From assembly GCF_023660105.1 (NCBI RefSeq), contig NZ_JAMHGA010000021.1, forward strand, positions 1 through 64,000: a DNA stretch of 64,000 bases. Reading direction: 5' to 3'. Of the stretch, positions 1 through 64,000 are shown piece after piece; the stretch's first letter is position 1; the number at the start of each line of letters is the position of its first letter. The notes under the pieces are model-generated. The model was not told the DNA's origin. It made no database searches and was given only the letters and a program-made list of their open reading frames with translations. This stretch comes from Desulfovibrio aminophilus (lineage in GTDB: Bacteria; Desulfobacterota; Desulfovibrionia; Desulfovibrionales; Desulfovibrionaceae). The translations under genes and the position numbers were made by a program.

Positions 1-143
1 AAATTCAAATGGACGGGACACACCCCCCCACGCCCCCCCCCCCCGCTGCCACCTGGCGCCCGGCCGGAGCCGGACGCCGCGAGGCGGGTCCGCCGCCCAC
101 ACCCGCCGGCGGACCCGCGCCGTTTCCGCGACGCCGGAAACGC
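1..143. other. Non-coding stretch with poly-C tract
   Basis: No convincing gene. It holds two long cytosine runs (7 and about 12 bases) near 25-50 and a short perfect hairpin TTTCCG/CGGAAA at 123-140. Open frames here read through GC-rich spacer and lack ribosome binding sites. Confidence 0.4.
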
Positions 144-174
144 AAAGGGCCCCCGCCGTCGGCGGGGGCCCTTT
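144..174 (-). terminator. Terminator after the asmA gene
   Basis: A perfect 14-bp stem (144-157 with 161-174) closes a 3-base loop. It lies 27 bases beyond the stop of the minus-strand AsmA gene. AAA and TTT flank the GC-rich core on both sides, so it could act in both directions. It would end the long thrS-to-asmA transcription unit. Confidence 0.75.
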
Positions 175-200
175 CTCATCGGTTCGCGGAAGCGGACCCG

Positions 201-2363
201 TCAGAAGAGCTTCTTGAGCCCGTCCAAGGCTCCGCCCTTCTTCTTCGGCTCCTGCTGCGGGGTCGACGTGCCGGAGGATTCCTTCTTCTTGCCGCCGCCG
301 AACACGCCCTCAACGGCCCCTCCGATGGCACCGCCGACGCCCTGGACCGCCCCGCCCACGCCCTTGACCAGGCCAGCGGCCGCGCCCTTGACGTACTCGC
401 CCAGGTCCACGCCGAAGGAGGGGTCGGACAGGCTGCCCTTGATGCGCACCGGCACCAGGAGCCCGGTGTCCGAGGAGGTGGCGGCCACGAGCCGGGCCCG
501 CACGAGGTAGTCGATGCTGTCGGCGGGCAGGTTCACCTGGCCCTCGCCGTCGGCCCGCACGTTGGGCGAGCGCACGTCCAGGTCGCGGTTGACGATGACG
601 CCGTTGGCGGCCACGGCCGTGGCCGTGATGGAGCCGAACGGGGTGCGGTCCGAGGACTTGCCCTGCACCGTGCCGCTCGTGCCGCCCGCCGCCATGACCG
701 CCTTGGTCATGGCCTCCAGATCCACGCCCGGGAACACGCCGTCGTGGATGTCCAGGGCCAGGTTGCCGCCGAGCCCGCGCTTGAGGGCCGGGACCGTGGC
801 CCCGCTGGTGTGCAGGTCGGCCTTGAGGTTCATGTTGCCGTCGATGTTGTCCTTGCCGCTCATGTCCTTGAGCAGCGGTCCGAGCTGGACCTTGGCCAGG
901 GTCGCGCGCACGGCGCTCTGCGGGGTCTCCGGGCGGCAGTCCACGGAGAGTGAGGAGACCAGGCTGCCGCCATAGAGCAGCAGCGACGCCGGGTCCACGG
1001 TGAGCAGGCCGTCCTTGGCCTGGGCGCGGACCTTCACGTCGGTCAGGCGCAGGCCGGAGATCTTGAGCTTGCCGATGTCCAGCCGGGCGTCCAGCCCCAG
1101 CTCGCGGATGGCCTTCACCGGGATGACCTCGCCGGAGCCGCCGGAGGTACCGGAGGACTGGCCCGAGGAGGCCGCGCCGCCCTGCTTCTTGGGCGGCAGG
1201 TAGCGGTCCACGTCGATGCTGTCCATCTGGGCGTTGAGGACATAGAACGGCTTGGCGAAGTTCTGGACCGAGGCCGCGGCCTCCAGGGTGGTCTGGTCCA
1301 GCTTCACCTGGAGCGTGTCCACGGCGGCCTTGTCCTTGGCGGTCTTGAACGAGAGCTTGGCCGAGACCTGCTTGAGGGCCTCGGGATCGGCGGTCTCCAG
1401 CGGAGCCTGGCCCAGGGCGCGGAGCAGTTCCTTGACGTCGAAGGGCGCGATCTCCAGCTGGCCGGTGGCCTCGGGGCCGTCCAGGATCTTGGCCGCCTCG
1501 GCCTGGCCCGTGACCTTCAGGTTGTAGGCCGTGAGCGTGAGGCCCGAGAGCCCGCCGGTCTGGGCCTTGAGGTCCACGCGGGCCTGGGCCGCGGCCAGGG
1601 TCGCCTCGGCCTTGCCGCCGGGCACGGCCTTGCCCTGGGCCTGGACCGTGAACTTGAAGTCCTTCACCGCGTAGCGCCCGGCCCCGGTGTCCAGGGTCGC
1701 GACGCCGGAGAGGGCGTTGCGCGTGCGCAGCTCGGGCTCGGTGCTGTCCAGGGCGAAGGCGAGCGTGAAGTCGAACGGATCGCCGGGATCGATGGCCCCG
1801 GTCTCCAGGTTCACCTCGCGCACGGCGTAACTCTTGCCCTCCTTGGCGTCCTCCCAGAAGATGTTGGCGTTGGTGATCGCCAGTCCGCCCACGCTCAGGG
1901 ACGGCTCTCCGCCGCTTTTGGAGGGCGCCGCCGCCGGAGCGGCCTCCTTGGCCTCGCCCTTGCCGCCGAGGTCGTCCCAGTTGGTCCGGCCGTCCTTGGC
2001 CCGGGCCAGGTTGAGGGTCAGGTTGTCCAGGCTCACCTTGCCCATCTCCACGCTGCCCGACAGCAGCGGCAGGAGCCGGATGCGCACCTTGGCTGAGGTG
2101 AAGGAGACCATGGGCTTGTCGCCGAAGCCCGGAGCGTTGCCCAGGGTCGCGCCGCCCACCTCGGCCCCGATCCAGGGGAAGACCGTGACCTTCATGTCGC
2201 CCTTGAAGGTCAGGTCGCGGCCCGTGGCCTTCTTCACGGCCTCGACGATCTGGGTCTTGTACTGGTTGGGGTCGAAGGTGCTCACGAAGATCACCGCCCC
2301 GATCACCAGGAGCAGCACTCCCGCGCCGAGGGCCAGCAGTCCGTATTTCAACCATTTGTTCAT
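201..2363 (-). CDS. AsmA family protein
   Basis: 720-residue protein of the AsmA/YhdP type, probably anchored in the inner membrane with its bulk in the periplasm; the family is linked to outer-membrane biogenesis and lipid transport. One hydrophobic segment at about residues 7-30 is followed by the conserved AsmA start region (FDPNQYK, residues 31-37). The C-terminal half (about 415-640) carries the repetitive AsmA_2-like beta pattern with DRTPF near residue 575. The tail (about 655-720) is low-complexity Gly, Ala, Lys and Ser. The start codon overlaps the stop of the upstream MerR gene (ATGA), so the two are translationally coupled. Last gene before the terminator. The family call is firm; the substrate is unknown. 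Confidence 0.88.
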   Translation of the reverse strand: MNKWLKYGLLALGAGVLLLVIGAVIFVSTFDPNQYKTQIVEAVKKATGRDLTFKGDMKVTVFPWIGAEVGGATLGNAPGFGDKPMVSFTSAKVRIRLLPLLSGSVEMGKVSLDNLTLNLARAKDGRTNWDDLGGKGEAKEAAPAAAPSKSGGEPSLSVGGLAITNANIFWEDAKEGKSYAVREVNLETGAIDPGDPFDFTLAFALDSTEPELRTRNALSGVATLDTGAGRYAVKDFKFTVQAQGKAVPGGKAEATLAAAQARVDLKAQTGGLSGLTLTAYNLKVTGQAEAAKILDGPEATGQLEIAPFDVKELLRALGQAPLETADPEALKQVSAKLSFKTAKDKAAVDTLQVKLDQTTLEAAASVQNFAKPFYVLNAQMDSIDVDRYLPPKKQGGAASSGQSSGTSGGSGEVIPVKAIRELGLDARLDIGKLKISGLRLTDVKVRAQAKDGLLTVDPASLLLYGGSLVSSLSVDCRPETPQSAVRATLAKVQLGPLLKDMSGKDNIDGNMNLKADLHTSGATVPALKRGLGGNLALDIHDGVFPGVDLEAMTKAVMAAGGTSGTVQGKSSDRTPFGSITATAVAANGVIVNRDLDVRSPNVRADGEGQVNLPADSIDYLVRARLVAATSSDTGLLVPVRIKGSLSDPSFGVDLGEYVKGAAAGLVKGVGGAVQGVGGAIGGAVEGVFGGGKKKESSGTSTPQQEPKKKGGALDGLKKLF

Positions 2364-2698
2364 GAGCGCACCTCCATGTCGGAATCGTTGCTTCCCGCGA
2401 GCAGGTCGCGGATGGCCCGCAGCTCGTCGCGCACCTCGCGCAACAACTCGCTGGGGCCCTTTTCCTCCAGGCGCTTGCGCGCGCCCTCGATGGTCAGGCC
2501 CTCCTCGTAGAGCAGATGCTTGATCTCGCGCACCAGGCCGAGCTGCTCCTCGCTGTACATGCGCTGGCCCGAGGCCGTGCGCAGCGGCTCCAGCTGGGGG
2601 AACTCGCTCTCCCAGAAACGCAGGACGAAGGGCTTGATGCCGAGCAGTTCGGCGGCCTGGCCGATCTTGTAGGTCGCGGAAGCGGGTTTTTCGTCCAT
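2360..2698 (-). CDS. MerR family transcriptional regulator
   Basis: 112 residues with an N-terminal MerR helix-turn-helix (about residues 8-75; YKIGQAAELLGIKPFVLRFWE) and a C-terminal coiled coil (about 76-105). There is no effector domain and no metal-binding cysteine, so it resembles the short MerR proteins found downstream of pheT or ihfA in many proteobacteria. I chose the ATG at 2698 because the HTH begins eight residues later; the open frame extends upstream through the pheT terminator, which is unlikely to be coding. It couples to asmA through an ATGA overlap. Its target is unknown. Confidence 0.82.
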   Translation of the reverse strand: MDEKPASATYKIGQAAELLGIKPFVLRFWESEFPQLEPLRTASGQRMYSEEQLGLVREIKHLLYEEGLTIEGARKRLEEKGPSELLREVRDELRAIRDLLAGSNDSDMEVRS

Positions 2699-2747
2699 GA
2701 GAGGGACGATAGCAGAGGAAGCGGGCGCGGGGAACACCCGTGAACGG

Positions 2748-2777
2748 CGAAAAAAAAGGGGGGCCGGAGCCCCCCCC
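2748..2777 (-). terminator. Terminator after pheT
   Basis: On the minus strand a run of G pairs with a run of C around a CTCCGG loop, followed directly by eight T. This is a textbook intrinsic terminator 26 bases past the pheT stop. It separates the translation operon from merR-asmA, apart from read-through. Confidence 0.85.
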
Positions 2778-2802
2778 TGATGACGCATCGGCGGCGGAAG
2801 GC

Positions 2803-5202
2803 CTACAGCCGGACCGGCAGCTTCTGGAGCAGCCCGTCCACCATCGTGCCGTGCTCCTTGTCCACTTCCTTGTCCTTCAAGGTGCGGGCGGCATGGCGGT
2901 AGGTCAGGCGGAAGGTCAGGTTGCGCTCGTCCTTGTCATGGTCGGGCGTGAACAGGTTGACCATCTCCACACTCTCCAGGAACTGCGGCTTGAGCTCCAG
3001 GATGGCCCGGCGCACGGACTCGGCGGCCAAGCCGCCGGGGCAGGCCACGGTCACGTCCCGGCGCACCGGCGGGAAGGTGGGCAGAGGCCGGAACACGACC
3101 TTGCGGGCCGCGTGCAGCCCGCGGATGAGATCCACGTCCAGATCGGCCAGCCATACCTCGCGGCGGGCGTGGTGGGCGTCGGCCATGTCGGCCTTGACCC
3201 GGCCCACGCTGCCCAGGACCGTTCCCTCCAGGATCACGGACACGGCGGGCTCCAGGAAACAGTGGGAGTCCAGGGCGGCGAACTCCGGGCGGCCGAGCTT
3301 GAGGTGCTCGAAGAGCCCCTCCACCAGTCCCTTCACGTCGAGGTAGTCCGCGTCCTCCAGGGGCCAGGGCCAATCCTCGGCGAAGCGTGTGCCGTGCAGG
3401 AGCAGCCCCAGGCGGGTGTGCTCCCGGGCGCGGGTCTCGGAGTCCTGGTCCTCGAAATACACCCGGGCCAGCTCGAACAGCCGCAGCCGCGCGTTGCCCT
3501 GGGCGATGTTGTGCTTGAGGTTCTGCAGCAGGCTCGGGGCCACGGCCGTGCGCAGGACGTTCTGCTCCTCGGTGAGCGGGTTGGCGATGGCGATGCGGCA
3601 GCCGTTCTCCAGGCAGAGCAGGTCGAGGTCCTTGTGGCCCACGAAGCTGTAGTTCACCACCTCGCGCAGGCCCACGCCCGAGGCCCAGGCCTTGATCCGG
3701 CGGTTGAAGGCGAACTCGCCCTCGCCCCCGTCCACGATGTCCAGGGACTTGGCCACGCGCGGGAGCACGGCCGGGATACGGTCCACGCCGTACACCCGGG
3801 CCAGTTCCTCGGAGAGGTCCACCTCGCGCTCCAGGTCCAGCCGCCAGGGCGGCGTGGTCACGGACCAGCGGGACGGGTCGGACTCGTCCACGGCGCAGCC
3901 CATGCGGGAGAACGTCTCGCGGGCGAAATCCGGGGTCAGCTCCAGGCCCAGGAGATCATTGCAGCGTCCCAGACGGAAGCCGTGCACGCGGGTGGTCCAG
4001 GGCTTGGGCTCGGCGGCCACCACGCCGCGCAGCACCGTGGCCCCGGAGACCTCGGCCATGAGCCGGGCCGCGCGGTCCACGGCCAGGCGCGCGCCGATCT
4101 GGTCCACGCCGCGCTCGAAGCGGTAGGAGGCCTCGCTGGGCAGTGCCAGGCGGCGGGCCGTGCGGCGGATGGCGCCGGGCCGGAACACGGCGCACTCCAG
4201 GGCCACCTCGGTGGTGGCGTCGCCGATCTCGCTGTTCAGGCCGCCCATGACGCCCGCCAGGGCCACCGGCTTCTCGCCGTCCCAGATGAGCAGGTCGGAC
4301 GCCAGCAGCTTGCGCTCCTGGCCGTCCAGGGTGGTGAAGCGCGTTCCGTCGGACGCCGGGGCCACGCGGATCACCCCGCCCGCCAAAAGATTGCGGTCAA
4401 AGGCGTGCAGGGGCTGGCCCAGCTCCATCATGACATAGTTGGTCACGTCCACGATGTTGCTGATGGGCCGCAGGCCGATGGCCGTGAGGCGGTAGCGCAT
4501 CCAGTCCGGGGCCTTGCCCATGCGCACGCCGGAGAGCAGCCGCGCCTGGTACAGGGGACAGAACTCGCCGTCGGCGATCTCCACGCGCAGCAGCCCGGCC
4601 GCCTCGGCGCCGCCCTCCTCCACCCCGCAGGGCGGCATGGTCAGGGGCAGGCCGAAGGCCAGGGCCGTCTCCCGGGCGATGCCGAGCACGCTCAGGCAGT
4701 CCGCGCGGTTGGGCGTGATGGAGATGTCCAGGACCGTGCGCTCCAGGTTCAGGGCCTCGGTCAGGGGCAGGCCCACGCGGCAGGTGTCCGGCAGGACCAG
4801 GATGCCCTCGTGGGCCTCGGACAGGCCCAGCTCGCGCTCGGAACAGATCATGCCCATGGAGGGCACGCCGCGCAGCTTGGCCTTCTTGATCTGCAGCCCT
4901 CCGGGCAGGGTGCTGCCCACGGGGGCCACGGGCACCTTCTGCCCGGCGGCCACGTTGGGCGCGCCGCAGACGATGGACAGGAGTTCGCCCGCGCCGATGT
5001 CCACGGAGCAGACGGAAAGATGGTCGGACTCGGGATGGCGGGCGCACTCGGCCACGTGGCCCACGACCACCTGGGCGATGCCCTCGAACGGGTCGTGGAC
5101 GCCCTCCAGTTCCAGGCCGAGCATGGTCAGCCGGTCGCCGAGGTCCTGAACGCCGCCCTCGTAGGGCACGAACTCACGCAGCCAGGAGAGAGAGATGAGC
5201 AT
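2803..5202 (-). CDS. pheT: Phenylalanine-tRNA ligase beta subunit
   Basis: 799 residues, the normal bacterial length. Forms the (alpha-beta)2 enzyme that charges tRNA-Phe in the cytoplasm. Visible parts: the N-terminal B1 start (MLISLSWLREFV), the tRNA-binding EMAP-like domain at about 40-150, the B3/B4 core (about 215-380), B5 (about 400-475), and the C-terminal ferredoxin-fold anticodon-binding domain (about 705-799, with FPPVRRDVTV). I chose ATG 5202 because it begins the conserved MLISLSWL; a GGAG sits 8 bases upstream. The longer open frame adds 30 Pro/Arg-rich residues unlike the family. Last gene of the thrS-infC-rpmI-rplT-pheS-pheT operon. Confidence 0.96.
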   Translation of the reverse strand: MLISLSWLREFVPYEGGVQDLGDRLTMLGLELEGVHDPFEGIAQVVVGHVAECARHPESDHLSVCSVDIGAGELLSIVCGAPNVAAGQKVPVAPVGSTLPGGLQIKKAKLRGVPSMGMICSERELGLSEAHEGILVLPDTCRVGLPLTEALNLERTVLDISITPNRADCLSVLGIARETALAFGLPLTMPPCGVEEGGAEAAGLLRVEIADGEFCPLYQARLLSGVRMGKAPDWMRYRLTAIGLRPISNIVDVTNYVMMELGQPLHAFDRNLLAGGVIRVAPASDGTRFTTLDGQERKLLASDLLIWDGEKPVALAGVMGGLNSEIGDATTEVALECAVFRPGAIRRTARRLALPSEASYRFERGVDQIGARLAVDRAARLMAEVSGATVLRGVVAAEPKPWTTRVHGFRLGRCNDLLGLELTPDFARETFSRMGCAVDESDPSRWSVTTPPWRLDLEREVDLSEELARVYGVDRIPAVLPRVAKSLDIVDGGEGEFAFNRRIKAWASGVGLREVVNYSFVGHKDLDLLCLENGCRIAIANPLTEEQNVLRTAVAPSLLQNLKHNIAQGNARLRLFELARVYFEDQDSETRAREHTRLGLLLHGTRFAEDWPWPLEDADYLDVKGLVEGLFEHLKLGRPEFAALDSHCFLEPAVSVILEGTVLGSVGRVKADMADAHHARREVWLADLDVDLIRGLHAARKVVFRPLPTFPPVRRDVTVACPGGLAAESVRRAILELKPQFLESVEMVNLFTPDHDKDERNLTFRLTYRHAARTLKDKEVDKEHGTMVDGLLQKLPVRL

Positions 5203-5346
5203 GGACGGACTCCGGGGAAGGCCCCTTTGCGGGAGGCGGGGTTTCCCCAAACCCGCTCCCGACGCTTGCAACAGGCCGGGCCGGCGCGGCACGCCGCGAC
5301 GGCCCGGGGAATATGCCGAACGGGGACGCGCGCGGCGTCCCCCGGG
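5203..5346 (-). promoter_or_regulatory. Structured pheS-pheT spacer
   Basis: A 144-base gap inside an otherwise tightly packed operon. It holds a near-perfect 12-bp stem with a 4-base loop (5278-5289 with 5294-5305) and a second GC-rich hairpin at about 5236-5257. No T-run follows either one, so this looks like an mRNA processing or pausing element rather than a terminator. Function is inferred only from structure. Confidence 0.35.
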
Positions 5347-6399
5347 TCAGGCGAACTGTTCCAGGAACCGGACGTCGTTCTCGAAGAACATGCGCAGGTC
5401 GTTGACCCCGTACTTGAGCATGGCCACGCGCTCCACGCCCATGCCGAAGGCGAACCCCGAGACTTCCTCGGGATCGTAGCCCACGGCCTTGAAGACGTTG
5501 GGATCGACCATGCCGCAGCCCAGGATCTCCACCCAGCCCGTGCGCTTGCACACGCGGCAGGGCTCCGGGCCCACATGCCCCTTGCCGCCGCAGAGCACGC
5601 AGGAGATGTCCACCTCCGCGCTGGGCTCGGTGAAGGGGAAGAAGCTCGGCCGGAAGCGCACCCGGGTGCCCGCGCCGAAGACCGCGCGCACGAAGGCCGT
5701 GAGCGTTCCGCGCAGGTCGGCCATGCTCACCTTGCGGTCGGCCAGCAGGCCCTCGATCTGGTGGAACATGGGCGTATGGGTGATGTCCGAGTCGCGGCGG
5801 TAGACCTTGCCCGGGGCGATGACCGCCACGGGGGGCTTGCGGGACAGCATGGTGCGCACCTGCAGGGGCGAGGTATGCGTGCGCAGGACGATGGATTCCG
5901 AGACGTAGAGGGTGTCCTGCATGTCCCGCGCCGGATGCTCGGGCGGAATGTTCAGGGCCTCGAAATTGTACCAGTCGCTCTCGACCTCGGGCCCGGAGAC
6001 CACGTCGAAGCCCAGACCCGCGAACACGTCGCAGATCTCCTGGGTCACCAGGGTCACGGGGTGCAGCGATCCCTGCTGGGGACGGCGGCCGGGCAGCGTG
6101 GGGTCGAAGCGGGACAGGGCGGCCCCGGTCTCGGCGGCGGTCAGCTCGCGCTCGCGGCCCTCGATGAGCTCGGTGAGCGCGGCCTTGATCTCGTTGGCCT
6201 TGCGCCCGGCGGCGGGCTTGTCCTCGGCGCTCATGCCGGGCAGGTCCAGCATGCACTGGGCCAGGCGGCCCTTGCGGCCGAGGAACTCGACGCGCAGTTC
6301 CTCCAGGTCCTTCAAGGAAGAGACCTGGCCCCGGCGCTCTTCACACGCCCGGGCCAGGCCGTCCAATGATTCCAAAAAGGACCGGATGTCCTGGGCCAC
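5347..6399 (-). CDS. pheS: Phenylalanine-tRNA ligase alpha subunit
   Basis: 350 residues, catalytic subunit of PheRS. The N-terminal coiled coil (about 1-90) is followed by the class II aminoacyl-tRNA synthetase core: motif 1 near 120-150, motif 2 around 190-215 (FHQIEG), and motif 3 near the C-terminus ([13 protein letters not shown], about 318-330). The sequence HPARDMQDT (about 153) is typical of PheS. It starts 3 bases after the rplT stop, so it is translated in the same operon. A Cys4-type insert (CVLCGGKG and CRVCKRTG, about 268-288) suggests a small zinc-binding hairpin, which occurs in some bacterial PheS. Confidence 0.96.
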
Positions 6400-6402
6400 C
6401 GT

Positions 6403-6756
6403 CTACGCCACCTGGGCCTTGGCGGCCTCGGCGATCTTGGCGAACACGTCCTTGTCGCGCACGGCCATGTCGGCCAGCACCTTGCGGTTCAGCTCGATGC
6501 CGGCCTTCTTCAGGCCGTTCATCAGGCGGCTGTAGGACAGGCCGCAGAGACGGGCGGCGGCGTTGATGCGCACGATCCACAGCTTGCGGAATTCGCGCTT
6601 GCGGTTCTTGCGGTCGCGGTAGGCGAAGACCAGGGCCTTTTCCACACGCTCCCGGGCGGTGACGTACAAACGACGCCCGGAACCACGGTAGCCCTTGGCC
6701 ATCTTCAGGAATTTCTTGTGACGCCGACGGGCGGCGAGACCACGCTTGACTCTCAT
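6403..6756 (-). CDS. rplT: 50S ribosomal protein L20
   Basis: 117 residues, the normal length. The very basic N-terminal extension ([18 protein letters not shown]) that threads into 23S rRNA is followed by the conserved globular part ending near [19 protein letters not shown] precedes the start by 8 bases. L20 is an assembly protein that represses its own operon in several bacteria. The 91-base gap to rpmI shows no structure I can match to a known L20 leader. Confidence 0.97.
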
Positions 6757-6847
6757 TGCTCGTTCCTCCGAATTCGCTTTGGACCCCCCAACTGCCGCGC
6801 GGGCCTTGGCGGGTGGACCAGAGTCTTTGGGTTCGTTTCAGCTACGC

Positions 6848-7045
6848 CTAGGCGTAGGGCATCAGGCGGCGCAGAGCCTTCTCGTTGGTGGAGTCCGCAA
6901 CGGTGCTCTGGCCCAGACGACGCTTCCGCTTGGCGTTCTTCTTGGTCAGGATGTGGCGCAGGTTCTTGCGGCGGCGCTTGAACTTGCCACTGCCCGTGAC
7001 GCTGAAGCGCTTGGCGGCGCTGCGGTTGGTCTTGAGCTTGGGCAT
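6848..7045 (-). CDS. rpmI: 50S ribosomal protein L35
   Basis: 65 residues, typical of L35: [14 protein letters not shown] at the start, then the [14 protein letters not shown] basic block. I chose ATG 7045 because it has GGAGG 5 bases upstream and begins with the invariant MPKLKT; the in-frame ATG ten codons earlier overlaps that Shine-Dalgarno region. Follows infC closely in the operon. Confidence 0.97.
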
Positions 7046-7091
7046 TCTTTCCTCCTTCAAATGAACAACCGGCAAAAAAGCCGGCGGTCGC

Positions 7092-7607
7092 CTATTTCTT
7101 GATCGGGGCCAGCATGATGTTCATGGTCCGGCCCTCGAACTGGGCCCCCTGCTCCATCTTCGCCATCTCGCGCAGGTCCTCGACCACGCGGTCCAGCATG
7201 CTCTGTCCCCTGTCCTTGTGCACGATCTCTCGGCCGCGGAAGAACACGGTGGCCTTGACCCGATCGCCGTCTTCCAGGAAGCGCTTGATATGCTTGAGCT
7301 TCGTCTGGTAGTCGTGCTCGTCGGTCTTGGGCCGGAACTTCACTTCCTTGATTTGGATGACGGTCTGCTTCTTCTTGGCTTCCTGCTGCCGCTTCTGCTG
7401 CTGATACTTGAACTTCCCGAAGTCCATGATGCGGCAGACCGGCGGATCGGCATTGGGCGAGACCTCCACGAGGTCGAGGCCCTTCTCCTGGGCGTGACGC
7501 AGGGCGTCAGCCGTGGCCATGATCCCGAGCTGGGAACCGTCTTCGTCGATGACCCGGATTTGGGGGATGCGGATCCGCTCGTTGCGGCGGACTCCGTCAT
7601 CCTTAAT
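7092..7607 (-). CDS. infC: Translation initiation factor IF-3 (AUU start)
   Basis: 171 residues when read from the ATT at 7607, which matches normal IF3 length; the first ATG at 7520 would remove 29 residues of the N-terminal domain, including the conserved [19 protein letters not shown] region. IF3 binds the 30S subunit and rejects non-AUG initiation, and AUU starts are the known basis of infC autoregulation. Here the ATT overlaps the thrS stop (GATTAAGG: thrS ends GAT TAA, infC begins ATT AAG). The C-terminal domain (about 85-171) carries [14 protein letters not shown]. The start is seen in the sequence; autoregulation is inferred from the family. Confidence 0.93.
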
Positions 7608-9558
7608 CGGCGGGCCCTGTCGCCGTGGAAAAGCTATAGCGCATCCCTCCGCGTTTGAAAGGTTCCTGGGCGGCTTCGAGGATCATGGCCGCCGCCTCTT
7701 CCAGCGGCTTCATGCCGGGATCGCCGCCCTCGCGCAGACGCACGTTGACAGCCCCGGCCTCCACTTCCTTGTCGCCGACGACAAGCATGTATGGAATCTT
7801 CTCCAGCTGGGCCTCGCGAATCTTGTAGCCCAGCTTTTCGTTCCGCAAATCCGCTTCGGCACGAATGCCCTTTTCCCGTAAAAACCGCAAGACCTTTTCC
7901 GCGAACGGATTCTGGGCGTCCGTGACCGTGACGATGCGGGCCTGCACCGGCGCGAGCCAGACCGGGAAGGCCCCGGCGAAATGTTCGGTCAGCACGCCGA
8001 TGAAGCGCTCCACCGAACCCAGAATGACCCGGTGGATCATCACCGGACGGTGGCGGTCCCCATCCTCACCCACATACACCAGATCGAAACGTTCGGGCAA
8101 GGTGAAGTCGCACTGCACCGTGGCGCACTGCCAGCTGCGGCCCAGGGCGTCCTTGATCTTGATGTCGATCTTCGGGCCGTAGAACGCGCCGTCGCCCTCG
8201 TTGATCTCGTAGGGCAGGCCCATGGCGTCCAGGGCGTTGGTCAGGGCCGAGGTGGCGCGCTCCCAGTCCTCGTCGCTGCCGATGGACTTCTCCGGCCGGG
8301 TGCTGATCTCGGCGGTGAAGTCGAAGTCGAAGAGCTTCATCACGTCGCGCACGAAGTTCACCACGCCGATGATCTCGTCCTGGAGCTGGTCCGGGCGGCA
8401 GATGATGTGCGCGTCGTCCTGGGTGAAGGAGCGCACGCGCAGCAGCCCGTGGAGCACGCCGGACTTCTCGTGGCGGTGGACCACGCCGTGCTCGAAGAAA
8501 CGCTTGGGCAGGTCGCGGTAGCTGCGGATGCGCGTCTTGAAGATGATCATGTGCGCCAGGCAGTTCATCGGCTTGACGCCGTAGGCCTGCTCGTCGATCT
8601 CCGTGAAGTACATGTTTTCACGGTAGTTGTCGTAGTGGCCCGAGCGCTCCCAGAGGTCGCGCTTGAGCAGCAGCGGCCCCTGCACGAACTCGTAGCCGCG
8701 CTTGAGGTGCTCCTTGCGCTCGAAGTCCTCCAGGATGGCCCGCAGGAGCGCGCCCTTGGGATGCCAGAAGACGAACCCCGCCCCGGCCTCCTCGTGGAAG
8801 CTGAACAGGTCGAGCTGGGTGCCCAGCTTGCGGTGGTCGCGCTTCTTGGCCTCCTCCAGCTGGTGCAGGTGCTTGGCCAGGTCCTTGGGGTTGGCCCAGG
8901 CCGTGCCGTAGATGCGCTGGAGCTGGGGATTCTTCTCGTCGCCGCGCCAGTAGGCCCCGGCCACGGTGAGCAGCTTGAAGGCCTTGAGCATGCCGGTGCG
9001 GGGCACGTGCGGGCCCCGGCAAAGGTCGGTGAAGCTTCCGTGGGTATAGAGGGAGACCTCGGGCGCGCCCAGGTCGCGGATGAGCTCCACCTTGTAGTTC
9101 TCGCCCTCGCCCTGGAACAGCCGGGAGGCCTCGTCCGCCGTGACGTTCCGGCGGGAGAAGGGCTTGTCCGCGCCCACGTTCCGGGTCATCTCGGCCTCGA
9201 TGGCCTCCAGGTCCTCGGGCGTGAACGGGCGCTCGAACTCGAAATCGTAGTAGAAGCCGTTCTCGATGGACGGCCCGATGGTCACCTTGGCCTGGGGGAA
9301 GAGCTTCTTCACGGCCTCGGCCATGAGGTGGGCCGTGGAGTGGCGGATCACGTCCAGGCCCTCGGGGCTCTCGGCGGAGACGGGTTCAAGGGCCGGGCAG
9401 TCCTCGGGCACGGGGGCGGTCAGGTCCAGGAGCGCGTCGCCGCAGCGGGCGACCACGGTGTTCTTGAACTGCTTGTTGGACAGGACGGACTTGAGCACGT
9501 CGCCGATGACGGCGCCCTTCTCCACCTCGATCTTCTGTCCCGCGACCTCGACCTGCAC
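7603..9558 (-). CDS. thrS: Threonine-tRNA ligase
   Basis: 651 residues. Domains in order: TGS (about 1-60), editing/second-additional domain with the [11 protein letters not shown] motif (about 67-77) and a [10 protein letters not shown]-type motif (about 175-185), class II catalytic core (about 240-530; [22 protein letters not shown]), and the HGTP anticodon-binding domain (about 545-640). I chose the GTG at 9558 because AAGGAG lies 7 bases upstream and the TGS domain ([15 protein letters not shown]) starts there; an upstream ATG would prepend 27 residues read through the tRNA terminator. First gene of the operon; the stop codon overlaps the infC AUU start. Confidence 0.96.
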
Positions 9559-9609
9559 GACGATCTCCTTATCCGCGCCGCCTTCCCGGCGCTCGGCGCA
9601 AGATGACGA

Positions 9610-9631
9610 AAGGGAGGCGTGGGCCTCCCTT
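9610..9631 (-). terminator. Hairpin after tRNA-Val
   Basis: A 9-bp stem AAGGGAGGC/GCCTCCCTT with a 4-base loop lies 12 bases beyond the tRNA-Val 3' end. The T tract is weak, so it may be an attenuator or an RNA-processing stem that lets transcripts continue into thrS. Confidence 0.5.
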
Positions 9632-9642
9632 CCGTTCAAATA

Positions 9643-9719
9643 TGGTAGGCACGAGGAGACTTGAACTCCTGACCCCTAGCGTGTCGAGCTAGTGCTCTAA
9701 CCAACTGAGCTACGCGCCT
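9643..9719 (-). tRNA. tRNA-Val (GAC)
   Basis: A 77-base cloverleaf with encoded CCA. Acceptor AGGCGCG pairs with CGTGCCT (one G-T), D stem GCTC/GAGC, anticodon stem CTAGC/GCTAG, T stem AGGAG/CTCCT with TTCAAGT loop. The anticodon loop is TCGACAC, putting GAC at 34-36. Position 33 is then C instead of the nearly universal T. The alternative anticodon CGA (Ser) would need a long variable arm, which is absent. A clear promoter lies just upstream. Confidence 0.85.
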
Positions 9720-9739
9720 GTTTCCTCCGGGGGAACGCT

Positions 9740-9769
9740 TCTATATGCGAGCCGCCCGATTTTTGTCAA
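9740..9769 (-). promoter_or_regulatory. Sigma70 promoter for tRNA-Val
   Basis: On the minus strand, a perfect TTGACA (9769-9764) and TATAGA (9745-9740) are separated by 18 bases, with the tRNA beginning 20 bases past the -10. The -35 overlaps the stop codon of the preceding HEAT-repeat gene. Confidence 0.7.
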
Positions 9770-10464
9770 GCGGATTTCTCCACGATCCGCGCGGCCTCCT
9801 CCGCCAGTCCGGCCACCGTGGCGCGGCGCACCTCCCCATCGCGGAAGAGCGGAAACGAGGCCTCGTCCCCGGCCAGGGCGCGCAGTCCCGGCAGGGCTTC
9901 CCCGGCGCCCAGGATGCCCAGGGCCCAGGCCGCCAGCCCCCGGTTGCCCGGGTCGGCGTCGTTCAGGGCCGTGACCAGGAACGGCCGGGCGGCCTCCACC
10001 AGGGCGGGCCGGACCTGGGCCAGACGGGCGATGCCCCAGTAGGCCCCCCGCCGCAGCAGGGCGTGGTCCAGGAAATTGCCGTCCCGGGCCGGGTCGTCGA
10101 AGATATAAGAACAGAGGATGCGATGATACTCCCGGGCCAGCCCCTCGTGCCGCGCCATGGCCGCGCCCATGCACTCGGGAATGCCCCAGCCCAGGTTGCC
10201 GGATTCCTCGTTGAGCCGCCACATGCACGAGCGCATGAGCACCCGAGCCTGCTCCATGCCCGCGTCGGCCATGCGCGCGGCGGTCAGGCCGAAGGCCTCC
10301 ACCGCCCGCCAACGGACCTCCTCGTCGCGGTCCAGCAGGAGCGTGAACAGCGGCCCGGTGAGCTGGACGGGCGGCCAGGCGGCCAGCTCGTCCAGGCGGG
10401 CGCTCCAGTCCGGCGCGGCCAAGACCGCCCGGACCGTCTGCTTCAACTGCCGGAAACCGGACAT
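9766..10464 (-). CDS. HEAT-repeat-like protein
   Basis: 232 residues, almost entirely alpha-helical, with HEAT-like repeats visible at about 40-70 (DRDEEVRWRAVEAFG), 165-200 (NDADPGNRGLAAWALG) and 205-230 (DGEVRRATVAGLAEEAARI). No signal peptide or catalytic motif. It resembles the uncharacterised DVU0298-type family of Desulfovibrio, a recollection rather than a search result. It is the last gene of a minus-strand unit YkgJ-unknown-TPR-HEAT with short gaps (16-17 bases or less), pointing to a shared scaffold or assembly role that cannot be defined from sequence. Confidence 0.7.
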   Translation of the reverse strand: MSGFRQLKQTVRAVLAAPDWSARLDELAAWPPVQLTGPLFTLLLDRDEEVRWRAVEAFGLTAARMADAGMEQARVLMRSCMWRLNEESGNLGWGIPECMGAAMARHEGLAREYHRILCSYIFDDPARDGNFLDHALLRRGAYWGIARLAQVRPALVEAARPFLVTALNDADPGNRGLAAWALGILGAGEALPGLRALAGDEASFPLFRDGEVRRATVAGLAEEAARIVEKSA

Positions 10465-10480
10465 GGGCGCGGACTCCGCG

Positions 10481-11107
10481 CTAGAGGTTGGCCGCGATCT
10501 CTTGCAGGAACTCGGCCGGCACGTCGTAGCCGGACTCCTGGGCCTTCTTCACGCACTCGTCGGCCTGGGGCCAATCTCCCTTCTCGGCGTGGACCAGGGC
10601 CAGGTTGTTCCAGGCCGGGCCGAACATGGGCTGGAGCGAAACGGCCTTCGACAGGTCGCGGACGGCGTCGTCCAGCTCGCCGCGCTGGAAGTGGGCGCTG
10701 CCCTTGGTGGCCAGGGCCTGCACGAAATTCGGATCGTACTTGATGGCCTTCTCCAGGGCCTTCACGGCCTTCTCCGAGTCGCCCTGCTGGAGGTGGCAGA
10801 AGCCGATGTTGCCCCAGGGCACGGCGAAGAAGGGCCGGACCTGGGTGGCCTGGACGTTGTAGCTCAGGCAGGACTCCAGGTCGCCCCGGTGCATGGCGAT
10901 GCCGCCGAGCTGGACATAGGCCTCGGCCAGCTTGGGCGAATTGCCCACGGCCTCGCGGAAGGCCCGCTCGGCCTCCAGGAAGTCGCGCTTGGAGAGCAGG
11001 GCCACGCCCAGGTTGTACCAGGTGTTGCCGCACTCCGAGTTCTTCTGGAGCTTGGCCTTCAGGTCGGCGATGTATTCGTCCACGTTGGCGAACTTCTGTT
11101 CGGACAT
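10481..11107 (-). CDS. TPR repeat protein
   Basis: 208 residues with about five tetratricopeptide repeats between residues 20 and 190 (for example NTWYNLGVALLSKRDFLEAE and AWNNLALVHAEKGDWPQADE). No signal peptide, so probably a cytoplasmic protein-interaction scaffold. Fifteen to twenty bases separate it from both neighbours in the YkgJ-unknown-TPR-HEAT operon. The specific partner is unknown. Confidence 0.85.
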   Translation of the reverse strand: MSEQKFANVDEYIADLKAKLQKNSECGNTWYNLGVALLSKRDFLEAERAFREAVGNSPKLAEAYVQLGGIAMHRGDLESCLSYNVQATQVRPFFAVPWGNIGFCHLQQGDSEKAVKALEKAIKYDPNFVQALATKGSAHFQRGELDDAVRDLSKAVSLQPMFGPAWNNLALVHAEKGDWPQADECVKKAQESGYDVPAEFLQEIAANL

Positions 11108-11123
11108 GGGATGGTCCTCGCGG

Positions 11124-11471
11124 TTACAGGGTCTTGCCGTATTTTTCCAGCATCGTCGAATACCACAGACAGAAATCGTAGATCGGCCGCATGCGCTCGC
11201 TGTTGTGGATCATGACCACGGTGAACTCCGCGATGGTCGAGGCGTAGTCCGGGGTGGGCGGCTTGGGCAGCGACTTGATGAACTTGCTGTAGAGCTCCTG
11301 CGGCGTGTGCCCGGTCACGTCCCGGCGGATGTCGATGGGGTCGAAGGGCTTCTGGAACGGGTCCCAGTTCTCGTAGCCGATCTTGTCCACGAACTTGCGC
11401 CGCCGGGGCGACAGCTTTTCGTACATGAGGCGCTTCTGCTCGTCGAGCTGCTCCGGGGTCATGGTGCCCAT
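11124..11471 (-). CDS. Conserved hypothetical protein
   Basis: 115 residues, soluble and mixed-charge, not recognised as any named domain. Notable residues are an N-terminal amphipathic helix (EQLDEQKRLMYEKLSPRRRKF), a WDPFQKPFDPIDIRRD motif near 37-52, and a hydrophobic core TIAEFTVVMIHNSERMRP near 79-96. GGAGG sits 6 bases before the chosen ATG, overlapping the end of the YkgJ gene. Operon membership with a Cys-cluster protein and two repeat proteins suggests a lineage-specific complex. Confidence 0.7.
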   Translation of the reverse strand: MGTMTPEQLDEQKRLMYEKLSPRRRKFVDKIGYENWDPFQKPFDPIDIRRDVTGHTPQELYSKFIKSLPKPPTPDYASTIAEFTVVMIHNSERMRPIYDFCLWYSTMLEKYGKTL

Positions 11472-11472
11472 C

Positions 11473-12288
11473 TCAGTCCTCCCCGCCGCCCGCGTCCGGG
11501 CCGCCGATGGTGATGCTGAAGGATTTCTCCTTGCACGAGGCGCAGGCCGAGGAGTCCTTGTCGCAGGAGCCGCAGGCCGCGTCCTTGGCCGGCTCCTTGA
11601 GCAGGGCGGCGGAGAAGTCCGGCTTGGGCTCGGCCGAGGGGGCGGTCAGGCCCAGGTATTCCTCGTCATAGGAGTTCAGGAGGGCCATGGACAGGGGCAC
11701 GAGCACGGTTCCCAGCTCGCGGTAGCGGCTGCCGATGGCCGTGGCCATCTCGTGGCTCAGGAGGTAGAGCCGGTCCTGGAGCTTGTCCAGGAACACGGTG
11801 GGGTACTTGCCCCCGGGCTCGAAGCCGGAGCGGCCGCAGGTGTGCGCCTCGCCGCCGATGGCCGTGGGCACGCCGTAGATGCGACAGGTCACGGGGCGGC
11901 GATCGTAGAGGACGCAGAGGTCGTCGTCGTTCAGCAGCGGACAGCGGACCTTGCTCTTGGCGGCCTCGCGCAGGATGTCCGCCGTGGAGGTCCCGGCCTG
12001 GGCGGCCTTGAACATGTCGCGCTTGAACTTGTGCACGGCGCGATCGGCCTCGTCGGCGCGCTCCAGGATGCGGGAGCGCTCCAGGCCGGAATAGGAGGCG
12101 TTGAAGTGATGGTTGACGTAGAGGGCCTCGATGAGGGTCAGGTCGAAGAGGGCGTGGCAGCAGTCGCTGCACCCCTCCTTGCAGCGCACCCGGTCCCCGG
12201 ACTGGGCCTTGACCGTTTCGAAGACCTTGTCGGCCTCGCCTATGATCGCCTCGTATTTCTTGAAGAATTCGGTGAAATCCAGCGGCAT
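11473..12288 (-). CDS. YkgJ-type cysteine cluster protein
   Basis: 271 residues. The CxxxCxxCC motif (CKEGCSDCC, about 36-44) and the later CPLL...C...RPVTCR (about 106-128) are the zinc or iron-sulfur-binding cysteines of the YkgJ/UPF0153 family. The C-terminus adds a separate Cys-rich tail CGSCDKDSSACASC (about 242-255) not usual in the family. I chose ATG 12288 because AGGAG lies 8 bases upstream and the family homology starts soon after; the longer frame adds a Pro-rich leader. First gene of the four-gene minus operon. The biochemical role is unknown. Confidence 0.8.
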   Translation of the reverse strand: MPLDFTEFFKKYEAIIGEADKVFETVKAQSGDRVRCKEGCSDCCHALFDLTLIEALYVNHHFNASYSGLERSRILERADEADRAVHKFKRDMFKAAQAGTSTADILREAAKSKVRCPLLNDDDLCVLYDRRPVTCRIYGVPTAIGGEAHTCGRSGFEPGGKYPTVFLDKLQDRLYLLSHEMATAIGSRYRELGTVLVPLSMALLNSYDEEYLGLTAPSAEPKPDFSAALLKEPAKDAACGSCDKDSSACASCKEKSFSITIGGPDAGGGED

Positions 12289-12391
12289 GTGCTCTGCTCC
12301 TGGGCGGATTGTCCGGGGCGGGCCCGGCTGGGGCGAAAGGTAATGCATTTTCCCGGCTCGTCAAACCGGAAAATGCGCCGGCGCAAAATAT

Positions 12392-12416
12392 GAAAAAACC
12401 GGGAGGGAACCCGGTT
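12392..12416 (-). terminator. Terminator between ferredoxin and YkgJ genes
   Basis: On the minus strand AACCGGG pairs with CCCGGTT across a short loop and is followed by a T-rich tail. Upstream of it, GGGCGGAGCC (12474-12483) pairs with GGCTCCGCCC (12488-12497), a second strong stem just after the ferredoxin stop. Together they isolate the ferredoxin transcript. Confidence 0.7.
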
Positions 12417-12508
12417 CAGGACGCCCGCGCTCGGGCGGGCGGAAGCGGCGTCACGGCCGCTTCGGGCGGTTCCGGGCGGAGCCTGGGGGCTCCGCCCGGA
12501 CCGGACGA

Positions 12509-12697
12509 CTATTCTTCCTCGACGGTGATGGCGTCCTGCTCGCAGACCTCGACGCAGGACTCGCAACCCAGGCACTCTTCCATGTTCACCGGAACGGCCT
12601 TGCCGTCCTGCAGCTCGTAGACCTCCACGGGGCAGACATCGACGCACTCGCCGTCGCCGATGCACTTGTCCACGTCCACAGTGATCTTGTAACCCAT
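12509..12697 (-). CDS. Seven-cysteine ferredoxin (Fd III-like)
   Basis: 62 residues with the initiator Met. Counting from Gly1, the first cluster motif is Cys11-x2-Asp14-x2-Cys17-x3-Cys21-Pro, so Asp14 replaces the usual second cysteine; the second site is a normal four-cysteine motif (CLGCESC...C). This is the arrangement of Desulfovibrio africanus ferredoxin III, whose first site holds a [3Fe-4S] cluster that can take up a fourth metal with Asp as ligand. Expected role: cytoplasmic electron carrier. Acidic, with a VEEE end. It has its own promoter and terminators, so it is monocistronic. Confidence 0.93.
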   Translation of the reverse strand: MGYKITVDVDKCIGDGECVDVCPVEVYELQDGKAVPVNMEECLGCESCVEVCEQDAITVEEE

Positions 12698-12804
12698 TGT
12701 ATCCTCCGGGGTTATCTGGGAGCGAACTCCCTTGGTCTCGTCCGCCCGATTTTCGGGCTCCGGCGGCGCGGCGCGGGGGTTTCCCGGCCCGCCGGGTTCT
12801 GGTG

Positions 12805-12833
12805 CTGATAGCCTCGGCTCCCCTCCCTGTCAA
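12805..12833 (-). promoter_or_regulatory. Sigma70 promoter for the ferredoxin
   Basis: Minus-strand TTGACA (12833-12828), 17-base spacer, TATCAG (12810-12805). The ferredoxin ATG follows about 107 bases later. Confidence 0.55.
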
Positions 12834-12867
12834 GGACAAGCCGCCCGGCGGCAACTCCCGGCGGTTG

Positions 12868-12896
12868 TTGAGCTTTGGCCCCGCATCCTTTATTAT
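12868..12896 (+). promoter_or_regulatory. Sigma70 promoter for the aminopeptidase
   Basis: TTGAGC (12868-12873), 17-base spacer, TATTAT (12891-12896), with the gene start at 12935. Back to back with the ferredoxin promoter. Confidence 0.55.
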
Positions 12897-12934
12897 GTCG
12901 GACAGAGCCGAAGACAACCAACCGAGGAGACTCG

Positions 12935-14134
12935 ATGTTTCAGCCCGACGAATTGCGCAGGTACGCCGAAACGCTCTGGTGGGGCCTGACCACGGCCCGG
13001 ACCGAGCCCTACGCCCCGGGCGACCGGGTCCTGCTGCGCTACGACCTGGACGCCCTGCCCCTGGCCGAGGCGGTCTACGCCCTGCTCCTGGAAAAGGGGC
13101 TCAATCCCCTGCAGCGCCTCAACCTCACCCCCGCGATGGAGAAGAGCTTCTACGGCCTGGGCAGCGACGCCCAGGTGGCCGACGTGCCCCCGGGCGAGCG
13201 GGAGCTGTTCGAGAACCTGAACGGCCTCATCTCGCTCATCGCGCCGGGCTCGCTGACCCACCTGGCCGGGGTGGACCCGAAGAAGATCGGGGCCGCGGCC
13301 GTGGCCCGCAAGTTCCTGCGCGACATCATGGAAAAGCATGAACAGCGCGGCCGCTTCGGCTGGACGCTCTGCGCCTGGCCCACCAAGGCCATGGCCGACG
13401 CCGCCGGGCTGACCCTGGAGGAATACGCGGCCCAGATCAAGGCCGCCTGCTTCCTGGACCAGCCCGACCCGGTGGCGCGCTGGCGCGAACTCTTCCAGCA
13501 GGCCCAGGAGGTCAAGGACTGGCTCAACGCCCTGCCCGTGGCCTCCCTGCGCGTGGAGTCCGAGGGCACGGACCTGACCGTGACCCCGGGCGAGCAGCGC
13601 CGCTGGCTCGGCGTCTCGGGCCACAACATCCCGAGCTTCGAGATCTTCCTCTCCCCGGACTGGCGCGGCACGCGGGGAACCTACCACGCGGACCAGCCCT
13701 CCTACCGCTCCGGCAACCTCGTGCGCGGGGTGCGCCTGACCTTCGAGAACGGTTCCGTGACCAGGATCACCGCCGAGGAAGGCGAGGAGTTCGTCAAGAA
13801 GCAGCTGGCCATGGACGAGGGCGCGGGACGGCTGGGCGAATTCTCGCTCACCGACCGCCGCCATTCGCGCATCAGCGCCTTCATGGCCAACACCCTCTTC
13901 GACGAGAACTTCGGCGGCGAGCACGGCAACTGCCATGTGGCCGTGGGCGCCTCCTACGCCGACACCTTCGCCGGAGACCAGGCCTCCCTGGACGAGGAGA
14001 AGAAGAAGGCCCTGGGCTTCAACGACTCGGCACTGCACTGGGACCTCGTGAACACCGAGAAGAAGACCGTCACCGCCCGGCTCGCGGACGGTTCGAGCCT
14101 GGTCCTGTACGAAAACGGCCAATTCCGCCGCTAG
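12935..14134 (+). CDS. M29 family aminopeptidase
   Basis: 399 residues, matching the thermophilic metallo-aminopeptidase family M29 (AmpS/PepS). The metal-binding region is visible: GTDLTV near 208, E-rich TAEEGEEF near 285, the GEFSLTDRRHSRIS stretch with its conserved Glu and His near 305-318, ENFGGEHGNCHVAVG near 330 and SALHWDLV near 368. It probably removes N-terminal residues from peptides in the cytoplasm using two metals. ATG 12935 is preceded by GAGGAGA. MoeA-PBP follows after 9 bases, so they are probably co-transcribed. Confidence 0.9.
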   Translation: MFQPDELRRYAETLWWGLTTARTEPYAPGDRVLLRYDLDALPLAEAVYALLLEKGLNPLQRLNLTPAMEKSFYGLGSDAQVADVPPGERELFENLNGLISLIAPGSLTHLAGVDPKKIGAAAVARKFLRDIMEKHEQRGRFGWTLCAWPTKAMADAAGLTLEEYAAQIKAACFLDQPDPVARWRELFQQAQEVKDWLNALPVASLRVESEGTDLTVTPGEQRRWLGVSGHNIPSFEIFLSPDWRGTRGTYHADQPSYRSGNLVRGVRLTFENGSVTRITAEEGEEFVKKQLAMDEGAGRLGEFSLTDRRHSRISAFMANTLFDENFGGEHGNCHVAVGASYADTFAGDQASLDEEKKKALGFNDSALHWDLVNTEKKTVTARLADGSSLVLYENGQFRR

Positions 14135-14143
14135 GAGGCGAGC

Positions 14144-16084
14144 ATGGACGAGCGCAACATCTACCTGACCACCGTACCCGTGGCCGAGGCCGTGGAGCGC
14201 GTCAGACGGGCCCTGGACCGGGACGCCCTGCTGGGCGTGGAGACCGTGGCCTCCCACGAGGCCCTGGGCCGGGTCACGTCCCGGCCGGTGATCGCCCGCT
14301 GCTCCTCGCCCACCTTCCACGCCGCGGCCATGGACGGCATCGCCGTGCGCGCCGAGTCCACCTTCGCCGCCCGCGAGGGCCATCCCGTGACCCTGCGCCG
14401 GGGCGCGGACTACGTGGAGGTGAACACCGGCCACCCCCTGCCCCCGGGCATGGACGCCGTGGTCATGATCGAACACGTGATCCGGGCCGACGGCGACGCC
14501 GTGTTCCTGGAGGCCCCGGCCTTCCCCTGGCAGCACGTGCGCCGCATCGGCGAGGACATCGTGGCCACGGAGATGATCCTGCCCCAGAACCGGACCATCT
14601 CGGCCTATGACGTAGGCGCGCTCCTCTCGGCGGGCATCTTCGAGGTCGAGGTGCGCGCCCGGGTGCGGCTGACCTTCATCCCCACCGGCGACGAGGTCCT
14701 GGACTTCCGCTCCCGGCCCACGCCCGCGCCGGGCCAGGTCATCGAATCCAATTCCCAGGTCTTCGCGGCCCTGGTCCGCTCCTGGGGCGCGGAGCCGGTC
14801 TGCCTGCCGCCCGTGCCCGACGACCGCGCGGCTCTCAAGGCCGCCGTGGCCAGCGCCCTGGAGGGCGAAAGCCAGATCGTCTGCGTGGGCGCGGGCTCCT
14901 CGGCCGGGTCCAAGGACTTCACCCGGGCCGTGTTCGAGGAGCTGGGCCAGGTCCTGGTCCACGGCGTGGCGGTCATGCCCGGCAAGCCCAGCCTGCTGAC
15001 CGTGGCCGACAACGGCAAGCTGCTCGCGGGCGTGCCCGGCTACCCGGTGAGCGCCGTGGTCTGTCTGGAGGACCTGCTGGCCCCGCTGACGGCCTGGCTC
15101 GCGCGCTCGGCGCGCCCGGCCCGGCCGGAAATCACGGCCCGGCTGGCCCGCAAGCTGCCCTCCCGGCCCGGCATGGAGGAGATCGTGCGCCTGGCCGTGG
15201 GCCGCGTGGGCGACGGCTACGTGGCCGCCCCCCTGCCGCGGGGCGCGGGGCTCATCACGAGCCTGACCAAGGCCCAGGGCCTCGCGCGCATTCCGGCGGA
15301 CAGCGAGGGCCTGGAGCAGGACGCCCAGGTGCGGGTGGAGCTGCTCACCCCGCGCGAGAGCCTGGACCGGGTGCTTGTGCACATCGGCAGCCACGACAAC
15401 ATCATCGACATGCTCGGCAACGAGCTCATGGGCCTGCCCGAGCCCGTGCAGCTCGTCTCCAGCCACGTGGGCAGCATGGGCGGACTCTCGGCCCTGCGCG
15501 ACGGCACGGCCCTGTTCGCGGGCAGCCACCTCTTCGACCCCGAGACCGAGGACTTCAACTTCCCCTTCCTGGCGCGCTATCTGGCCGAGGTGGAGGTTCT
15601 GGTGGTCAACCTGGCCATCCGCCACCAGGGGCTCATCGTGGCCCCGGGCAACCCCAAGGACATCCGCGCGGTGAGCGATCTGGCCCGGCCGGGCGTGGCC
15701 TTCATCAACCGCCAGAAGGGCGCGGGCACGCGCATCCTCCTGGACCACCACCTGAAGACCGCCGGAATCCGGCCCGAAGAGGTGCGCGGCTACGAGCGCG
15801 AGGAGTTCACGCACATGGCCGTGGCCGTGAACGTGCTCACCGGCGCGGCGGACTGCGGCCTGGGCATCTACGCGGCGGCCAAGGCCCTGGGTCTGGACTT
15901 CCTGCCCCTGGCCCGGGAGCGCTACGACCTGGTCATTCCCCGGGCCCACGCCGAGGACCCGCGCATCCTGGCCCTGCTGGAGCTGGTGCGCTCGGAGCGG
16001 CTCCAGGCCGCGATCCAGGCCCTGGGCGGCTACGAAACCACGCTCACGGGACGGCGGATGCGCCCCGGCGAAGGCCTCGGTTGA
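14144..16084 (+). CDS. MoeA-like molybdenum cofactor protein fused to PBP domain
   Basis: 646 residues. The first 405 form a MoeA-like molybdopterin molybdenumtransferase: MoeA N (about 15-180, with AMDGIAV), the MoCF-binding domain (about 185-330, with TGDEV and GAGSSAGSKDFT), and domain IV (about 345-405). Residues about 425-630 form a periplasmic-binding-like domain of the LysR-substrate/PBP type (SHVGSMGGLSAL, INRQKGAGTRILLDHHL, DCGLGIYAAAKALGLDF). There is no signal peptide, so the PBP-like part is cytoplasmic and may sense or bind oxyanion (molybdate or tungstate). This fusion is known in archaea and anaerobic bacteria. It likely supports Mo/W enzymes such as the AOR at 40.8 kb. Confidence 0.88.
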   Translation: MDERNIYLTTVPVAEAVERVRRALDRDALLGVETVASHEALGRVTSRPVIARCSSPTFHAAAMDGIAVRAESTFAAREGHPVTLRRGADYVEVNTGHPLPPGMDAVVMIEHVIRADGDAVFLEAPAFPWQHVRRIGEDIVATEMILPQNRTISAYDVGALLSAGIFEVEVRARVRLTFIPTGDEVLDFRSRPTPAPGQVIESNSQVFAALVRSWGAEPVCLPPVPDDRAALKAAVASALEGESQIVCVGAGSSAGSKDFTRAVFEELGQVLVHGVAVMPGKPSLLTVADNGKLLAGVPGYPVSAVVCLEDLLAPLTAWLARSARPARPEITARLARKLPSRPGMEEIVRLAVGRVGDGYVAAPLPRGAGLITSLTKAQGLARIPADSEGLEQDAQVRVELLTPRESLDRVLVHIGSHDNIIDMLGNELMGLPEPVQLVSSHVGSMGGLSALRDGTALFAGSHLFDPETEDFNFPFLARYLAEVEVLVVNLAIRHQGLIVAPGNPKDIRAVSDLARPGVAFINRQKGAGTRILLDHHLKTAGIRPEEVRGYEREEFTHMAVAVNVLTGAADCGLGIYAAAKALGLDFLPLARERYDLVIPRAHAEDPRILALLELVRSERLQAAIQALGGYETTLTGRRMRPGEGLG

Positions 16085-16107
16085 CAGGGACGAGACCCTG
16101 GATGGAC

Positions 16108-16139
16108 AGAGAGCCGGGCCTTTCGGGGTCCGGCTCTCT
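16108..16139. terminator. Bidirectional terminator
   Basis: A perfect 10-bp stem AGAGAGCCGG/CCGGCTCTCT between the convergent MoeA and cytochrome b-type genes. It can serve both strands. Confidence 0.7.
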
Positions 16140-16622
16140 TCATATGAGAGCGCGGGGTCGGGCTTTCGACACGGCGTAGGCCGAGCGGCCGGAGAGGACC
16201 GCGGCCAAGGCCGCCAATCCCAGGAGCACGGCCAGGGCCAGGTGCGTCCAGTCCACCAGCATCACGGTCAGGGGATGGAAGGCCAACTCGGGCCGGTTCT
16301 TGAGCACCCGCAGCCCGCCGCTCAACGCCAACCCGGCCAGGAGCGCCGCGCGGACCAACCCCAGGGGCGTGAGCCGCCAGCGGGCGCGCCAGTCGCGCAG
16401 CCAGCGGACGGCGGCAAAGCCCATGACCGCCAGGAGCGCGGCGGCCAGGGCGTAGTGCAGCTTGTTCGTCAGGTAATAGTCCGCCAGCCAGCCCAGGCCG
16501 GGCAGATCCGCGATGTAGTATCGCTTGAAGATGGGCATCTGGGCCATGCCGGTGAGAGCCAGCCCGGCGGCGATCCAGATATAGGCCCGCCCCGTCCAGG
16601 GGCTTCCCGGCCGCTTATTCAT
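16140..16622 (-). CDS. Four-helix cytochrome b-type membrane subunit
   Basis: 160 residues with four hydrophobic segments (about 12-28, 55-72, 88-105, 122-145). Histidines His56 (NKLHYALA) and His127 (DWTHLALAVL) lie in helices and could bind haem b, as in small cytochrome b561/formate dehydrogenase gamma-like subunits. The gene overlaps the end of the preceding ferredoxin-subunit gene by 8 bases. Together they look like a membrane anchor plus periplasmic iron-sulfur subunit. No catalytic subunit is nearby. The family is an inference from topology and context. Confidence 0.6.
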   Translation of the reverse strand: MNKRPGSPWTGRAYIWIAAGLALTGMAQMPIFKRYYIADLPGLGWLADYYLTNKLHYALAAALLAVMGFAAVRWLRDWRARWRLTPLGLVRAALLAGLALSGGLRVLKNRPELAFHPLTVMLVDWTHLALAVLLGLAALAAVLSGRSAYAVSKARPRALI

Positions 16623-17607
16623 GGCCGTCCTCCTTGTCCCCGCCCGCCCTGGAGGCCAGGCCGAGCACCCCGGCGGCCACTCCGGCCACGGGCGCCAGAA
16701 GCGTGGCCCAGGCCAGGTTGCTCTCGTCGGCCATGCTGTCGGCCACGGGCCCCAGGTGCGGGCGGCCCGGCCCGGTGGCCTTGGCCTCGGCCAGGGCGGC
16801 GTTCAGCAGGTCGAAGGGCACGGGCGAGACGTAGATGGTGTTCGTGCCGCCATTCTCGGCCAGACCATAGAGGTGGCCGTCCATCTCCCGGGCCAGGTCG
16901 CGGGCCTTGGCGATCATCTCGGAACGCGGGCCGATGCTCTGCACCCCGTAAGGGCAGGCGGCCACGCAGCGGGGGACCTCGCCCTGGGCCACCAGCTCAT
17001 GGCAGCGGTCGCACTTGTACATGACCCCGTTGCCGCCGAAGCGCGGCATGAGTTTCAGGTACAGGCCCACGCCGGTCTGGCGCTGGGGGATGTGCCAGGG
17101 GCAGACGTCCCGGCACTTGGCCCCGCCGAGGCACACGGCGTCGTTGATGCGCACAATGCCGTCGGCCTGCTTGCCCGCCGCGCCCCAGGGGCAGAGGTTG
17201 GCGCAGGGCGGGTTGACGCAGTGCAGACAGCGGCGGGGGATGTTCAGCGTGACCGTCTCCCCCTTCCACTCCACCTCGGCGGTCTGGATGTAGAGCCAGT
17301 TGTAGGGAGTCAGCCGGTCGTCCACGTCGCGCCGGTCGGACCAGTCCTCGGGCTTGGAGCGCGCGGGAACCATGGCCGGGAACGGCTTCACCGGCTCCGG
17401 GAACTTGGCCGCGTTGCCCTCGCGGCAGGCCGCCACGCAGGCCCCGCAGCCCACGCACTTGGAGAGGTCCAGGACCGTGACCAGTTCGCGGTCCGAGCCC
17501 TTTGTCCCGGCCCCGGCCGAGCCGGGGGCCAGGAGGGTCAGCCCGCCCAGGCCCAGGGCCTTGAGAAAGCCCCGGCGGCTCAGGGGCGCTCGATGCTTCG
17601 TCGTCAT
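16615..17607 (-). CDS. Tat-exported 4x[4Fe-4S] ferredoxin subunit
   Basis: 330 residues of the HybA/DmsB/FdnH electron-transfer type. Tat signal with SRRGFLKALG at about 9-18, cleaved near residue 35. Cysteine clusters: CVGCGACVAAC (about 51-61), CLHCVNPPCANLCPWG (about 132-147), CLGGAKCRDVCPW (about 160-172) and CDRC...CVAACPYG (about 198-222), enough for four [4Fe-4S] centres. ATG 17607 is chosen because the Tat motif follows directly; AAGGA lies 10 bases upstream. It should sit on the periplasmic face and pass electrons to the small cytochrome b-type partner. Likely sigma54-controlled (promoter at 17669-17684). Confidence 0.85.
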   Translation of the reverse strand: MTTKHRAPLSRRGFLKALGLGGLTLLAPGSAGAGTKGSDRELVTVLDLSKCVGCGACVAACREGNAAKFPEPVKPFPAMVPARSKPEDWSDRRDVDDRLTPYNWLYIQTAEVEWKGETVTLNIPRRCLHCVNPPCANLCPWGAAGKQADGIVRINDAVCLGGAKCRDVCPWHIPQRQTGVGLYLKLMPRFGGNGVMYKCDRCHELVAQGEVPRCVAACPYGVQSIGPRSEMIAKARDLAREMDGHLYGLAENGGTNTIYVSPVPFDLLNAALAEAKATGPGRPHLGPVADSMADESNLAWATLLAPVAGVAAGVLGLASRAGGDKEDGHE

Positions 17608-17668
17608 CGTCCACATATCCTTATATGAAAGTTGATCCATATCCGGCATCGGCCGGGCCGTGGAGACA

Positions 17669-17684
17669 AGCATGAATCATGCCC
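17669..17684 (-). promoter_or_regulatory. Sigma54 (-24/-12) promoter candidate
   Basis: Minus strand GGGCATG-N4-ATGCT: the GG of -24 and the GC of -12 are spaced 12 bases apart as the sigma54 consensus requires. It is about 62 bases upstream of the Tat ferredoxin start. The neighbouring divergent gene encodes a sigma54 activator. Confidence 0.55.
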
Positions 17685-17710
17685 AACGGGCGCGATAACG
17701 CAACACCTCT

Positions 17711-17761
17711 GCATCACATATTTTTTCGTTCCTCGGCAACGGACGTTGCCAAGCGTGATGC
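17711..17761. promoter_or_regulatory. Nested inverted repeats, likely activator site
   Basis: Outer arms GCATCAC (17711-17717) and GTGATGC (17755-17761) enclose a perfect GGCAAC-GGAC-GTTGCC palindrome (17735-17750). They lie 27-92 bases upstream of the sigma54-type promoter's -24, a usual place for an upstream activator sequence, and in front of the activator gene. CATGTCTA is also repeated directly at 17763 and 17779. Confidence 0.5.
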
Positions 17762-17805
17762 GCATGTCTATGTTAGCACATGTCTAAACAGATGAGGAGC
17801 ACGCC

Positions 17806-19191
17806 GTGACCGAAGAAGAAATCAATCTCCACCTGCGCGAGATCATCAATACCATGCATGAGGGCATGGTGCTCGTGCGCCCGGACGGCAGCATCATGAT
17901 GGTCAACGACGCCCTCTCGCGGATCACGGGCTACACGCGCGAGGAACTCATGGACCAGCCCTGCTCCGTGCTCGGCTGCGACGTCTGCCGCAAATCCCGG
18001 GCCGAGGGCCGGGCCCACTGGTGCCGCCTCTTCGACACCAAACGAGAGTCGCTCAAGAGCTGCCATCTGACGCGCAAGGACGGCACCCTGGCCCACGTGC
18101 TCAAGAACGCGGCCATCCTCCAGGACAGCCAAGGCCGGGCCATCGGCGCGGTGGAGACGGTCACGGACATCAGCGAACTGGACAAGCGCGACCTGAAGAT
18201 CCGCGAGCTTTCGCGCATCCTGGACGCCGAGGAGGGTTTCCAGGGCCTCATCGGCCGCTCCCCGGCCATGCGCCGGGTCTACGAAATCCTGGAGCGCGCG
18301 GCCCAGAGCGACGCGCCGGTGATCATCCTCGGCGAGTCCGGCACGGGCAAGGAGCTGGCGGCCCGGGCCATCCACGCCCTGGGCCCGCGCCGCGACGGCC
18401 CCTTCGTGCAGATCAACTGCGCCGCCTTCAACGACGCCCTGCTGGAGTCCGAAATCTTCGGCCACGTCAAGGGCGCGTTCACCGGGGCCTATCGCCACCG
18501 CACCGGCCGCTTCGAGGAGGCCGACGGCGGCGACGTGTTCCTGGACGAGGTGGGCGACGTGCCCCCGGCCATCCAGGTGAAGCTCCTGCGCGTGCTGGAG
18601 ACCAAGAAATTCGAGCGGGTGGGCGACAACCGGCCGCTCTCCCTGGACGCCCGGATCATCACCGCCACGAATCAGGATCTGCCCGAGTTGGTGGCCAACA
18701 AGCGCTTCCGCCAGGACTTCTTCTACCGCATCAACGTCCTGCCCATCCAGCTGCCGCCCCTGCGCGAGCGCCGGGAGGACATCCCGCTCCTGGTCGAGCA
18801 CTTCATCCGGCGGCTGAACCGCTCCTCGGGCCACGCGGTCAGCGGGCTCACCCCGGAGGCCCTGGACCGCCTGGCCCGGCATTCCTGGCCGGGCAACGTC
18901 CGCGAACTGAAAAGCGCCCTGGAGTATGCCTTCGTGGTCTGCGACAAGGGCCTCATCGGCCCCGAGCACCTGCCCCAGCAGATCGCCCAGGGCGCGGCCG
19001 CCTGCCCGCCGCCCGCCGACGTCCTCCCGGACGCCGGAGCGCCGCGCGAAAAGGCCGAACTCATCGAGGCCCTGCGCCGTACCGGCGGCAACAAGTCCGC
19101 CGCCGCCCGGCTCCTGGGCGTGAACCGGCTCACCGTGCAGAACCGCATGCGCAAGTACGGGCTGGACATGCGCAAGGTGGTCACGGAATGA
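17806..19191 (+). CDS. Sigma54-dependent activator with Cys-rich PAS
   Basis: 461 residues. PAS domain at about 5-125, then AAA+ ATPase (about 145-380) with Walker A GESGTGKE (176-183), the sigma54-contact loop GAFTGA (223-228) and Walker [10 protein letters not shown], then a Fis-type HTH at the C-terminus ([18 protein letters not shown]). The PAS domain holds Cys53, Cys58, Cys61, Cys73 and Cys86, a CxxxxCxxC cluster that could bind a metal or an iron-sulfur centre or form disulfides; this suggests redox sensing. The start is the GTG at 17806 with GAGGAG before it. No receiver domain, so the signal is read directly. Its likely target is the divergent ferredoxin operon. Confidence 0.9.
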
Positions 19192-19407
19192 ACGGTTCGC
19201 CATTTTTGCAAAACAGCCCCAGAACAAGCTTCTGGACAGGGTATTTCATTTTGCATAGGGTGTAACCCGTCTCGCGGACTGCCCGCCCAGGCGTCGCCGC
19301 GTCCCCGGAACCGATGAAAATGGACGGCTTGCGGCAGACCGCCGAACATCGTTCGGCGGCAGGGGTCGCGACGTGCATGAAATCCAGACAGATCAAGGAT
19401 GCGCCGT
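19192..19407 (+). other. Leader region before citrate synthase
   Basis: 216 bases without a gene. Two inverted repeats are visible: CCAGAA-N5-TTCTGG (19219-19235), perhaps a weak terminator for the activator gene, and a perfect 9-bp CCGCCGAAC/GTTCGGCGG with a 3-base loop (19339-19359), 49 bases before the citrate synthase start. No clear -35/-10 pair. Confidence 0.35.
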
Positions 19408-20703
19408 ATGACCAAGATCGCCTACCTGACCATCGACGGCACCGTGTACGAACTGCCCATGTTCGAGGGCAGCGAGGGGGAGCGGGCCATCGACATCACC
19501 CAGCTGCGGAGCCTCTCCGGCTGCATCACCTATGACCCCGGTTTCGCCAACACCGGCTCGTGCCGAAGCGCGATCACCTTCGTGGACGGTGAGAAGGGCA
19601 TCCTGCGCTACCGGGGCTACCCCATCGAGCAGCTCGCGGAGAAGGGCTCGTTCATCGAAACGGCCATGCTGCTCATCTTCGGGCACCTGCCGAGCAAGGA
19701 GGAGCGTTCCTGCTTCCGCGAGCTGCTGGGCGGGCAGGAACTCCTGCACGAAGGCCTGCGCCACCACTTCGAGGGCTTCCCCTCCAAGGGCGATCCCATG
19801 GCCATCCTCTCGGCCGTGATCAACTCCCTGGGCTGCTACCATCCCGAGCTGGTGGACATCGAGAACGAGGAGGAGTTCACCCTGGCGGCGGCCAAGATCA
19901 TCAGCAAGGTGCGCACCATCGCGGCCTGGGCCTACCGCAAGTCCAAGGGACTGCCGTTCATGTACCCCAACCCGTCCCTGAGCTACTGCCGCAACTTCCT
20001 GCACATGATGTTCTCGATCCCGAACAGGTTCCACGAACCCACCCCGGAGGCCGTGCGGGCCCTGTCCCTGTTCTTCATCCTGCACGCGGACCACGAACAG
20101 AACTGCTCCTGTTCCACGGTGCGCATGGTGGGCTCCACCCAGGCCAGCCTCTTCGCCTCGGTTTCGGCCGGAATCTGCGCCCTCTGGGGCCGCCTGCACG
20201 GCGGGGCCAACGCGGGCGTGATCCGCATGCTGGAGCGCATCCGCGACGGCCAGATGTCCATCCCCACGGTCATCGAGAAGGTCAAGAACCGCGAGATGCG
20301 GCTCATGGGATTCGGCCATCGCATCTACAAGAACTACGACCCCCGGGCCAAGATCCTCAAGCAGGCGGCCCACGACCTGCTGGCGAAGATGGGCCGCCAC
20401 GACGAGCTGCTGGACATCGCCCTGGACCTGGCCGCCGCGGCCATGGCCGACGACTATTTCGCCGAGCGCAAGCTCTACCCCAACGTGGACTTCTACTCCG
20501 GGCTCATCCTGCGGGCCCTGCACGTGCCGGTGAACATGTTCCCGGTCATGTTCGCCATCGGCCGCATGCCCGGCTGGATCGCCCACTGGTACGAGGACCA
20601 TCAGAATCCCACCCTGCGCATCCACCGGCCCCGTCAGGTCTACGTCGGAGAACCCCGGCGCGACTATATTCCCATGGAAGACAGGGGAATCATCGACGGC
20701 TGA
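19408..20703 (+). CDS. gltA: Citrate synthase
   Basis: 431 residues of the type II hexameric-length citrate synthase family, condensing oxaloacetate and acetyl-CoA. Conserved parts: GILRYRGYPIEQLAE (about 65-80), HADHEQN with catalytic His (about 228-234), RLHGGANAGVIRML (about 265-278), the second catalytic His in MGFGHRIYKNYDPRAKI (about 304-320), and active-site Asp in NVDFYSG (about 362). The second ATG (19408) is chosen because AAGGA is 9 bases upstream; the first ATG overlaps it. Sulfate reducers use it in a partial or biosynthetic citrate pathway. Gene name by family. Confidence 0.95.
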   Translation: MTKIAYLTIDGTVYELPMFEGSEGERAIDITQLRSLSGCITYDPGFANTGSCRSAITFVDGEKGILRYRGYPIEQLAEKGSFIETAMLLIFGHLPSKEERSCFRELLGGQELLHEGLRHHFEGFPSKGDPMAILSAVINSLGCYHPELVDIENEEEFTLAAAKIISKVRTIAAWAYRKSKGLPFMYPNPSLSYCRNFLHMMFSIPNRFHEPTPEAVRALSLFFILHADHEQNCSCSTVRMVGSTQASLFASVSAGICALWGRLHGGANAGVIRMLERIRDGQMSIPTVIEKVKNREMRLMGFGHRIYKNYDPRAKILKQAAHDLLAKMGRHDELLDIALDLAAAAMADDYFAERKLYPNVDFYSGLILRALHVPVNMFPVMFAIGRMPGWIAHWYEDHQNPTLRIHRPRQVYVGEPRRDYIPMEDRGIIDG

Positions 20704-20723
20704 AAAAAAGTCGAAAAAAAAGC

Positions 20724-20752
20724 TTGCCAAGCGAGGCTGGTCTGGCTATACG
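20724..20752 (+). promoter_or_regulatory. Sigma70 promoter for tRNA-Leu
   Basis: TTGCCA (20724-20729), 17-base spacer, TATACG (20747-20752), with the tRNA starting 16 bases on. Confidence 0.65.
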
Positions 20753-20767
20753 TCTCTCCTCCCGAGT

Positions 20768-20854
20768 GCCGAAGTGGTGGAATTGGTAGACACGCTAGGT
20801 TCAGGGTCTAGTGGGGGTTCCCCCGTGGGAGTTCGAGTCTCCCCTTCGGCACCA
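20768..20854 (+). tRNA. tRNA-Leu (CAG)
   Basis: 87 bases with a long variable arm (GTGGGGGTTCCCCCGT region) and encoded CCA. Acceptor GCCGAAG pairs with CTTCGGC; the anticodon loop TTCAGGG gives CAG at 34-36. TTCGAGT T loop. Confidence 0.95.
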
Positions 20855-20863
20855 TCGAAAGAA

Positions 20864-20891
20864 AAGGGCCCCGGCGAAAGCCGGGGCCCTT
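20864..20891. terminator. Strong bidirectional terminator
   Basis: Perfect 12-bp stem AAGGGCCCCGGC/GCCGGGGCCCTT with a GAAA tetraloop between tRNA-Leu (plus) and the cytochrome gene (minus). Confidence 0.85.
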
Positions 20892-20916
20892 CTCGTTTCA
20901 TCCCCTTTCCAAAACC

Positions 20917-22608
20917 TCAGCCGCCGAACATGGCCTTGTGGTGGGCGTCCCGCTCCATGGGCTGCGTATGGCACACCGCGCAACGCTGCCTGGCCCCGAT
21001 GGGACCGGCCAGCCCCATGTATTGCATGGGCTGCACGTTGTCCCGGTCCTTGCCGTAAGGATTCATGGACGGATAGGAGGCATGGGGCGCGCCGTGACAG
21101 GCGATGCAGGGCACCTTGCCCAAGTCGTCCTTGCGGTTGCGGTAGAGCTGTCCCGGGCCCTCGGTCCAGACGTTGAAGGCCGTGACCTTCGCCGCCTGGG
21201 GCTTGCCGCGCCGGACATGGCAGGTCAGACACTCCGGTTCCTGCAGCCAGGGGGTGCGGGGCTTGAGTTCCGCCAGCGTGGCCACCGCGCGCGGCTTCAC
21301 GTGGCGCATGAACAGTTCGGCCCGTTGCTTGCCCGCCGCGAGTTCCCCCTTGAGCAGGTTCAGGGCGTGATCTTCCAACAGGCCGTGGCACTTGCCGCAG
21401 CCGATGCCCTTGGCCGCGTGCGCGTCGCGCAGACAGCGCGTCACCCCGGTGGGGCTGTCCGGGTGGCAGCGGGAGCAGGTCTCCTCGCCCTGGCCGGTCA
21501 GGTAGTTGACGTGGAATCCATGCATGGCCGCGGGCAGGTTCAGGCGCGCCGGATCGCCCTTGGCGTTGAGCAAGGGATCGGGGTGGCAGCTCTGGCAGAG
21601 CACGGGCCTGCCCGCCTCGGATCGCGCCAGCAGGTCCGTGCCGTTGCGCTTGTCGTGGACCTTCAATATGCCCTGGGCCGTCTCCTTGGAAATGCCCGAG
21701 GTGCCGTTGGTCCGCCAGGTTCCGCCGTGACAGATCCAGCACCCCATCTCCGCTCCCACCGGGGCCACGGTCATGGTCCGGGCCAGCACGGCGCCGGAGG
21801 TCTTGTCCTTGGCAGTCACGGTGAACAACGGGTAGGGGTTGACGCCGCCGCCGTCCACGTAGGGCGTCACCGGTATCCCGGCGGCCTCGAACACCCGGCT
21901 CTTGTCGTTGTAGCCCATTTCTCCGCTCAGCCCCTTGCCGGCGGCCGAGACGTTCAGGGGCAACTCCTTGCCGATGATGGACGGAGCGTACTTCCAGAAG
22001 TCCACATGCGCCGCCGGATTGCGTGAGCCTTCAGGGGCTTCGTAGGCCAGCTCCACCCCCTCGCCGACCAGTTGCGGCTTGGGGCCGCGCTTGAGCAATA
22101 CCGCGCCCAGGGCGTTGCCGGGAGGAAGGAAGGAAAACGAGCCGTCGCAGTCGGTGATGCATTTCATGCCCAGGGTGTTCCAGGCCAACAGCACGTACTG
22201 GTCCTTCTTGGCGTCGAAGGTCGGGATGGTCAGCGGCAAGGGCTTGATGCGCACCACCTGGGGCCGATCCGGGGCCTTGCCGTTGATGTCCATGGTCACG
22301 TAGACGGCCACCGCCCGCCGCTCCTTCTCGCCGCCCTCGAAAAAGGGCATGTGATCGAAAACCCGGCCCTGGCCGGTGAGGTAGGCCTCCATGCCCACGG
22401 TCGCGATTTTGGCTGTATGCTTCCTGATGTCGTTGTCGCCGCCCGTCTCGTGGCAGGCCTGGCACTGCTCGGCGAAAACCTTCTTGCCCAGGGCCCGCGC
22501 CTTGCCTTCATCGGCCGCGCCGGCCTCTCCCGTGAAGTGACAGCACGCCATGATCAACAGCGCCGCCAGGATCCCTCCCGGCCGAGCCGACGCTCCCTTT
22601 CTCTTCAT
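20917..22608 (-). CDS. Eight-haem c-type cytochrome
   Basis: 563 residues with eight CxxCH haem-attachment motifs: CQACH (about 49), CWICH (about 294), CQSCH, CSRCH, CGKCH, CLTCH, CIACH and CAVCH (the last near residue 543). An N-terminal hydrophobic signal (about 13-26) exports it to the periplasm; a cysteine at the end of that segment makes a lipoprotein possible. The wide gap between haem 1 and haem 2 (about 240 residues) holds a non-haem beta-rich domain. Expected role: periplasmic electron transfer or reductase; the substrate is unknown. AAGGAGG precedes the ATG. Divergent from the sensor kinase operon. Confidence 0.85.
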   Translation of the reverse strand: MKRKGASARPGGILAALLIMACCHFTGEAGAADEGKARALGKKVFAEQCQACHETGGDNDIRKHTAKIATVGMEAYLTGQGRVFDHMPFFEGGEKERRAVAVYVTMDINGKAPDRPQVVRIKPLPLTIPTFDAKKDQYVLLAWNTLGMKCITDCDGSFSFLPPGNALGAVLLKRGPKPQLVGEGVELAYEAPEGSRNPAAHVDFWKYAPSIIGKELPLNVSAAGKGLSGEMGYNDKSRVFEAAGIPVTPYVDGGGVNPYPLFTVTAKDKTSGAVLARTMTVAPVGAEMGCWICHGGTWRTNGTSGISKETAQGILKVHDKRNGTDLLARSEAGRPVLCQSCHPDPLLNAKGDPARLNLPAAMHGFHVNYLTGQGEETCSRCHPDSPTGVTRCLRDAHAAKGIGCGKCHGLLEDHALNLLKGELAAGKQRAELFMRHVKPRAVATLAELKPRTPWLQEPECLTCHVRRGKPQAAKVTAFNVWTEGPGQLYRNRKDDLGKVPCIACHGAPHASYPSMNPYGKDRDNVQPMQYMGLAGPIGARQRCAVCHTQPMERDAHHKAMFGG

Positions 22609-22886
22609 AGACGCCCTCCTTGTACAAAAAAATCGGTTCAGCGAGTTTCACCCTAGCGCATTTCCATCGCCCCGCCATGATAATCCCACCTTGGCGCAGG
22701 CTATTATCCACGCATGTCAACGTGTATCCTTGACAGCCTCCTCTTTCTCATTCATCGTTAAAATGTATGAAGATGTTTTCCGTGAACATGCTGCGGGAGC
22801 CCGCCGTCGGGGGGCGGCGGAAACGCTTTTCAACATGCGCAACGACGGCGCGGCGCGACGCGTGTACGGGGGGAGGGTTTCAAGGC

Positions 22887-25800
22887 ATGTCGACGTGGAA
22901 ACGTATTCTACCGATCCTTCTTCTGACGCTGCTCCTGCTGCCCTCCTGCCCGGGGCCCGCCCTGGCCGACATGGAGCTCACCCAGGCCGAGCGAGAATGG
23001 CTGGACGCCAACCGCGACAACCTCATCCTCTGGTATGACGGCAAGTTCCCGCCCATCGAGTTCCAGGGACCCAGCGGCGACTTCGACGGCTTGGGCGCGG
23101 ACGTGATGCGGCTCATCGAGAACGAACTCGGCGTGACCTTCCGCGCGATCCCCTCGCGGGACTGGAGCGGCCAGCTCAAGTCCCTGGAGAGCGGGGAGTC
23201 GGCCATCGCCCCGGTCATCGTGCGCAACCCGGAGCGTGAGCGCTATGCCTTTTTCAGCGCCCCCTACATCAATATCCCCGTGGTCATCATCACCACTCGC
23301 GAAAAGGGCGGGAACAAGACCCTGGACGACTTCAGGGGCCTGCGGGTGGCCGCCGTGAAAGGCTACGTCTCCGAGGGATTCCTGCGCGACAACTACACCG
23401 GGAGCTTCGAGATCGTCCCGGTGCCCAACATCCAGGAAGGCCTGCGGGACGTGTCCTTCGGCGTGGTGGACGCCCTGGTCGAGAACCTGGCCGTGGCGGC
23501 CTACTACATCGAGCAGGAGAAGCTGCCCAACCTGCGCGTGGTCGGAACCACGAAGATGACCTACCCGATCAGCTTCGCCGTAAGCCGCAAGTATCCCCTG
23601 CTCTTCAGCTCCATGCAGAAGGCTCTTTCCGCCGTGAATCAAGGGGAGATCGACGCCGCGGTCCAGAAATGGATCCACCTGGAGCAGCCCGGCGTCCTGA
23701 ACCGCGAAGAGGTGCGACTGATCAAGGTCGGCGCGGCCTTCCTCCTGACGCTGCTCCTGTCGCTCGGGTTCGTGAGCTGGCTGCTCAAGCGCCGCCTGCG
23801 GGAGAAGGTGGCCAACGTGGACCGGATCGAACGGGAGCTCCGGGACAAGAGCGAACGTCTGGAGCTGGCCCTCACCGCCATCAACGCGGGCATCTGGGAC
23901 TTCTTCCCGGCCACGGGCAAGGCCTACTACAGCCCCCAGTGGTGCACCATGCTCGGCTACGGCACGGACTGCGCTCCCCAGACCTTCGAAGGCTGGGCCG
24001 CGTTCGCCCATCCCGACGACGTGGCCGGCGTGAACCGCATCCTCATGGACTACATCACCCAGGGCGGCCGCGGGGAATACGAGGCCGAGTTCCGCATGAG
24101 CACCCAGGACGGGGGCTGGCGCTGGATCCTGGGCAAGGGCCGGACCGTGGAATGGGACGCCGAGGGCCGCCCCACGCGGATCATCGGCCTCAACCTGGAC
24201 ATCCACAAGCTCAAGGAGGCCCAGGAGGCCCGCCGCAAGTCCGAGGCCCTGTCCCGGGCCATCCTGGACCAGGCCTTCGCGCTCATCGCCCTGCTCGACT
24301 CCCAGGGCCGCATCCTCAACCTGAACCGGACCGCCCTCGACTTCGTGGGCGCCCCGCTGGACGGCCTCATGGGCCGCCCCTTCTGGGAGGGGGCCTGGTG
24401 GCCCGACAGGAGCGAGGGCGAGGCCGTCTGCCGGGAAGGCATGCGCAAAAGCCTGCGGGGCGAGATATTCCGGCGCGAAGTCCGCCACCTGGGCCACGAC
24501 GGCGAGGAGCGCATCATCGACTTCTCCATCTCGCCCTTCACGGACGAGACCGGCGCGGTCCGCCAGTTCGTCTGCGAGGGACGCGACGTCACCGAGATGC
24601 GCCGGGCCCGCGACGCGGTGGCCGAAAGCGAACGCCGCTTCCGCACCATCTTCGAGAACGCCCCCTATTCCATCGCCATCAACCGCCTGTCCGACGGCGC
24701 ATACCTGGACGTGAACAACGCCTTCCTGGAGAAAAACAGCCTCACCAGGGAAAAGGCCCTGAAGCTCTCGTCGCACGACTTCGCGGCCGTGTCCTCCGAG
24801 AACGAGGCCGAAATCCAGCGCCGCATCCGCGAGGCCGGAGGGGTCCACAACATGGAGGCCGGTATCCGGCAACGCGACGGGAGCGTCAACCACATCATCT
24901 ATTCCGCGGTGCCCATCACCGTGGGCGGCGAACTCTGCGCCCTGTCCATGACCGTGGACGTGACCGACAAGAAGCGGGCCGAGGAGGCCCTCCGGGCCAG
25001 CGAGGAGAAATACCGGGCCATCTTCAACAATGCGCCCATCGGCATCTTCCGCACCAGCTTCCAGGGTCGTTTCGTGGATGCCAACCGCACCCTGGCGCGC
25101 ATGCTCGGCTACTCCAGCCGCGAGGACCTCCTCAACTCGGTCCACGACATCGCCCGGGACATCTATCCCAGCGCGGCCATGCGCAGGCGCCTCCTGGACG
25201 CCGTGCTCGCCTCGCCCTCCGGGGCGAGCCTGGAGATCGAATTCAAGCGCAAGACCGGAGAACCGTTCCACGCCATCATCCACGCCTCCCTGCTGATGAC
25301 CCCGGAGGGCGAGCCCGCCTTTCTGGACGGCACCATCGAGGACATCAGCGAGCGCAAGCGCGCCGAGGAGGCCCTCCGGGCCAGCGAGGAGAAGTTCTCC
25401 CGGCTCTTCCGGCTCTCGCCGGACAGCATCATGCTCCTGCATCTGCAAAGCGGGCGCTTGGCCGACGTCAACGACGCCTTCGCCCAGCTCACCGGCTATT
25501 CCCGCGAGGAGGCCCTGGGCCAGAGCGCCTTGGAGCTGCGGCTCTACCGTGATCCCGCCGCGCGCGAACGGCTCTACGAACACCTGGCAGCCGGCGACGT
25601 GGTCAAGGATTTCGAATTCGAGCTCCAGCGCAAGGACGGCGATCCGGTGCTCTGCTCCCTCTCCTGCCAGGTCCTGGCCATCAACGAGCAGCCCTACCTC
25701 ATGGCCGTGATGCGCGACGTCACCGAGATCAAGAAGATGCAGGAGATGATGATCCAGACCGAGAAGATGATCTCGGTGGGCGGCATCGCGGCGGGCATCG

Positions 25801-26564
25801 CCCACGAGATCAACAACCCCCTGGGCATTGTGCTCCAGGCGGCCCAGAACCTCGTCCAGCGGACCCGGCCCGACTTCCCAAAGAACCTGGAGGCGGCCCG
25901 GGGCATCGGCCTGGACATGAACCAACTGGCCGAATACATGCGGGCCCGCAAACTGGACGTCTTCCTGGAGGACATCCAGTCCGCCGCGCAGCGCGCCTCG
26001 GCCATCATCCGGCACATGCTCGACTTCAGCCGCCGCAGCGAATCCAAGCGCAAGGTCTGCCACCTGGACGCCATCGTGGAGAAGGCCCTGAGCCTGGCCC
26101 AGACCGATTACGACCTCAAGAAAAGCTACGATTTCAAACAAATAAAGGTTGAGATCGACATGGACGACGATCTCCCGACCATCAACTGCACTGAAACCGA
26201 GATCGAACAGGTGCTCCTGAACCTGCTGCGCAATTCGGCCCAGGCCATGGCCGAGGCCGAGCCACCCCAGGTGAACCCGCGCATCGCCGTGCGGGTCAAG
26301 AGCACCCCCGACGGGGTGCGCCTCGAAGTCGAGGACAACGGTCCGGGCATGCCTCCCGAGGTGCGGAGGCGGATATTCGAGCCGTTCTTCACCACCAAGG
26401 CCCCGGGCGTGGGCACGGGCCTCGGACTCTCGGTTTCCTACTTCATCGTCACCAAGGGACATGGAGGGCGAATGAAGGTGGCCTCGACCCCGGGCGTGGG
26501 CACCACCTTCACCATCGAGCTGCCGACGGACGAGGCGCTGCGCCGCGCCGGAGCGGCATCCTGA
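22887..26564 (+). CDS. Sensor histidine kinase with SBP and five PAS domains
   Basis: 1225 residues. Signal peptide (about 1-26), a type 3 solute-binding (SBP_bac_3) sensor domain in the periplasm (about 30-265), a membrane helix (about 280-303), then PAS domains starting near 324, 450, 580, 704 and 832, HisKA with phospho-acceptor His973 ([11 protein letters not shown]), and the HATPase domain (N box [11 protein letters not shown] boxes EDNGPGMP and GVGTGLGLS). I chose the ATG at 22887, where the signal peptide begins; the frame is open 40 codons further upstream. It probably senses a small periplasmic ligand such as an amino acid. The last third is nearly identical to the second kinase of this operon. 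Confidence 0.88.
25383..26534 (+). repeat. Duplicated kinase module, copy 1
   Basis: Encodes the last PAS domain plus HisKA and HATPase of the first kinase. It aligns over about 1.15 kb with 28488-29642, starting at [14 protein letters not shown] and ending just before the stop; long stretches are identical at the protein level ([31 protein letters not shown]). Confidence 0.85.
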
Positions 26565-26628
26565 GGCGGAGGAAGAGGTGGGGCGGCAAAGTCCGATCCG
26601 CTGTTATTTTTTCGAGGGAGCGCGTTTC

Positions 26629-27447
26629 ATGCGGAAGCGTTTTCAGTATCATGCCGACATGACGATCCGGCCCCTCATCGCCCTGTGGGCCTTCTTCGCC
26701 GCGCTGCTGCTCGCGCCGCGCGCGGCCTTTCCCATTGACGACGCTCCCGCCGCCGGCCACCCCGTCGTCCTGGTCACCGACCAGATGAAGCCATTCTCCT
26801 ATATCGAGGAAGGAACCGCGCGCGGCTTCGCGACGGACATCGTGACCGAGGCCCTGGACGCCGCGGGAATTCCCCACGCCCTGGAGTTCCTGCCCTGGAA
26901 CAGGGCCCTGGAGCGGGCCCAGGACGAACCCGGCGTATTCATCTTCTGCCTCGTCCGGACCCCGGAGCGGGAAGGCCGCTTCGCCTGGGTCGCGCCGCTG
27001 GTCGCCGCCGAGGCGGGACTGTTCAGATTGCGCTCCCGGCCCGACCTCGCGGGGGTGGACTGCGGAAATCTGGCCACATACCGGGTGGCCGCCATACGGG
27101 GCTACTTCACCTCCGAGATCCTGCGTCAGTGGGGCGTGCCCGAGAGCAACGTGACCCTGTTCACCGACCTGAACAAACGCACGATCATTGAACACCTGGA
27201 ATTGGGGCGCTCGGACTTCTTTCTCGGCGATCCCCTGGCCTTCGCCTTCGACCTGAAGGCCGCGGGCAAGGAACACGAATTGGTTCTGAACGGCCCGGCC
27301 CTGCGGGTCGGGGACTATTATCTCGCCGCCAACCCGGCGACAGACCCGGCCCTGCTGCGCCGGGTCGGCGAGGCGCTGCGGCGGCTGCGGGAAAGCGGGC
27401 GGGCCAAGGCCATCCTCCAGGAATATTCGAGGAGGGAACGGCCATGA
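26629..27447 (+). CDS. Periplasmic solute-binding-like protein
   Basis: 272 residues: an N-terminal signal segment (about 12-32), then a type 3 periplasmic binding fold (DQMKPFSYIEEGTARGFATDIVTEAL at the start, ELGRSDFFLGDPLAFAFDL near the hinge). It has no transporter genes beside it and lies between two kinases, so it is probably a ligand-presenting sensor for the second kinase, which lacks its own binding domain. I chose the ATG at 26629 (GGGAG 8 bases upstream). The stop overlaps the next start (ATGA), so translation is coupled. Confidence 0.8.
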   Translation: MRKRFQYHADMTIRPLIALWAFFAALLLAPRAAFPIDDAPAAGHPVVLVTDQMKPFSYIEEGTARGFATDIVTEALDAAGIPHALEFLPWNRALERAQDEPGVFIFCLVRTPEREGRFAWVAPLVAAEAGLFRLRSRPDLAGVDCGNLATYRVAAIRGYFTSEILRQWGVPESNVTLFTDLNKRTIIEHLELGRSDFFLGDPLAFAFDLKAAGKEHELVLNGPALRVGDYYLAANPATDPALLRRVGEALRRLRESGRAKAILQEYSRRERP

Positions 27448-29645
27448 CCACGGCCCGATCCCTCGCGGGACGTCTGTCCCTCTCCGTGGCCCTGACCTCG
27501 GTGGCCATGATCCTGCTCGTCCTGGGGACGGGCCTGCTCATCCTCATGCAGCGGATCAACGCCGAGATGGAGGAGCAGGCCGCGCGCTCCGCCGCGTTCC
27601 TGACCGAATCCCTGGCCGTGCCGCTCTGGTCCCTGGACTACGACGCCGCCCGGGCCGTGGGCCAGGCCCTGGCCCAGGACAAGGTGGTCGGGTTGGTGGA
27701 GATCCTCGACGCGCGCGGCGAACCCATCTATCGCCATGCCAAGGGCGGCCGCCTCCTGCTGGAACGCTTCGCCCAGGTGACCCACGACGGCCAGGCCATC
27801 GGCGCCGTGCGGCTCGGCCTGAACGACAGCACCCGCCGGGCGGCGCTCTGGACCCTGGCCGGAGCCGGGGCCGGACTGGTGGCCCTGACCATCGCGCTGC
27901 AGTTCCTGCTCCAGGCCGTGCTCTTCCGGCCCCTCCTGCGTCGGCCCTTCGCCTCCCTGGACGGCCTCGTGGGCGCTTACGCGACGGGCGACTTCTCTCC
28001 GGCCCCCCCGCCCATCCACTACGTCGAATTCGAACCCCTGGTGAACCTGCTCCTGGACATGGGGCGGACCATCCGGGAGCAGATGGAGAGCCTGCGCAAA
28101 AGCGAGGAACGGTTCTCCCTGGCCCTGGACGCGGCCAACGACGGATTGTGGGACCTGGACATCCCCACCGAGACGACGTTCTACAGCCCCCGCTACTACA
28201 CCATGCTCGGCTACGAGCCCGGCGAATTCCCCTCCGACTACGAGTCCTGGCTGGACATGCTCCACCCCGAGGACCGCGGCCGGGCCGAGGCCGCCATGGC
28301 GGCCTGCCTGGACGACTCCGCCCCCTATGAGGTCGAGTTCCGGCTGCGCGACAAGGCCGGGCAGTGGCGTTGGATCCTCTCCCGGGGCCGGGTGGTGGAG
28401 CGCGACGCCGACGGCCGCGCCAAGCGGATGGTGGGCACCCATTCGGACATCGCCGACCGCAAGCTGGCCGCGGATCGCCTGCGCCAATCCGAGGAGAAGT
28501 TCTCCCGCCTGTTCCGGCTCTCGCCGGACGCCATCATCGTGGTCCACTTGGTGAGCGAACAGGTCCTGGACGTCAACGAGGCCTTCTGCCGCATGTTCGG
28601 CTTCGAGCGCGCCGAGGCCGTGGGCAAGACCACCCGGGAGCTCGGCATCTACCAGGATTACACCGCGCGAACCTCGGTCTTCGAGAAACTGCGGGCCGAA
28701 AACCAGGTGGAGAACCTGGAGATCGAGGCCCGCCGCAAGGACGGCGCCCCGCTCGGCTGCTCCCTGTCCTGCCAGGTCCTGTCCATCGACGGGGAACCGC
28801 ACATCCTGACCGTGTTCCGGGACATCACCGAGACCAAGAAGATGCAGGAAATGATGATCCAGACCGAGAAGATGCTCTCGGTGGGAGGCATCGCGGCGGG
28901 CATCGCCCACGAAATCAACAACCCCCTGGGCATCGTGCTCCAGGCCGCCCAGAACCTCACCCAGCGGACGCGGCCCGACTTCATCAAGAACCAGGAGGCG
29001 GCACGGTCCATCGGCCTGAATTTGGCCCTGCTGGTCGAGTACATGCGGTTGCGCAAGCTGGACGTCTTTCTCGACGACATCCAGTCCGCGGCCCTGCGGG
29101 CCTCGGCGATCATCCGGCACATGCTCGACTTCAGCCGCCGCAGCGAGTCCAAGCGCCGGGTCTGCGACGTGGCGGCCATCGCGGACAAGGCCCTGGCCCT
29201 GGCCCAGAACGATTACGACCTGAAAAAGAGCTACGACTTCAAACAGATTCAAGTCGAACGGGAGTACGAAACCGGCCTCCCGCCCATCCACTGCACGGAA
29301 ACCGAGATCGAGCAGGTGCTCCTGAACCTCCTGCGCAACGCGGCCCAGGCCATGGCCGCGGTCCAGCCTCCCGTGGAGGCGCCGCGAATCGCCCTGCGAC
29401 TTTCCCGGCAGGCCGGAAGCGTGCGCATCGAGGTGGAGGACAACGGGCCCGGCATGCCTCCCGACGTGCAGCGCCGCGCCTTCGAACCGTTCTTCACCAC
29501 CAAGGCTCCCGGAGTGGGCACGGGCCTCGGCCTCTCGGTATCCTATTTCATCGTGACCAAAGGCCACGGCGGAACCATGCGTCTGGAATCCAAGCCGGGA
29601 CTCGGCTCCCGCTTCATCATCGACCTGCCCGCCGAGGAGGCGTGA
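27444..29645 (+). CDS. Membrane sensor histidine kinase with two PAS domains
   Basis: 733 residues. Two membrane helices (about 17-35 and 132-155) flank a short periplasmic domain (about 36-130), then a HAMP-like linker, PAS 1 (about 225-345), PAS 2 (about 350-465), HisKA with His489 and HATPase (to about 730). Receives its likely ligand signal from the solute-binding protein encoded just before it. The PAS 2 and catalytic half is a duplicate of the first kinase. The start overlaps the previous stop. Expected output is the lone receiver and HD-GYP regulator downstream. Confidence 0.88.
28488..29642 (+). repeat. Duplicated kinase module, copy 2
   Basis: Second copy of the PAS-HisKA-HATPase block, direct orientation relative to 25383-26534. 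The copies differ mainly in the PAS region (for example VNDAF versus VNEAF), consistent with tandem duplication and divergence. The duplicated stretches are a risk for assembly collapse and for homologous deletion. Confidence 0.85.
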
Positions 29646-29646
29646 A

Positions 29647-30033
29647 ATGGACGACCAGCTTCCCAGAGTGCTCATCGTGGATGACGAGGAACGCATCCGG
29701 CGGCTGCTCCTGGAGTACCTCGAGGACTTCGGGGAGTTCCGTCTGGAGGCGGTGGATTCGGGCGAGGCGGCCATGCAGGCGTTGGCCGAGGAGCCCGCCG
29801 ACCTCTGCGTGGTGGACATGCGCCTGCCGGGCATGAACGGCGAGGCCTTCATTCTCGCCGCCGGGGCCCAGGGACTGTGCGGACACTTCCTGGTGCACAC
29901 GGGCTCCGTGGACCTGAGCCTGTCCAAGGATCTGCAACGCCTGGGCATCACGGAGCGGGACGTCTTCTTCAAGCCGAGCGACGTGGAACGCATTCTGGGA
30001 CGTGTGCGCGTGGTCCTGGCGGGAGGCGAATGA
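29647..30033 (+). CDS. Single-domain response regulator
   Basis: 128 residues, a lone receiver domain. Acidic pocket in VDDEERIRRLL, phospho-acceptor Asp57 (VVDMRLPG), and the Lys in FFKPSD near residue 112. No output domain, so it is a phosphate relay, a CheY-like effector or a sink. Starts one base after the kinase stop and ends within 2 bases of the next start. Confidence 0.9.
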   Translation: MDDQLPRVLIVDDEERIRRLLLEYLEDFGEFRLEAVDSGEAAMQALAEEPADLCVVDMRLPGMNGEAFILAAGAQGLCGHFLVHTGSVDLSLSKDLQRLGITERDVFFKPSDVERILGRVRVVLAGGE

Positions 30034-30034
30034 C

Positions 30035-31126
30035 ATGGCCATTCTCATCATCGACGACGAGGCCGGGCTGCGCCGCTCCCTGGCCGCCCACCTGGAGGAC
30101 CTGGACCACGAGATCCTGGAGGCGGAGAACGGCCAGGCCGGGCTGGAAACGCTCCAGGCCAACCTGGGCACGGTGGAGGCCATGGTCGTGGACCTGAACA
30201 TGCCGGTGATGGACGGCTATTCCTTCATCAGCCACGCCGTGCAGCTGGCCCCGGAAATCCCGATCGTGGTGCTCTCCGGCGTGGGCGTGGTGGAAGACGC
30301 CCTGCGCGCCATGCGCCAGGGGGCCTGGGACTTCATCACCAAGCCGCTGCACAACCTGAGCATCCTGGATTACACCCTGGACAAGGTCTTTGAGCGCGCC
30401 CGGCTCATCCGCGAAAACCGCGAGTACCAGGAAAACCTCGAATATCTCGTGCGCGAGCGCACCCGCGAGCTGGAGTCCGCCCGGCGCCAGGTCATGCAGC
30501 GCCTGAGCCGCGCCGCCGAGTACAAGGACAACGAGACAGGCCACCACGTCATCCGGGTCGGCGAGATCAGCGCCCTCCTGGCGCGGGCCATGGGCCTTTC
30601 GAAAAGCGAATGCGAGATGCTGCGGGAATGCGCCCCGCTGCACGACGTGGGCAAGATCGGAATCCCGGACGGCATCCTGCTCAAGCAGGGCAAACTCGAC
30701 GAGGCGGAATGGGAGGTCATGCGCCGCCACTGCACCTACGGCTGCGAGATCCTCGGCCCCCTGACCAGCAAGGACGAGGCCCGCAAGGCCTGCGCCGGCC
30801 TGGAGTTCGTGCTTGAAAGCGGCGGCAACGAACTCCTGCGCACGGCCCGCATGCTGGCGCTCTGCCACCACGAGCGCTGGGACGGCCGGGGCTATCCCTT
30901 CGGCCTCCGGGGCGAGGACATCCCGCTCATGGCCCGCATCGTGGCCGTGGTGGACGTCTATGACGCCCTGGGCAGCAACCGCCCCTACAAGGAGGCCTTC
31001 CCGGAAGAAAAATGCCGGGAAATCATCCGCTCCGGCTCGGGCAGCCAGTTCGACCCCGCCGTGGTGGATGCGTTCTTCGCCAACGTCCAGGAGATCAGCG
31101 CCATCCGGGAACGCTGGAAAGACTGA
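30035..31126 (+). CDS. HD-GYP response regulator (c-di-GMP phosphodiesterase)
   Basis: 363 residues. Receiver domain (1-125) with phospho-acceptor Asp53 (VVDLNMPVMDGY), a coiled linker (about 126-165), and an HD-GYP domain (about 170-355): HHVIRVGEIS, HDVGKIGIPDGIL with the HD dyad, HHERWDGRGYP carrying the GYP loop, and ARIVAVVDVYDAL. Predicted to hydrolyse cyclic di-GMP when phosphorylated. GGGAGG precedes the chosen ATG. Last gene of the kinase operon; it ties the two sensors to second-messenger turnover. Confidence 0.92.
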   Translation: MAILIIDDEAGLRRSLAAHLEDLDHEILEAENGQAGLETLQANLGTVEAMVVDLNMPVMDGYSFISHAVQLAPEIPIVVLSGVGVVEDALRAMRQGAWDFITKPLHNLSILDYTLDKVFERARLIRENREYQENLEYLVRERTRELESARRQVMQRLSRAAEYKDNETGHHVIRVGEISALLARAMGLSKSECEMLRECAPLHDVGKIGIPDGILLKQGKLDEAEWEVMRRHCTYGCEILGPLTSKDEARKACAGLEFVLESGGNELLRTARMLALCHHERWDGRGYPFGLRGEDIPLMARIVAVVDVYDALGSNRPYKEAFPEEKCREIIRSGSGSQFDPAVVDAFFANVQEISAIRERWKD

Positions 31127-31223
31127 TCCCACGCGGCCGATTGCATCCGGGGCCAAGGCAGGCTACAAGCGTTGCCGCGCCGGGTTCGGCCCGGCTCGAC
31201 CCAATGCACCTACGGGGGAGCGC

Positions 31224-31622
31224 ATGTCCCGGATCATCTTCACGCTGAGCCTCGTCCTGATCCTCGCCACGGCCGCCGCCGCCTTCGACGAACCCACCGC
31301 CCGCCGCCACATGGCCAAGGACTGCGTGGAGTGCGCGGCTTATTACGACGTCATCGCCAACTGCCTGGAGGCCACCCGGCCCCTGGACAAGGACCTGGCC
31401 GAACGCTACCGGAGCATCAGCCGCAAGCTGGAGGGCCAGGCCCGGGAGTTCGGCGAGGAGAACGACCGGGCCGTGGAGGACGCCGAGGCCGGCATGGCCC
31501 GGGAAATCCGTCAGGATTGCACCGCCCTCGCGCCGCTCAAGGACCGCTACAAGGAAATCTGCCGGGGATTGGTGGAGAAGCCCAAGGCCCGCATGACCTA
31601 CTGGCTGGAACGCCGGAACTAG
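31224..31622 (+). CDS. Small exported cysteine-containing protein
   Basis: 132 residues. A cleavable signal peptide (about 1-20, ending AAAAFDE) and five cysteines in the mature part (KDCVECAAYYDVIANC, QDCTAL, EICRG), spaced as if to make disulfides. GGGGGAG precedes the ATG. The rest is helical and charged. No family recognised; a role in the periplasm is inferred only from the signal peptide. It lies 97 bases downstream of the HD-GYP gene and could belong to the same transcript. Confidence 0.7.
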   Translation: MSRIIFTLSLVLILATAAAAFDEPTARRHMAKDCVECAAYYDVIANCLEATRPLDKDLAERYRSISRKLEGQAREFGEENDRAVEDAEAGMAREIRQDCTALAPLKDRYKEICRGLVEKPKARMTYWLERRN

Positions 31623-31669
31623 CATCACCTTCCCGGTGCGATGCGCTCCGGGCTCCCGGAACCGCCGCG

Positions 31670-31699
31670 CCGCCGGGCCTTCCCGGCGGTATTCTTTTG
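31670..31699 (+). terminator. Terminator after the small exported protein
   Basis: CCGCCGGG (31670-31677) pairs with CCCGGCGG (31682-31689) around CCTT and is followed by TATTCTTTTG. A good intrinsic terminator for the kinase operon. Confidence 0.75.
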
Positions 31700-31755
31700 T
31701 CGTTGAAATCCCGTCGAATCATTGTACAATGGCCTCAAATCCGACGGGAGACCGT

Positions 31756-33036
31756 GTGACGCAATCCTCGGCCCAGCAACAGCAGGAACAACCCCAGATC
31801 GAGCCCGTCTTCGTGGCCCGGCAGCCCATTTTCGACCGGGCCGAGCGGCTCTGGGGCTACGAACTGCTCTTCCGGCACAGCGCCGAGGCCACCAGCGCGG
31901 CCTTCGCCGAGTCCAGCGTGGCCACCTCCAAGATGGTGGCCGACGGATTCGTGCTGGCCCAGGCCGGACTGCCGCCGGCCTGCATGCTGTTCATCAATTT
32001 TCCCGAAGCCCTGCTGCTCGACGGCGCGGCCTACGCCCTGCCCAGGGAGCAGTGCGTGGTGGAGATCCTGGAGAACGTGTCCCCCACTCCGGCGGTGCTG
32101 AGCGCCTGCGACAAGCTCAAGGCGGCGGGATACGTCCTGGCCCTGGACGATTACTTCGGCGAGGCCGACATGGAGCCCTTCCTGGCCCTGGCCGACATCG
32201 TCAAGGTGGACCTCAAGGGCAAGGGCCGGGCGGACATCGAGGCCCTCACCCGGCGGCTCTCGCGGGACGGGCGCAAGCTCCTGGCCGAGAAGATCGAGGA
32301 CGCGGAGACCCACGCCCTGGTCAAAAACCTGGGCTACGCCCTGTTCCAGGGGTTCTATTTCAGCAGGCCCGAGACCCTCTCCGGCAGGAAGGTGTCCGGG
32401 GCGGCGGCCTCGCGGGTCAAGCTGCTCTCCGAGCTGGGCAAGGACGACTATGAAACAGCGGCCCTGTCCAAGATCATCTCCAGCGACGCGGCCCTGAGCT
32501 ACCGTCTGCTCCAGTTCATCAACTCGGCCTTCTTCTCCCGTCCCTTCAAGATATCCTCCATCGGCCAGGCCATCGCCGCCCTGGGCCAGCGGCCCCTGCG
32601 GCACTGGCTCATGGCCGTGATCCTCTCGGACCTCTCGCCCACGCCCAAGGCCAAGGAAATCTGCGCCAACTCCGTGCAGCGCGCCCGGCTCCTGGAAACC
32701 CTGGCCGCCAACTCCGGCCGCTCTCCCCGGCCGCCGGACTCCATGTTCCTCCTGGGCCTGCTCTCCCGGCTGGACGCCCTGCTGGGCATGGAAATGGCGC
32801 GGATCATCGCGGGCATGCCCCTGGACGATGAAATCGCGGACGCCCTGCTCGGCAAGCCCAACGCGCCCCGTTCCTGGCTGGACATGGCTTCGAGCCTGGA
32901 GGCCGGGGAGTGGGGCAAGGCCGAGCATCTGCTCGGCGCGTTGGGGCTGAATCCCCAGGACGCGGCGCGACGTCAGGCGGAGGCCCAGGTCTGGACGCTC
33001 CAGACCCTGACCTCCGCTTCGTCATCGCCGCCATGA
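31756..33036 (+). CDS. EAL-like plus HDOD signalling protein
   Basis: 426 residues, of the YuxH/CdgJ-like group. An EAL-like domain (about 15-205; ARQPIFDRAERLWGYELLFRHS) whose signature reads E-L-L instead of E-A-L and lacks several catalytic residues, so it is probably non-catalytic, followed by an HDOD domain (about 215-410; SSDAALSYRLLQFINSAFF, SIGQAIAALGQRPL). The GTG at 31756 is chosen for its GGGAG upstream. Expected to link cyclic di-GMP or other signals to regulation; the partner is unknown. Confidence 0.85.
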   Translation: MTQSSAQQQQEQPQIEPVFVARQPIFDRAERLWGYELLFRHSAEATSAAFAESSVATSKMVADGFVLAQAGLPPACMLFINFPEALLLDGAAYALPREQCVVEILENVSPTPAVLSACDKLKAAGYVLALDDYFGEADMEPFLALADIVKVDLKGKGRADIEALTRRLSRDGRKLLAEKIEDAETHALVKNLGYALFQGFYFSRPETLSGRKVSGAAASRVKLLSELGKDDYETAALSKIISSDAALSYRLLQFINSAFFSRPFKISSIGQAIAALGQRPLRHWLMAVILSDLSPTPKAKEICANSVQRARLLETLAANSGRSPRPPDSMFLLGLLSRLDALLGMEMARIIAGMPLDDEIADALLGKPNAPRSWLDMASSLEAGEWGKAEHLLGALGLNPQDAARRQAEAQVWTLQTLTSASSSPP

Positions 33037-33045
33037 GGCGAAACT

Positions 33046-33852
33046 TCAGGAATCGATGTAGCTGCCGGGGAATTCCGAGCGCAGTTGGATGAGCGCCACC
33101 CGGGCCTGTTCCATGTCGCGGAAGGCTCCGGCCTGGACGAGGTAGACCTCGCGGCCGCCGCGCATGATGGCCCGCACCCGGGAACCGGAGAAACCGGAAC
33201 CGACCAGGCGTTCGCGCAGCCGGTAGGCGTTTTCCTCCACCGCGAAGGTGCCGACCTGGATGTAGTAGCCCTGGGTCGAGGCGACGCTCTTCGCCGGAGC
33301 CCGTCGGCCGCCGTTGCCCGCCAGATAGGAGGACGGGGCGGAATAGCTGCCGATGGCCGTGACCCGCACCTTGGCGATGCCCTGGCGGGCCGATCCCAGC
33401 CGCTGGGCCGCGCCGTAGGAGAGATCGATGACGCGGCCGTCCACGAAGGGGCCCCGATCGTTGACCAGCAGGTCCACTTGGCGGCCGTTGTGCAGGTTGG
33501 TCACACGCACCACGGTGCCCAGGGGCAGGGTCTTGTGGGCGGCGGAAACCGCGTACATGTCGTAGATGTCGCCGCTGGCGGTCTTCTTGCCGTGGAAGTC
33601 GTCGCCGTACCAGGAGGCGACGCCCACCTCGTCATAGCCCCGGGCGTCCGGCAGCGGATGGTAGGTCCGGCCGAGCACGGTGTAGGGCTGGGTCTTGGGG
33701 TCGTACTGCTCCTGCCAGCGCTCGACGTTGTGATTGTCGGTCACGGGCCGCGTGGGGCGGTAGGACTGCGAAGGAATGGACGAAGGCAACAGGGCGCATC
33801 CACCCAATGCCGTCAGCGCCAGAGCCAGAAAAATGAAACGAATGCGTTGCAT
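33046..33852 (-). CDS. rlpA: RlpA-like lytic transglycosylase
   Basis: 268 residues. Lipoprotein signal with lipobox LGGC (about residue 16-19), a double-psi beta-barrel RlpA domain (about 70-165; [20 protein letters not shown] and [17 protein letters not shown]) and a C-terminal SPOR domain (about 190-268) that binds denuded peptidoglycan at the septum. Cleaves glycan strands lacking stem peptides during cell separation. GGGAGGG precedes the ATG at 33852; the longer frame adds 26 residues of unlikely leader. Divergent from typA. Confidence 0.92.
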
Positions 33853-33977
33853 GGCCGCTCCCTCCCTGGAAATCGGTCTTGATTTCCGGCATGCAGCAGC
33901 CATGCCAAATCCCTTGAAGCGCCTCGCCATTTCTCCAGCCTCATGCCTTGGAGCGAGGAATCACGCGGATTTTCCAC

Positions 33978-34006
33978 TTGCAACCCGCGAGTGCGTGTCA
34001 TATAAG
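33978..34006 (+). promoter_or_regulatory. Sigma70 promoter for typA
   Basis: TTGCAA (33978-33983), 17-base spacer, TATAAG (34001-34006). The gene starts about 60 bases later. Confidence 0.65.
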
Positions 34007-34068
34007 CGCGTCGCCGGAGCGATCCCCGGCGTCAAAATTCCCGCGCAACCTTTATCCCCAATACCCGC

Positions 34069-35910
<1,842 letters not shown>

Positions 35911-35911
35911 C

Positions 35912-36328
35912 CTAGAGCGAGAAGAGCTTCTTCCCGTTGGCCGCGAAGTAGAGGGCCAGGGCCAGGACCACCAGCAGGATCACCGTCTCGGCCAGGCCGC
36001 GCAGCTTCGTGCCGTCCGAGCCGATGCGCAGGGCGATGGAGCGGGTCCGGGCCGCCGAAAGGAGCAGGATCACGGCCCCGGCACCGAAGCAGAACTGGCT
36101 CACCAGGCCCAGTTTTTCCGCCGCCGGGGGATGAGGCGCCGCGCCGGGGGCGAAGAGCAGCAGCAGATCCACGCGCTCCAGCACGAAGCCGAAGGCCATG
36201 AGCGCAATGGCCGTGCGCACCCAGGCGAGATAGGTCCGGGTGTTGGCCAGGTGGGTGGTGGTCCGCGCCAGGCGGTCGCGTTCGTCCTGGCAGTCGTGCG
36301 CCGCTACGGCTTCCTTCCCGTTTTTCAT
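35912..36328 (-). CDS. DUF202-type membrane protein
   Basis: 138 residues with three membrane helices (about 37-55, 74-95, 115-133). The N-terminal DUF202 signature RLARTTTHLANTRTYLAWVRTAIALMAFG is followed by a conserved GF. The stop is 1 base from the typA stop, convergent. I chose ATG 36328 (GGAGG upstream). Function of the family is unknown. Confidence 0.85.
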   Translation of the reverse strand: MKNGKEAVAAHDCQDERDRLARTTTHLANTRTYLAWVRTAIALMAFGFVLERVDLLLLFAPGAAPHPPAAEKLGLVSQFCFGAGAVILLLSAARTRSIALRIGSDGTKLRGLAETVILLVVLALALYFAANGKKLFSL

Positions 36329-36432
36329 TCCGAGCCTCCGGGCCGCGAGCATACACCAATATCCGGTTTTCTCCAGCCCCCCGCCGGAAACGCCGGTTTG
36401 CAACGGGCGGCGGCGGTGCTAAGGTTCCGCGC

Positions 36433-37377
36433 ATGAGCGACTCCGCGACCTTTTCCCAGCGCGTCCTGGCGCGCCTGCTGCGGCCCTCGACCCTGGCCTT
36501 CTTCCGGGAAGGCCGCGCCTCGGGCGTGGCCTGGGGAGAGCTGCTGCACGGCTACATCTACGCCCGCTGGCCCTACCTCTACATCGGCGTGGCCACGGGA
36601 CGGCGCAAGTGGGCCGCGGTCCTGCTCTCGCCCCTGCTCCTGCTCCTCCTGCGCCACCGCCCGCTCAAGCCCGGAAAGACGGGCCGCCCGGGATTCGCCG
36701 ACTCCTACCACGGCAAGGCCCTGCCCCTGGAAGAAGCCACGCGGCTCGTGACCGTGAACCGGAGCGTGGAGCTGCGCGACCTGGAGCAGGTCATCCCCTA
36801 CGCCCTGGCCCGCGACATCGTGCTCAAGAACCCCGAGCGCATCGCGCTCCTGGACTGCCCCTGCCGCGCCATGAGCGAGAACCCCTGCCTGCCCATGGAC
36901 GTCTGCCTCATCGTGGGGGAGCCCTTCGCCTCCTTCATCCTGGAGCACAATCCCGAGCGCTCCCGGGCCATCACCCCGGAAGAGGCCGTGCGCATCCTCA
37001 AGGAGGAGGACGCCCGGGGCCACGTGCACCACGCCTTCTTCAAGGACGCCATGCTCGGCCGCTTCTACGCCATCTGCAACTGCTGCTCCTGCTGCTGCGG
37101 GGCCATGCGGGCCCAGGCCCACGGCATCCCCATGCTCTGCTCCTCGGGCTACCTCTGCCGGGTGGACGCCGACGCCTGCGTGGGCTGCGGCCAGTGCCTG
37201 AAATCCTGCCAGTTCAAGGCCCTGCGCGTGCGCGACGGGGTCTGCGCGGTGAACGTCAAGCGCTGCATGGGCTGCGGCGTCTGCGTGGGCCACTGCGCCA
37301 AGTCCGCCCTCTCCCTGGAGCCGGCCCCGGAAAAGGGCGCGCCCCTGGAAATCCGAAAGATCCTGGAGAACGCCTGA
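36433..37377 (+). CDS. 4Fe-4S dicluster protein with Cys-rich mid-region
   Basis: 314 residues. A hydrophobic stretch at about 55-75 may be membrane-associated. The middle has CPCRAMSENPC (about 141) and a remarkable CNCCSCCCG (about 216-224); the C-terminus has two [4Fe-4S] ferredoxin sites CVGCGQCLKSC (about 252-262) and CMGCGVCVGHC (about 280-290). The start is the ATG at 36433, with AAGG 9 bases upstream. It ends two bases before the DUF401 permease start, so the two are coupled. The role could be redox sensing or an assembly factor; uncertain. Confidence 0.75.
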   Translation: MSDSATFSQRVLARLLRPSTLAFFREGRASGVAWGELLHGYIYARWPYLYIGVATGRRKWAAVLLSPLLLLLLRHRPLKPGKTGRPGFADSYHGKALPLEEATRLVTVNRSVELRDLEQVIPYALARDIVLKNPERIALLDCPCRAMSENPCLPMDVCLIVGEPFASFILEHNPERSRAITPEEAVRILKEEDARGHVHHAFFKDAMLGRFYAICNCCSCCCGAMRAQAHGIPMLCSSGYLCRVDADACVGCGQCLKSCQFKALRVRDGVCAVNVKRCMGCGVCVGHCAKSALSLEPAPEKGAPLEIRKILENA

Positions 37378-37378
37378 G

Positions 37379-38671
37379 ATGGACTTCGCCCCCGGCGTCC
37401 TGCCCCTGCTCAAGGTCCTGGCCGCCTTCGCCGCCATGCTCGTCTGCATCCGGCTGAAGGTCGCCCTGGGCCTGTCCATCCTCGGCGGCGCGGCGATCCT
37501 GTGCCCGCTCTTCGGCATGGCCCCCGGGGACTGGATCGCGGGCGCGGCCAGGGCCCTCATCGACCCGGAAACCCTGTTCCTGGCGGGCATCGTGGCCCTC
37601 ATCCTGGTGCTCTCGGACCTGCTGGAGCGCACGGGCCAGTCCCGCCGCCTCATGGACTGCCTGGCCCGGATGATCCGCTCCCACCGGCTGCGGCTGGGCC
37701 TGTTCCCGGCCCTGGTGGGCTTCCTGCCCATGCCCGGCGGGGCCATCTTCTCCGCGCCCATGGTGGCCGGGGTGGCCGAGCATCTCGACCTGGACCGCAG
37801 GCACAAGGCGCTCATCAACTACTGGTTCCGCCACCTCTGGGAAATGGCCTGGCCGCTCTTCCCGGGCCTGATCCTGACCTCCAACCTGGCCGGGCTGCCC
37901 ATCACCACGCTCATCTTCTTCACCGCGCCCGGCGCGCTCTGCTGCCTCGTCCTCGGCTGGGTCTTCTACCTCCGGCCCAAGGTCCTGCCCCTGCCCGAGG
38001 CGGGCCCGGCCCCCGAGGCCGGGCGCCCGGAATACGGGCGGGCGCTCGTCCTGGGCCTGCCGCTCCTGGTGGCCATCGTCGGGGCCCTGGGCCTGGAGGC
38101 GGCCATCTCCGCCCTTGCCCCCCAGCTCCCCTTCGAGCTGGGGGTGGTCACGGCCCTGGCCGCGGCCGTGGCCTGCGTCGCGGTCCAGAACCGCGCCGAC
38201 GTCCGGCTCATGATCTCGGCCCTGACCAAGAAGAGCTTCCTCGGCATGATGCTCGTCATCGCGGGCATCTTCATCTTCAAGGGCCAGCTCGCGGCCTCGG
38301 GCGCGGTGCGCGGCATGGCCGAGCTGGCGGGCGGCCCGGCGGCCCTGTTCGTGGCGGCCGTGTTCCTGCCCTTCCTGGTGGGCTTCATCGCGGGCATCAA
38401 CGTGGCCTTCGTGGGCTCCACCTTCCCGCTGCTCCTGGGCATCCTCCCCGTGATCGGGCTCCAGCACCAGCTCATCCCCTATCTCGTCCTGGCCACCTTC
38501 GCGGGCTTCACCGGGGTCATGGCCTCGCCCATCCACATCTGCCTCGTGCTCACCTGCCAGTACTTCAAGACCGACCTGGGCGGGACCTGGCGGCGTCTGG
38601 TCCTCCCCTGCGCCCTGCTCCTGGGCTTCGGCTGCCTCTACTTCCTGGCCCTGACCCGGCTCTTCGCCTGA
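37379..38671 (+). CDS. DUF401 family permease
   Basis: 430 residues with about eleven membrane helices and the DUF401 features (FLPMPGGAIFSAPMVAG near 117-133, VMASPIHICLVLT near 380). Related to the ion/anion transporter superfamily; the substrate is unknown, probably an organic acid. Starts right after the ferredoxin gene stop (36433-37377), so the pair may couple electron flow and transport. Confidence 0.8.
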   Translation: MDFAPGVLPLLKVLAAFAAMLVCIRLKVALGLSILGGAAILCPLFGMAPGDWIAGAARALIDPETLFLAGIVALILVLSDLLERTGQSRRLMDCLARMIRSHRLRLGLFPALVGFLPMPGGAIFSAPMVAGVAEHLDLDRRHKALINYWFRHLWEMAWPLFPGLILTSNLAGLPITTLIFFTAPGALCCLVLGWVFYLRPKVLPLPEAGPAPEAGRPEYGRALVLGLPLLVAIVGALGLEAAISALAPQLPFELGVVTALAAAVACVAVQNRADVRLMISALTKKSFLGMMLVIAGIFIFKGQLAASGAVRGMAELAGGPAALFVAAVFLPFLVGFIAGINVAFVGSTFPLLLGILPVIGLQHQLIPYLVLATFAGFTGVMASPIHICLVLTCQYFKTDLGGTWRRLVLPCALLLGFGCLYFLALTRLFA

Positions 38672-38751
38672 GCGGACGCGCCCCACGCCCTTGCCCCGTC
38701 GGGCGGCTTGGGCTAGGGTCCGGCAGTTCCAATCCCAACCGAGGCAGAGCC

Positions 38752-39240
38752 ATGACCATCGATCCCGCCGCCCTGCGCGGCAGCCTCCTGACCATGATCC
38801 GCCGCCGCGTGCTGGCCCAGGACGAGGGCCGACGCCGCGAGGCCCTGGTGGAATACCTGACCCTCACCGGCGCGGCCAAGGATCCCAAGCTGGCCGCCGA
38901 ACTGGCGGGCTTGGTCCCGCCCCTGCTCACCGGGCTGTACGAGAAGTGGATCGGCATGTTCCTGGACCGGCTCATGGAGACCGTGGCCCCGGAGCAGATC
39001 GCGATCCTGGCCGAGGACACGCCGGACAACGAGGCCGCCGTGGTCCTGGCCTATCTCATGTTCCTGGAGTCCGAACGCATGGAGAAGCAGGTCCAGATGG
39101 ACCTGGAGGCCTACGGCCTGGCCCATTCCGGGGACGCCGACCAGGGCGGCGCGGTGGCCGGGTTCCTGCGCTCGCGCGTCCTGGACCTGGCCCGGGAGCT
39201 GAACGAGAAGGACAAGGGCGGCCCGGGCACGACCCACTGA
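38752..39240 (+). CDS. Conserved hypothetical protein
   Basis: 162 residues, helical, no signal peptide. Not a family I can name. A hydrophobic patch (ELAGLVPPLLTGLYEKWIGMFLDRLMETV, about 61-90) and an acidic stretch EDTPDNEAAVVLAYLMFLESERMEKQVQMDLEAYG read as amphipathic helices for protein binding. It lies 18 bases before the DMT transporter. Confidence 0.6.
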   Translation: MTIDPAALRGSLLTMIRRRVLAQDEGRRREALVEYLTLTGAAKDPKLAAELAGLVPPLLTGLYEKWIGMFLDRLMETVAPEQIAILAEDTPDNEAAVVLAYLMFLESERMEKQVQMDLEAYGLAHSGDADQGGAVAGFLRSRVLDLARELNEKDKGGPGTTH

Positions 39241-39258
39241 GCCCGGAAAGCCCGCCGC

Positions 39259-40215
39259 ATGCTCCGCGCCCTGCTCCTCGGCGTCCTCTCCGCCTTCTTC
39301 TTCAGCAGCACCTTCGTGCTCAACCGGGCCATGAGCCTGGAGGGCGGGCACTGGGCCTGGACCGCGGCCCTGCGCTACGCTTACATGCTGCTCATGCTCC
39401 TGGCCTGGCTGGGGATCACCCGCCAGGGAGCGGTGCTGCGCGGGGTGCGGGACGCGTTGCGCTCCCGCCCGTTGTTCTGGATGCTCACCGGAAGCGTGGG
39501 CTTCGGCGTGTTCTACGCCCCGCTCTGCTACAGCGCCACGCGCATGCCCGGCTGGGTCGTGGCCGCCACCTGGCAGGCCACCATCCTGGCCACGCCCCTG
39601 GTCCTGCTCCTCTTCGGCCGCAAGGTGCCCACCCGGGGAATGGCCTTCACCGGCCTCATCTTCCTGGGCATCGTGCTGGTGAACCTGGAGCAGGCCGGAG
39701 GATTCGGGGACGCGGCCGGGCTGATCCTGGGGGTGCTGCCGGTGCTGCTGGCGGCCCTGGCCTATCCCCTGGGCAACCAGCTGGCCTGGGAGGCCCGGAG
39801 CGACGCCGCGCGCGGCGGACCGGAGGCGGCCAACCCGGCCCTGGAGAGCGGCCCGGGGCTCGTGCTCCTGCTCTGCCTCGGCTCCCTGCCCTTCTGGCTC
39901 GCGCTGCTCCTGATCGTGCGGCCGGAGGCCCCGGCCGACGGGCAGTGGGTTCAGACCGCCCTGGTGGCCTTCCTGGCCGGGGTGGTGGCCACGAGCCTGT
40001 TCCTGCACGCCCGCAACCGCGCCCGCTCCTCCTACGAGCTGGCCGCCGTGGACGCCACGCAGTCCATGGAGGTGGTCTTCTCCCTCGTCGGGGAAGTCCT
40101 GTTCCTCCACGCCGCGCCGCCCGGCCTCCTGGGCTTTTCGGGCATCGCGCTGGTGACGCTGGGGCTGGTTCTTTACGTGGCCCGGCAGACGGCCGGACGC
40201 AAGGCGGGCGGCTAG
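39259..40215 (+). CDS. DMT-type transporter (multidrug-efflux-like)
   Basis: 318 residues with ten predicted membrane helices of the drug/metabolite transporter fold. The N-terminal half resembles the PF13536-type EmrE-like group (FFFSSTFVLNRAM and YAPLCYSATRMPGWVVAATWQ). The stop overlaps the TPR gene on the opposite strand by a few bases. Substrate unknown. Confidence 0.8.
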   Translation: MLRALLLGVLSAFFFSSTFVLNRAMSLEGGHWAWTAALRYAYMLLMLLAWLGITRQGAVLRGVRDALRSRPLFWMLTGSVGFGVFYAPLCYSATRMPGWVVAATWQATILATPLVLLLFGRKVPTRGMAFTGLIFLGIVLVNLEQAGGFGDAAGLILGVLPVLLAALAYPLGNQLAWEARSDAARGGPEAANPALESGPGLVLLLCLGSLPFWLALLLIVRPEAPADGQWVQTALVAFLAGVVATSLFLHARNRARSSYELAAVDATQSMEVVFSLVGEVLFLHAAPPGLLGFSGIALVTLGLVLYVARQTAGRKAGG

Positions 40216-40736
40216 GCCGGATTCCGCAGCACCGACTCCACGGCGTCCGCGATCCGAACCCCGTCCGGCTCTTCGCTCTCCTCCAGCAGGGCGGCCTGGA
40301 GGTTGATCTCGCGCACCAGGGGAACGTTGCGCATGTCCTTGAAGTTCTTCCAGACCGACACGGCCTTGGCCGGGCTGCCGCCACGGGCCAGGGTCAGGCC
40401 CAGGAAGAGCCAGGCCTCGTTGTCCTCGCGGTCCGCGCGCAGCACCCGCTCGAACTCCACCTTGGCCTGCACGAACTTGCCCTCGCCGTAGAGGCAGCGC
40501 CCCAGGCGGCGACGCGCCTCGCGGTTCTCGGGCTCCTTCTGGAGCAACTCGCGGTACTTGGGCGTGGCCGCGGCGAAGTCGCCGGAATCGAAGGCCGCGT
40601 TGGCCTCGTTCAGCAGCGGCAGGGTCTCGGAACTGCGGGCCTGGGGACGGCCCTCGGCCTCCTCCCCGCGCAGGCGGCGGAAGGCCCCGAAGAGCAGGTT
40701 GCGGCGGGAAACATCGATCTCTTTCTTGACGGACAT
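40212..40736 (-). CDS. TPR protein with SRRNLLFG start
   Basis: 174 residues. N-terminal DVSRRNLLFGAFRR (about 8-21) looks like a twin-arginine start but no hydrophobic segment follows, so it is not exported; similar SRRNLL motifs occur in other Desulfovibrio proteins and may be a binding tag. About three TPR repeats (NEANAAFDSGDFAAATPKYRE, RRRLGRCLYGEGKFVQAKVEFE, NEAWLFLGLTLARGG). Divergent from the AOR gene by 99 bases. Confidence 0.7.
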   Translation of the reverse strand: MSVKKEIDVSRRNLLFGAFRRLRGEEAEGRPQARSSETLPLLNEANAAFDSGDFAAATPKYRELLQKEPENREARRRLGRCLYGEGKFVQAKVEFERVLRADREDNEAWLFLGLTLARGGSPAKAVSVWKNFKDMRNVPLVREINLQAALLEESEEPDGVRIADAVESVLRNPA

Positions 40737-40835
40737 GGGCGGCTCCTGCGGCGATGTGGGCGCAGGATACCCGATGTCCGCGCCAAATCAAGCCCGGCCC
40801 TTGCCATTTGCCCCCGGACGTGGAATCACCAGCCC

Positions 40836-42590
40836 ATGCACGGCTGGACCGGCTCCATCCTCACGGCCGACCTGACCACCCGGACCCAGGGCGTCCTGCA
40901 CCCGTCCGAGGAGACCCTCCGCCTCTTCCCCGGCGGCCGGGCCCTGGCCGGTCATCTTCTGCGCCCGCGCGTCGGCCTGCCCTGGGACCACCCCGACATG
41001 CCGGTGATCTTCATGGCCGGGCCGCTCACGGGCACGGGCGCGCCCTGTTCCGGCCGCTGCCACGTGGCCTCGCGTTCCCCGCTCACCGGGGCCCCCGGCG
41101 ACGCCTCCACGGGCGGCAACCTCGGCCCGGCGCTCAAGTCCGCGAGCTGGGACGGACTCGTGCTCACCGGCGCGAGCGACGCGCTCCTGGGCCTGGAAAT
41201 CACCTCAGGCGGGGTGCGCTTCGTCGAGGCCGAAGCGCTCCGGGGCGCGGACACGGAGGCCGTGTTCACGGCCCTGCCCGGCTGGGATTCCTTGGCCTGC
41301 GTCGGCCCGGCGGCCGAAAACGGCGCACTCTCCGCCTCCATCGTGGTGGACCGCCTCCAGGCGGCCGAACGTTGCGGCCTGGGCCTCTGTCTGGCGGCCA
41401 AGGGCTGCAAGTACCTGGCCGTGTCCGGCGAAAGGCCGGTGTCCGTGGCCGATCCCAATGGACTGGCGGCCGCGAATCGCGACATCCTGCGGCTCTTCAA
41501 CGCCTCGCCCGCCCTGCGCGGTCCCCTGGGCTTCCACCGCTTCGGCACGGCCGCGCTCTGTGATCTCACGGCGGCCCGGAGCATGATGCCCACGGACAAT
41601 TTCCGCCATACCCGCTTCGAACAGGCCGGAGGCTGCAACGCCCCGGCCCTGGCCGCGCGGCTGCTGCCCGCGTCCGCGCCCTGCCCGTCCTGCCCGGTGG
41701 GCTGCGTGCAGCGGACCGGGGACGGCCGCCTCCTGCCCGGGTTCGACGTCCTGTCGCACTTCACGGCCCTGATCCGCAACCCGGACCCGCTCCTGGCCGT
41801 GGAGGCCGTGAATCTCTGCGCCCGCCTGGGCCTGGACCCGGTGTCCGCCGCCGTTTCCCTGGCCGCCCTCGCCGAAATCACCGGCCGGGCGCTCGGCCCG
41901 GAACGCCTGCTCGGGCTCCTGGAGGACACGGCCCTGGGCCGGGGCGACGGCCGCCTGTTGGGCCGGGGCGCGCGGCGGCTGGCCGAGGAACTGGGCAAGC
42001 CCGACGCGGCCATGACGATCAAGGGCCTGGAGATTCCGGCCTGCGATCCGCGCGGGGCCTATGGCTTGGCCCTGGCCTACGCCGTGAGCACGCGCGGGGC
42101 CTGTCATCAGCGGGCCCTGCCCCTGGCCCACGAACTGCTGCGCAAGCCCGTGGCCACGGACCGCTTCAGCTTCCTGGGCAAGGCCCGGATCATCAAGCTG
42201 GCCGAGGACCAGATGGCCGCCGCCGACTCCCTGCCCGCCTGCGCCCCGGCCTTTCTGGCCGCCGGGCTGGAGGAGTACGCCCGGGCCTTCACGGCGGTCA
42301 CGGGCCTGTCCGTCGCGGCCGGGGATCTGGCCCTGGCGGGCGAGCGCTGCGTCTACCAGGAACGGCTCATGCTGGCGGAGCTGGGCTTCACGGCCCAGGA
42401 CGACGACCTGCCCGAACGCTTCTTCCGGGAGCCCGGCGACCAGGGCGAGGACTTCGAGGCGCCGCCGCTGGACCGCGAGGAATTTCTGGCGGCCCGGGCG
42501 CGCTACTACCGCGTGCGCGGACTGGACGACAACGGCCTGCCCCGGCGGGACACGGCCGAGGCCCTGGGGCTCGCATGGACCGCATCCTGA
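40836..42590 (+). CDS. aor: Aldehyde:ferredoxin oxidoreductase (AOR family)
   Basis: 584 residues of the tungsten- or molybdenum-bis-pterin AOR family. N-terminal domain 1 (about 1-200) with typical GWTGSILTADLTT, GPLTGTGAPCSGRCHVASRSPLTG and SGTL-like DASTGGNLG; cysteines for the [4Fe-4S] cluster are C283-x2-C286-x3-C290 and C469, the same arrangement as in archaeal AOR. Oxidises aldehydes to acids with ferredoxin, W cofactor. Slightly shorter than archaeal AOR. The gene overlaps the aldolase gene downstream by 16 bases, so they are translated together. Confidence 0.9.
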   Translation: MHGWTGSILTADLTTRTQGVLHPSEETLRLFPGGRALAGHLLRPRVGLPWDHPDMPVIFMAGPLTGTGAPCSGRCHVASRSPLTGAPGDASTGGNLGPALKSASWDGLVLTGASDALLGLEITSGGVRFVEAEALRGADTEAVFTALPGWDSLACVGPAAENGALSASIVVDRLQAAERCGLGLCLAAKGCKYLAVSGERPVSVADPNGLAAANRDILRLFNASPALRGPLGFHRFGTAALCDLTAARSMMPTDNFRHTRFEQAGGCNAPALAARLLPASAPCPSCPVGCVQRTGDGRLLPGFDVLSHFTALIRNPDPLLAVEAVNLCARLGLDPVSAAVSLAALAEITGRALGPERLLGLLEDTALGRGDGRLLGRGARRLAEELGKPDAAMTIKGLEIPACDPRGAYGLALAYAVSTRGACHQRALPLAHELLRKPVATDRFSFLGKARIIKLAEDQMAAADSLPACAPAFLAAGLEEYARAFTAVTGLSVAAGDLALAGERCVYQERLMLAELGFTAQDDDLPERFFREPGDQGEDFEAPPLDREEFLAARARYYRVRGLDDNGLPRRDTAEALGLAWTAS

Positions 42591-43747
42591 AATCCTTCGC
42601 CGCGCGCCTGGCCGCCGCCGGTCTGGCCGGGCCCGGGGACGCGCTGTTCCTGGGCCAGGACGACGCCGTGGCCTGCAACGAGCCCGGCCACCCGGACCGG
42701 GACGTCGCCGAGGCCGCTTTGCGCGCGCTTCAGGCCAGCGCCCTGGCCTGCGTGCGCCCGGCCGAGCCGTACCGGACCATCCTGGACTTCCTCCTGACCC
42801 GCCACCCGGAGATCATCACCCCGGGAGACTGCGAAACGCGGCTCTTTCTCCACGACCTGCCCGTGGCCCGGGATTTCTCGGCCGAGGCCATGACCGGGGC
42901 GCTCCGGCGGCGCAAAGGCGTGATCCTGCCCGGCCCGCGCTTGGCGGCCCCGGGATCGGTGGGGCCGGAGCAGGCCTTCGTCACGGTCAGCTCCATGTGC
43001 TTCGCGGCCTTCGTGCTCTTCTTCGAGGAATACCTGGATGACCTGCGCCATGGCCGGACCACGCCGGAGCAGCGCGAGGCCTTCGCCCGGGCCGTGTCCC
43101 ACCTGCCCGGAGCGCGCGCGGACCGGCCCGCCCTGGCCAGGGGGCCGTTCCAGGACGCGGCCCAGGCCCGGCGGGCCATGCTGGAGGCCGGACGGGCCAC
43201 GGTGGCCTTCGGCCTGGTGGACTCCTATTTCGGCAACATCTCCTGCAAGCTCGGCGGAGTCGTGCACATCAGCCAGACCGGCAGCTCCCTGGACGAACTG
43301 GCGGGCTGCATCGACGCCTGTCCCCTGGACGGCTCGAGTTGCGCCGGGCTCACGGCCTCCAGCGAGTTGGCGGCCCACGCCGGGATCTACGCCGCCGACC
43401 CCACGGCCGCCTGCATCCTGCACGGCCACCCGAGGTTCGCGGTGATCCTCTCCCTGGACTGCGACCTGCCGGACTGCCCGGATCGCGGCCGCTGCCACCT
43501 CGACTGTCCGCGCCCCCGGCGGGCGGGCGGCGCGCCGGTGGTGCCCGGCGAGGTGGGCACGGGCCCGCGCGGGCTCTGCCACACCCTGCCCCCGGCCCTG
43601 GCATCGGAGCGGGCGGCCATCGTCCTGGGCCACGGCCTGTTCGCCACCGGCCGGACGGACTTCAACGAGGCCTTCGCCCACCTGGCGGACACCGAGAACG
43701 CCTGCCGCGAGGAATACTTCCGCCGCGTGCGCGACCTGGGGGGCTGA
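42575..43747 (+). CDS. Class II aldolase/adducin family protein
   Basis: 390 residues. An N-terminal region (about 1-190) unrelated to what I recognise, then a class II aldolase domain (about 205-380) with YFGNISCKLGG (about 216), the zinc ligand motif HGHPRFA (about 287), and GHGLFATGRTD (about 350). Likely produces or breaks a carbonyl compound whose aldehyde is oxidised by AOR next door. The start overlaps AOR by 16 bases. Four cysteines in CDLPDCPDRGRCHLDC (about 300-315) may hold a metal. Substrate unknown. Confidence 0.8.
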   Translation: MDRILKSFAARLAAAGLAGPGDALFLGQDDAVACNEPGHPDRDVAEAALRALQASALACVRPAEPYRTILDFLLTRHPEIITPGDCETRLFLHDLPVARDFSAEAMTGALRRRKGVILPGPRLAAPGSVGPEQAFVTVSSMCFAAFVLFFEEYLDDLRHGRTTPEQREAFARAVSHLPGARADRPALARGPFQDAAQARRAMLEAGRATVAFGLVDSYFGNISCKLGGVVHISQTGSSLDELAGCIDACPLDGSSCAGLTASSELAAHAGIYAADPTAACILHGHPRFAVILSLDCDLPDCPDRGRCHLDCPRPRRAGGAPVVPGEVGTGPRGLCHTLPPALASERAAIVLGHGLFATGRTDFNEAFAHLADTENACREEYFRRVRDLGG

Positions 43748-43772
43748 GAATTCAAGCTCCGCCAGCCAAACC

Positions 43773-43801
43773 TTGCCATTTGAACCAAGCGACGATACAT
43801 C
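43773..43801 (+). promoter_or_regulatory. Sigma70 promoter for the DUF2339 gene
   Basis: TTGCCA (43773-43778), 17-base spacer, TACATC (43796-43801), 64 bases before the DUF2339 start. Weak -10. Confidence 0.35.
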
Positions 43802-43864
43802 CACATAGCGTCCTCGATAGCGGACAAACAATGTCTAACAGATCCGATAAACAAAGGACCTACC

Positions 43865-46636
43865 ATGTGGTTCATCGCACTCCTCAGCGGCGGACTCCTG
43901 GGAGCCGCTTTCAACGTAAAAGTTTCACTGGTCTTGGCCGCGTTTGGTGCATTGGCTGGAGCCATCTGGCAGGAATTGACCAAGTTCAAGAGGGAACACG
44001 AGAATAAGAAGCTCCTGGAGGACACTCTCCAACAACTATCCAAAAGAATTGACGCCTTGGAACGGCAAACCAACGCCAACGCCGTTGTGCACGAACACAG
44101 TGCGCTCCAGGCGTCTCCCGCCACAGCCGCGACGAGGCATTCTCCAGCCCCCGTTGTGCCGCCTGCGCCCTCACAGGAAGTCCATGTCGCCCCATCACCG
44201 GCCTCGAATAGCCCGACACCTCCGCCTCCGTCCCCACAAGAAATCGTCGGCACCGATCCCGAGTCATCTTATGAATTCATCATAGAAGATCCACTCAGCC
44301 GCCTCTGGCGCAAGATTAAAGGCGACAACCCGCTGATGCGGGTGGGCCTCCTCGTGCTTTTTCTCGGACTCGCTTTCTTCGCCAGCTATGCTGTGGAACA
44401 CGACTTCCTTCCCATCCCGTTGCGTATCATGGGCATTGCCACCAGCGGCCTAGCCCTGCTGGGAATCGGCTGGCGTCTGCGAACCCGGCGGCCGGAATAC
44501 GCTCTTGCCCTGCAAGGCGGAGGCGTCGGAGTGCTCTACCTCGCGGTCTATGCAGCCCTCCGTCTCTATGCTCTCATCTCCCCGACTCCCGCTTTCGTTC
44601 TCTTTGCTTCCATAGCCTTGTTCGCCGCAATTTTGGCCCTGTCGCAAGGCTCCCAATCCTTGGCCTTTATCGGCACAGTTGCGGGATTCGCCACCCCTAT
44701 CTTGGCTTCAACAGGCTCGGGCAGCCACATCCAGCTGTTTTCTTTTTACGCCCTGCTCAACCTGGGCATCTTCGGCATGGCTTGGCGAAAAAGCTGGCCT
44801 CGCCTGTCCCTGGCCGGGATGGTCTTCACCTTTTTTCTCAGCCTGCAATGGGCAGTCCGTTATTATCGACCGGAATTTTTTGCCAGCACGGAACCATTCC
44901 TTGTGGGCTTCTTCCTCCTCTATCTAGCCGTCGCCGTGCTGCATTCATGGAACGCCGCCCAAAATCCCTGGCGATCACTGAACGGCCCGTTGATCTTCCT
45001 GCCGCCTTTGGCCGCCTTCGGTTTGCAAAACGCCTTGGTCGCCGACACGCAATACGGGCTGACTTACACCAGCCTGGGCATGGGCGCGATCTACCTCCTC
45101 CTGGCCTGGGTTTTGTCACGTCGCCGAAAAGAATCCCTCAAACCTCTGCTGGAATGTCTTTTCGCACTCGGGGTGGGCTTTCTGGCCCTAGCGATCGCCT
45201 TAGGCCTGGACGGTCGCTGGTCGGCGGCCTTCTGGGCATTGGGAGGGCTGGGTTTGTTCTGGACCGGCGCGCGCCAGAAATATCGTTTGGCCATCTCCTT
45301 TGGATTGTTGCTGCAACTGGCAGCGGGTCTGCTTTTCCTCATCTCGCCCCGCCTTGAGGCCTTTTTCCTGGGGCCAATGGAAGCCGACACGTTGGGTATG
45401 GCGCTCATCGCGGCCTCGGGCCTTCTCACGGCCTGGGTCACCCGCCACGCCGAATGGGGCAAGGTCTTCCAAAGTGCCACCACACCCTTGGAGCGTTTTT
45501 TCTTCATCTGGGGCTGCTTATGGTGGCTGACCGCAGGCTTCCGCGCAATCGGCCTTTCAGCTCCGCCGCAAATGGTCCCCGCCGCGCGCGTACTCTTTAT
45601 GGCCATTTGCGCCCTGGGTGCGGACATCACGGCGCGCAAGACGGCCTGGGAACTACCCGCCCGGGCGGCCATGCTACTCCTCCCGGGCATGCTCGCGCTG
45701 TTTTTCCAACGCCTTTCCCTGGGCACCCCTCCCTCCGCCTATCTGGGGTGGCTGGTTTGGCCTGTGGCTCTCGGTGCCCATTTCTTCCATCTGTGGTACG
45801 AAGACAACAAGCCGACATCAATCCAGACACCCAGGTCTCTCATGGTGCTCTGGCACATCCTTGGATTTTGGCTGCTCATGCTTATCGCGAGCCAGGAGCT
45901 GCGACTGCGCCTCCAAGGCTGGATCACTGCCGGATCCGCGTGGGACATGTTGGCCTGGGCAGCCTCTCCATGCGCCGCCCTATGCATGCTCACCATCTCG
46001 GCCGACAGCAGCCACTGGCCGTTTACCCGCTGGCGCAAGGAATATGTCCGCTCCGCAGGAGTGCTTCCGGCCACGGCCCTGCTCTTATGGTGCATCCTCG
46101 CCGGTCTGGGCAACCCAGGCGACGTCGCCCCTCTGCCGTTCTTGCCTCTTTTCAACCCCTTGGACGTGGCGCTTTTTGGAGTTCTGTTGGCGACCATTCG
46201 CTGGTGCATGGCCTTGCGACATGAGGGATTGGGCCTCTTGGAACCGGTCCAGTTCAAAAGGACCATGCTCCTGCACGGAGTTCTAGCCTTTGCGATCCTC
46301 AACGGTGCGTTCTTGCGGACCGTACATCATTTCCTGGGAGTGCCTTACCGCTTTACGGCATTCATAACTTCAGACTCCGTGCAAGCGGGATTGAGCATTC
46401 TCTGGGGCTTGCTGGGCATCTCGTCCATGCTCATCGCAACCCGCAACCACTGGCGCACACTCTGGTTAGCGGGTTCTACTTTCATGGTCCTCGTGGTGAT
46501 CAAGCTCTTCCTTGTAGATATGGCCAACAGAGGGGCTGTGGAACGCATCGTTTCTTTCATTGTCATCGGCGTGCTGCTCCTGGCCGTGGGATACTTTTCA
46601 CCTCTGCCCCCAAAAAAAATGGACGCCTCGGAATGA
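43865..46636 (+). CDS. DUF2339 multi-pass membrane protein
   Basis: 923 residues. N-terminal hydrophobic segment (about 1-30), coiled coil (about 38-72), a Pro/Ala-rich linker (about 85-125), then about 25 membrane helices from residue 158 to the end. This matches the very large DUF2339 membrane proteins; function is unknown (a cell-envelope role is suspected). Codon use and base composition are visibly less GC-rich than the neighbours (many A/T-ending codons), suggesting recent transfer or relaxed selection. It has its own promoter-like sequence. Confidence 0.82.
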   Translation: MWFIALLSGGLLGAAFNVKVSLVLAAFGALAGAIWQELTKFKREHENKKLLEDTLQQLSKRIDALERQTNANAVVHEHSALQASPATAATRHSPAPVVPPAPSQEVHVAPSPASNSPTPPPPSPQEIVGTDPESSYEFIIEDPLSRLWRKIKGDNPLMRVGLLVLFLGLAFFASYAVEHDFLPIPLRIMGIATSGLALLGIGWRLRTRRPEYALALQGGGVGVLYLAVYAALRLYALISPTPAFVLFASIALFAAILALSQGSQSLAFIGTVAGFATPILASTGSGSHIQLFSFYALLNLGIFGMAWRKSWPRLSLAGMVFTFFLSLQWAVRYYRPEFFASTEPFLVGFFLLYLAVAVLHSWNAAQNPWRSLNGPLIFLPPLAAFGLQNALVADTQYGLTYTSLGMGAIYLLLAWVLSRRRKESLKPLLECLFALGVGFLALAIALGLDGRWSAAFWALGGLGLFWTGARQKYRLAISFGLLLQLAAGLLFLISPRLEAFFLGPMEADTLGMALIAASGLLTAWVTRHAEWGKVFQSATTPLERFFFIWGCLWWLTAGFRAIGLSAPPQMVPAARVLFMAICALGADITARKTAWELPARAAMLLLPGMLALFFQRLSLGTPPSAYLGWLVWPVALGAHFFHLWYEDNKPTSIQTPRSLMVLWHILGFWLLMLIASQELRLRLQGWITAGSAWDMLAWAASPCAALCMLTISADSSHWPFTRWRKEYVRSAGVLPATALLLWCILAGLGNPGDVAPLPFLPLFNPLDVALFGVLLATIRWCMALRHEGLGLLEPVQFKRTMLLHGVLAFAILNGAFLRTVHHFLGVPYRFTAFITSDSVQAGLSILWGLLGISSMLIATRNHWRTLWLAGSTFMVLVVIKLFLVDMANRGAVERIVSFIVIGVLLLAVGYFSPLPPKKMDASE

Positions 46637-46733
46637 CATCGCGAACAGCAGGCATCCCCGCGCGGCACCACTCAGAACAGGCGCTCTCAGTCGGGAGACA
46701 ACCGACCGTATTTCATCAAAGGCATCGGCCGAC

Positions 46734-47693
46734 ATGAGCATCTTCCCCTCATCCGCATCGCCACTGGCCTGCGTCCTCGGCCACGCCGAGACGCTTTTCG
46801 CCGGGCTGCTGCGGCGGTCGCCGCAACTGGAGCTGGAGCGCGAGCGGCTGGAACTGCCCGACGGCGACTTCCTGGACCTGGACTGGAGCCGGAGCGGATC
46901 GCGGCGGCTGGCCCTGCTGACCCACGGCCTGGAGGGGCACTCCCGGCGGCCCTACGTCCTGGGCATGGCCCGGGCCCTGCGCGACGCCGGATTCGACGTG
47001 TTGGCCCGCAATCTGCGCGGCTGCTCCGGGGAGCTGAACCGCCTGCCCACGGCCTACCACAGCGGCGAGACCGGGGACCTGGACCAGGTCCTGGGCCACG
47101 CCCTGGCGGCGGGCGGCTACGAGAGCGTGGCGCTGGTGGGCTTCAGCATCGGCGGCAACCAGACCCTGCGCTACCTGGGCGAGGACCCGGACCGCGTGCC
47201 CAGGGCCGTGGCCGCCTCGGTCTGCATCTCCGTGCCCTGCGACCTGCCCTCCTCGGAGCGCGAGCTCGCCCGGCGGAGCAACCGCATCTACGTGCTGAAC
47301 TTTCTCAAGACGCTGCGGGAGAAGCTGCGCGAGAAGAACCGCCGCTTTCCCGGACTGGTGGACCCGGAGCGGCTGGAGGCCGTGCGCGACCTGCGCACCT
47401 TCGACGACCTCTTCACCGCGCCCCGCCACGGCTTCCGCGACGCGGCCCACTACTACGCCGCGGCCTCCTCGCGGCCCGTGCTCGGCGCGATCCGCGTGCC
47501 CACCCTGCTGCTCAACGCGCGCAACGACCCCTTCCTGCCCCCGGAGTGCTTTCCAGAGGCCGAGGCCAGGGCCAATCCCATGCTCTTCCTGGAGACGCCC
47601 GCCCGGGGCGGGCACGTGGGCTTCGTGCCGCCGAGGCCGGGGCTCTACCGGTCCGAGGCCCGGGCGCTGGAGTTCCTGGCCCGGATGCTCTGA
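46734..47693 (+). CDS. YheT-type alpha/beta hydrolase
   Basis: 319 residues of the YheT/ABHD alpha-beta hydrolase group. Catalytic residues visible: nucleophile Ser in GFSIGGNQT (about 143-149), Asp in NARNDPFLPPECF (about 265), His in GGHVGFV (about 298). Oxyanion motif THGLEGHSRRPYV (about 63-75). Probably a lipase or esterase of the cytoplasm. ATG 46734 is used; the frame is open for 58 codons upstream but overlaps the less GC-rich DUF2339 gene. Confidence 0.85.
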   Translation: MSIFPSSASPLACVLGHAETLFAGLLRRSPQLELERERLELPDGDFLDLDWSRSGSRRLALLTHGLEGHSRRPYVLGMARALRDAGFDVLARNLRGCSGELNRLPTAYHSGETGDLDQVLGHALAAGGYESVALVGFSIGGNQTLRYLGEDPDRVPRAVAASVCISVPCDLPSSERELARRSNRIYVLNFLKTLREKLREKNRRFPGLVDPERLEAVRDLRTFDDLFTAPRHGFRDAAHYYAAASSRPVLGAIRVPTLLLNARNDPFLPPECFPEAEARANPMLFLETPARGGHVGFVPPRPGLYRSEARALEFLARML

Positions 47694-47709
47694 TCAGTGG
47701 AATTCCGGC

Positions 47710-48582
47710 TCAGTACATCTTGCGCTTGGCGAAGCCCCCCCCCAACACGCTGAAGGTGTTCTCCACGATGAACAGGGCCTCGGGATCCGTGGTGAAGACC
47801 AGCTCTTCCAGGCGCTTGAGCTGGATGTTGTTGATCACGGTCATGACGATGTTCCGGTCCATGCCCGAGAAGGCCCCCCGGGCCTTGAGGAAGGTGGCCC
47901 CGCGCTTGAGGTCGTCGAGGATGACCTTGGCGATCTCCTCGCTCCTCTCCGAGATGATGAAGGCGATCTTGCGCTGGCTGAACAGGGACAGCACATAGTC
48001 CACCACGGTGGAGGAGATGAAGACCAGGATCAGGGAGGCGATGACCAGGTCCACCGGCAGGTTCACCAGGGTGAGCAGGAAGAGCGCGGCGTTGTAGAGG
48101 AAGAAGAAGCGGCCCACGCCGAAGCCCCAGCGCCGGTTGAGGATCACGGCCACCACGTCCAGGCCGCCGCCCGAGCCCAGGGAGCGCAGCATCATGCCCG
48201 TGCCGCCGCCGCAGAGCACCCCGGCGGCCACGGCGGCGTAGAGCTGCCCATGCACCCCGAGGTTCACCGGCAGGAACTGGTGGAACGCGGCGGTCATGAG
48301 CATGGCGTAGAGGCTGTAGAAGAAGAAGCGCCTGCTGACGAAGATCCAGCCCAGGATGAACAGCGGCACGTTGAGCAGGAAATACCAGACCGCGGCCGGG
48401 AGGCCCGTGCCCAGGTAGGAGAGCAGGAGCGCGGTGCCGAAGACGCCGCCGGTGACGAAGCCGTGGTGCACGGCCACGCCCTTGGTGCCCAGGGTGAAGA
48501 CGAAGGCCCCCACGGTCAAGAGCAGCACGTTCCAGGCCGGGGAATAGGTGAAGTCGAGCGGTGCGGAGCGTTTGGCGTTCAT
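47710..48582 (-). CDS. YitT family membrane protein
   Basis: 290 residues. Five membrane helices (about 15-175) of the YitT/DUF161 family, then a cytoplasmic DUF2179 domain (about 210-290; IAFIISERSEEIAKVILDDLKRGATFL and FTTDPEALFIVENTFSVLGGGF). Function of the family is unknown. The Shine-Dalgarno is weak (GGAAAA). Convergent with the YheT gene. Confidence 0.85.
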   Translation of the reverse strand: MNAKRSAPLDFTYSPAWNVLLLTVGAFVFTLGTKGVAVHHGFVTGGVFGTALLLSYLGTGLPAAVWYFLLNVPLFILGWIFVSRRFFFYSLYAMLMTAAFHQFLPVNLGVHGQLYAAVAAGVLCGGGTGMMLRSLGSGGGLDVVAVILNRRWGFGVGRFFFLYNAALFLLTLVNLPVDLVIASLILVFISSTVVDYVLSLFSQRKIAFIISERSEEIAKVILDDLKRGATFLKARGAFSGMDRNIVMTVINNIQLKRLEELVFTTDPEALFIVENTFSVLGGGFAKRKMY

Positions 48583-48623
48583 TTTTTCCACTATACGGGC
48601 CGGATGCCGTCGGATCAACCCGT

Positions 48624-48663
48624 GGAAGGCCCGCGCAACCGTCGTGGTCCACGCGGGCCTTCC
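48624..48663 (-). terminator. Hairpin after proX
   Basis: GGAAGGCCCGCG (48624-48635) pairs perfectly with CGCGGGCCTTCC (48652-48663). It lies just beyond the proX stop on the minus strand. No T-run, so it may protect the mRNA end or terminate with Rho. Confidence 0.5.
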
Positions 48664-48669
48664 GTCAGG

Positions 48670-49530
48670 TCACTTTCCCAGCCAGGAACGCACCAATTCG
48701 GGGTTTTCCTCGATAAAACGCTTGGCGTTGGCGTAGCGGTCCGCGCCGGGCTCCTGGTTCCAGTTCATGACCACGGCCATCTGGTCCGTGGTCCACTGGA
48801 AACGGTCCAGGAAGTCGTAAACCTCGGGCATGTCCTTCTTGAGCCCCCTGCGCACCACGGTGTTGATGGTCTCCTCGCCGCCGTAGACCTTCTTCGGGTC
48901 GTCCAGGTACTTGAGCCGCCAGCGGCCGAACATCCAGTGCGGGGTCCAGCCAGTGACCGCGATCCAGCGCTTGTTCTTCACCGCGTCGGCCAGGGCCGCG
49001 GTCATGGTCGCGCCGCTGCCCTCCACCAATTCGAACTTGGACAGGCCGTAGTCCTTGATGGCCTGTTCGGTCTTGGACATAATGCCCGCTCCGGGATCGA
49101 TGCCGATGATCTTGCCGCCGAACTTCTCCGCCGCGCCGTTCATCTGCCCGATGGAGTCGATGGTCACGTAGTCAGGCGCCACCAGACCGATGCGCGCGCC
49201 CCGGGCCAGGGGCCCCAGGTCCACGACCTTTCCGGCCACCTTCTTCAGATAGTCGCCGTGGGTCACCGGCAGCCAGGCCGTGACCATGCCGTCCACGTCG
49301 CCGGTGGCCACTGCCTGCCACATGGCGGCGGCGGTCACGGGCAGAATTTCCACGTCGTAGCCCAGCTTTTCCTGGAGCACGGCCTTGGCCACATTGGTGC
49401 TCGCGGCGGCGCAATCCCACTCCACATAGGCCAGCTTGACCTTGCCCTTCGCGGCCTGGGCCGGGGCCAGCAGCCCCAGGGCCAGCGCGCAGGCCAGGGC
49501 CAGGGCGGCGGGCAGTCGTTTCAGGGTCAT
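48670..49530 (-). CDS. proX: Glycine betaine/choline-type substrate-binding protein
   Basis: 286 residues. Signal peptide (about 1-28, cleaved after AQAA), then the OpuAC/ProX-type binding fold (KVKLAYVEWDCAAASTNVAK at about 31-50; GEETINTVVRRGLKKDMPEVY near 220-240). Delivers a quaternary amine such as glycine betaine or choline to the permease. ATG 49530 is chosen: AAAGGAGG is 4 bases upstream. Part of the minus-strand operon proV-proW-proX. Exact substrate not determinable. Confidence 0.87.
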   Translation of the reverse strand: MTLKRLPAALALACALALGLLAPAQAAKGKVKLAYVEWDCAAASTNVAKAVLQEKLGYDVEILPVTAAAMWQAVATGDVDGMVTAWLPVTHGDYLKKVAGKVVDLGPLARGARIGLVAPDYVTIDSIGQMNGAAEKFGGKIIGIDPGAGIMSKTEQAIKDYGLSKFELVEGSGATMTAALADAVKNKRWIAVTGWTPHWMFGRWRLKYLDDPKKVYGGEETINTVVRRGLKKDMPEVYDFLDRFQWTTDQMAVVMNWNQEPGADRYANAKRFIEENPELVRSWLGK

Positions 49531-49555
49531 GAATCCTCCTTTCATTTCGGGGTTG

Positions 49556-50392
49556 CTACGATCTCCAGCGGGCTCCGGCCTTCTGCAGAACCCGGTCGAG
49601 GATGATGGCCACGATGACGATCCCGATGCCCGCCTCGAAGCCGTTGCCCATCTGAAGGCGCTGGATGGCCTTCCAGACCTCTCCGCCCAGGCCCTTGGCT
49701 CCGATCATGGCCGCGATGACCACCATGGACAGGGCCAGCATGATGGTCTGGTTCACTCCAGCCATGATGGTCGGCGCGGCCAGGGGGAGCTCCAACTTGA
49801 CCAGCCGCTGCCAGCGGCTGGAGCCGAAGGCCTCGGCGCACTCCGTCAACTCCGGGGGGACCTGCCGGATGCCCAGGCAGGTGAGCCGGATGGCCGGGGG
49901 CATGGAGAAGATCACCGTGGAGAAGATGGCCGCCACCTTGCCCAGGCCGAAGAACGGGATGGCCGGGATGAGGTAGACGAAGGCGGGCATGGTCTGCATC
50001 ACGTCCAGCACGGGCATGATGCAGCGGGCCAGGGGACGGCTCATGGCCGCCAGGATGCCGAGGGGGACGCCGATGAGGATGGCCAGACAGGTGGCGGCCA
50101 GGACCAGGGCGATGGTGCTCAGGGTCGCGGGCCAGAGTCCGAGGTTCCAGATGAGTCCCAGGCCCAGCAGGGAGAAGAACGTCACGCCCCGGCTGCGGGA
50201 CACGAGCCAGACCAGCCCGGCGGCCAGAAGGATGAAGAGCCACGGCGGCAACAGGGCGAAGGAGGCCTCCAGGACCTCCAGGCCGCGCCCGGTGACCTTC
50301 GAGAACGCCTTGGTCAGGAAGGCGAAGTGGTCCACGAGGAAATCGATGACCGACTCGATGGCCGGCCCCAGGGGAAGACGGGGAATGCTCAC
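49556..50392 (-). CDS. proW: Glycine betaine-type ABC permease
   Basis: 278 residues, six membrane helices, with the BPD permease EAA motif (EAFGSSRWQRLVKLELPLAAPTIMAG, about 183-208). The GTG start overlaps the proV stop (GTGA), showing coupling. N-terminal extension (about 1-40) typical of ProW/OpuAB. Takes up osmoprotectants together with ProV and ProX. Confidence 0.87.
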   Translation of the reverse strand: MSIPRLPLGPAIESVIDFLVDHFAFLTKAFSKVTGRGLEVLEASFALLPPWLFILLAAGLVWLVSRSRGVTFFSLLGLGLIWNLGLWPATLSTIALVLAATCLAILIGVPLGILAAMSRPLARCIMPVLDVMQTMPAFVYLIPAIPFFGLGKVAAIFSTVIFSMPPAIRLTCLGIRQVPPELTECAEAFGSSRWQRLVKLELPLAAPTIMAGVNQTIMLALSMVVIAAMIGAKGLGGEVWKAIQRLQMGNGFEAGIGIVIVAIILDRVLQKAGARWRS

Positions 50393-51582
50393 GCGGCGGT
50401 CCTCCCTTCGGCCAGGGCGCCCAGCAGGGCCCCGCGCACGATGACGCCCCGGAAGTGCCCGGCATCGTCGGTCACGGCCAGGGGATAGGGCAGGTCGTGC
50501 AGAATCTGGATGAGTTCCGAGGCCGGAGTCTCCAGGCCCACGGTGCGGATGTCGCGGCGCAGGATGTCCTCCAGGGTCCGCTGGCCGACCTCGGAGGCCC
50601 GGGCCGCGTCCTCGGCCGTGACCAGGCCCGCCAGGCGGCGCTCCCCCTCGACCACGAAGAGGCTGGAGATGCCCGCGTTGCGCATCTTGCGCAAGGCGGC
50701 GCGGGGACCGTCCGTGCGGCGGTGAGCCACGGCCTCGGACCGGCGCATGACCGACTCGGCGGTGAGCACCTTGGAGATGTCCACGTTCTCCACGAAACGC
50801 GCCACGTACTCGTCGGCCGGGTTGGTCAGGATGTCCTCGGGCGAGCCCACCTGGACCACCGCGCCGTCGCGCATGAGCACGATCCGGTCGCCCAGCTTGA
50901 GGGCCTCGTCCAGGTCGTGGCTGATGAACAGGATGGTCTTGCGCATGCGCTCCTGCAGGCCGAGCAGTTCGTCCTGCATGTCGCCGCGGATAAGCGGATC
51001 CAGGGCGCTGAAGGCCTCGTCCATGAGCAGGATGTCCGGCGAAAGGGCCAGGGCCCGGGCCAGTCCCACGCGCTGCTGCATGCCGCCCGAGAGCTGGCGC
51101 GGGAGCGCGTCCTCCCAGCCCTTGAGCCCGACCAGTTCCAAGGCCTCCAAGGCCTTTTCCCGGCGCGTCGCGGGATCGATTCCGCCGACCTCCAGGCCGT
51201 ACTCCACATTGCGGAGCACGCTGCGGTGGGGAAAGAGGGCGAAGTTCTGGAAGACCATGCCCATCTTGACCTGCCGCAGGCGGCGCAGTTCGTCGCGGCC
51301 GAGCGCCGTGACGTCCCGGCCGTCCACCAGGATGGACCCGGCCGTGGGCTCCAGCAGGCGGTTCACGCAGCGGATGAGCGTGGACTTGCCGCTGCCGGAC
51401 AGACCCATGACCACGACGATCTCGCCCTTCTCCACCTCGAAGGAGACGTTGTTCAGGCCGACGCCGTGGCCGGTCTTCTCCAGCACCTCGGCCTTGTCCG
51501 CGCCTCGGCGCAATAGGGCCAGGGCCTTTTCCGGCTCCGGTCCGAAAATCTTGTAGACCCCCTGAATGGCGATCTGGGGCAT
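50389..51582 (-). CDS. proV: Glycine betaine-type ABC ATPase with CBS domains
   Basis: 397 residues. Walker A GLSGSGKST (about 59-67), signature LSGGMQQRVGLARAL (about 163-177), Walker B ILLMDEAFSALD (about 184), then two CBS domains (about 270-395) that in this family sense ionic strength. AGGAGG precedes the start. First gene of the operon; a long leader (51583-51847) precedes it. Confidence 0.92.
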   Translation of the reverse strand: MPQIAIQGVYKIFGPEPEKALALLRRGADKAEVLEKTGHGVGLNNVSFEVEKGEIVVVMGLSGSGKSTLIRCVNRLLEPTAGSILVDGRDVTALGRDELRRLRQVKMGMVFQNFALFPHRSVLRNVEYGLEVGGIDPATRREKALEALELVGLKGWEDALPRQLSGGMQQRVGLARALALSPDILLMDEAFSALDPLIRGDMQDELLGLQERMRKTILFISHDLDEALKLGDRIVLMRDGAVVQVGSPEDILTNPADEYVARFVENVDISKVLTAESVMRRSEAVAHRRTDGPRAALRKMRNAGISSLFVVEGERRLAGLVTAEDAARASEVGQRTLEDILRRDIRTVGLETPASELIQILHDLPYPLAVTDDAGHFRGVIVRGALLGALAEGRTAA

Positions 51583-51995
51583 GAAACCTCCTGGATGGCC
51601 CGCCGAGTGAAACGGCGCCGGGCATGACGGAAGACCCCGTCTCCATATCGGAGCCGCGGGCGACGCAATGCAAGGCAGGCGCTTGTCTTATGGCGCGGGA
51701 ATTGTCCGCAATGCACTCGCGTTCGGCATTGCGAATCCCGCATGGAGCGGATGAAAACAGCCGTCGGATCTCTTAATGATCCGGCGAAACAGATTGGTGA
51801 CTCTCACTCAACTCAAAAAAGCTAACAACTGAAAAGAGATGTGTCAACCCGACGGACAATCCCCCCATCACACCACGATCCAAGGATTTTTCACTATCCG
51901 GGCTGCAACGTCGTCAAAAAAATCCGGCCCGGACCAACGAGCCGAACGGGTGGATTCCGGGAGAGAGGAGGATCGGGACGAAAGGCCGCGACCGT
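51583..51995 (-). promoter_or_regulatory. Long leader region before proV
   Basis: 413 bases without a gene between the ruvB end and proV. A minus-strand TTGACA (51847-51842)-N17-TAGCTT (51824-51819) is the best promoter candidate, giving a leader of over 220 bases. The leader has a palindrome CGGATC-N7-GATCCG (51765-51783) and repeated GCATTGC words. No known riboswitch recognised. Between 51848 and 51995 nothing further seen. Confidence 0.35.
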
Positions 51996-52979
51996 CTAGA
52001 TCAGGCCGCCATCGGACTCGCGCGCGGCCTTGACATGCTGGTAGGCCTTGGCCGTGGCCACGCGGCCGCGCGGGGTGCGCTTCAGGAAGCCGCACTGGAT
52101 GAGGTAGGGCTCGTAGATGTCCTCGATGGTCCTGACCTCCTCGGAGCAGGCCACGGCCAGGGTCTTGGCCCCCACCGGCCCGCCGCCGAACTGATCGATG
52201 ACCACGGAGAGGATCTTGCGGTCCATCTGGTCCAGGCCGTGCGGGTCCACGTCCAGGCGGTCCAGGGCCAGCTCGGCCATTTCGCGGTCCACATCCTTGC
52301 GGCCCTGGACGTGGGCGAAGTCGCGCACGCGGCGCAGGAGGCGATTGGCGATGCGCGGGGTGCCCCGGCTGCGGCCGCCGATGGCCAGCGCGCCCTCGTC
52401 GGTGATGCCGATCTCCAGGATGCGCGCGGCGCGGCTGACGATGCGCGCCAGGTCGCCGGGGGTGTAGAAATCCAGGCGGAAGATGCAGCCGAAGCGGTCG
52501 CGCAGGGGCGAGGTGAGCAGGCCGATGCGCGTGGTGGCCCCCACCAGGGTGAAGGGCTCCAGGTCGATCTTCACCGTGCGCGCGCCGGGGCCCGCGCCGA
52601 TGATCAGGTCGATCTTGTTGTCCTCCATGGCCGGATAGAGGACCTCCTCCACGCTGGGGGGCATGCGGTGGATCTCGTCGATGAACAGGATGTCGTTCTT
52701 GGAGAGGTTCGTCAGGATGGCGGCCAGGTCGCCGGTGCGCTCCATGACCGGCCCGGAGGTGGAGATGATGTTCACGCCCATCTCCGAGGCCATGATCTGG
52801 GCCAGGGTGGTCTTGCCCAGGCCCGGGTTGCCGTAGAAGAGCGTGTGGTCCAGCGCCTTGCCCCGCTCCCTGGCCGCGCGCACGAAGACCTCCAGGTTGG
52901 CGCGCAGATCGTCGTGGCCGATGAAATCGGCCAGGCGGCTGGGCCTGATGGTGTCGTCGATGTTGGCGCAGCGGGTCAT
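51996..52979 (-). CDS. ruvB: Holliday junction helicase RuvB
   Basis: 327 residues. AAA+ domain with Walker [12 protein letters not shown] (about 49-59), Walker [10 protein letters not shown] (about 96-104), sensor and the arginine-finger region; C-terminal winged helix (about 250-327, [23 protein letters not shown]). Drives branch migration with RuvA. ATGA overlap with ruvA. Confidence 0.96.
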
Positions 52980-53593
52980 GAGCGTGCCGAAGCGATCCTC
53001 TTCAAGGCCGTGCGGATTGCCCCGGCGGCGTCAAGATCGGGCTCCTCGCCGAAGATCTCCTGCAGCAGGGGACGGGCCTCCTCCTCGGAGTATCCCAGGT
53101 TCCTGAGCCCCGCAAGGGCGTCCAGGTACTCGTCGGCCGGGCGGGCGGCGCCCCCCTTGGCCGGGGCCTTGCCCAGCGGCCCCTTGATCTTGTTCACCTT
53201 GTCCTTGAGGAACCAGAGGATCTGGCGCGCGGACTTGGGGCCGATGCCCGGCACCGTGGCCAGGGCCGCGTCGTCCTCGCGGAAGGCGATCTCGCGCAGA
53301 TGCTCGGGCGTGAAATGGGCCAGGATGGACAGGGCCTTCTTGGGCCCGAGCTTGTCGATGGAGATGAGCGTGCGGAACAGCTCGCGGTCCTCGGCCGCGA
53401 GGAAGCCGTAGAGGTCCATCGCGTCCTCGCGGACCACCGTGTGCACGAACACGGCCAGCTGCTCGCCCGGGGCCGGGAGCTGCCCCAGGGCCGAGGAGGG
53501 CATGAACAGCTCGTAGCCCACTCCGCCCGGCGTGACCACCAGGCAGGTACGTTCGGAAAACTCCAGCAGGCGTCCTTCGAGATAGGCGATCAT
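52976..53593 (-). CDS. ruvA: Holliday junction protein RuvA
   Basis: 205 residues. Domain I OB-fold (about 1-65), domain II with helix-hairpin-helix (about 70-140; [16 protein letters not shown] and [13 protein letters not shown]), C-terminal domain III (about 155-205) that binds RuvB. Overlaps ruvC and ruvB by 4 bases. Confidence 0.96.
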
Positions 53594-54090
53594 GAGAGCC
53601 CCGCGAGTTTGCGGAAACGCCGCTCGTTGAGGTGGCAGACGGCCACGGCCAGGGCGTCGCTGGCGTCCACGGCCCAGTCCGGGTCCTTGACCCCGAGCAC
53701 GCGGGCGACCATGAAGGCCACCTGCTTCTTGTCCGCCCCGCCCGCGCCCACCAGGCTCTTCTTGACCTTGGAGGGCTCGTACCCGGCCACGGACAGCCCG
53801 GCCACGGCGCAGGCCGCCATGGCCGCGCCCCGGGCCTGGCCCAGTTTGAGGGCCGAGGCCGTGTTCTTGTCCACGAACACGTTCTCGATGGCCGCCTCGA
53901 CGGGGGAGTGGCGCCCGATGACCTCGGCCACCCGGCTGTAGATGACGCCCAGCCGGACGGCCATGTCGCCCGTGCCCGTGCGGATGGTTCCGGCCTCCAC
54001 CAGCCGGGCCTGGCCCGAAACCTCGGCGACCACGCCGAAGCCCGTGACCCGCGACCCGGGGTCCAGCCCCAGAACCACCACCCCGGCCAT
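53590..54090 (-). CDS. ruvC: Holliday junction endonuclease RuvC
   Basis: 166 residues. Catalytic acids visible: Asp in LGLDPGSRVTGFG (about 9), Glu in AIENVFV (about 68), and Asp in DASDALAVAVC (about 141-144). Resolves junctions delivered by RuvAB. Start is one base after the yebC stop; overlaps ruvA by 4 bases. Confidence 0.95.
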   Translation of the reverse strand: MAGVVVLGLDPGSRVTGFGVVAEVSGQARLVEAGTIRTGTGDMAVRLGVIYSRVAEVIGRHSPVEAAIENVFVDKNTASALKLGQARGAAMAACAVAGLSVAGYEPSKVKKSLVGAGGADKKQVAFMVARVLGVKDPDWAVDASDALAVAVCHLNERRFRKLAGLS

Positions 54091-54091
54091 G

Positions 54092-54832
54092 CTAGTCAGC
54101 CGTGAAGTCGTCCGGGAAGTCGGCGTTGACGAAGACGTTCTGCACGTCGTCGTTGTCTTCCAGGGCGTCGATCAGGTTCATGACCTTCTTGGCCGCCTCG
54201 GCGTCCACGGGCACGAGGTTCTTGGGCACCATGGCCAGCTCGGCGCTCTCCACCTTCTTGCCCGCGTCCTCGAAGACCTTCTGGACGGCCATGAAATCCT
54301 CGGGCGCGGTGTGCACCTCGAAGGAATCGCCCTCGTCCTTGACGTCCTCGGCCCCGGCCTCCAGGCCGATCTCCAGGAGCTCGTCCTCGGTGTTGCCGTC
54401 CTTAGGGAAGACGAGCACGCCCTTCTTGTCGAACATCCAGGCCACGCTTCCGGCCTCGCCCATGTTGCCGCCGCCCTTGGAGATGAGATGGCGGATTTCG
54501 GCCACGGTGCGGTTGCGGTTGTCCGTGGCCGCCTCCACCAGGATGGCCACGCCGCCGGGCGCGTAGCCCTCGTACATGACCTCCTGGAGATCGCCGCCCG
54601 CCAGTTCGCCCGTGCCCTTCTTGATCGCGTTCTCGATCCTGTCGTTGGGCAGGTTCACGGACTTTGCCTTGGCGATGGCCAGGCGCAGGACGGAGTTATG
54701 CGAGGGATCGCCGCCGCCCGCCTTGGCCGCCAGGATGATGTCCTTGGCCGCCTTGGTGAAGAACTTGGCCTTCTTGGCGTCCTGCCGTCCCTTGCGATGC
54801 TGGATGTTGGACCATTTGCTGTGTCCGGACAT
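54092..54832 (-). CDS. YebC/PmpR family transcriptional regulator
   Basis: 246 residues, full length. [18 protein letters not shown] start, [19 protein letters not shown] and [23 protein letters not shown] core. The family includes DNA-binding regulators and translation-relieving factors; it is often next to ruvC, as here. Confidence 0.95.
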
Positions 54833-54886
54833 AATGCCTCCGAATTATCCCTCGGCGGGAGATTGTCTGAGGGGAACGCGCGCTCT

Positions 54887-55486
54887 TTACTCCGGGAGGC
54901 CGCGAAAGCCAAGGGCCACCACGAAGGTTTCCTTGCTCTCCGAGCGGGAGCTCTTGGGCTTGAAGGCCTTCACCGACTCGAACAACGGCCGCAGGCCGTC
55001 GGTGTAGGCCTTGACGTCCGGGCCCTCGAAAATCTTGGCCACGAAGTGCCCGCCCGGCCGGAGCCGACGCACGGCCAAGTCGCGGGCCCGCTCACAGAGC
55101 TCCAGGGAACGCGCCTGGTCCGTGAACTTGATGCCCGTGGTGCTCGGGGCCATGTCGCTCATGACCACGTCGAAGGGCGCCAGCCCGTCCATGGCCGCCA
55201 TGAGCTCCGGGTCCTCGGAGAACACGTCCCTGCAAAGGAAGCGGACGTTGCCGGGAAAGCCCGTGCGGGTCTCCTGGATGTCCACGCCCAGCAGGCGGCC
55301 CGAGGGCCCCACCCGTTCGGCGGCCCAGAGGGTCCAGGAACCCGGGGCCGCGCCCAGGTCGAGGACCTTCTGTCCGGACTTGAAAAGAGTGAAGCGCTTG
55401 TCTATCTCTTGAAGCTTGTAGACCGAGCGGGCGGGATAGTTCTCCTGCTTGGCCTTGAGAAAATAGTGGTCGCGATATTTCTTCAT
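54887..55486 (-). CDS. rlmE: 23S rRNA 2'-O-methyltransferase RlmE (FtsJ)
   Basis: 199 residues. The SAM-binding [10 protein letters not shown] (about 42-51) and the K-D-K-E catalytic set (Lys in [15 protein letters not shown], Asp in [12 protein letters not shown], Lys in [11 protein letters not shown], Glu in [13 protein letters not shown]) are all present. Methylates U2552 of 23S rRNA. Confidence 0.95.
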
Positions 55487-55543
55487 GACGCCTCGACATC
55501 AGGCTTATAGCTGAAACCCGGCCGCAAGCCAAGAAGGAGCACC

Positions 55544-57070
55544 GTGCCCCCCCGCCCGAAGCGCCACAGCCTGCCCGCCGAGAGCGGGCGCGCCCTGACC
55601 CTGGATTCCGGGCCGGATGCATTCGACCCGCTGGGCGGGGACGGCCCCCTCCTCTTCCTCGGCCTGGGCCCCGAGCCCGCCGCCCTGCCGGACTGGTTCC
55701 CCGAAGCCGGGGACGGGGCCGCGTTCGTGGAGCGGCGGGAAACCGAGGCCGCCCTGGGCCCGGAGTTCACGGCCGCCATCCCGGAGCATTTCCGTCGCCT
55801 GAAGCCCGAGGAGCTGACGCCCGGCCTCTTCCGCTCCCGCCACGTCCTGGCCTTCCGCCAGAACATGCGCCTGGCCCCGTCCTTCTGGGGCCCGATCCTG
55901 GCCCGGCACGGGCTGGCCCTCCTGGCGCCGCCCCCGGCCCGGCCCGTGGTCTGGCTGCCCGGCGACGAGCACGGCCTGCTGTTCCGCGAACTGGAGGCCG
56001 CCTTCACGGCCCAGGGCCTGACCGCCCGCCGCGTGCCCGCCGACCCCGCCGCCCTGCCCGCGCTGCTGCGCGACGAGCGGCCGCTCCTGTTCTTTTCCGT
56101 GAATTTCCGGGGCCTGGACGCCCACGGCGAGGCCTTCCACCTCCTGGACCAGGCCGGAGTGACCGTGGCGGCATGGTGCGTGGACAACCCCTTCCACCTC
56201 CTCAGCGGAATCAAGGCCGGCTTCTGGACCGCCCTGCGCCTCTTCGTCACGGACCGCTGGTTCCTGGAGCCGCTGCGCCGCCTGGGGGCCGGGCATGTGG
56301 AGCACCTGCCCCTGGCCCTGGACCCGGCCTTCGCCGCGCCGGGGCCCCTGCCGGAACGCGTCGGCCCCCTGGCCGGACGCCTGCTCTTCGTGGGCCGCTC
56401 GGCCTTCCCGGACCGGGCCGGATTCTTCGCCGGGGCCCGCGTGCCGGAGAACCTCCTGGCCGAGGCCCGGGACCTGCTCGCCGCCGGGGAGCGGCCGGAT
56501 TTCGCATGGTGGGCCGGACGGCTGGGCATCGCGGCCCTCTGGCCGGGCAACGAGGCACGCCGGGCGGGCCTGGGCGCGGACGAGTCCGGCAGGTTCTGGC
56601 GCGCGCTCTGCCTGGGCCGCGCGCCGGGGCTGACCGTCATCGGCGACGACGGCTGGCGCGACCTCCTGCCCGGCGCGGACCTGCGGCCGCCCGTGGACTA
56701 CTACGGCGGCCTCGCCGCCGCCTACCGCGAGGCGGCCTGCTGCCTGAACGTGACCAACCTCATCCTGCCCTCCGGCCTGACTCAGCGCCACTTCGACGTC
56801 TGGGGCACGGGCGGCTTCCTGCTCAGCGACGCCAACCCGGGGCTGGACATTTTCCCGGCGGGCCTCACCCGGTCGGTCACTTTCCACCGGGCCGAGGACA
56901 TCCCAGGGCTGTTCAAACGCTTCGCCCCCGATTCGCGGGAAAAACGCGACCTGGCGCGGGCCTGGCGAGAGGAACTCGCGGCGCGGCACACCTATGCCCG
57001 GCGCGTGGCCCAGGTCCTGGCGTCCACGGGCCTGGAGCGGCCGCGCCCGAAACCTGAAATTGGGACTTGA
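55544..57070 (+). CDS. CgeB-like glycosyltransferase family protein
   Basis: 508 residues. N-terminal third is variable; the middle matches DUF3880-type (AWCVDNPFHLLSGIKAGFWTALRLFVTDRWFLEPLRRLGA at about 208-245) and the C-terminal part the CgeB glycosyltransferase-like domain (YYGGLAAAYREAACCLNVTNLILPSGLTQRHFDVWGTGGFLLSDAN, about 385-430). Probably transfers a sugar to a protein or a surface glycan. GTG start with AAGGAG 6 bases upstream. Its stop overlaps the tRNA-Ala promoter. Confidence 0.75.
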   Translation: MPPRPKRHSLPAESGRALTLDSGPDAFDPLGGDGPLLFLGLGPEPAALPDWFPEAGDGAAFVERRETEAALGPEFTAAIPEHFRRLKPEELTPGLFRSRHVLAFRQNMRLAPSFWGPILARHGLALLAPPPARPVVWLPGDEHGLLFRELEAAFTAQGLTARRVPADPAALPALLRDERPLLFFSVNFRGLDAHGEAFHLLDQAGVTVAAWCVDNPFHLLSGIKAGFWTALRLFVTDRWFLEPLRRLGAGHVEHLPLALDPAFAAPGPLPERVGPLAGRLLFVGRSAFPDRAGFFAGARVPENLLAEARDLLAAGERPDFAWWAGRLGIAALWPGNEARRAGLGADESGRFWRALCLGRAPGLTVIGDDGWRDLLPGADLRPPVDYYGGLAAAYREAACCLNVTNLILPSGLTQRHFDVWGTGGFLLSDANPGLDIFPAGLTRSVTFHRAEDIPGLFKRFAPDSREKRDLARAWREELAARHTYARRVAQVLASTGLERPRPKPEIGT

Positions 57071-57095
57071 GGTCCGGCACAAAACCGGCTATGTA
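57067..57095 (+). promoter_or_regulatory. Sigma70 promoter for tRNA-Ala
   Basis: TTGAGG (57067-57072), 17-base spacer, TATGTA (57090-57095), 14 bases before the tRNA. The -35 overlaps the glycosyltransferase stop codon. Confidence 0.55.
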
Positions 57096-57108
57096 ATCTC
57101 TCCTTCAT

Positions 57109-57184
57109 GGGGACGTAGCTCAGCTGGGAGAGCGATGCGTTCGCAACGCATAGGTCGTCGGTTCAATCCCGATCGTCTCCACCA
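57109..57184 (+). tRNA. tRNA-Ala (CGC), island attachment site
   Basis: 76 bases with encoded CCA. Acceptor GGGGACG pairs with CGTCTCC, including the G3-T70 wobble pair that defines alanine tRNAs; anticodon loop TTCGCAA gives CGC. Everything after its 3' end is mobile or defence-related, so the tRNA 3' half is the probable attachment (att) site. Confidence 0.95.
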
Positions 57185-57192
57185 AAGAAAAC

Positions 57193-57231
57193 AACGGGTT
57201 GCAGCACACAGGCTGGAACCCGTTTTTCTTT
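57193..57231 (+). terminator. Terminator after tRNA-Ala
   Basis: AACGGGTT (57193-57200) pairs with AACCCGTT (57217-57224), an inner AGC/GCT pair, and is followed by a T-rich tract. It starts 8 bases beyond the tRNA. Confidence 0.75.
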
Positions 57232-57245
57232 TTCCTAACATATTC

Positions 57246-58763
57246 CTAATGAACCGACCTTTCTTCCGAATCTCCCTGATCTAACCCGGGAACCTTTGCA
57301 CGGCGCGCTCCAAGGACCGCAACAAGGGCTCGAATTCGGCGTACACCTCGCTCAAGCGCATCAAGTGCCGCTCCAATTCGAGAACGCGATCGGAGAGAGC
57401 CGCCAAGGCCGTCTCGTTGCGCCCCTTTTCCTCGACTGCCTTCTTCTCCCAACGCATCAACGCCTTGACCACATGACCTTCCAACTCGTTCATGGCTCAC
57501 TCCAATCTCAGCGCATGCCGGTCCCCAACCGTCCATCCCGTCACGGCCGTCGTTCCCTCGGGCAAGACAATGAACCGGCCCTGTCGATCCTCCACCAGTT
57601 TCAGACCCCAGGTATTTTTCTCGATGCGGTTCGCATCGTTCCTGAGTTCCTCGAGATGGGTCTCCCATTGGGCTGTCGCCGACTGAATCCGCTCCAGTCG
57701 AGTATTCAACAGAGCAAGGACGCACAGGCCGGCAATCCCCAGGCCCAACGCCAACCCCATCCCCCAAAAGAAACTCTTCAGCAGACCACCGGCCAGCACC
57801 TTCCGCCAACTCGACATTTCCTGCTCCACCAAATCCAACTGGGACCAGATCATCTGGCTCAACAGCTCCCCGTGCCGACGGATACCGTCTTTGGTTATAT
57901 TGAGCACGTCGCTCGACGATTCGCTCAAGCTCTGCCGCAAGATGTTCAATTCTATGTTCACGGTCTTCTCCATCACCTCGCGGTCCTGGGCTACCCGGGC
58001 CTGAAAGCGGCTGGTCAATTCGCCAAGACGCATTGAAAACGCCTCCTTTCAGGCGGACTCTGACGCCTGTTTTTTGGTCAACGACAGTAAGGTAGTCCTT
58101 TCCCTCCCTGGGAATATCCAACTCCACTTCGCGAAGAGCGTCGACAATGTCACGACGGCTGATGACAAGACCCAACTCAATGCGTTCCCGCAAATAATCC
58201 ACAATGCACGCCTGGGCGTCTTCCCTGGTTTCCAGCCCGAATCTTAAGCGCCGGGCATTCTCCAGACTTGTGTGGGAAGGGGTGCAGATCCTGGCACGCG
58301 CGGGATCATCAGGGCGGGCCCACCCTTCCCGCCAATTCCACAGATCCCGGAAAGGATCGAGGTCACGCTGCCAGCCGGGTGGGAAGGCATTCATGGCTTT
58401 GCCGGAGTGGAGTTCGACACGGGGAATCACGAAATGCAGCTCATGGTGGCCACAATGGGTATGTTGAACCCATAGGATATCGTACCGATCTGGTTCCAAG
58501 CCAGCAAACGCCACCCTCTCGAAATCGTCCATCAGAGCCACTTCCTTTTCCGGGCTCAACACTTCACCGGGGGCCCAGGACAGGACGCCCGACGAATACT
58601 TCCAGGTCCGATTCTGGGCATCAATGAGCGCACGAGTCATGCCCGGGTCGCCTCGGAGAACTTTGGGAGGAGATTGGGAACGTCCCGGGTAGTCCAACCG
58701 CAGGAGGTAATGCACCGGTCCCCTCCCCGAGCCCTTGCCATGGGGGAATAACTTCAAATACAT
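57246..58763 (-). CDS. mobA: ColE1-type relaxase MobA (MOB-HEN group)
   Basis: 505 residues, the same size as ColE1 MbeA (517). The relaxase core lies in the first 290 residues. Tyr19 (VHYLL) coincides with the known MbeA nicking tyrosine; H101-x6-E108-x-H110 (HTHCGHHELH, residues 101-110) aligns with the His-Glu-Asn triad, with the Asn replaced by His. It nicks oriT to start conjugative transfer with help from a self-transmissible element. The C-terminal third (after about 245) overlaps two other genes in other frames, as in ColE1 (mbeB and mbeD inside mbeA), so its protein sequence there is poorly constrained and Gly/Arg-rich. Start overlaps the mobC end by 10 bases. Confidence 0.82.
   Translation of the reverse strand: MYLKLFPHGKGSGRGPVHYLLRLDYPGRSQSPPKVLRGDPGMTRALIDAQNRTWKYSSGVLSWAPGEVLSPEKEVALMDDFERVAFAGLEPDRYDILWVQHTHCGHHELHFVIPRVELHSGKAMNAFPPGWQRDLDPFRDLWNWREGWARPDDPARARICTPSHTSLENARRLRFGLETREDAQACIVDYLRERIELGLVISRRDIVDALREVELDIPREGKDYLTVVDQKTGVRVRLKGGVFNASWRIDQPLSGPGSPGPRGDGEDREHRIEHLAAELERIVERRAQYNQRRYPSARGAVEPDDLVPVGFGGAGNVELAEGAGRWSAEEFLLGDGVGVGPGDCRPVRPCSVEYSTGADSVGDSPMGDPSRGTQERCEPHREKYLGSETGGGSTGPVHCLARGNDGRDGMDGWGPACAEIGVSHERVGRSCGQGVDALGEEGSRGKGAQRDGLGGSLRSRSRIGAALDALERGVRRIRALVAVLGARRAKVPGLDQGDSEERSVH
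57281..57493 (-). CDS. mobD: MobD-like protein, nested in mobA
   Basis: 70 residues, almost entirely one charged coiled-coil helix (KGRNETALAALSDRVLELERHLMRLSEVYAEFEPL). Lies wholly inside mobA in a different frame, directly after mobB, exactly where mbeD lies in ColE1. Its role in ColE1 includes mobilisation and entry exclusion. Confidence 0.68.
   Translation of the reverse strand: MNELEGHVVKALMRWEKKAVEEKGRNETALAALSDRVLELERHLMRLSEVYAEFEPLLRSLERAVQRFPG
57497..58033 (-). CDS. mobB: MobB-like protein, nested in mobA
   Basis: 178 residues. A helical N-terminal half (about 1-85, with LTSRFQARVAQDREVMEKTV), one membrane helix (about 88-112, LLKSFFWGMGLALGLGIAGL) and a cytoplasmic coiled tail. 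Reads in another frame wholly within mobA, the same layout as ColE1 mbeB. MbeB-type proteins join the relaxosome and the membrane. GGAGG (CCTCCTTTC on the plus strand) precedes the start. Confidence 0.72.
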   Translation of the reverse strand: MRLGELTSRFQARVAQDREVMEKTVNIELNILRQSLSESSSDVLNITKDGIRRHGELLSQMIWSQLDLVEQEMSSWRKVLAGGLLKSFFWGMGLALGLGIAGLCVLALLNTRLERIQSATAQWETHLEELRNDANRIEKNTWGLKLVEDRQGRFIVLPEGTTAVTGWTVGDRHALRLE

Positions 58764-59056
58764 GGCCCGCGCCTCTTCAGCTCCCGCAGCACGGCATCGA
58801 GGTAAACGATGACCTTGATGGCCTCGGCCTCACTCTTGTAGGTGTTCACCCACCGCGCGACCTGATTGAGATTCGCCCCGGCGCGAGCAATAAGCCGCAG
58901 ACTCTCCTGCTCCACAGAGGTTTTCCGCATGCGGTATTGCAGCAGCCGATACCGGATGAGATCAGCCAAAGTCATTCCTGCAGCCTCGGCCTTGGCTTCA
59001 AATTCTGCTTTCTCCTCCTCGCTCACGCGCAGCTTAATCCAGAGTTTTCGGCTCAT
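58754..59056 (-). CDS. mobC: MobC-like relaxosome protein
   Basis: 100 residues. A basic ribbon-helix-helix-like N-terminus (MSRKLWIKLRVSEEEKAEFE) and the MobC domain signature ARAGANLNQVARWVN (about 60-74). Helps the relaxase open oriT. The ATG at 59056 fits the family; the frame continues 40 codons upstream without a good start. Its stop lies inside the relaxase start. Confidence 0.85.
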   Translation of the reverse strand: MSRKLWIKLRVSEEEKAEFEAKAEAAGMTLADLIRYRLLQYRMRKTSVEQESLRLIARAGANLNQVARWVNTYKSEAEAIKVIVYLDAVLRELKRRGPCI

Positions 59057-59221
59057 TCTTATGCTCTCTAGATTTAGGCTTGGAGGGGTTCCAAGGGGCA
59101 ACGCCCCTGGCCAGCCCCCGGCAGTGGCCTGTGGCCACAAAGGGTAGGCTGGCCAAACGCGGCAGCCGAAGCGCAATAACAGCCCAAAGAAACAACAGAC
59201 AGGGTCAAAGAAGTCGGCATG
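59057..59221. promoter_or_regulatory. Candidate oriT region
   Basis: 165 bases between the HTH gene and mobC, where ColE1-type plasmids carry oriT. Two inverted repeats: AGGGGC/GCCCCT (59094-59108) and GTGGCC/GGCCAC (59124-59138). The exact nick site cannot be named. Confidence 0.4.
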
Positions 59222-59449
59222 CTATTCATGTCGGCTTTCGGTCAGATGGTACGAATCGGTGGTCAGAACAGTATGGGCGCGGGCAAAAGCGTCCAGGTCA
59301 GAGCGATCATACACGACTCGCCGCCCGAGCTTCTGGTAGGCCGGGCCACGTCCACGGCAGCGCCAAACTTCAAGCGTGCCAGGCTGAAGGCGGAGATACG
59401 CGGCCGCTTCGACGGTGGTGAGTTTTGGGGTGGGATAAATCGATTTCAT
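59222..59449 (-). CDS. Excisionase-like HTH protein
   Basis: 75 residues with a MerR-like winged helix of the excisionase/HTH_17 group (LTTVEAAAYLRLQPGTLEVWRCRGRGPAYQKLGRRVVYDRSDLDAF). Typical of element-encoded directionality factors or small regulators. Located between the mob module and the defence genes. Confidence 0.75.
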   Translation of the reverse strand: MKSIYPTPKLTTVEAAAYLRLQPGTLEVWRCRGRGPAYQKLGRRVVYDRSDLDAFARAHTVLTTDSYHLTESRHE

Positions 59450-59511
59450 CCAGCTTCCTCCATGAAGATACCCGACCTTCTTCTGCCGAGCCTGATGAAG
59501 GAGAACCAGAT

Positions 59512-59811
59512 ATGAAAAAGAATGTCTGTCCTTTCAGAAAAAGGACAAAATTTTCAATCACAGAGGCGGCCCCAAAACCGGATAGGCATGAATACATAGA
59601 CGACATCTTGAAGATGCCCCCCAGCCTTGGACATTCGGCGCGATGTCATGTCGGACATGGTTTCAACCAATGCCCCCGCGTGGAGGGCTTCGGCCGTGTT
59701 CGAGCAGGCGGTCCAGAGCCTTTCTTTTTTTCAAAGAGCTTTTGCTGGATGAAGTTCAGCGATTCATCTCGAACAACCTTCGATGACCACCGTACCCTGA
59801 GCACCCAGTAA
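59512..59811 (+). CDS. Small ORF of uncertain reality
   Basis: 99 residues. It has a strong AAGGAG 8 bases before ATG 59512 and a plausible first 40 residues (MKKNVCPFRKRTKF, HEYIDDILK), but the second half is antisense to the remnant of the HamA-like pseudogene, so the ORF is probably a truncated or chance gene. No family recognised. Confidence 0.25.
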   Translation: MKKNVCPFRKRTKFSITEAAPKPDRHEYIDDILKMPPSLGHSARCHVGHGFNQCPRVEGFGRVRAGGPEPFFFSKSFCWMKFSDSSRTTFDDHRTLSTQ

Positions 59812-59889
59812 CCGAGCGGAGTAGCCCCTGTGGAGTAGCCCCTATTTTGACGGGACACCCTGGCAGCGATAGGAGATAGGTCTAACCCT

Positions 59890-60357
59890 ATGTCCAGACC
59901 TAGTGCTAACGGGGAAGCAGTGGTGGAGGTGCTGACCACGGTCCACCGTCGACGGTGGACCGTGGCGGAGAAACTGGAGCTGGTCCAGGAGTCGCTGCAT
60001 CCGGGCATAAACGTCTCGTACGTGGCCCGCAAGCACGGCATCTCGCCGAGTCTGCTGTTTCGGTGGAGAAAGCTCATGAGCGATGGAGGAAAAGCCGCAA
60101 TGCAGGCCGATGACCAGATCGTCAGGGCTGCCGAGTTGCGGCCGCTCAAGAAGCGTGTCCGCGAATTGGAGCGCCTGCTTGGCAGGAAGACCATGGAGGT
60201 GGAAATCCTCAAGGAGGCGTTGGAGATCGCGCGCGAAAAAACTGCTCTCGCGCACGCCGTTGCCCTGGGAGGACGGTTTCCGATGAAACGTGTGGCCGAG
60301 GCTCTGAGCGTCTCCCGCTCCAGACTTGCCGAAGCGGGTGAAGGAGCCGCCCCGTGA
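59890..60357 (+). CDS. IS3-family transposase OrfA (IS2 group)
   Basis: 155 residues. Helix-turn-helix (VAEKLELVQESLHPGINVSYVARKHGISPSLLFRWRK, about 25-60) and a leucine-zipper-like helix (LRPLKKRVRELERLLGRKTMEVEILKEALE, about 78-107), as in IS2 OrfA. Intact, but its C-terminus runs past the usual end because of frameshifts in the overlapping orfB. Confidence 0.85.
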   Translation: MSRPSANGEAVVEVLTTVHRRRWTVAEKLELVQESLHPGINVSYVARKHGISPSLLFRWRKLMSDGGKAAMQADDQIVRAAELRPLKKRVRELERLLGRKTMEVEILKEALEIAREKTALAHAVALGGRFPMKRVAEALSVSRSRLAEAGEGAAP

Positions 60358-60828
60358 AAGGCCTGCGCGCTACTCCAAGGCCGAGGACGAGCGGTTGCTG
60401 CCGCTGATCCGGGACATCGTGGATCAGCGCCTTGACCTACGGCTATCGCCGGGTCTGCGCCCTGTTGAACAGGCAGCTCCGGCAGGATGGGCGCGGGCGT
60501 GAATCACAAACGCGTTTCCGGATCATGCGCCTTCATGGCCTGCTGTTGGCCAGGCACAAAGGCTACAGGCCGGAGCGCAGCCATGTTGGGGCTGCGCTCG
60601 CGCTTCACGCCGGTCCGCAGCCCGGAAAGCAACGGCATGGCCGAGGCCTTTGTGAAGACCTTCAAGCGGGACTATGTCCGTATTCATGAACGTCCCGATG
60701 CGGAGACAGTTTTGAACCAGCTCCACGCCTGGTTCGAGGACTACAACGAGAGGCACCCCCACAGGGGGCTGCGGAGCCCCCCCAAGGGATTCATCCGCTC
60801 GTCAGCATCCGCAGGGGGTCCGGTTTAG
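60283..60828 (+). pseudogene. IS3-family OrfB remnant
   Basis: Pieces of an IS2-type DDE transposase: MKRVAEALSVSRSRLAE, then a frame change, KRVKEPPRERPARYSK, another change, TYGYRRVCALLNRQ and RLHGLLLARHKGYR, then an internal deletion that removes most of the DDE core, and FTPVRSPESNGMAEAFVKTF with WFEDYNERHPHRGL. At least two frameshifts and a loss of about 300 bases. Confidence 0.85.
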
Positions 60829-61173
60829 CAGGGGCAACTCCACCGAGAAGCCATTGCAGGTAATCCGAAACCAAGATTTCCCCAAAATCTCCCGCTCTGA
60901 TTCCTGGACCGAGTTTGGATGTTTTACATGGGAACTTGCTATTGGTCAGATAATCTGGTCGCGGGCGTTTGCCCCGCAAGAAATCGCTCTCGGTATCCAG
61001 GCAATAGTGATTTCGGAAGTGCTTCGCCCAGGCCGAAAGTACTGCCTTCTCGTTCTCATGCGGAACTCCCAAATCTCGACCTCCTTGCCGTCGGCAGTCT
61101 TCAGTCGTTCGCCGGTATCGACGAGCAATTTAGTGTGTTCCGAAGTCCAAGGCATTCACGTCCCATCCCTGAT

Positions 61174-61929
61174 TTAGTTGCCCTTCAATTTCAACAGCTC
61201 ATCGTCCAGTCCATAGCGAACCACGTCGATCCGGTCGCTGCGTTGGGAGACAAAATCACCGGTCATCACGGGGAGCTGGAATGGGAAGAATGCCGGGTTG
61301 TTCAGAAGCAGCCCCAATGCGCCTTTGGCCTCCGGGGTGGCCAGGAGTGCGGATTCAAACATCAAGATGGCCAGGTTTGGTTCGGCAATGCTCACCGGAG
61401 CGGCGTTCTCATAGCAGCCTTTGGCCTCGGAATCCTTCAGGGCTCCCCAGGCGACAAAGGAGCGGATGACGAACCGGGCGTAACGGCTCACGGTTTGCCG
61501 GTCGCCGTACTGTTCCTTCAGGCGGTTGATGATCTGCGCCTGGGTCACCTGATCCTGCAAAGCCAACAGACGGCCGGTCTGTCGGGCCACGTTGAACCAG
61601 AACGGATAGACCGCCGAGATCATTCCCCAGTGGACCGCCAGGGCCATGGACGGATTTTCCCTCAGAAACGCCAGCGAGGCATCCCGGAATGGAATCAACG
61701 CGGGGTCAGGAGAGACCCAGATCTTCATCAGATTGTTGACGACAAAGGTCCGGGTCTGATCGCTTCGTTCGCCTTCGGAGCCGTTGCCTTTTCTGTCCGC
61801 AAGGAACTCACGAAGCTCCTGACGGATGGTTTTGGCGTCGAGCCCCGCCAGCAGCAGATTGGCTGTTTTTTGCATCCACTCGAAACGGATCGCTTGTTTG
61901 ATGCCAATGGCTTCATGTCGTTTGCCCAT
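61174..61929 (-). CDS. BrxA-like BREX protein
   Basis: 251 residues, cytoplasmic, helical. Placed directly after pglZ (TGATG overlap with the pglZ stop; AAGGAG upstream), the position brxA holds in type 3 BREX operons. Visible text: HEAIGIKQAIRFEWMQKTANLLLAGL, FVVNNLMKIWVSPDPALIPFRD, WGMISAVYPFWFNVARQTGRLLALQ. Fits the size and character of the NusB-like BrxA (DUF1819) family but the match is contextual. BrxA proteins bind DNA in some BREX systems. Confidence 0.55.
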   Translation of the reverse strand: MGKRHEAIGIKQAIRFEWMQKTANLLLAGLDAKTIRQELREFLADRKGNGSEGERSDQTRTFVVNNLMKIWVSPDPALIPFRDASLAFLRENPSMALAVHWGMISAVYPFWFNVARQTGRLLALQDQVTQAQIINRLKEQYGDRQTVSRYARFVIRSFVAWGALKDSEAKGCYENAAPVSIAEPNLAILMFESALLATPEAKGALGLLLNNPAFFPFQLPVMTGDFVSQRSDRIDVVRYGLDDELLKLKGN

Positions 61930-63923
61930 CACCGTGTTCTCCTTTCAAACTTCACAAGGGGCACGATGACTTCTTCGATGGCTACACCGCCGTGACCTAC
62001 GATGGCATCTCCCGGATTCACGAATGCGTCGCGGCCACCGGCCACCAGGGGGAAATAATCTGCGGGCAACCCGACCGGCTGCCACTCGTGGGCAAACGGG
62101 AAGGCCCCAGCAACCTGAGCGCGGAGTTCCGGCGTGGGATAGACACGAACACGCTCGCCGCGAGTTTCGGCAACCACACCTTCAGATGGGCGGCCTTTAC
62201 CTTCGCATTGGATGTTGCCGTGATCGGCCGACAGCCAAACCCCATAGCCGTAATCCAGCAGTTGGCCGACCATCGCGGAAAGAAATCCTGCATGGCACCA
62301 CTGCTTGACCTGGTTGTGCATTCCGGCCGAACCGAGTTGCATGCCGTGCATGATCTTGTCGACCTTGTCCACGACCAGCCCCACCACCTTGGTCTTCCCC
62401 GGGTGGATTGCGGAGTCGAGGACGCCCGCAGCATCACCGTCGCCAAGGCCACGCTGGTAGGCGACATCGAGCCGGGACAGGCCATGGCCTTCCCAGAACT
62501 GCTTCCAGAGTTTCTCTTCGCTGTTGGTCGAGTTGATGGATGACGGGAAATAGAGCGGCGGCTTGCCCGAGAAGATCGACTGCCGCGATACCGAGGTCAG
62601 CGTCGGAATCCAGGCGAAGGTCGCGGATTCGCGCATGACAAGATTGGCATCTTGCTTTTGTAGAAGCTGGCGAATGGTCACCCACTGGTCCAGGGCCAGG
62701 CCATCGACGACGATCAGCGCGGCACGGCTGCTACCGGAGTCCTCGATATCCCTTGCCAGGCGGCGCGGCACATGGTGCAGCATGGCTGGATTGGTCGGCG
62801 GCAAGTTGATCAGACTGGAGTAGTGGTCCACCAGCCAACCGGCGAAGGTCGAGTTCAGTGCATCGCCGATTTCCCTGAGCCGGGTCTGATACTCGGTGCT
62901 GTTGCCGCAGTGAACCAGCGAAGAGAGTTCGGCCCATTTCAATGCAAAGGCGGTCCAGTCCGAGTAACGCGCTTCCGCAGTGGGCAGTTCCTTTTCGACA
63001 AGGTCAAACAGGCGGGAAATCCGCAGTTCGTCATCGTCCACGGCGGAGGTGGCGATACCGCTTCGGACCCAGGACCTGGCATCCACTTCAATGCCTTTGG
63101 CCTCGACGGGGGTGAGTTTCCCCTCCAGGAACAGGTTGTCGATGTAGACTTTGATGTCCTGATGGTCGAACGGCAGGCGATCAGGGCCGGGATACTTGAG
63201 GCCGTATTCTGGCGAATCTTCCCGTACCTGATTGGCTCTGCCGAGCCTGGAAAGAAATAGCGGCCAGCGTTCCTGCAAAAAGGCGAAGAAGGCCTCATCG
63301 TCCGGAACGATCTCGGAAAGCGGCCAGGCTTTGAACCCATCATGGCCTTTCAGAACCTGGATGAGCCGCTCGGCCAGCACCAGCGGGATTTGGAGCTTGC
63401 CGTAGTGCAGGCGAAGCAAGGCGCGAAGCAGTTCCACCTCGCTGGCAATCAGCTCAGCGGCGATGCCGAACACATGGCGGAGGATGAAATCCTTGGTGGC
63501 GTTATCGCCCATGCGATCCGGCGGCGACTTGCGTTGAGCCTCAAAAAGTGTGTCCAGCAGGCTTCGGTCGAGCTTCTCGATCACCGGATAGCTAAGCGTT
63601 GGGAACAGATCCCCCAAGTTGAATGAAAGCTTGCGGCCTGCTTGGAGCAGGTCGTATGGCAGGGATTCCAGCTCCGCATCCTGCAAGCGGAGGACGACCA
63701 CCAGATCTGTGTGCTCACCACGGTCCCAAATCAAGCGGTACTTGGATTCGTAGGCGTATCTGAATTCAACCGGGTCACTGAACTCGATCAGGTCGAAGCC
63801 GCGCCCGCGAAGCTCCAATGCCAGCTTCTCCTCGGTCAGCAGGCAATCCGGATCGGCGACCAGGGTCAGCTTGCTGACGTTGGGCACAAAGTCGTTCAGG
63901 ATGGCGTCTCGCCAACTACTCAT
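61929..63923 (-). CDS. pglZ: BREX phosphatase PglZ (type 3-like)
   Basis: 664 residues. Alkaline-phosphatase-superfamily PglZ: metal-binding ALIVVDGLALDQW (about 398-410), TSVSRQSIFSGKPP (about 440-453) with the likely nucleophile, VVDKVDKIMHGM (about 520), SADHGNIQCEG (about 567) and GHGGVAIEEVIVPLVKF (about 642-658). The N-terminal half (1-380) is the helical PglZ extension. PglZ is the core of BREX, which blocks phage replication by a restriction-modification-like epigenetic marking. The ATGA overlap with the upstream gene shows an operon. Confidence 0.88.
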   Translation of the reverse strand: MSSWRDAILNDFVPNVSKLTLVADPDCLLTEEKLALELRGRGFDLIEFSDPVEFRYAYESKYRLIWDRGEHTDLVVVLRLQDAELESLPYDLLQAGRKLSFNLGDLFPTLSYPVIEKLDRSLLDTLFEAQRKSPPDRMGDNATKDFILRHVFGIAAELIASEVELLRALLRLHYGKLQIPLVLAERLIQVLKGHDGFKAWPLSEIVPDDEAFFAFLQERWPLFLSRLGRANQVREDSPEYGLKYPGPDRLPFDHQDIKVYIDNLFLEGKLTPVEAKGIEVDARSWVRSGIATSAVDDDELRISRLFDLVEKELPTAEARYSDWTAFALKWAELSSLVHCGNSTEYQTRLREIGDALNSTFAGWLVDHYSSLINLPPTNPAMLHHVPRRLARDIEDSGSSRAALIVVDGLALDQWVTIRQLLQKQDANLVMRESATFAWIPTLTSVSRQSIFSGKPPLYFPSSINSTNSEEKLWKQFWEGHGLSRLDVAYQRGLGDGDAAGVLDSAIHPGKTKVVGLVVDKVDKIMHGMQLGSAGMHNQVKQWCHAGFLSAMVGQLLDYGYGVWLSADHGNIQCEGKGRPSEGVVAETRGERVRVYPTPELRAQVAGAFPFAHEWQPVGLPADYFPLVAGGRDAFVNPGDAIVGHGGVAIEEVIVPLVKFERRTR

Positions 63924-64000
63924 TGAGCGCCTCCCTTGATAATCCGCAGCATCAGCAGCGGCCGGATTTCCGGCACGATCTGCCTTGCCGATTGCAGTTC
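63920..64000 (-). CDS. C-terminus of an upstream BREX gene (partial)
   Basis: Only the last 26 residues are in the window (ELQSARQIVPEIRP ... IIKGGAQ), stop overlapping the pglZ start. In type 3 BREX this place is usually taken by the BrxHII helicase; the fragment itself is too short to identify. Runs off the window end. Confidence 0.5.
   Translation of the reverse strand, partial: ELQSARQIVPEIRPLLMLRIIKGGAQ

Follow-up and report, generated by a model that had tools for sequence, protein, structure and literature searches.

A ColE1-like mobilisation module with nested mobB and mobD genes at a tRNA gene beside BREX defence genes in Desulfovibrio aminophilus

The stretch of Desulfovibrio aminophilus DNA analysed here, called the window throughout, comprises the first 64,000 nucleotides of contig NZ_JAMHGA010000021.1 (C21), and it appears to contain the left end of an integrative and mobilisable element (IME) that is inserted in the 3' end of a tRNA-Ala(CGC) gene and carries a type 3 BREX system. 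We assign this reading a probability of about three in four. The island is probably transferable between cells by conjugation, having its own relaxase gene and an oriT-like element, while the only VirB4 match of the genome lies on a separate contig, C2, together with other type IV secretion system (T4SS) genes and VirD4.

The mobilisation genes all lie on the minus strand in the ColE1-like order mobC, mobA, mobB, mobD that a sequence-only reading of this DNA had proposed, and its coordinates and nesting hold. mobC (58754–59056, ATG at 59056, in an open frame that reaches 59176) encodes a ribbon-helix-helix relaxosome protein and overlaps mobA by 10 nt. mobA (57246–58763) encodes a relaxase of 505 aa and runs through the overlap rather than ending before it. 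Both mobB (57497–58033, 178 aa) and mobD (57281–57493, 70 aa) lie wholly within mobA in its +1 frame, with 3 nt between the mobB stop and the mobD ATG. The earlier claim of three coding frames over nearly 800 bases has to be reduced to two over 753 nt, since the third same-strand frame contains 19 stops across the overlap. An antisense ORF of 246 aa (57296–58036) was rejected as a gene, since in each relative with at least 100 tabulated codons the reverse frame holds 1 to 18 stops. Upstream of the mobB ATG, the window has the ribosome-binding-site-like motif AAAGGAGG, and such a motif precedes mobB at 22 of 25 loci; it may be a by-product of a conserved MobA stretch, R-L-K-G-G.

Judged by profile matches, all four proteins appear homologous to plasmid MbeA, MbeB, MbeC and MbeD. 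MobA matches the MbeA model NF047848 over residues 1–301 (2.7e-43; 148.8 bits, cut-off 500) and Pfam Relaxase (4.6e-8), and MobC matches Pfam NikA-like (2.9e-14) and Pfam MobC (5.8e-9). For the nested products, hhalign against plasmid MbeB and MbeD gave 2.3e-21 for MobB and 3.1e-9 for MobD, and BLASTP added a 54% match over 39 C-terminal residues of MobB. Single-sequence scans with the Pfam and NCBIfam MbeB/MbeD families were negative for the window copies, so that profile comparison is needed to recognise them; Pfam MbeD_MobD matches 6 of 27 aligned MobD members (best 5.3e-8), the window MobD not among them. Homologues of mobA were found in 29 of 197 other relatives searched, neither of the two congeners (G001 and G002) among them, and a search of genome contigs with the whole protein gave one locus, L002. 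A mobC homologue lies directly upstream of mobA at 35 of 36 loci. The assignment to the ColE1 type is upheld by the MbeA model, the MbeB/MbeD alignments and the oriT-like element, but not by relaxase motif III, which reads H-E-H in the window (HTHCGHHELHF) against H-E-N in four ColE1-type plasmids (HQ/HRDKGRLELNF). HEN in motif III is described as a defining signature (PMC12857230), and by its motif the window relaxase would be a sister branch rather than MOB-HEN proper.

The evidence that both frames are constrained comes from the relatives and not from the window alone. Both nested genes are kept at 25 of the 36 loci examined (the window and 24 of 35 others), in keeping with the expectation that mobB and mobD would not be absent from every relative. 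Elsewhere, only mobD is present (L038, L002), the 3' end is rearranged (L033), mobA lacks a start and mobB is shortened (L045), contig ends cut off mobA (L047, L048), or the mob locus is truncated, broken or unclear (L050, L051, L056); the pair was not found in the distant L053 and L054. Short fragments matching mobA (G086:C81, G086:C58, G078:C84, both G100:C1 rows and G111:C20) were left out. Stops per frame were tabulated for all loci and again without L056, L052, L053 and L054. Shuffle tests used 24 loci with both nested genes, omitting L055, whose mobA match is without the 5' part. At these loci, the only +1 stop between the mobB start and the mobD stop is that of mobB itself, a count that holds partly by construction because presence of both ORFs was the condition for choosing the loci; the shuffle is therefore the test. 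For the window by itself, synonymous-codon shuffling of mobA was not significant, with 40% of shuffles having as few +1 stops, whereas 8 of the 24 loci, including loci of 38–39% GC, reached 0.010 or less. When the codons of mobB and mobD were shuffled instead, 2.6–11.6 stops were expected in the mobA frame, which is stop-free at all 24 loci (0.001 for the window; 0.045 for the weakest locus, L024). The end of mobA beyond mobD at all 24 loci was not a selection criterion. The comparison of codon-position constraint that the sequence-only reading had suggested gave a corresponding result: within the overlap, substitutions shift away from the third codon position of mobA and towards that of mobB, in 23 sequences (L052 being too distant) compared in pairs that are not independent because they have sequences in common. 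These data place most amino-acid constraint on the small inner genes rather than on the mobA tail, and they confirm the nested layout as real and not a matter of chance ORFs, with both inner genes presumably translated.

Between mobC and its upstream neighbour lies a candidate oriT (59075–59158, minus strand), which consists of a GCCAGCC/GGCTGGC stem with an inner hairpin, a second GC hairpin and then GAACCC. A two-hairpin element of this kind precedes mobC at 30 of 36 loci, and the order of its parts, compared by eye, is the same in plasmids L058 and L062, where the ColE-type oriT is likewise upstream of mobC. The window would thus have a ColE-type oriT at which nicking may occur. Several observations count against the IME reading here. 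Beside the predicted nick, which we placed at what we take to be the ColE1 position, the window has CTGGCCAAAC and not CTGGCTTA, unlike L041 and other ColE1-like copies. Compared with shuffles, folding is only moderately better for the window element (z -2.8) and no better for the oriTs of L058 and L062, and no such element was found in the Aeromonas plasmid L064.

The mob module adjoins the tRNA-Ala(CGC) gene (57109–57184, plus strand; ARAGORN and Rfam), the presumed integration target and left edge of the island, and this tRNA and the glycosyltransferase gene upstream of it are syntenic in both congeners. An attL-like repeat of 67 bp (57139–57205), which takes in the tRNA 3' end, has an exact counterpart (attR) at C18:221325–221391, which lies beside a tyrosine integrase and is followed by the native downstream chromosome. 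An IME should have a site-specific integrase and direct repeats that flank it at its target; both are present here, across two contigs. This repeat, together with the integrase and the native downstream sequence, supports the chromosomal island proposed earlier, which would be mobilisable. The tRNA 3'-end 22-mer, with up to 2 mismatches, occurs three times in the assembly, as attL, as attR and as one degenerate copy outside the island. Upstream of the oriT-like element is a gene for an AlpA/excisionase-like HTH protein of 75 aa (59222–59449, minus strand; Pfam HTH_17, 5.5e-12; TIGR01764 excise, 4.1e-5, under its cut-off), followed by IS2-like (IS3 family) transposase pieces (59890–60828, plus strand), namely TnpA at 59890–60357 and the TnpB C-terminus at 60487–60828. 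GC content is 57–60% in the three 2-kb steps that begin at 58 kb, against 60–73% in the 29 steps before. The island would measure about 54 kb if the C21 and C18 pieces both belong to it. Against the IME reading, these are separate contigs, and the mob module sits at the end next to the tRNA and faces it, whereas in several relatives mobC is preceded by int, alpA or a primase gene with the same orientation.

The cargo begins within the window with brxA (61174–61932; PADLOC BrxA, 3.9e-123) and type 3 pglZ (61929–63923; NF033449, 1.2e-277), both on the minus strand. Beyond the window, the operon runs on at C21:63920–76696 with BrxHI, DUF3644, PglXI, an AlbA/Fic-like protein, BrxC and BrxF, so that BrxA, PglZ, BrxHI, PglXI, BrxC and BrxF occur together as a BREX type 3 set. 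CRISPR genes lie at the C18 end of the proposed island. Four sibling islands of 10–17 kb with att-like repeats, three in genome G049 and one in G074, each have a mob module inside, and in G049a the integrase likewise sits at the attR end, facing inward. Other features of the relatives count against the IME reading: an exact repeat of at least 30 nt was found among the four siblings only in G049b, the imperfect repeats of G049a, G049c and G074 containing 16–18 nt of exact match; an integrase was not identified in the G074 island; and in G100 no second repeat was found up to the contig end. The defence sets differ between islands: BREX-3; IetAS with PDC-S73; a retron with SoFic; type I restriction; and type I restriction with bSEFIR. 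In a by-eye sample from four islands, 9 of 10 cargo-like proteins match defence families. Because these ten were chosen for looking like cargo, a rule-based sample was added, for which ten genomes each supplied the longest ORF in the 8 kb downstream of mobA and, as control, the longest ORF in an 8-kb stretch from another part of the genome. Defence matches were obtained for 5 of 10 mob-neighbouring ORFs and 0 of 10 controls; the ORFs were chosen by distance to mobA and not by island bounds, some of them might be shadows of genes on the other strand, and L136, the GajB/RTasHel-like helicase among the five matches, could simply belong to the generic UvrD-like helicases. The data support the view that this family of mob islands carries defence genes, and to that extent the suggested spreading of defence genes stands. 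The idea of BREX as a regular partner was rejected: PglZ was found beside mob only in the genome studied here, among 26 mob-bearing genomes searched (of 30 with a mobA match, G111, G131, G154 and G166 being left out). PglZ exceeded the cut-off in 2 of the 26, the other being a weak match in G093 (1.7e-4) off its mobA contig, and G003 has one match below the cut-off.

Transfer might proceed as follows. The tyrosine integrase on C18 would excise the island by recombination between the 67-bp repeats, perhaps with help from the AlpA-like protein, and MobA, with MobC and the nested MobB and MobD, would nick the oriT. The strand could then leave through a helper T4SS, for which the VirB/Trb set with VirD4 on C2 is a candidate. 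In the recipient, the island would recircularise and reinsert at the tRNA, delivering BREX-3 and probably also the CRISPR genes of the C18 end.

Could the island instead be an immobile relic, an integrated mobilisable element that accreted BREX and insertion sequences and lost excision and transfer? The transposase pieces between mob and BREX, a length well above that of the siblings (both contig pieces counted), a mob orientation unlike theirs and the divergent bases beside the nick would all fit. Yet the reading frames of mobC, mobA, mobB, mobD and the integrase are unbroken, the mobA frame lacks the stops that would be expected, the att repeat is still exact over 67 bp and the oriT-like hairpins are intact, and we regard a relic as unlikely. 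We give a similarly low weight to a composite in which mob module and integrase came with separate elements, one inserted behind the other at a shared tRNA. Their position on different contigs at opposite ends, and an order unlike the int-alpA-mobC-mobA of several relatives, speak for it; the absence of any copy of the tRNA 22-mer between attL and attR, and the matching integrase position in G049a, speak against it.

A self-transmissible integrative and conjugative element (ICE) with its transfer genes on C2 is more doubtful still. C2 has VirB4, VirB6, VirB8, VirB11, TrbI and VirD4-like genes and could fall between C21 and C18, but the four siblings with the same kind of mob module are bounded on one contig at 10–17 kb, their ORF lists, scanned in part, leave little room for a T4SS, and MobC, MobA and oriT are of the mobilisable-plasmid type. 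Very improbable is the notion that mobB and mobD are spurious ORFs arising from a GC-rich mobA. The window-only shuffle (0.40) and the negative family scans would agree with it, whereas the MbeB/MbeD homology of the conserved proteins, the substitution pattern, the persistence of the pair at 38–39% GC and the motif before mobB all argue otherwise. An IME remains the preferred reading.

Parts of this arrangement are already known. The gene order and the nesting of mobB and mobD in the mobA +1 frame are those of ColE1-type mob regions (mbeC-mbeA/mbeB/mbeD; mobC-mobA/BD), from whose plasmids the window module differs in being chromosomal, beside a tRNA gene and with integrase and defence cargo, and in its H-E-H motif. 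In pSNC3-Kan, which is mobilised by IncP tra, mobA, mobB and mobD lie at matching offsets and MobB and MobD are called internally encoded (PMC9282650). The closest plasmid relaxases, from Aeromonas, Klebsiella, Rahnella and Paracoccus mob plasmids, match at 40–45% over the N-terminal 55–60%; these plasmids are free and a few kb in size, whereas the window module is integrated. The Klebsiella, Rahnella and Paracoccus records have nested mobB and mobD as in the window, while the Aeromonas mobA shares the H-E-H motif but is shorter (336 aa) and does not span both genes. Canonical IMEs such as NBU1, NBU2 and Tn4555 have their own relaxase and no T4SS, and this category is characterised by a tyrosine integrase, insertion that is often at a tRNA 3' end, a MobP-type relaxase and helper dependence (PMC5704250). 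The window element resembles them in integrase, target and relaxase type, and differs in its ColE1-like module with nested mobB and mobD; according to that 2017 review, no IME described in Proteobacteria fell into the canonical category (PMC5704250). In E. coli, integrated mobile islands, IMEs among them and many of them located at tRNA genes, carry defence systems (PMC10121019); the host is another one, and the available text describes no ColE1-like mob module there. A literature search brought up no description of ColE1-type mob modules on chromosomal islands in this group of bacteria, although such a search cannot prove that none exists.

What appears to be new is the chromosomal family of mob islands carrying defence genes. 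As an evenly balanced proposition, the data can be read together as an undescribed IME family of defence shuttles in this bacterial family, with one ColE1-like core (oriT, mobC and mobA with mobB/mobD), various tRNA or tmRNA genes as sites and a different anti-phage set per island, in which the nested triad is an unusually old and widely kept overlap, mobB and mobD being the more constrained and the mobA tail being held open. Alphaproteobacterial, gammaproteobacterial and cyanobacterial plasmids also have the triad. These findings suggest a vehicle for defence islands outside enteric bacteria, in which a conserved transfer core would make chromosomal defence genes mobilisable. They also offer a natural test of a long-lived gene overlap, with many lineages of varied GC content in which to compare its two frames.

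The mob module lies on the minus strand, where mobC (58754-59056) precedes mobA (57246-58763), which encodes a relaxase of 505 aa, and where mobB (57497-58033, 178 aa) and mobD (57281-57493, 70 aa) are located wholly within mobA, both in its +1 frame. The ColE1-like layout described in the sequence-only reading is borne out by these coordinates, but its three coding frames are reduced to two over 753 nt, with 19 stops in the third same-strand frame. MobA residues 1-301 match the ColE1 relaxase model MbeA (2.7e-43, far below the model's cut-off), Pfam Relaxase also matches MobA (4.6e-8), and MobC matches NikA-like and MobC models; the MbeB and MbeD models gave no match to the window's own MobB and MobD. 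Between BREX and the mob module, pieces of an IS2-like transposase occupy 59890-60828, with a TnpB match to the C-terminus only.

Homologues of mobA were found in 30 of the 198 relatives searched (own genome counted in); apart from the own genome, 26 of these 30 belong to the Desulfovibrionaceae, one of which, G111, is represented by no more than a 25-residue fragment. Across 395 sampled genomes of the phylum, the relaxase was present in eight, seven from this family (own included) and one from another. Both nested genes occur in 25 of the 36 loci examined (the window, L002 and L023-L056), and 24 of these entered the frame tests. From the mobB start to the mobD stop, the sole stop in the +1 frame is that of mobB itself, partly by construction since loci were selected for both ORFs, and the +2 frame of the same stretch holds 14 to 42 stops. 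Synonymous shuffling of mobA was unremarkable for the window alone (0.40), and 8 of 24 loci, including L025 and L040 at 38-39% GC, reached 0.010 or less. When mobB and mobD were shuffled synonymously, 2.6 to 11.6 stops were expected in the mobA frame, which has none in any of the 24 loci (0.001 for the window; 0.045 for L024, the weakest). Furthermore, mobA ends beyond mobD in 24/24 loci, a property not used for selection. Both frames are thus kept open, and the overlap put forward in the sequence-only reading stands among relatives. In L038 (14932-16146) and L002 (3783-4997), mobA is shorter by about 100 aa and still contains mobD, but mobB is gone, and these seem to represent a lineage that has lost mobB.

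Codon-position comparison across relatives locates the constraint. The 23 sequences compared give 253 pairs, which share sequences and are not independent; in the 41 closest, the N-terminal part of mobA shows the usual pattern of 0.078, 0.054 and 0.262 substitutions per site at positions 1, 2 and 3. Within the mobB overlap, the values in mobA codons are 0.239, 0.163 and 0.114, so that change is now fastest at position 1 of mobA, equivalent to position 3 of mobB. Over the overlap, protein identity reaches 0.78 when the mobB frame is translated, compared with 0.65 for the mobA frame and 0.66 for the third, non-coding one. The inner genes bear most of the constraint on amino acids, and the tail of mobA is mainly held open. 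A motif resembling a ribosome-binding site lies 5' of mobB in 22 of 25 loci; it coincides with the MobA stretch R-L-K-G, which is invariant or nearly so, and therefore either constraint could account for it.

Profile comparison links the inner proteins to those of ColE1-type plasmids, with E 2.3e-21 over 162 columns for 26 MobB against four plasmid MbeB, the two sets having TWG, ED, GRF, VLP and TGWT in common at the C-terminus, and 3.1e-9 for 27 MobD against three plasmid MbeD. Pfam MbeD_MobD matches 6 of the 27 MobD (best 5.3e-8) and MbeB_N 2 of the 26 MobB (best 0.0014). In ColE1-type plasmids, the start of mobB falls near nt 689-707 of mobA and its frame is the one used here, and the nesting recurs in plasmids of Klebsiella, Rahnella, Paracoccus, Yoonia and Methylomarinovum, as well as in the cyanobacterial plasmids of Rippkaea, where the mobB-mobD gap is larger, and Chondrocystis; an Aeromonas plasmid record has a shorter mobA. 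In the cyanobacterial stretches L103 and L105, mobA spans 758-851 aa or more, being cut by the fetched stretch, and MobB-like and MobD-like frames are nested in it, so the overlap is present across phyla. Relaxase motif III reads H-E-H in the window and close relatives, whereas four ColE1-type plasmids have H-E-N; by this motif, the module is a sister of MOB-HEN and not a member. PLSDB gene tables are known to be incomplete; those of plasmids L099 and L057 enter mobB and mobD without mobA, those of L100 and L106 mobA without mobB and mobD, and overlapping genes may be missed in either direction.

A conserved oriT-like element lies 5' of mobC in 30 of the 36 loci, and its core GCCAGCCTACCC occurs in 25 of the 36 against 0.002 expected from composition. 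It consists of a stem GCCAGCC/GGCTGGC with an inner hairpin, a second GC hairpin and GAACCC or a similar sequence. Its consensus fold comprises 9 pairs, four with both-sided changes, each in two sequences only. Folding exceeded shuffles in the window (z -2.8) and three relatives (-2.6 to -4.9), and two plasmid oriTs folded no better than shuffles. In plasmids L058 and L062 the parts are arranged likewise (AAGCCAG, hairpin, CTGG, GGGCTGCGCCC, GAAACCC); L063 has AAGCCAT as the first part, the stretch read for L057 starts inside the element, and the Aeromonas plasmid L064 has no such element. On its opposite strand, L041 carries CTGGCTTAAC, the ColE1 nick region; at this predicted nick region the window has CTGGCCAAAC.

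The module adjoins tRNA-Ala(CGC) (57109-57184), 61 nt from the mobA stop. This tRNA and the preceding gene are syntenic in both congeners, neither of which has a mobA match, and the sequence following the tRNA in the congener G001 is found on another contig of the own genome, C18. On C18, that sequence is preceded by a 67-bp exact repeat (C21:57139-57205 = C18:221391-221325) that covers the 3' end of the tRNA and the bases just past it, and a tyrosine integrase (C18:221621-222808, Pfam 1.1e-24) adjoins this repeat on its island side. Because of this repeat, the G001 downstream sequence and the integrase, the island comprises a C21 part, which starts at the tRNA, includes mob and BREX-3 and reaches the contig end (79109), and a C18 part between that contig's end (253188) and the attachment repeat; its length is about 54 kb if both parts belong to it, and greater if other contigs intervene. 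Some 1.35 kb past the attachment repeat (C18 ~219950-220150) is a degenerate tRNA-Ala-like copy whose upstream sequence also matches; tRNA calling there returned no tRNA.

The island is most likely an integrative and mobilisable element (IME). We infer that the integrase would excise it at the tRNA repeat, MobA would nick oriT with MobC and the nested MobB and MobD, a helper T4SS would export the DNA, and the island would reinsert at the tRNA. The one VirB4 match in the own genome is on contig C2 beside VirB6, VirB8, VirB11, TrbI and VirD4 genes, a possible helper within the same cell. Two ColE1-type mobC-mobA/BD plasmids are reported to have been mobilised efficiently by IncP tra genes (PMC9282650), and a VirB/Trb helper is therefore plausible.

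Genes for a DUF3644 protein and an AlbA/Fic-like protein lie within the BREX-3 set, which comprises BrxA, PglZ, BrxHI, PglXI, BrxC and BrxF. The C18 piece carries type III CRISPR genes (C18:226991-236031; L095:2992-12032), namely a 667-aa Cas6-Cas1 fusion matching both proteins, a RAMP protein and a protein that matches Cas10 weakly. An adjoining sigma-54 activator (L095:13034-14602) has a CARF-like N-terminal domain below the Pfam cut-off; as a transcription factor, it may respond to a CRISPR signal nucleotide. At the C21 end, a repeated metallophosphatase-like sequence (C21:77059-78989; L022:17059-18989) has an 85% similar copy on contig C12.

Sibling islands carry other cargo. On its single contig, G049 has three mob modules downstream of tRNA-Thr, tRNA-Leu and tmRNA, with copies of the RNA 3' ends 15.4, 10.3 and 16.4 kb further on, and G074 has one behind tmRNA, within a stretch of 17.3 kb; G100 yielded no further repeat copy up to the contig end. 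All four islands contain the mob module, and the exact repeat part is at least 30 nt in G049b and 16-18 nt in the others. Each G049 island encodes a Prim-Pol or DUF3987 protein together with an integrase, which Pfam recognised in G049a and G049c and similarity in G049b; neither kind of protein was identified in G074. Chosen cargo proteins of G049a match IetA/IetS and PDC-S73, those of G049b a type II-A retron reverse transcriptase and SoFic, those of G049c type I restriction and those of G074 bSEFIR; G074 also has a type I methylase. Under a fixed rule, ten further genomes each supplied one test ORF, the longest found up to 8 kb downstream of mobA, and one control ORF, the longest from a stretch of 8 kb in another part of the genome. 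At E 1e-30, the PADLOC library matched five of the ten test ORFs (type I specificity, Avs3a, GajB/RTasHel helicase, type I endonuclease, type IIG enzyme) and none of the ten controls (one-sided Fisher 0.016). BREX itself is not a recurrent partner: PglZ exceeded the cut-off in 2 of 26 mob-bearing genomes, the own and G093, whose weak match is on a different contig from its mobA, so the pairing with BREX noted from sequence alone was seen, among these 26, in the own genome only.

Each component is already known, be it nested mob genes, ColE-type oriT, IMEs or defence-bearing islands. A 2017 review states that no IME of the canonical own-relaxase kind had then been described in Proteobacteria (PMC5704250), and a 2021 study follows MOBP5/HEN relaxases as a ColE1 plasmid feature in gammaproteobacteria (PMC8683028). 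Among the matches listed by full-text literature searches, none reported a chromosomal family with a ColE1-like mob core and changing defence cargo.
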